Shown one piece after another: positions 1 to 11,626 of a stretch of 11,626 bases of DNA (the stretch's first letter is position 1; the number at the start of each line of letters is the position of its first letter). Made by a program: the position numbers and the translations under genes. The notes beneath the pieces were generated by a model. It ran no database searches. It worked only from the letters and a program-made list of their open reading frames with translations, and was not told the DNA's origin. Source of the stretch: Spirochaetales bacterium (GTDB lineage Bacteria; Spirochaetota; Spirochaetia; Treponematales; UBA12059); NCBI GenBank assembly GCA_016938515.1, contig JAFGUM010000261.1:1-11626 (forward strand), read 5' to 3'.

Positions 1-693
1 GCCAATTCAGCGATGTACGCGAGGCAGAACAAGGTTACGCGCCTGCAAAATGCGATGACACTGCTCGGCATCAACACCATTAAAAACGTCGTGATACTCG
101 TAACGGGTTCGAGTATGTTCAGGCAGAGCGCTGGATCACGGTTTTATACGTACTTTTGGCGCCATTCCCTGGCTACCGCCTTTGTATCACGGGATCTGAG
201 CCAGCGTCTGGGTATGGAATCTGTTTCAGAAGAAGCTTTTATAGCTGGTCTTCTCCACAATATTGGTCAGGTAGCGCTGTATCTTTCAGGACCAGCCGCG
301 TATGAAGCGCTGGTTGGCGAGGTTGAACGAGACGGTCGCCGTTTTAGCGAGCTTGAGGAGGCAGCGTACGGCACTACGCACCGGGATGTCGGCGGAGAAG
401 TGCTGGCTCTGTGGAACTTTCCGGAGATGTACTCTGACTGTGCTCGCGAGCACGGCAACGCCAATATCACCTCGAGCTGGAAGAAGCTCGTGCTCGTCGT
501 TTCGGTAGCGGCTTTCATAGCAGGCAACTGGTTCCAGTTCAAAGACAATCCAAAGGAATGGGCGCTTCTCAACCCGCTACTCGTTCATCTGGGGCTTGAC
601 ACCGCGAGCCTCGAGGCGTACCAAGCCGAATACCGGGAACGCATCGAGACGGACGCGTTTTATAAAGAATGCCAGAATCTGCTCATTGGATGA
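1..693 (+). CDS. HDOD-domain signalling protein, 3' part (5' end outside window)
   Basis: The reading frame is open from base 1 and ends at TGA 691-693. The first codons give ANSAMYARQ, which matches the usual NSa-x-y stretch inside HDOD domains, so the ATG at 13 is internal and the true start lies upstream. Further HDOD landmarks follow: AMTLLGINTIKNVV, then FWRHSLATAF, then EEAFIAGLLHNIGQVALY, then an E-rich segment with THRDVGGEVLALWNFPEMYSDCAREHG. HDOD domains are related to HD phosphohydrolases but usually lack the metal ligands and act as regulatory or scaffold domains in signal transduction, often linked to c-di-GMP or chemotaxis. Here the HD pair of LLHDIG reads HN, consistent with a non-catalytic domain. 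No transmembrane segment is evident. The gene runs convergent with the pelB-like gene and overlaps its last codons by 11 bp. A functional link with the polysaccharide locus is possible but unproven. Confidence 0.85.
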   Translation, partial: ANSAMYARQNKVTRLQNAMTLLGINTIKNVVILVTGSSMFRQSAGSRFYTYFWRHSLATAFVSRDLSQRLGMESVSEEAFIAGLLHNIGQVALYLSGPAAYEALVGEVERDGRRFSELEEAAYGTTHRDVGGEVLALWNFPEMYSDCAREHGNANITSSWKKLVLVVSVAAFIAGNWFQFKDNPKEWALLNPLLVHLGLDTASLEAYQAEYRERIETDAFYKECQNLLIG

Positions 694-718
694 TGTAATC
701 TCCGAGTGCCATTCTGGC
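671..718. repeat. Inverted repeat spanning both stop codons of the convergent gene pair
   Basis: GCCAGAAT (671-678) and ATTCTGGC (711-718) are a perfect 8-bp inverted repeat with a 32-nt loop. The loop contains both stop codons (683-685 minus, 691-693 plus). A second short perfect stem, TGGCGC-TT-GCGCCA (715-728), overlaps the right arm. There is no T-run on either side, so it is not a standard intrinsic terminator. It may form the 3'-end structure for one or both transcripts, or be chance within coding DNA. Confidence 0.35.
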
Positions 719-3700
719 GCTTGCGCCAATGCTGCCTGACCAGTACGAAACGGCTGTGTCTGTAGCCGCTGTCCACGTGAGCCCAGCGTCGATGCTTAGC
801 ATCATATCGCGACGCTCAAAGCCCAGCGACAGGGTTCCATCCATGGAAAGCCGCCCGTCTCCAGCCGCAGCGTAGTAACCAGGCCAGAACCGAGCAGAAG
901 CAGACAGCCTGGTAGTATCACCGGAATCGGTGCGGATCGCTACCTCTGGGCCGCCCTGTACCGTTATCACGCGGTCTGGAGCGTAGTAGTCATCAGGCGA
1001 TGTATCGGTGGCGTCTTGATACGATGCCACAGCCGCCAGATCCAGCGTAACCTGTGGGCTTGCCACTATGACGCTGCCCAGCCGGGCTTCTCCGGAAACT
1101 CGTAGCAGCGTGTTTATGGCGGCATCATCGACACCTGCCTGGAATATGCCACGAGCACCAGCATTGAGCCGGCCACTCAGGCTTCGCGCAAAGCTCCGCG
1201 AGCTGTTCTCCGCGTAGTAAGACCCGCCAATATCGATGACGTGTTCGTAGTGCGCGCTGCGGTTACGGTAGTACGTTTCCTCAACTTGATCAAAGCTATA
1301 CTCAAGGCTGGCTTCCGCGCCTTTCTGCAGCCACGAAGCCCCTGCTTTGAAACTCGGTGAGACGACTACATAGTCTGAAACCGTCTCCAGCGAATAATCG
1401 GCTACGGACGCGGGGAGGAAATTGTCCAGCTTGTTCTGGGCGGTACCTCCCAGCGCGCCGAATATTGTAACGCCTGTGCCGCGTATTTTTGCCGGTACTT
1501 CAAGATTGATGCTGTGAAGCGTTACGGATTCAGGGAAGGTTCCCGAGGCTGGCGCGTGAATCTTGTTGTGCCTGATTGTATATGAAGCGTCAAGTTCGAA
1601 TGAGCTGCCGAGGGGTGTACCGTAGGCGAGTCGCGAGATTGTAGAGGAGTCGCCGGTATCTATGGTTGTTGACAACCGTGCTTCAAGGCCAGGCGCGTGT
1701 GTGCCCGCGAGTCTGTTGTACGAGGATACTGCGTTGGCGTACCGTGGATTGAGGTCAAATACCTCTCGGTACTTCTTCATCGCGCCGCTCCAGTCACCAC
1801 TCATCTCCATGGCCCTGCCGAGTGTGAACATCGAAGCCGAGTCCGATGGGCTGACGGCAAGAACCCGAGCGAGCGCGAGCGCGGCATCGTCTGGGCGGTC
1901 TAGCCCGAGGTATACCTCCGCGAGCTCCCTGCGGTCTTGCTGCGTCTCGCTATCGTACTGGTAAGACCGCAAGGCCATCCGTGCCCGAGCGCGTTCAAGG
2001 AGTACACGACGGGCGTCCGCCATGTCTTTGGCCAGCAGGGTGCCAGTGCCGCCCTGCTCCAGGAGTTGCTGCTCGATGTACGACGCGCGCGCTACGGTGC
2101 CATCATCGAACGCCGAATCACGCGGTTCGTTCCGGGTTAGGGTAAGCGCAATTTTAGCTAGCTCGGGGCCGTGGGAGTAGTAATCCTCCGGGACGAACGC
2201 GTCAGCGGGCAGGGTTCCGGTTTCCCACAGCTCTGCCTGCACCAGCGATACACGCGTCGCCTCCAGCGGTTCCCCGTCCGGGGCGGACGGGGCGCCGCGG
2301 CCTAGTAGTAGCAGCATCCTGGCTCGTACGTGGTACGCGAGAGGATTTTCACCGGAGATTGACGCGAGTAAAGACAGGTCCGCATCCGGATTCCATAGCC
2401 AGGGAGCCAACTTTGATAGCATCTCTTCGTCGGCAACGAGGGCCAGGGCTTCACTGGTGCTCATCTCCACCAGCGACCGTGCTTCAGGTGTTACCGCTCC
2501 TATCCAGTCAAGTAGCGCTTCTCCGTAGGCCAGCGCCTTGAGCAGGGCACGGCGGGCGTCTTCGAGTTCGGTCGCTGTTTTTGCCTGACGCTTGGCATCC
2601 TTGCCGCGCAGCGCCTGATCGTTACGGGCGCTTGCCTTGAGTAGTGTTTCCCCCGCTTTTCGCAATGCGGTAGCCGCTTCGGTAGCCGCCGCAGGTATGC
2701 CTCCTACCGGGGTTTCGTACAGAGCCAGCGCATCAAGCAAGCGGTACGTTTCGGCGAGATCACCGTCAAGCTCCTTGAAGATAGCGAACATCTTGTTTGC
2801 GAGGATATTGTGTATCTCGCCGAGGGCGGCAGAAAGCATGCCATTCCAGTAGTAGGCGCGCACGAGTTCCTGCCGGAGTTCGAGATTATCTGGAGTGGCT
2901 CTGAGTCGCGCCGTATAGCCTTCCAGCGTCGCTGTTTTAATGGCTGCTTGCTGTTCTACCGCCGCGAGCACGCTGGCGAGTCGCGGTGATTCTGCAAAGG
3001 TGTTCCCGATGCGCTCGAGGGCCAGAGTGGCTTGTTCCGCCTGGCCAGATTTGCCGTACGTGTCAATCAGCAGCAGGTACAGAGCAAGACGCTCAGGGAA
3101 GGCTTCAATGCCATCAGACCAGGTCTGGATTGCCTTGTCGGGGTACCCATTCGTCAGGTATAGCTGACCAAGCTCAATAATTGAGTCAGCATCATCCTTG
3201 ACGCTGGTCCACAGACTGGAAAGCAGTCTCTCGCCATCTCTGACCTTGCCTTCCCACAGTAGCGTCAGCGCGTAGTTTACGCGAAGGTTGAGATCGTCCG
3301 GAAAGAGCTCTATGGCCTTGACGTACAATTCTTCGGCTTCCTGATATTTCATAAGCCACGCGCTCATTTTGGCTGCTTCCGCCCAAACGGAAGGATCTGC
3401 CCCAGGCGAGGCCAGGTATTCCCTGTACAGCCTGAGTCCCTCGTCTATCTCCCCGCTCCAGAAGCGGCTTTTGGCCATCTGCAGCGTGAATCGAGGGTCG
3501 TCTCCGGCCACCACGCGTCCCCGTGACAGCGTTTTCGCCGCGCTGGCGTTGTCGCCTATCAAGTTGTAGACCTGAGCGAGCAACAGGTATCGTTCCCGCT
3601 CTTTTGGCGCCGTCTGAATAGAGTATTCGTACTGGGGAATGGACAGGTACGGCGTGTTGATGGTTCTGTCTGCCAGATTTTTGGGGAAGCGATCCGGCAG

Positions 3701-4306
3701 CGCGGCTCTGTCTTCGGTTCCGGATGCCACGGCGGAGCCGGATGCAAGCAGAAAGAAAGCGTCAAGCGAAAAATAGTATCGTGAATCGTATTTTCGTGTT
3801 TCGCTCACCTCGAAGCGGAAGGTATGCACGCCTTCGGTGAGTTCCAGTGGTTCAAGGGCGGTAAACCAGTAGTTGACGGTAGAATAGCGTTCGTTTACTG
3901 CTACCTGCTCCCTGTACAAGTGTACTGGCTCCGCTCCGTCGATGCTCAGGTGCAGTGGTGATATGAACGAAGCGGTAGTTTCAACCTGGGGGCCTGGTGG
4001 TGTGCCTCCAACCCAGAGTGACCATGTCCCGGGTGTGTGTATAACCACCGTGTATTCGGCGTAGAAGGGAGCCGCGGTCGAGGTTCCTTCGCGATTGAGC
4101 TGGATCATGCGGAACGACGACGAGCCGTAGTCCAGGGTTGGGGCGTTGGCAAAGTTGGTCGTAACAGCGTCTTCCGCCTCTACCCAGATTAGACCCTCAG
4201 GCGCGGCCGGGAAGACAGGCTCCAGCCGCAGGGGCGTGGCGGTTTGGGTAAATGCTACAGAAGTGCACAGCGCTGACAGGATATATAAAAAATAAAGCTT
4301 TTTCAT
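683..4306 (-). CDS. PelB-like outer-membrane export porin: signal peptide, CBM-like domain, TPRs, C-terminal beta-barrel
   Basis: The protein has 1207 residues, close to P. aeruginosa PelB (about 1190). The start at 4306 is chosen over an in-frame ATG at 4330 because GGAGG lies 4 nt upstream (4311-4315) and the protein then opens with a typical signal peptide (MKKLYFLYILSALCTSVAF; cleavage near residues 20-24). Residues about 38-185 form a beta-rich module with an EAED motif (43-46), a PGTWSLWVGG strand and a closing FSLDAFFLL, resembling CBM6/CBM35 carbohydrate-binding modules. TPR-type helices follow at about 230-480 (for example YQEAEELYVKAIELFPDD) and about 780-862 (GDWSGAMKKYREVFDLNPRY), separated by a helical linker. 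Residues about 869-1207 alternate polar and hydrophobic residues with many aromatics, as in a 16-stranded barrel. Known family role: PelB passes Pel polymer through periplasm and outer membrane. The gene is divergent from pelD. BcsC- or PgaA-type porins share this build; the pelDEFG context favours PelB. The protein ends in IIQ rather than an aromatic residue. Confidence 0.78.
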   Translation of the reverse strand: MKKLYFLYILSALCTSVAFTQTATPLRLEPVFPAAPEGLIWVEAEDAVTTNFANAPTLDYGSSSFRMIQLNREGTSTAAPFYAEYTVVIHTPGTWSLWVGGTPPGPQVETTASFISPLHLSIDGAEPVHLYREQVAVNERYSTVNYWFTALEPLELTEGVHTFRFEVSETRKYDSRYYFSLDAFFLLASGSAVASGTEDRAALPDRFPKNLADRTINTPYLSIPQYEYSIQTAPKERERYLLLAQVYNLIGDNASAAKTLSRGRVVAGDDPRFTLQMAKSRFWSGEIDEGLRLYREYLASPGADPSVWAEAAKMSAWLMKYQEAEELYVKAIELFPDDLNLRVNYALTLLWEGKVRDGERLLSSLWTSVKDDADSIIELGQLYLTNGYPDKAIQTWSDGIEAFPERLALYLLLIDTYGKSGQAEQATLALERIGNTFAESPRLASVLAAVEQQAAIKTATLEGYTARLRATPDNLELRQELVRAYYWNGMLSAALGEIHNILANKMFAIFKELDGDLAETYRLLDALALYETPVGGIPAAATEAATALRKAGETLLKASARNDQALRGKDAKRQAKTATELEDARRALLKALAYGEALLDWIGAVTPEARSLVEMSTSEALALVADEEMLSKLAPWLWNPDADLSLLASISGENPLAYHVRARMLLLLGRGAPSAPDGEPLEATRVSLVQAELWETGTLPADAFVPEDYYSHGPELAKIALTLTRNEPRDSAFDDGTVARASYIEQQLLEQGGTGTLLAKDMADARRVLLERARARMALRSYQYDSETQQDRRELAEVYLGLDRPDDAALALARVLAVSPSDSASMFTLGRAMEMSGDWSGAMKKYREVFDLNPRYANAVSSYNRLAGTHAPGLEARLSTTIDTGDSSTISRLAYGTPLGSSFELDASYTIRHNKIHAPASGTFPESVTLHSINLEVPAKIRGTGVTIFGALGGTAQNKLDNFLPASVADYSLETVSDYVVVSPSFKAGASWLQKGAEASLEYSFDQVEETYYRNRSAHYEHVIDIGGSYYAENSSRSFARSLSGRLNAGARGIFQAGVDDAAINTLLRVSGEARLGSVIVASPQVTLDLAAVASYQDATDTSPDDYYAPDRVITVQGGPEVAIRTDSGDTTRLSASARFWPGYYAAAGDGRLSMDGTLSLGFERRDMMLSIDAGLTWTAATDTAVSYWSGSIGASARMALGDYIIQ

Positions 4307-4310
4307 GACG

Positions 4311-4315
4311 CCTCC
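4311..4315 (-). promoter_or_regulatory. Ribosome binding site deciding the pelB-like start
   Basis: GGAGG on the minus strand lies 4 nt before the ATG at 4306-4304. No comparable site precedes the upstream ATG at 4330, so the shorter form with the N-terminal signal peptide is preferred. Confidence 0.8.
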
Positions 4316-4333
4316 GATAATTGCCTTCATTGG

Positions 4334-4354
4334 AACATCGCGACTTCCGATGTT
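4334..4354. promoter_or_regulatory. 21-bp perfect dyad, candidate operator between the pelB-like gene and pelD
   Basis: AACATCG (4334-4340) and CGATGTT (4348-4354) are perfect 7-bp inverted half-sites separated by 7 bp, a layout typical of a dimeric transcription factor site. The dyad lies in the 54-bp gap between the divergent start codons, 6 bp before the pelD ATG. It would cover roughly -5 to +16 of the pelB-like promoter proposed at 4356-4384. A possible pelD -10 element, GATAAT at 4316-4321 (no convincing -35), would place the dyad just downstream of pelD's transcription start. As RNA it could also fold as a hairpin directly before pelD, which lacks a clear Shine-Dalgarno sequence. The regulator is unknown. 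Confidence 0.5.
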
Positions 4355-4355
4355 A

Positions 4356-4384
4356 ATAATATGCGAGCGCTACGCCTGCGGCAA
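4356..4384 (-). promoter_or_regulatory. Sigma70-type promoter for the pelB-like gene
   Basis: On the minus strand, TTGCCG (4384-4379) and TATTAT (4361-4356) are separated by exactly 17 bp. They match consensus at 4 of 6 and 5 of 6 positions. The start of transcription would fall near 4349, giving a leader of about 40 nt that contains the GGAGG site. The promoter overlaps the first eight codons of pelD, so the two transcription units compete for the same DNA. Confidence 0.5.
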
Positions 4385-5755
4385 TCTTCAGGGGCTGTTT
4401 TAACTGAAATTATTTTCATTGCCGCGATTCCAGTGGTCGTAGGGCTACTTGTGCCCGAAGCCGGTTCGATTCTGGTGCTGTCGCTGTGGGCTTTAGTAGC
4501 ACCGGTTGTCGCGGCTTTCAACGGGCTCGCATGGGCTTTGGCAAGCGCGGCTATCGGCGGTACGGCTCTTGCCCTGGTGCCAGGGCTTCCCACGATTAAA
4601 CTGGACGATACGCTCGTAGCAATTATTACCGCCACGGCAGCTAGTACAGCGTTCGTTTCGTTTACGAGACGCAGGCTTACCAGCTTTCGCGCCAAGCTGC
4701 TCGGGCGCTACCGCAACGCGATTCACAGCCTTGTAGAAATCAGGAAGCGAGCCGAGGTATTTGAAAAAGTAAACCGTGTACTGGAAAATCGGGTTTCATC
4801 GCAAAAGGACTCCATCACCATTTTGCACGACCAGGTAAAAAAAATGGCTTCCTTGAACCTTGATCAGGCGCTGGATACGATTCTGGAGACTCTCGTGCTC
4901 TTTGCCGAAATGTCTTGTGGTTCGATATGGCGCATGGACGAACACACGAAACAGCTCGTTCCAGCGGCTACCCTCGGCTGGCAAGATTACGCCTTGCGGG
5001 ATGTTACGCTCGATCTGGATTCTACCATCGAGGGCTACGTATTCAGAAACCGGAAGATCTTTTCACTGCGAATGCTGCTGGACAGCTCCGAGTTCGACAG
5101 ATTTGCTACAGATCGCACCGTCATTACGATGCCTATCATCATCGGCTCCAAGCCCTGGGGTGTGCTTACCGTTGAGGATCTACCCTTTGAGCGGTACTCC
5201 CAATACACGGAAACAATCATAGCCATCATGCTCAGCCTCGCTGAACCATACCTGAGGCAGATCATGGAATACGAGAAGCTCAATGATCAGAATGAGGTGG
5301 ATCCAGAGACGGGGCATCCCCTGCTGTCAATTTTATATAGAACGCTCGACGGGGATCTGGAACGCATACGGCACGAACCTGGTTTTGTCTCGCTTGTCAT
5401 CCTCGAGATTGCCAACTTCGACGATCTTCTGGGGCGCTGGGGCAGGGAGCGCATCAAGCACATGCTGTTCTCGCTCAAGAACGACTTTGACACGGTAATG
5501 AAGACGAAGTACAAAGCGTTCCATTTTAAAGAAGACAACCAGCTGGCCATGCTCATATACGATCTGGATCAGGACGGAACTTCGTTCTTCTGTCTTGATT
5601 TGCTTACCATGCTGAGCAAGTACCGATTTGCCATCGACGAAATCGAGACTCCCGTGGAGCTTATAGTTGGTTTCAGCTCCTCGACGCAGAGTGGAGAAAG
5701 CGTAGACGTGATGCTGGGTGCCGCAGAGCACCTGCTATCGGTGCAGAGGCTCTAG
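4361..5755 (+). CDS. pelD: PelD-like membrane receptor with GAF and degenerate GGDEF domains
   Basis: The protein has 464 residues (P. aeruginosa PelD about 455). Order of parts: four hydrophobic segments within residues about 14-101 (IIFIAAIPVVVGLLV; ILVLSLWALVAPVVAAF; ALASAAIGGTALALV; LVAIITATAASTAFV); a helical, probably coiled-coil linker at about 103-160; a GAF domain at about 165-305 (GSIWRMDEHTKQLVPAATLG, MPIIIGSKPWGVLTVED); and a GGDEF-like fold at about 310-464. The GGDEF signature is replaced by KEDNQ (390-394), so no cyclase activity is expected. In PelD the degenerate domain normally binds c-di-GMP through an RxxD inhibitory site and so activates polymer synthesis. Here the aligned positions read KTKY (381-384), which puts c-di-GMP binding in doubt. 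The ATG at 4361 is the only credible start, although no good Shine-Dalgarno is seen. It is the first gene of the pelDEFG operon. Confidence 0.85.
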   Translation: MRALRLRQSSGAVLTEIIFIAAIPVVVGLLVPEAGSILVLSLWALVAPVVAAFNGLAWALASAAIGGTALALVPGLPTIKLDDTLVAIITATAASTAFVSFTRRRLTSFRAKLLGRYRNAIHSLVEIRKRAEVFEKVNRVLENRVSSQKDSITILHDQVKKMASLNLDQALDTILETLVLFAEMSCGSIWRMDEHTKQLVPAATLGWQDYALRDVTLDLDSTIEGYVFRNRKIFSLRMLLDSSEFDRFATDRTVITMPIIIGSKPWGVLTVEDLPFERYSQYTETIIAIMLSLAEPYLRQIMEYEKLNDQNEVDPETGHPLLSILYRTLDGDLERIRHEPGFVSLVILEIANFDDLLGRWGRERIKHMLFSLKNDFDTVMKTKYKAFHFKEDNQLAMLIYDLDQDGTSFFCLDLLTMLSKYRFAIDEIETPVELIVGFSSSTQSGESVDVMLGAAEHLLSVQRL

Positions 5756-5764
5756 GGTGGCCCT

Positions 5765-6514
5765 ATGAAAAACTTCAGGGCTCTGCTGGAATCACGCACG
5801 GGGTTCAAACCAAGAACCGAGGCGCAGGCGCTGCGAGGCTACGCCGAGGGATTTCTGAATCCTGAATTTTATATATACCGGGCGGTTAATATACACCCCA
5901 TCATAGAAGAGCCGTGGGATGTAAACGAGATAGACCGCTTGCTCGCGAAGGAAGACCTTGACGTAGATACTGCCACACTTCTCATGATGGTGTTTGAGAA
6001 GATGATACGCCATCCAGACAAGGAGCTCGCGCTATTCGCCGCCGAGAGCATCAACGCGCTCGAGCGACGGTACCTTGCACAGGTACAGAAGCTCAGAAAA
6101 AGCCTCGGCGCCGAGCCGTCGTCAGAGGCTGTGCTGGCCCTCGTGGGGCGGTACAGGGACATGGGCCGGCTGTTTGCGTCCAGGCCGGTGCTTGGTGTCT
6201 TCTATCTTGGTGAGGCGCGGCGCGCGTACGAGAAGCACGCGAAGCGCATTGGCACGAATTTCACCATGCTACTACTGTATCTGGATGTGCTTATTGCGCT
6301 ATGCGACTCGGAGGCGGCCAAGCCGGTACTGGTGCGCGCGCTCAAGGATCACCCCGGAAACGCGCGGCTACGGTATGTTGCTGCCAAGCTGGCTTTTGCT
6401 GACGGCAGCGTGCGCGAAGTACTAAAAAACCTTGAAGCGATGGATATTGAAGAAGGCGACGCCGAGTACGCGGACATACAGAATTTCTGGACAAGAGGGG
6501 CGTGCCGTGACTGA
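5765..6514 (+). CDS. pelE: PelE-like soluble helical-repeat protein
   Basis: The protein has 249 residues and no signal peptide or obvious membrane segment, so it is probably cytosolic. It starts at ATG 5765, 9 bp after pelD. A purine-rich AGGGTGG (5754-5760) overlapping the pelD stop codon serves as ribosome binding site. The N-terminal half has paired helices with the motif HPDKELALFAAESINALERRY (residue 80 onward), the HEAT/TPR-like style I associate with PelE proteins. The C-terminal half (about 120-235) has TPR-like helices such as AAKPVLVRALKDHPGNARLRYVA. P. aeruginosa PelE is longer (about 330 residues), with N-terminal membrane segments before its TPRs, and is thought to bridge PelD, PelF and PelG. 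Assignment rests mostly on position between pelD and pelF plus repeat content. Its last 8 bases overlap the pelF start. Confidence 0.68.
   Translation: MKNFRALLESRTGFKPRTEAQALRGYAEGFLNPEFYIYRAVNIHPIIEEPWDVNEIDRLLAKEDLDVDTATLLMMVFEKMIRHPDKELALFAAESINALERRYLAQVQKLRKSLGAEPSSEAVLALVGRYRDMGRLFASRPVLGVFYLGEARRAYEKHAKRIGTNFTMLLLYLDVLIALCDSEAAKPVLVRALKDHPGNARLRYVAAKLAFADGSVREVLKNLEAMDIEEGDAEYADIQNFWTRGACRD
6494..6500 (+). promoter_or_regulatory. Ribosome binding site deciding the pelF start
   Basis: AGAGGGG lies 6 nt before GTG 6507, inside the end of pelE. It supports the GTG start over the in-frame ATG at 6432, whose extra 25 residues would merely overlap pelE and do not resemble a glycosyltransferase N-terminus. 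Confidence 0.7.
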
Positions 6515-7913
6515 TCGTCTTCGCGTCTGCATGATACTGGAGGGTTCGTACCCGTACATTACCGGGGGAGTAGGCGCCTGGGTTCACGATATACTAAGCG
6601 GGCTGCCAGACATTGAGTTTAGCCTGTTAACGCTGTCGCCAAGTGCGGACCAGCCCCTTCGCTACACTCTGCCCCCCAATGTGGTGGAGCACAAAGACGT
6701 AGTCCTGTCTGCTTCTACCGCCAAGACCCAACGTCGTCCGAGGCGTACGGTAGTAGACTCCATACTCAAATTACACGAGAGAATGTTCAAAAAGGAAGTG
6801 CCTGACATCATGGGAACCCTGGCTGTCAGGAACAATCATGAAAACTTTGGCAACGGACTCCTTGCGGATGATCGACTGTGGAACATGATCGTAGGCATGA
6901 ATATGCGACGAAACCCCGCCTACGCGTTTTCTGACTATTTCTGGGCCTGGCAGTCGGCGCACCGCATGATGTTCGAGGTATTGCGAATACGAGCTCCCAG
7001 GGCAGATGTGTACCACGCTATATCCACAGGGTTCGCGGGGCTTGCCGCTCTCAACGCCAAATCCAGAACCGGCAAGCCATTCCTGTTGACAGAGCACGGG
7101 CTCTATCACAAGGAACGCGAGATGGAAATAAGAAAAGCTGATTTTGTAAAAGGCTACCAGCGTGATATGTGGATCAATATATATTCCAGTTTAAGCGTGA
7201 TGTGCTACCGGAACGCTGACACGATTACATCCCTCTTTGAAGAGAACCGCCGCAAGCAGATAGAACTGGGAGCAAAACCAGAACGCTGCTTCGTCATTCC
7301 AAACGGCATAGATATTGAGCGATTTTCGTCGGTGAAGCGCTCGCCACGGCCGGGGTTTCACGTTGGGCTCGTAGGGCGCATCGTGCCTATCAAGGACGTG
7401 AAGACCTTCATTGCCGTTGCCAAAATAGTACTCGACCGACTGCCTGAAGCGATGTTCTACGCTATCGGGCCTACCGACGAGGATGAAGAATACTACGAGG
7501 AGTGCGTAGCTCTCGTGGAGAGTCTGCGCATACAGGATCATTGCATCTTTACAGGCAGGCAGAACGTACTTGAATACTACTCCTTTCTTGACGTTATGAT
7601 GCTGACGAGCGTCAGGGAAGCCCAGCCTCTCGTCATCTTGGAAGGCTGGGTCGCCGGGGTACCGTCTATTTGCACCAAGGTGGGAAACGCCCCGGAGATG
7701 CTCGACTACGACGAGCGCTTCCTCGCCGCGTCAAAAGATCCCGGCAGCCTTGCAGAAGCGGTGCTGTACGTGCACGGGCACCCGGAAGAGATGCGCGCGA
7801 TAAACGAAAAAAATCGTCAGAAAGCCATGACGCTCTACAATAAGCGTGACATGAAAGCCCGGTATGGAGAGCTCTACGAATCTATGAAGGGCGGTCAACC
7901 GTGGCAGGCATAG
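6507..7913 (+). CDS. pelF: PelF-like GT4 glycosyltransferase (GT-B fold)
   Basis: The protein has 468 residues (P. aeruginosa PelF about 507). The GTG start at 6507 puts the nucleotide-fold strand at the usual position: RVCMILEGSYPYITGGVGAW (6-25), with the glycine loop of GT-B enzymes. TEHGLYHKERE (195-205) is a PelF signature. The C-terminal Rossmann domain opens at IPNGID, followed by GRIVPIKD (290-297), which supplies the Arg and Lys expected to contact the donor diphosphate. The EX7E motif is E371-AQPLVIL-E379. In known systems PelF is a soluble cytosolic enzyme that uses a UDP-N-acetylhexosamine to build the Pel chain, working with PelD, PelE and PelG at the inner membrane. All catalytic landmarks are intact. 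The gene overlaps pelE by 8 bp and pelG by 13 bp, implying translational coupling. Another GT4 enzyme is unlikely, given the signatures and the PelG neighbour. Confidence 0.93.
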   Translation: MTDRLRVCMILEGSYPYITGGVGAWVHDILSGLPDIEFSLLTLSPSADQPLRYTLPPNVVEHKDVVLSASTAKTQRRPRRTVVDSILKLHERMFKKEVPDIMGTLAVRNNHENFGNGLLADDRLWNMIVGMNMRRNPAYAFSDYFWAWQSAHRMMFEVLRIRAPRADVYHAISTGFAGLAALNAKSRTGKPFLLTEHGLYHKEREMEIRKADFVKGYQRDMWINIYSSLSVMCYRNADTITSLFEENRRKQIELGAKPERCFVIPNGIDIERFSSVKRSPRPGFHVGLVGRIVPIKDVKTFIAVAKIVLDRLPEAMFYAIGPTDEDEEYYEECVALVESLRIQDHCIFTGRQNVLEYYSFLDVMMLTSVREAQPLVILEGWVAGVPSICTKVGNAPEMLDYDERFLAASKDPGSLAEAVLYVHGHPEEMRAINEKNRQKAMTLYNKRDMKARYGELYESMKGGQPWQA

Positions 7914-9277
7914 GCTTTGAGCTGCGCAAGGTGCTGGGTAAAGGAGGCATTGGCGGAACCGTCGGTGCCATAGTTTCTGGAATATTCGTGGTTGCCGGCC
8001 CATGGCTCATTTCCGTGCTGTCTATGGTCGTGCTGCAGGCAGCGTTTTCTCGAATACGCTTTGAAGGCGTTTTGGTGTTCCAGGCTACTATTGTTTACAG
8101 CTACGCGGTTTCCTTGAGCCTGTCTTCTGGTTTTCAACACCATTTTACGCGTATCATAGCGGATCTATCATGGGAAGGACGCAACGGTGAGGCGACGGCG
8201 TGGATGCTGCGCTTTGCGGGAATCGTTGCGCTCGCGTCCCTGGCTGTTTCCGTGCCGGTCGCGAGTCTGATGCCTCTGAATATCTCAGGTGACGTGCTGC
8301 TGTACAGGATTTCAATCGTCATCCTGTTCGCTGCGATAAATGTAGCGTGGATAGTCATACTGTTCGTATCGTTGCTTCGGGGCTTTATGGTAATCAGCGC
8401 CGTATTCGCCCTCGGCATGACCGTTTCCATCGTTGGCGCCGTGCTGCTGGCGGGCCTGCGCGGCGTGGGTGGCGCGCTGTACGGCTATGCGGTAGGCGTA
8501 CTGGTGCTGGATGGAGCGTTTATCGCGCTCGCGCTGCAGCGATACCCGCCACGGCGGCCTGCAGACGGCTGGGCGGCGTTCGGCACGTACACCAGGCGAT
8601 ACCGCGCCCTCATACTGTCGGGGATAGGATTTTACGCTGGACAGTGGCTGGACAAATTTTACTTCTGGGCGGTTCGAGGAAGCTCCGTCAACGGCACGCC
8701 ATTTCGTGTCTACGAAGCGTACGATTACCCGGTCTATCTCGCCGGTCTTACTATAATCCCCGGGCTTGTGTACTTTACAATAATTACTGAAACACAGTTG
8801 TTTACAGACTTGAAGCATTTTCTCTTCTCACTCAACAGCGCTAGCTGGACTAAGATACAAAAAGCCAAGATGCGGGTTATACACAGCCTCAAGAGAGAGT
8901 TGCGGGATCAGAGCTTGCTGCAGGCAGCCTTCTCGCTGGCATTCGCCGCTCTTGTACTCACCTATGGTCCACCCGGGTTCGTTACCGTGGAACTGTGGCT
9001 TGCCATGGGTGCCGCGTTCGCTCAATTTACGCTGCTGACCATACTCGTGTTCCTGTATTACTTCGAGCAGTATGACAAGGCACTGGTGACGGCTGGAGCA
9101 TATTTCGTGATGAACGGGGTGGGCGGTGCTGTAGCGTATTCACTTCTGCCATGGTTGCCCGCGGGAGCGGGACACCTGCTGGCTGGGCTCGTTGCCTGCG
9201 CTATAGGCTACGCGATACTCAGAATCTCTGTATATCGCATGGACAGGATAATATTCCAGCGTGCCGTGGGGGTATAA
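7901..9277 (+). CDS. pelG: PelG-like polytopic inner-membrane polysaccharide transporter
   Basis: The protein has 458 residues, almost the length of P. aeruginosa PelG (about 456). It starts at GTG 7901 with AGIGFELRK, the typical PelG N-terminus, 13 bp inside pelF. AAGGGCGG (7887-7894) is a plausible ribosome binding site. About 12 hydrophobic segments can be picked out, including IVSGIFVVAGPWLISVLSMVV near the N-terminus, IVILFAAINVAWIVILFVSLL, then YRALILSGIGFYAGQWLDKFYFW mid-protein, and AGLVACAIGYAILRISVY at the end. PelG belongs to the MOP exporter superfamily (Wzx-like) and is thought to carry the growing polymer across the inner membrane in a complex with PelD, PelE and PelF. It is the last gene of the operon; its stop codon runs directly into the terminator. 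Confidence 0.92.
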   Translation: MAGIGFELRKVLGKGGIGGTVGAIVSGIFVVAGPWLISVLSMVVLQAAFSRIRFEGVLVFQATIVYSYAVSLSLSSGFQHHFTRIIADLSWEGRNGEATAWMLRFAGIVALASLAVSVPVASLMPLNISGDVLLYRISIVILFAAINVAWIVILFVSLLRGFMVISAVFALGMTVSIVGAVLLAGLRGVGGALYGYAVGVLVLDGAFIALALQRYPPRRPADGWAAFGTYTRRYRALILSGIGFYAGQWLDKFYFWAVRGSSVNGTPFRVYEAYDYPVYLAGLTIIPGLVYFTIITETQLFTDLKHFLFSLNSASWTKIQKAKMRVIHSLKRELRDQSLLQAAFSLAFAALVLTYGPPGFVTVELWLAMGAAFAQFTLLTILVFLYYFEQYDKALVTAGAYFVMNGVGGAVAYSLLPWLPAGAGHLLAGLVACAIGYAILRISVYRMDRIIFQRAVGV

Positions 9278-9308
9278 AAAACCACCCGCTAAGGCGGGTG
9301 GTTTTTTT
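9276..9308. terminator. Bidirectional intrinsic terminator between pelG and the lipoprotein gene
   Basis: The arms AAAAAACCACCCGC (9276-9289) and GCGGGTGGTTTTTT (9294-9307) pair perfectly around a TAAG loop, followed on the plus strand by a T-run to 9308. The left arm's A-run supplies a T-run on the minus strand, so the same hairpin can end both the pelDEFG transcript and the convergent lipoprotein transcript (stop at 9323). It uses the last two bases of the pelG stop codon. Confidence 0.95.
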
Positions 9309-9322
9309 ATCGTGCCGCGTCG

Positions 9323-11254
9323 TTACCAGGACGCGGTCTTGTCCTTGTTGGCGTCGTAGAAGGCGGCAATCTCGGCGGCGGACCAGACGCGCTCGTCTAT
9401 GATGACGCCGTTCACCTTGCCGTTGAGCCCGTAGTATTTGTTGAGCGTTTTGGTGCCGTCGTAGAACTGCGATCCTATTACCACAGGCGATCCGGTAGCG
9501 AAACTGGAAGACATTGAAATGTTGCTGAAGCCCCTTGAGCCGGTTTCAACGCCATTTACGTATATCTTCATTGAGTTGGTCCCAAGATCCCACGTGGCCA
9601 CGATGTGGTACCAGCTACCCAGGTTAAGCTTCTGGTTGCTCTGCACTATATCGTATGAGCTGCCGGAGTTGGCCGATAGGCCAAATGCCGGCGTGTTGGT
9701 GTTCCAGAACTGCAGTGACCATATCTCGTCTGCAAAGTCGGAGCGGATGCCAGCGTGAACTATGCCGGGATAGCTAGTTGTTTTCTTTACATTGACCCAC
9801 GCTTGCACGGTGCCGCGAACGTGGAAGTCGTACGCGTCGGTGTCCAGCAGCGTGCCCTGCTTGCCGTTGTAGGTGGATACGATGCGGTTTCCAGCCGTGT
9901 CCAGCAGGTCGCCCGCGATGTCGTCCGTGACCACCGTTTCCAGAGGAGCGCCGTTGATGGCCGCGTACAGCGTGCCCAGGTCGCTGATGGGAGTATCGGT
10001 GACGATGGCCACCGGCTCGGAGTCGGTTGTGGAGATGGCGGTGTTCTCTGTCTTGGTGTTGACCGTAACCGCCGTATCGAGGTTGACCACCGACAGCTCG
10101 CTGCCGGAAGGAATCCACAGCGTGTCGTAGGCTGAGGTTATTGCCGCGGCTTCGTCGTTGATTATCTCAACGTAGTTGTCTTGCTGGGTGGCGATGTTGA
10201 CGACGCGGGTTTTGGTGCGGGTGTCGCGAACCGCGTTCGAGTAGTCGGGAGTCTGCGTAACGGCGTCGTAGTCGTAGACGATTTCCTGGCGCACCACGCT
10301 CAGGGCGAGGTAGGCCTGGTCGGGTTCTGCCGCGATGTCGGGCATGAAGAAGCCAGAAGCCGGATCGATGACGTCGCCGTCCTCGGTGTTGAGCGTAGTG
10401 GCGGCTTTCTCGAATACGAGGGTGGAGCCTACCAGCTTGGTGTCGCCTTCTGTAAGGTGCTCGGTGTAGAAGCGTACGCCGACGATGGCGCGCACCCTGT
10501 TTCCGCTCCAGAAGCTGAAGCTCGGGCTGTCGGCGTACTCGCGGGTGTAGACTACGACCGATGACCAGGTCGCCGATGCGTCGGCGGCGGGAGCAAAGGC
10601 CTGGGGGTACTCGAGGCTGCCGTCAATATCGAAGGCCGCGAAACGATTTGTAACGTCGACGATGGTCTCAGTCTGCACGCTGTCGTCGCGGAAGGTCAAC
10701 TCGTTTTTGGAGCGGTATTTGGCGTCGTCGACACCGGTGGGGGTGCTGATGGGGTCATCGTTGGTCCACGTGCCTATAGCATTCCCGTCACCCGCAGCAA
10801 TGTCGTGAATGTAGTACCACTCTTCCTGTTTGAGACGCGGGTCGTAGTCGGGGAAGGTGGTGGTGACTTTAATGGAAAATACGTAATCCGTCGAAAGCTT
10901 CTCTACGACCCAGCTTGAGGTCTGTCCCGGTTCGGGGTAATCAGCCTGCGTACCGGTGCGTGTTTCTCCGACGCTGTCGGGCAGGTCGTACGATGTGGTG
11001 CCCCACGTGGGAACGGTGGCTCTTGGCTGGGTGCCCGTCGAGGCGGAGCCAAAAGGCGTGAGTGCCCTGTCTGAAGAAATAAACGTTCCATTGAGTATAT
11101 CAAACGTGGTCATGTAGGTGCCCTGGAACTCGTCCAGGTCGCCACCGGCGCTGATGCCCTCGGGAGCCATGGTGAGTGTGCACGAAGAAGCGAACGCGAG
11201 GACGAACAGCGCGGCTGCGAGCTTCGTGATGGAAGCGGTCGGTGATCGTCTCAT
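9323..11254 (-). CDS. Secreted lipoprotein with C-terminal LamG-like (concanavalin-type) domain
   Basis: The protein has 643 residues. The start at 11254 is set by AGGAGG (11265-11260) 5 nt upstream and by a lipoprotein signal peptide directly after: basic start MRRS, hydrophobic core LAAALFVLAF, lipobox AFASSC with Cys25 as the lipidated residue. An upstream in-frame ATG at 11392 would add 46 residues reading through the proposed promoter and is rejected. Residues about 28-460 are beta-rich and acidic, rich in Thr, Asp and Tyr, and I do not recognise them. Residues about 465-640 read as a LamG-type jellyroll: GTVQAWVNV, LNLGSWYHIVATWD, MKIYVNGVETG, VVIGSQF, and GLNGKVNGVIIDERVWS near the C-terminus. 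Such domains often bind glycans or proteins at the surface. The gene has its own promoter and converges on pelG. Glycan binding or a link to Pel is inference from domain and position only. Confidence 0.85.
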   Translation of the reverse strand: MRRSPTASITKLAAALFVLAFASSCTLTMAPEGISAGGDLDEFQGTYMTTFDILNGTFISSDRALTPFGSASTGTQPRATVPTWGTTSYDLPDSVGETRTGTQADYPEPGQTSSWVVEKLSTDYVFSIKVTTTFPDYDPRLKQEEWYYIHDIAAGDGNAIGTWTNDDPISTPTGVDDAKYRSKNELTFRDDSVQTETIVDVTNRFAAFDIDGSLEYPQAFAPAADASATWSSVVVYTREYADSPSFSFWSGNRVRAIVGVRFYTEHLTEGDTKLVGSTLVFEKAATTLNTEDGDVIDPASGFFMPDIAAEPDQAYLALSVVRQEIVYDYDAVTQTPDYSNAVRDTRTKTRVVNIATQQDNYVEIINDEAAAITSAYDTLWIPSGSELSVVNLDTAVTVNTKTENTAISTTDSEPVAIVTDTPISDLGTLYAAINGAPLETVVTDDIAGDLLDTAGNRIVSTYNGKQGTLLDTDAYDFHVRGTVQAWVNVKKTTSYPGIVHAGIRSDFADEIWSLQFWNTNTPAFGLSANSGSSYDIVQSNQKLNLGSWYHIVATWDLGTNSMKIYVNGVETGSRGFSNISMSSSFATGSPVVIGSQFYDGTKTLNKYYGLNGKVNGVIIDERVWSAAEIAAFYDANKDKTASW

Positions 11255-11259
11255 ATATA

Positions 11260-11265
11260 CCTCCT
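11260..11265 (-). promoter_or_regulatory. Ribosome binding site deciding the lipoprotein start
   Basis: AGGAGG on the minus strand sits 5 nt before ATG 11254-11252 and directly after the leader hairpin at 11266-11281. Confidence 0.85.
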
Positions 11266-11281
11266 GGACGCGCAAGCGTCC
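11266..11281 (-). promoter_or_regulatory. Leader hairpin abutting the lipoprotein ribosome binding site
   Basis: On the minus strand GGACGC-TTGC-GCGTCC forms a perfect 6-bp, GC-rich stem with a 4-nt loop, and its 3' base is immediately followed by AGGAGG. It could shield the mRNA 5' end from decay or tune ribosome access. It has no T-run, so it is not a terminator. Confidence 0.5.
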
Positions 11282-11302
11282 TGTCGTATCAAAAACAGCT
11301 AC

Positions 11303-11316
11303 GCGGACTCTTCCGC
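11303..11316 (-). promoter_or_regulatory. Second leader hairpin of the lipoprotein mRNA
   Basis: GCGGA-AGAG-TCCGC is a perfect 5-bp stem with a 4-nt loop. It begins about 8 nt after the predicted transcription start and would be the 5'-terminal structure of the message. Confidence 0.4.
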
Positions 11317-11330
11317 AAGTCTGTACGTAG

Positions 11331-11359
11331 AATATACAACACGGAAAGCCACGCGTCAA
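11331..11359 (-). promoter_or_regulatory. Sigma70-type promoter of the lipoprotein gene
   Basis: On the minus strand TTGACG (11359-11354) and TATATT (11336-11331) are spaced by exactly 17 bp and each matches consensus at 5 of 6 positions or close to it. A/T-rich DNA upstream (about 11360-11400) could act as an UP element. Transcription would start near 11324, giving a leader of about 70 nt. Confidence 0.72.
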
Positions 11360-11519
11360 TAAAATACTGAAATAAATCGACGAAAATCGCATACAAATAT
11401 GGCGAAATGAGACTGATCGTGTGATTTTGATGCAAAATTACTTTGTGGGCACGATAAAATGCTTCTGGGCTCGATTGAACGACGCTGGAGACGGGAAAAT
11501 TTTGAGTAGTGGTTCGACA

Positions 11520-11541
11520 AAATTGACGAGTTCGACAATTT
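11520..11541. repeat. 22-bp imperfect palindrome with a flanking direct repeat
   Basis: AAATTGACGAG (11520-11530) faces TTCGACAATTT (11531-11541), with 9 of 11 positions symmetric. TTCGACAA also occurs as a direct repeat at 11513-11520 and 11531-11538. It lies 14 bp past the stop codon of the minus-strand gene at the right edge and about 160 bp upstream of the lipoprotein -35. It could be an operator or a weak AT-rich terminator (TTTT follows on the minus strand). From 11360 to 11519 I see nothing else that I can support. Confidence 0.3.
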
Positions 11542-11555
11542 CGGCAGACGACGGG

Positions 11556-11626
11556 TTACGAATTATCGAGGATGTAGCGTTCGAGGTCGGGCCAGTGGTA
11601 GAAGACGAAGTCCGCGGCGGTCTGGA
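11556..11626 (-). CDS. C-terminal end of an unidentified protein (start outside window)
   Basis: Reading the minus strand from 11624, 22 codons end at TAA (11558-11556) and translate to TAADFVFYHWPDLERYIL followed by DNS. Third codon positions are G or C in 19 of 22 codons, as in the clear genes here, and base composition drops sharply just past the stop. The ending loosely recalls HAD-family hydrolases, in which an Asp follows a small-residue stretch near the end, but this is too short for an assignment. Confidence 0.5.
   Translation of the reverse strand, partial: QTAADFVFYHWPDLERYILDNS

Follow-up and report, generated by a model that had tools for sequence, protein, structure and literature searches.

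A divergent Pel-type locus of spirochaetes that may operate without a PelA-type deacetylase or PelC

Pel is a common biofilm polysaccharide that owes its positive charge to a deacetylase. Deacetylation of Pel is pursued as an anti-biofilm target, as described in PMC10269871, and in the three species tested, by the accounts given in PMC10269871, PMC13254593 and PMC12345266, losing the deacetylase abolishes Pel itself or the aggregation or biofilm formation that depends on it. A deacetylase-free Pel system would thus be an exception. The described loci closest to the one reported here are pelABCDEFG of Pseudomonas aeruginosa, the PelB of which is reported to have at its N terminus a membrane helix that is probably not cleaved off (PMC12141448), and pelDEA(DA)FG of Bacillus cereus and Streptococcus intermedius, the B. 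cereus PelADA structure being deposited as PDB 9ZAU according to PMC13254593. Here we describe a pel locus of a spirochaete, contained in a stretch of 11,626 nucleotides that was analysed as a whole and is henceforth called the window.

In the window, pelD, pelE, pelF and pelG follow one another on the plus strand (4361-9277) and a TPR-plus-barrel gene lies on the minus strand, all open reading frames having been verified at the positions in Table 1; neither pelA nor pelC was found between positions 1 and 11,626. This gene order, the divergent gene, the 54-bp gap and the lack of pelA and pelC had been claimed in an earlier note on this DNA, and the reading frames and family matches verified them all. 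Since the window is one complete contig of a fragmented assembly (79% complete, 605 contigs, the longest of 11,626 bases), the genes immediately outside it cannot be read in the genome itself, and flanking genes were therefore examined in relatives. The pelB-like gene was found to adjoin pelD on the opposite strand in 16 relatives, so that the divergent arrangement is not due to chance; by mechanically assigned starts, the spacing was 18-53 bp in nine relatives. A promoter scan of the divergent region gave a single weak match where 0.3 was expected, and an Rfam search of the window gave no match at the gathering threshold. Mechanical ORFs of about 900-950 amino acids at three loci (L002, L016, L027) had suggested PelF-PelG fusions, an idea that was dropped because a frame check showed overlapping open frames instead; at no locus examined did PelF and PelG, or PelD and PelE, share a frame.

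Table 1 Features of the window (strand + or -; a dot, no strand)
Feature	Position	Strand	Evidence and remarks
HDOD-domain gene, 5' end cut by contig	1..693	+	PF08668 E 8e-39
PelB-like outer-membrane exporter, 1207 aa	683..4306	-	TPR families; signal peptide by eye
C-terminal probable beta-barrel of PelB-like protein	686..1678	-	beta-periodicity
YYAP motif in barrel	977..988	-	form and place resemble motif of BcsC, PgaA and some PelB barrels
TPR scaffold of PelB-like protein	1691..3718	-	TPR family matches
CBM6-like N-terminal domain	3737..4198	-	residues 45-198 of 1215-aa ORF starting at 4330
Divergent intergenic region	4307..4360	.	54 bp; spacing from ATG 4306 to pelD ATG 4361
pelD	4361..5755	+	GAF, degenerate GGDEF without RxxD I-site
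pelE	5765..6514	+	weak TPR
pelF, GT4 glycosyltransferase	6507..7913	+	NF038011 E 5e-101; EX7E and RxxxxK motifs retained
pelG, inner-membrane exporter	7901..9277	+	PF16933 E 8e-76; sole copy found in assembly
Pel-linked lipoprotein	9323..11254	-	about 300-residue domain without Pfam name, C-terminal LamG (pentraxin-like)

By curated cut-offs, the window PelF and PelG are members of the Pel synthesis and transport families: PelF scored 339 bits against the NCBIfam equivalog NF038011 (cut-off 100), and PelG scored 256 bits against Pfam PF16933 (cut-off 29) over its full length. The PelF motifs EX7E and RxxxxK were present in 39/39 sequences. PelD showed a GAF domain plus a GGDEF match under the cut-off, and PelE weak TPR matches only; the identities of both, as judged from sequence, were confirmed by gene position and by comparison with relatives. 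The c-di-GMP I-site RxxD of PelD was missing from 18/18 spirochaete sequences and present in 4/4 others, and control of PelD through the usual I-site is thus unlikely.

The divergent gene starts at an ATG preceded by GGAGG, and its product joins a TPR scaffold to a C-terminal barrel in linkage to pelDEFG, the barrel being recognised by periodicity only. The periodicity of the C-terminal region was beta and not alpha, with a z of 3.5 in the window protein and a mean of 3.6 over 24 sequences, as against a mean of -1.1 in the TPR region; the reference barrels of BcsC, PgaA and a non-spirochaete PelB (L049) gave 1.3, 2.4 and 1.6, respectively. The motif [YF][YFW]xP was found in 21/24 spirochaete sequences, in BcsC, in PgaA and in 3/8 proteobacterial PelB, and was absent from L049 and L075. 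At E 0.01 the window matched neither the PelB barrel family PF24604, which the L049 PelB matches at 3e-91, nor other barrel families. Comparison of the spirochaete barrel profile with PelB, BcsC and PgaA barrels yielded nothing significant, the best value being that of PgaA at a probability of 7%, and was a weak test because BcsC and PgaA were single sequences. It is to be noted that PelB barrels diverge elsewhere as well, a search with one PelB barrel having recovered ORFs at only 8 of the 59 loci, with E values above 1e-8 for five. As sequence cannot place the barrel with PelB over BcsC or PgaA, the name PelB rests on linkage, architecture and co-occurrence, the gene having been detected at E 1e-15 in 9/9 pelG-bearing and 0/14 pelG-less genomes tested. 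To this extent the PelB-like identity proposed earlier holds, although its barrel portion cannot be assigned; the BcsC/PgaA alternative, also raised then, has the non-significant PgaA value in its favour but no full-length or barrel match to either protein. The best-conserved part of the protein, by its sequence, is the CBM6-like N-terminal domain, with a mean identity to the window of 44% over 23 relatives (TPR 29%, barrel 20%). Pfam CBM_6 matched 3/14 members (best E 8e-4), the window member remaining under the cut-off at E 0.19; a PDB search gave no significant match (best E 0.058), and the domain was not found at 58 non-spirochaete pel loci.

The PelA-type deacetylase was sought genome-wide. 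DUF2194 was found in none of 21 genomes, comprising 0/19 in one clade of spirochaete pel loci that includes the window locus (support 100) and 0/2 in a separate pair (L003, L006), and the PelA-deacetylase profile likewise had no match in 21/21. Elsewhere, DUF2194 was present in 7/8 sister-branch genomes and in 11/11 other pelG-bearing genomes of the phylum, and the PelA profile recovered 6/6 controls, namely three non-spirochaetes (L049, L054, L034) and three DUF2194-bearing spirochaetes (G256, L005, L008). In the one sister-branch deacetylase in which catalytic residues were checked (L008), DUF2194 matched B. cereus PelADA (9ZAU) at E 4e-45 with DD, HxxxH and HxxD kept. It is highly improbable that the gene only seems absent because assemblies are incomplete and the contigs bearing it are missing. 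Such an artefact would agree with the incompleteness of the window's own assembly and with the one sister-branch genome that lacks DUF2194 (G047, 88% complete), in which pel lies at a contig end; against it, the gene is missing from all 21 genomes, ten of which are relatives of known quality at 93-100% completeness (ten further named genomes carry no quality figures), one of them (G349) is a single 4.0 Mb contig, and several loci have about 10 kb on either side with no deacetylase. Seven further gene families were each met at no fewer than three of these loci, and none of them is a deacetylase. The GH114 hydrolase (PF03537) was not found in the window's own assembly, and among the 11 deacetylase-less genomes covered by this search, those other than the ten named ones, it was found in two (G305, G329), on contigs other than that of pel; a pelG-less genus mate (G322) also has it. 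In four outgroups (G020, G033, G087, G158) GH114 shares a contig with pelG, next to DUF2194 in three of them. The hydrolase is likewise missing from the deacetylase-less loci, though its distribution is not as clear-cut as that of the deacetylase.

The PelC profile, which recovered 3/3 non-spirochaete controls, found nothing in 20/21 deacetylase-less genomes, the window's own included; the single weak hit lay on a 35,951-base contig other than the pel contig. No PelC was found in three deacetylase-bearing spirochaetes tested, and the PelC-free exit proposed in the earlier note is therefore wider than the window locus: no PelC is recognisable here, but this locus is not alone in that. As far as profiles can see, the genome-wide search that had been recommended extends the lack of PelA and PelC from the locus to the genomes, and the suggestion of a lineage-specific Pel variant is borne out. 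The split orientation, noted earlier together with the lack of PelA, does not mark that loss, since other Spirochaetota with divergent pelB (L142) retain a PelA-type deacetylase. Overall, we give even chances to the reading of this locus as a Pel-type synthesis and export system of a diderm spirochaete from which the PelA-type deacetylase has been lost and in which no PelC is recognisable, including the route of the polymer proposed below.

An unlinked deacetylase of another family might have been recruited to Pel and deacetylate the polymer, e.g., the Polysacc_deac_1 protein at G000:C205, a family that is indeed present in 18/18 genomes searched (among them 11 of the 21 deacetylase-less ones, the window genome being one of these). 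We regard such recruitment as unlikely, because the family is also present in 6/6 pelG-less genomes of the same taxonomic family (G322, G354, G320, G332, G342, G343), and in the 12 pelG-bearing genomes searched it lies on a different contig from pelG or, in G349, 88 kb away. The window genome's own protein has full-length homologues of 51-81% identity in three pelG-less genomes compared, and was on this account judged not pel-specific. Somewhat less probable still is a different polymer, in which case PelF and PelG relatives would be reused for another sugar or a cell-bound glycan and PelA would be irrelevant. The joint lack of PelA, PelC and the PelD I-site, together with the additional lipoprotein with a lectin-like domain, would fit this; however, PelF exceeds its equivalog cut-off with its motifs kept, and the sister branch retains a deacetylase of PelADA type, whose catalytic residues are intact in the one enzyme examined; this implies that a Pel-like substrate occurs close by in the tree.

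Two genes flanking the pel genes recur with them. The HDOD gene converges on the pelB-like gene and overlaps its end; it is linked to pel at 14/21 deacetylase-less, 6/8 sister-branch and 4/6 outgroup spirochaete loci, as against 2/58 other loci, and each genome has just 2-9 HDOD matches; its product is a candidate regulator. In the lipoprotein, the LamG domain matched Laminin_G_3 at E 3e-19, and a lipobox was seen on aligning the family. This gene is present at 15/21 loci of deacetylase-less genomes and 0/14 other spirochaete loci; of the six loci that lack it, two are cut by contig ends. Searches of the literature found no report of either as a pel-linked gene, and both, like the CBM6-like domain, had been missed in the earlier note.

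Judged from sequence, a Pel-like exporter probably operates here without PelA and PelC and exports an acetylated polymer. By family function and retained motifs, PelF would polymerise a GalNAc-type polymer that PelD, PelE and PelG would carry over the inner membrane, and from architecture and linkage, the CBM6-like domain would catch the polymer, the TPRs guide it and the barrel release it. With PelA absent, the polymer would leave N-acetylated, in line with the fully acetylated product that the earlier note had raised as a possibility, and would thus be neutral, so that this spirochaete group may make an uncharged version of Pel. The surface lipoprotein, with its lectin-like LamG domain, may take over from charge-based binding in holding the polymer on the cell, and the HDOD protein may regulate instead of the PelD I-site. 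The charge of TPR and barrel did not differ significantly between exporters of the groups with and without a deacetylase (p 0.23 and 0.15, respectively; 18 and 5 sequences compared), which gives no sign of a conduit adapted to a neutral polymer; the differences did point toward the expected less acidic exporter without deacetylase. The full proposal, i.e., the first natural Pel system without any deacetylase, with a neutral, fully N-acetylated poly-alpha-1,4-GalNAc, a PelC-free exporter whose CBM6-like domain takes over polymer guidance from PelA and PelC, a lectin-like lipoprotein replacing charge and HDOD replacing c-di-GMP control, is offered tentatively and is possible rather than likely. 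A branch that keeps synthesis and export without the deacetylase would separate 'needed for export' from 'needed for binding', and natural loci with and without it, having PelB of the same kind, are available for comparison. The findings also extend Pel to spirochaetes, point out two pel-linked genes, and suggest how an outer-membrane exporter can function without the PelC ring.

Compared with P. aeruginosa pelABCDEFG, the window shares the PelDEFG core, the D-E-F-G order and a TPR-plus-barrel exporter, but differs in the missing PelA and PelC, the divergent exporter with its signal peptide (by eye) and CBM6-like N-terminal domain, the PelD without I-site, and the linked HDOD and LamG lipoprotein genes. 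BcsC and PgaA resemble the exporter in the TPR scaffold, the C-terminal barrel and the [YF][YFW]xP motif near the end; however, the TPR parts alone match, the PgaA model reached 41 bits where 367 are needed, and no bcs or pga partner genes were found in the window. The B. cereus and S. intermedius loci also have a PelDEFG core without PelC, and streptococcal PelD is described as having lost c-di-GMP binding too (PMC12345266); these bacteria are Gram-positive and keep and require PelADA, whereas the window lacks PelADA and has an outer-membrane exporter. The sister-branch loci read pelDEFG-pelB-DUF2194, in complete order in L005, L008, L016, L017 and L133, while L007, L009 and L140 are cut by contig ends. 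Unlike the window, they have pelB co-directional behind pelG, carry the PelADA-type deacetylase in all genomes but one and have no LamG lipoprotein (0/8); like the window, they have a PelB with an N-terminal domain, the core genes, a linked HDOD gene in most cases and, in the three genomes tested, no PelC.

Re-examination of the open reading frames confirmed the gene description and coordinates of the earlier note, and PelF and PelG indeed exceeded the curated cut-offs in the profile search. The EX7E and RxxxxK motifs, which we take to be the catalytic motifs of PelF, are kept in the window protein and in 39/39 of the PelF sequences compared. It is to be noted that the window is one whole contig and that its source genome is incomplete (79% complete, 605 contigs).

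Features of the pel contig of the Spirochaetales genome
Feature	Position (nt)	Strand	Remark
HDOD gene	1-693	+	5' end cut off
TPR-plus-barrel (pelB-like) gene	683-4306	-	1207 aa
pelD, pelE, pelF, pelG	4361-9277	+	that order, left to right
Lipoprotein gene with LamG domain	about 9323-11254	-	

Relatives were collected by scanning named genomes with PelG, from which the best 80 of 537 confirmed loci were used, and by searching 392 genomes of the phylum (G handles), 24 of which were positive; loci from both sources (L handles) made up the comparison set. Since PelG was absent from both other genomes of the window's genus in the phylum search, the pel locus is patchy. Groups were defined after the results were known: 21 genomes without DUF2194, which is the PelADA family of deacetylases, comprising the window genome, ten of the phylum search (G063, G169, G271, G305, G329, G349, G360, G361, G374, G381) and ten named genomes (L001, L003, L004, L006, L011, L012, L015, L018, L021, L027); a sister branch of eight (L005, L007, L008, L009, L016, L017, L133, L140), in which L016 carries only the name 'bacterium'; and, as outgroup, six further loci from the phylum (L013, L014, L019/L142, L020, L141, L143). 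L002 and L010 are duplicates of G063 and G374. Two pelG copies were seen in each of four genomes of the phylum (G020, G087, G158, G174); in G158 and G020 a single contig carries both, with less than 20 kb between them.

As the group of 21 was defined only once the result was known, the loss of the deacetylase is stated by tree and not by group. In the PelF+PelG tree (39 sequences, 907 columns), 19 of the 21 fall into a single clade (support 100), with L003 and L006 as a separate pair (support 85); the sister branch is set apart with support 100. DUF2194 was found in 0/19 genomes of the clade and 0/2 of the pair; it is present in 7/8 sister-branch genomes and in 11/11 other pelG-bearing genomes of the phylum. 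The only sister-branch genome without a match (L140/G047) has a completeness of 88%, and its pel locus reaches the end of a contig; in L007 and L009 the DUF2194 gene lies on a contig other than that of pel, stop-interrupted in the L009 genome. This distribution can be read as two losses, or else as one loss and a regain.

The DUF2194 protein of sister-branch L008 matched the crystal structure of B. cereus PelADA (9ZAU) with an E of 4e-45 and retains the DD, HxxxH and HxxD residues, named zinc-binding or catalytic in PMC13254593. A PelA profile, built from proteobacterial PelA deacetylase parts and searched in 29 genomes, matched 3/3 non-spirochaete controls from outside the profile (L049, L054 and Desulfovibrio L034; E <1e-139), the DUF2194 proteins of 3/3 sister-branch genomes tested (E 2e-15 to 2e-10), and 0/21 of the DUF2194-less genomes. 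As far as these profiles can detect, the absence of pelA first noted at the locus extends genome-wide, and recognisable PelA-type deacetylases are absent from the 21 genomes. The companion claim, absence of PelC, held in 20 of the 21; the PelC profile, which recovered 3/3 controls, gave one weak match (E 3e-5) in the genome of L027, on a contig other than that of pel, and none in three sister-branch genomes tested. GH114 (PelA-hydrolase-type) genes occur on the pel contig of G020, G033, G087 and G158, adjoining DUF2194 in three of these four.

PelA or PelADA is needed in P. aeruginosa, B. cereus and S. intermedius (PMC10269871, PMC7112168, PMC13254593, PMC12345266). For the DUF2194-less genomes we infer a polymer that is Pel-like and acetylated. 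The rival reading, that a polysaccharide deacetylase of another kind acts on the polymer, is kept alive by the finding of such enzymes in all 18 genomes searched; however, the one in the window genome has full-length homologues in 3/3 pelG-less family members compared, and therefore probably does not belong to Pel. Seven other gene families recurring at three or more DUF2194-less loci included no deacetylase. The window genome's own polysaccharide deacetylase, a Polysacc_deac_1 protein (L159, G000:C205), has a long N-terminal stretch that matched no Pfam family, and its homologues occur in relatives with and without pel.

The divergent arrangement is conserved, the pelB-like gene adjoining pelD on the opposite strand in 17/21 DUF2194-less loci; it is co-directional in L139, detached in L027, and was not found on the available stretch around pel in L018 and L021. 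The seven sister-branch loci in which the pelB region is available have this gene co-directional with pelG and downstream of it, with DUF2194 next after pelB in the five uncut by a contig end. Divergent pelB also occurs in the outgroup loci L013, L014, L019/L142 and L143, and in L142 it is followed by DUF2194; therefore, divergence alone is no marker of deacetylase loss. In outgroup loci, a further gene separates pelD from the divergent pelB (L013:4417-5523, L014:4912-6033, L142:8600-9709), with an SLH match in L013 and L014 and a similar product in L142. After pelG, L001 has an M23 peptidase gene (L001:11564-12295). In L010, a sugar nucleotidyltransferase-type gene (L010:12736-13569; relative in L011), possibly for precursor supply, follows the lipoprotein gene.

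Co-occurrence with pelG (9/9 pelG-bearing versus 0/14 pelG-less genomes tested) is a stronger link between the pelB-like gene and Pel than the sequence of the gene provides. Its barrel matched no barrel family in the profile search, and profile comparison with the PelB, BcsC and PgaA barrels gave nothing significant (best PgaA, 7% probability). The C-terminal part shows beta periodicity, with a mean z of 3.6, against -1.1 for the TPR part and 1.3-2.4 for barrels already known. About 100 residues before the end, a [YF][YFW]xP motif is present in 21/24 spirochaete sequences; it also occurs in BcsC, PgaA and 3/8 proteobacterial PelB, and is absent from the Pseudomonas-type PelB of L049 and L075. 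PMC12141448 describes a conserved PelB tyrosine common to BcsC, a possible counterpart of the motif tyrosine. The N-terminal domain (residues 45-198), with weak similarity to CBM_6, is the most conserved part (44% versus 29% and 20% elsewhere in the protein) and may bind the polymer. A search of 58 pel loci from outside the spirochaetes did not detect this domain; for 38 of these loci, the sequence covered at least 8 kb before pelG and at least 5 kb after it.

An HDOD gene accompanies pel in 14/21 DUF2194-less, 6/8 sister-branch and 4/6 outgroup spirochaete loci, and in 2/58 non-spirochaete loci (Desulfovibrio-type L023 and L034). It occupies three different positions relative to pel across spirochaetes (e.g., in the window, L005, L008 and L014), and nine genomes searched had just 2-9 HDOD matches each. 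The gene looks like an unreported pel partner, and its product may regulate the Pel-like system. The lipoprotein family consists of a lipobox and a domain of ~300 residues without Pfam name, LamG being optional and pentraxin-like (best PDB match E 0.0016). It is found at 15/21 DUF2194-less loci versus 0/14 others, some of the latter with short flanks; thus, deacetylase absence and lipoprotein presence go together. Within the clade it is present at 14/19 loci, and it occurs independently at L006, a member of the pair. Of the six loci without it, two are cut by contig ends. Among 7996 candidates scored, 43 homologues were found, those naming an organism being all from spirochaetes. The lipoprotein may hold the polymer.

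The pel operon survey describes rearranged and lost pel loci (PMC7112194); the word Spirochaet- is absent from its main text and from that of PMC7112168. In the open-licence literature, the titles listed for Pel with spirochaetes, acetylated Pel, pelDEFG without pelA, and PelB with a carbohydrate-binding module included no report of the present system, and HDOD with Pel gave no paper. The KSB1 pel locus L022 has, between pelE and pelF, a gene (L022:6319-8583) weakly similar to spirochaete DUF2194 proteins, with no match in the Pfam search; this gene order is the Gram-positive pelDEADAFG order. Lastly, in an alignment of 22 PelD sequences, the RxxD I-site stood at the expected place in 4/4 non-spirochaete versus 0/18 spirochaete proteins, two of the latter having an RxxD farther upstream. 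This I-site loss has a parallel in streptococcal PelD, in which c-di-GMP binding was lost (PMC12345266).
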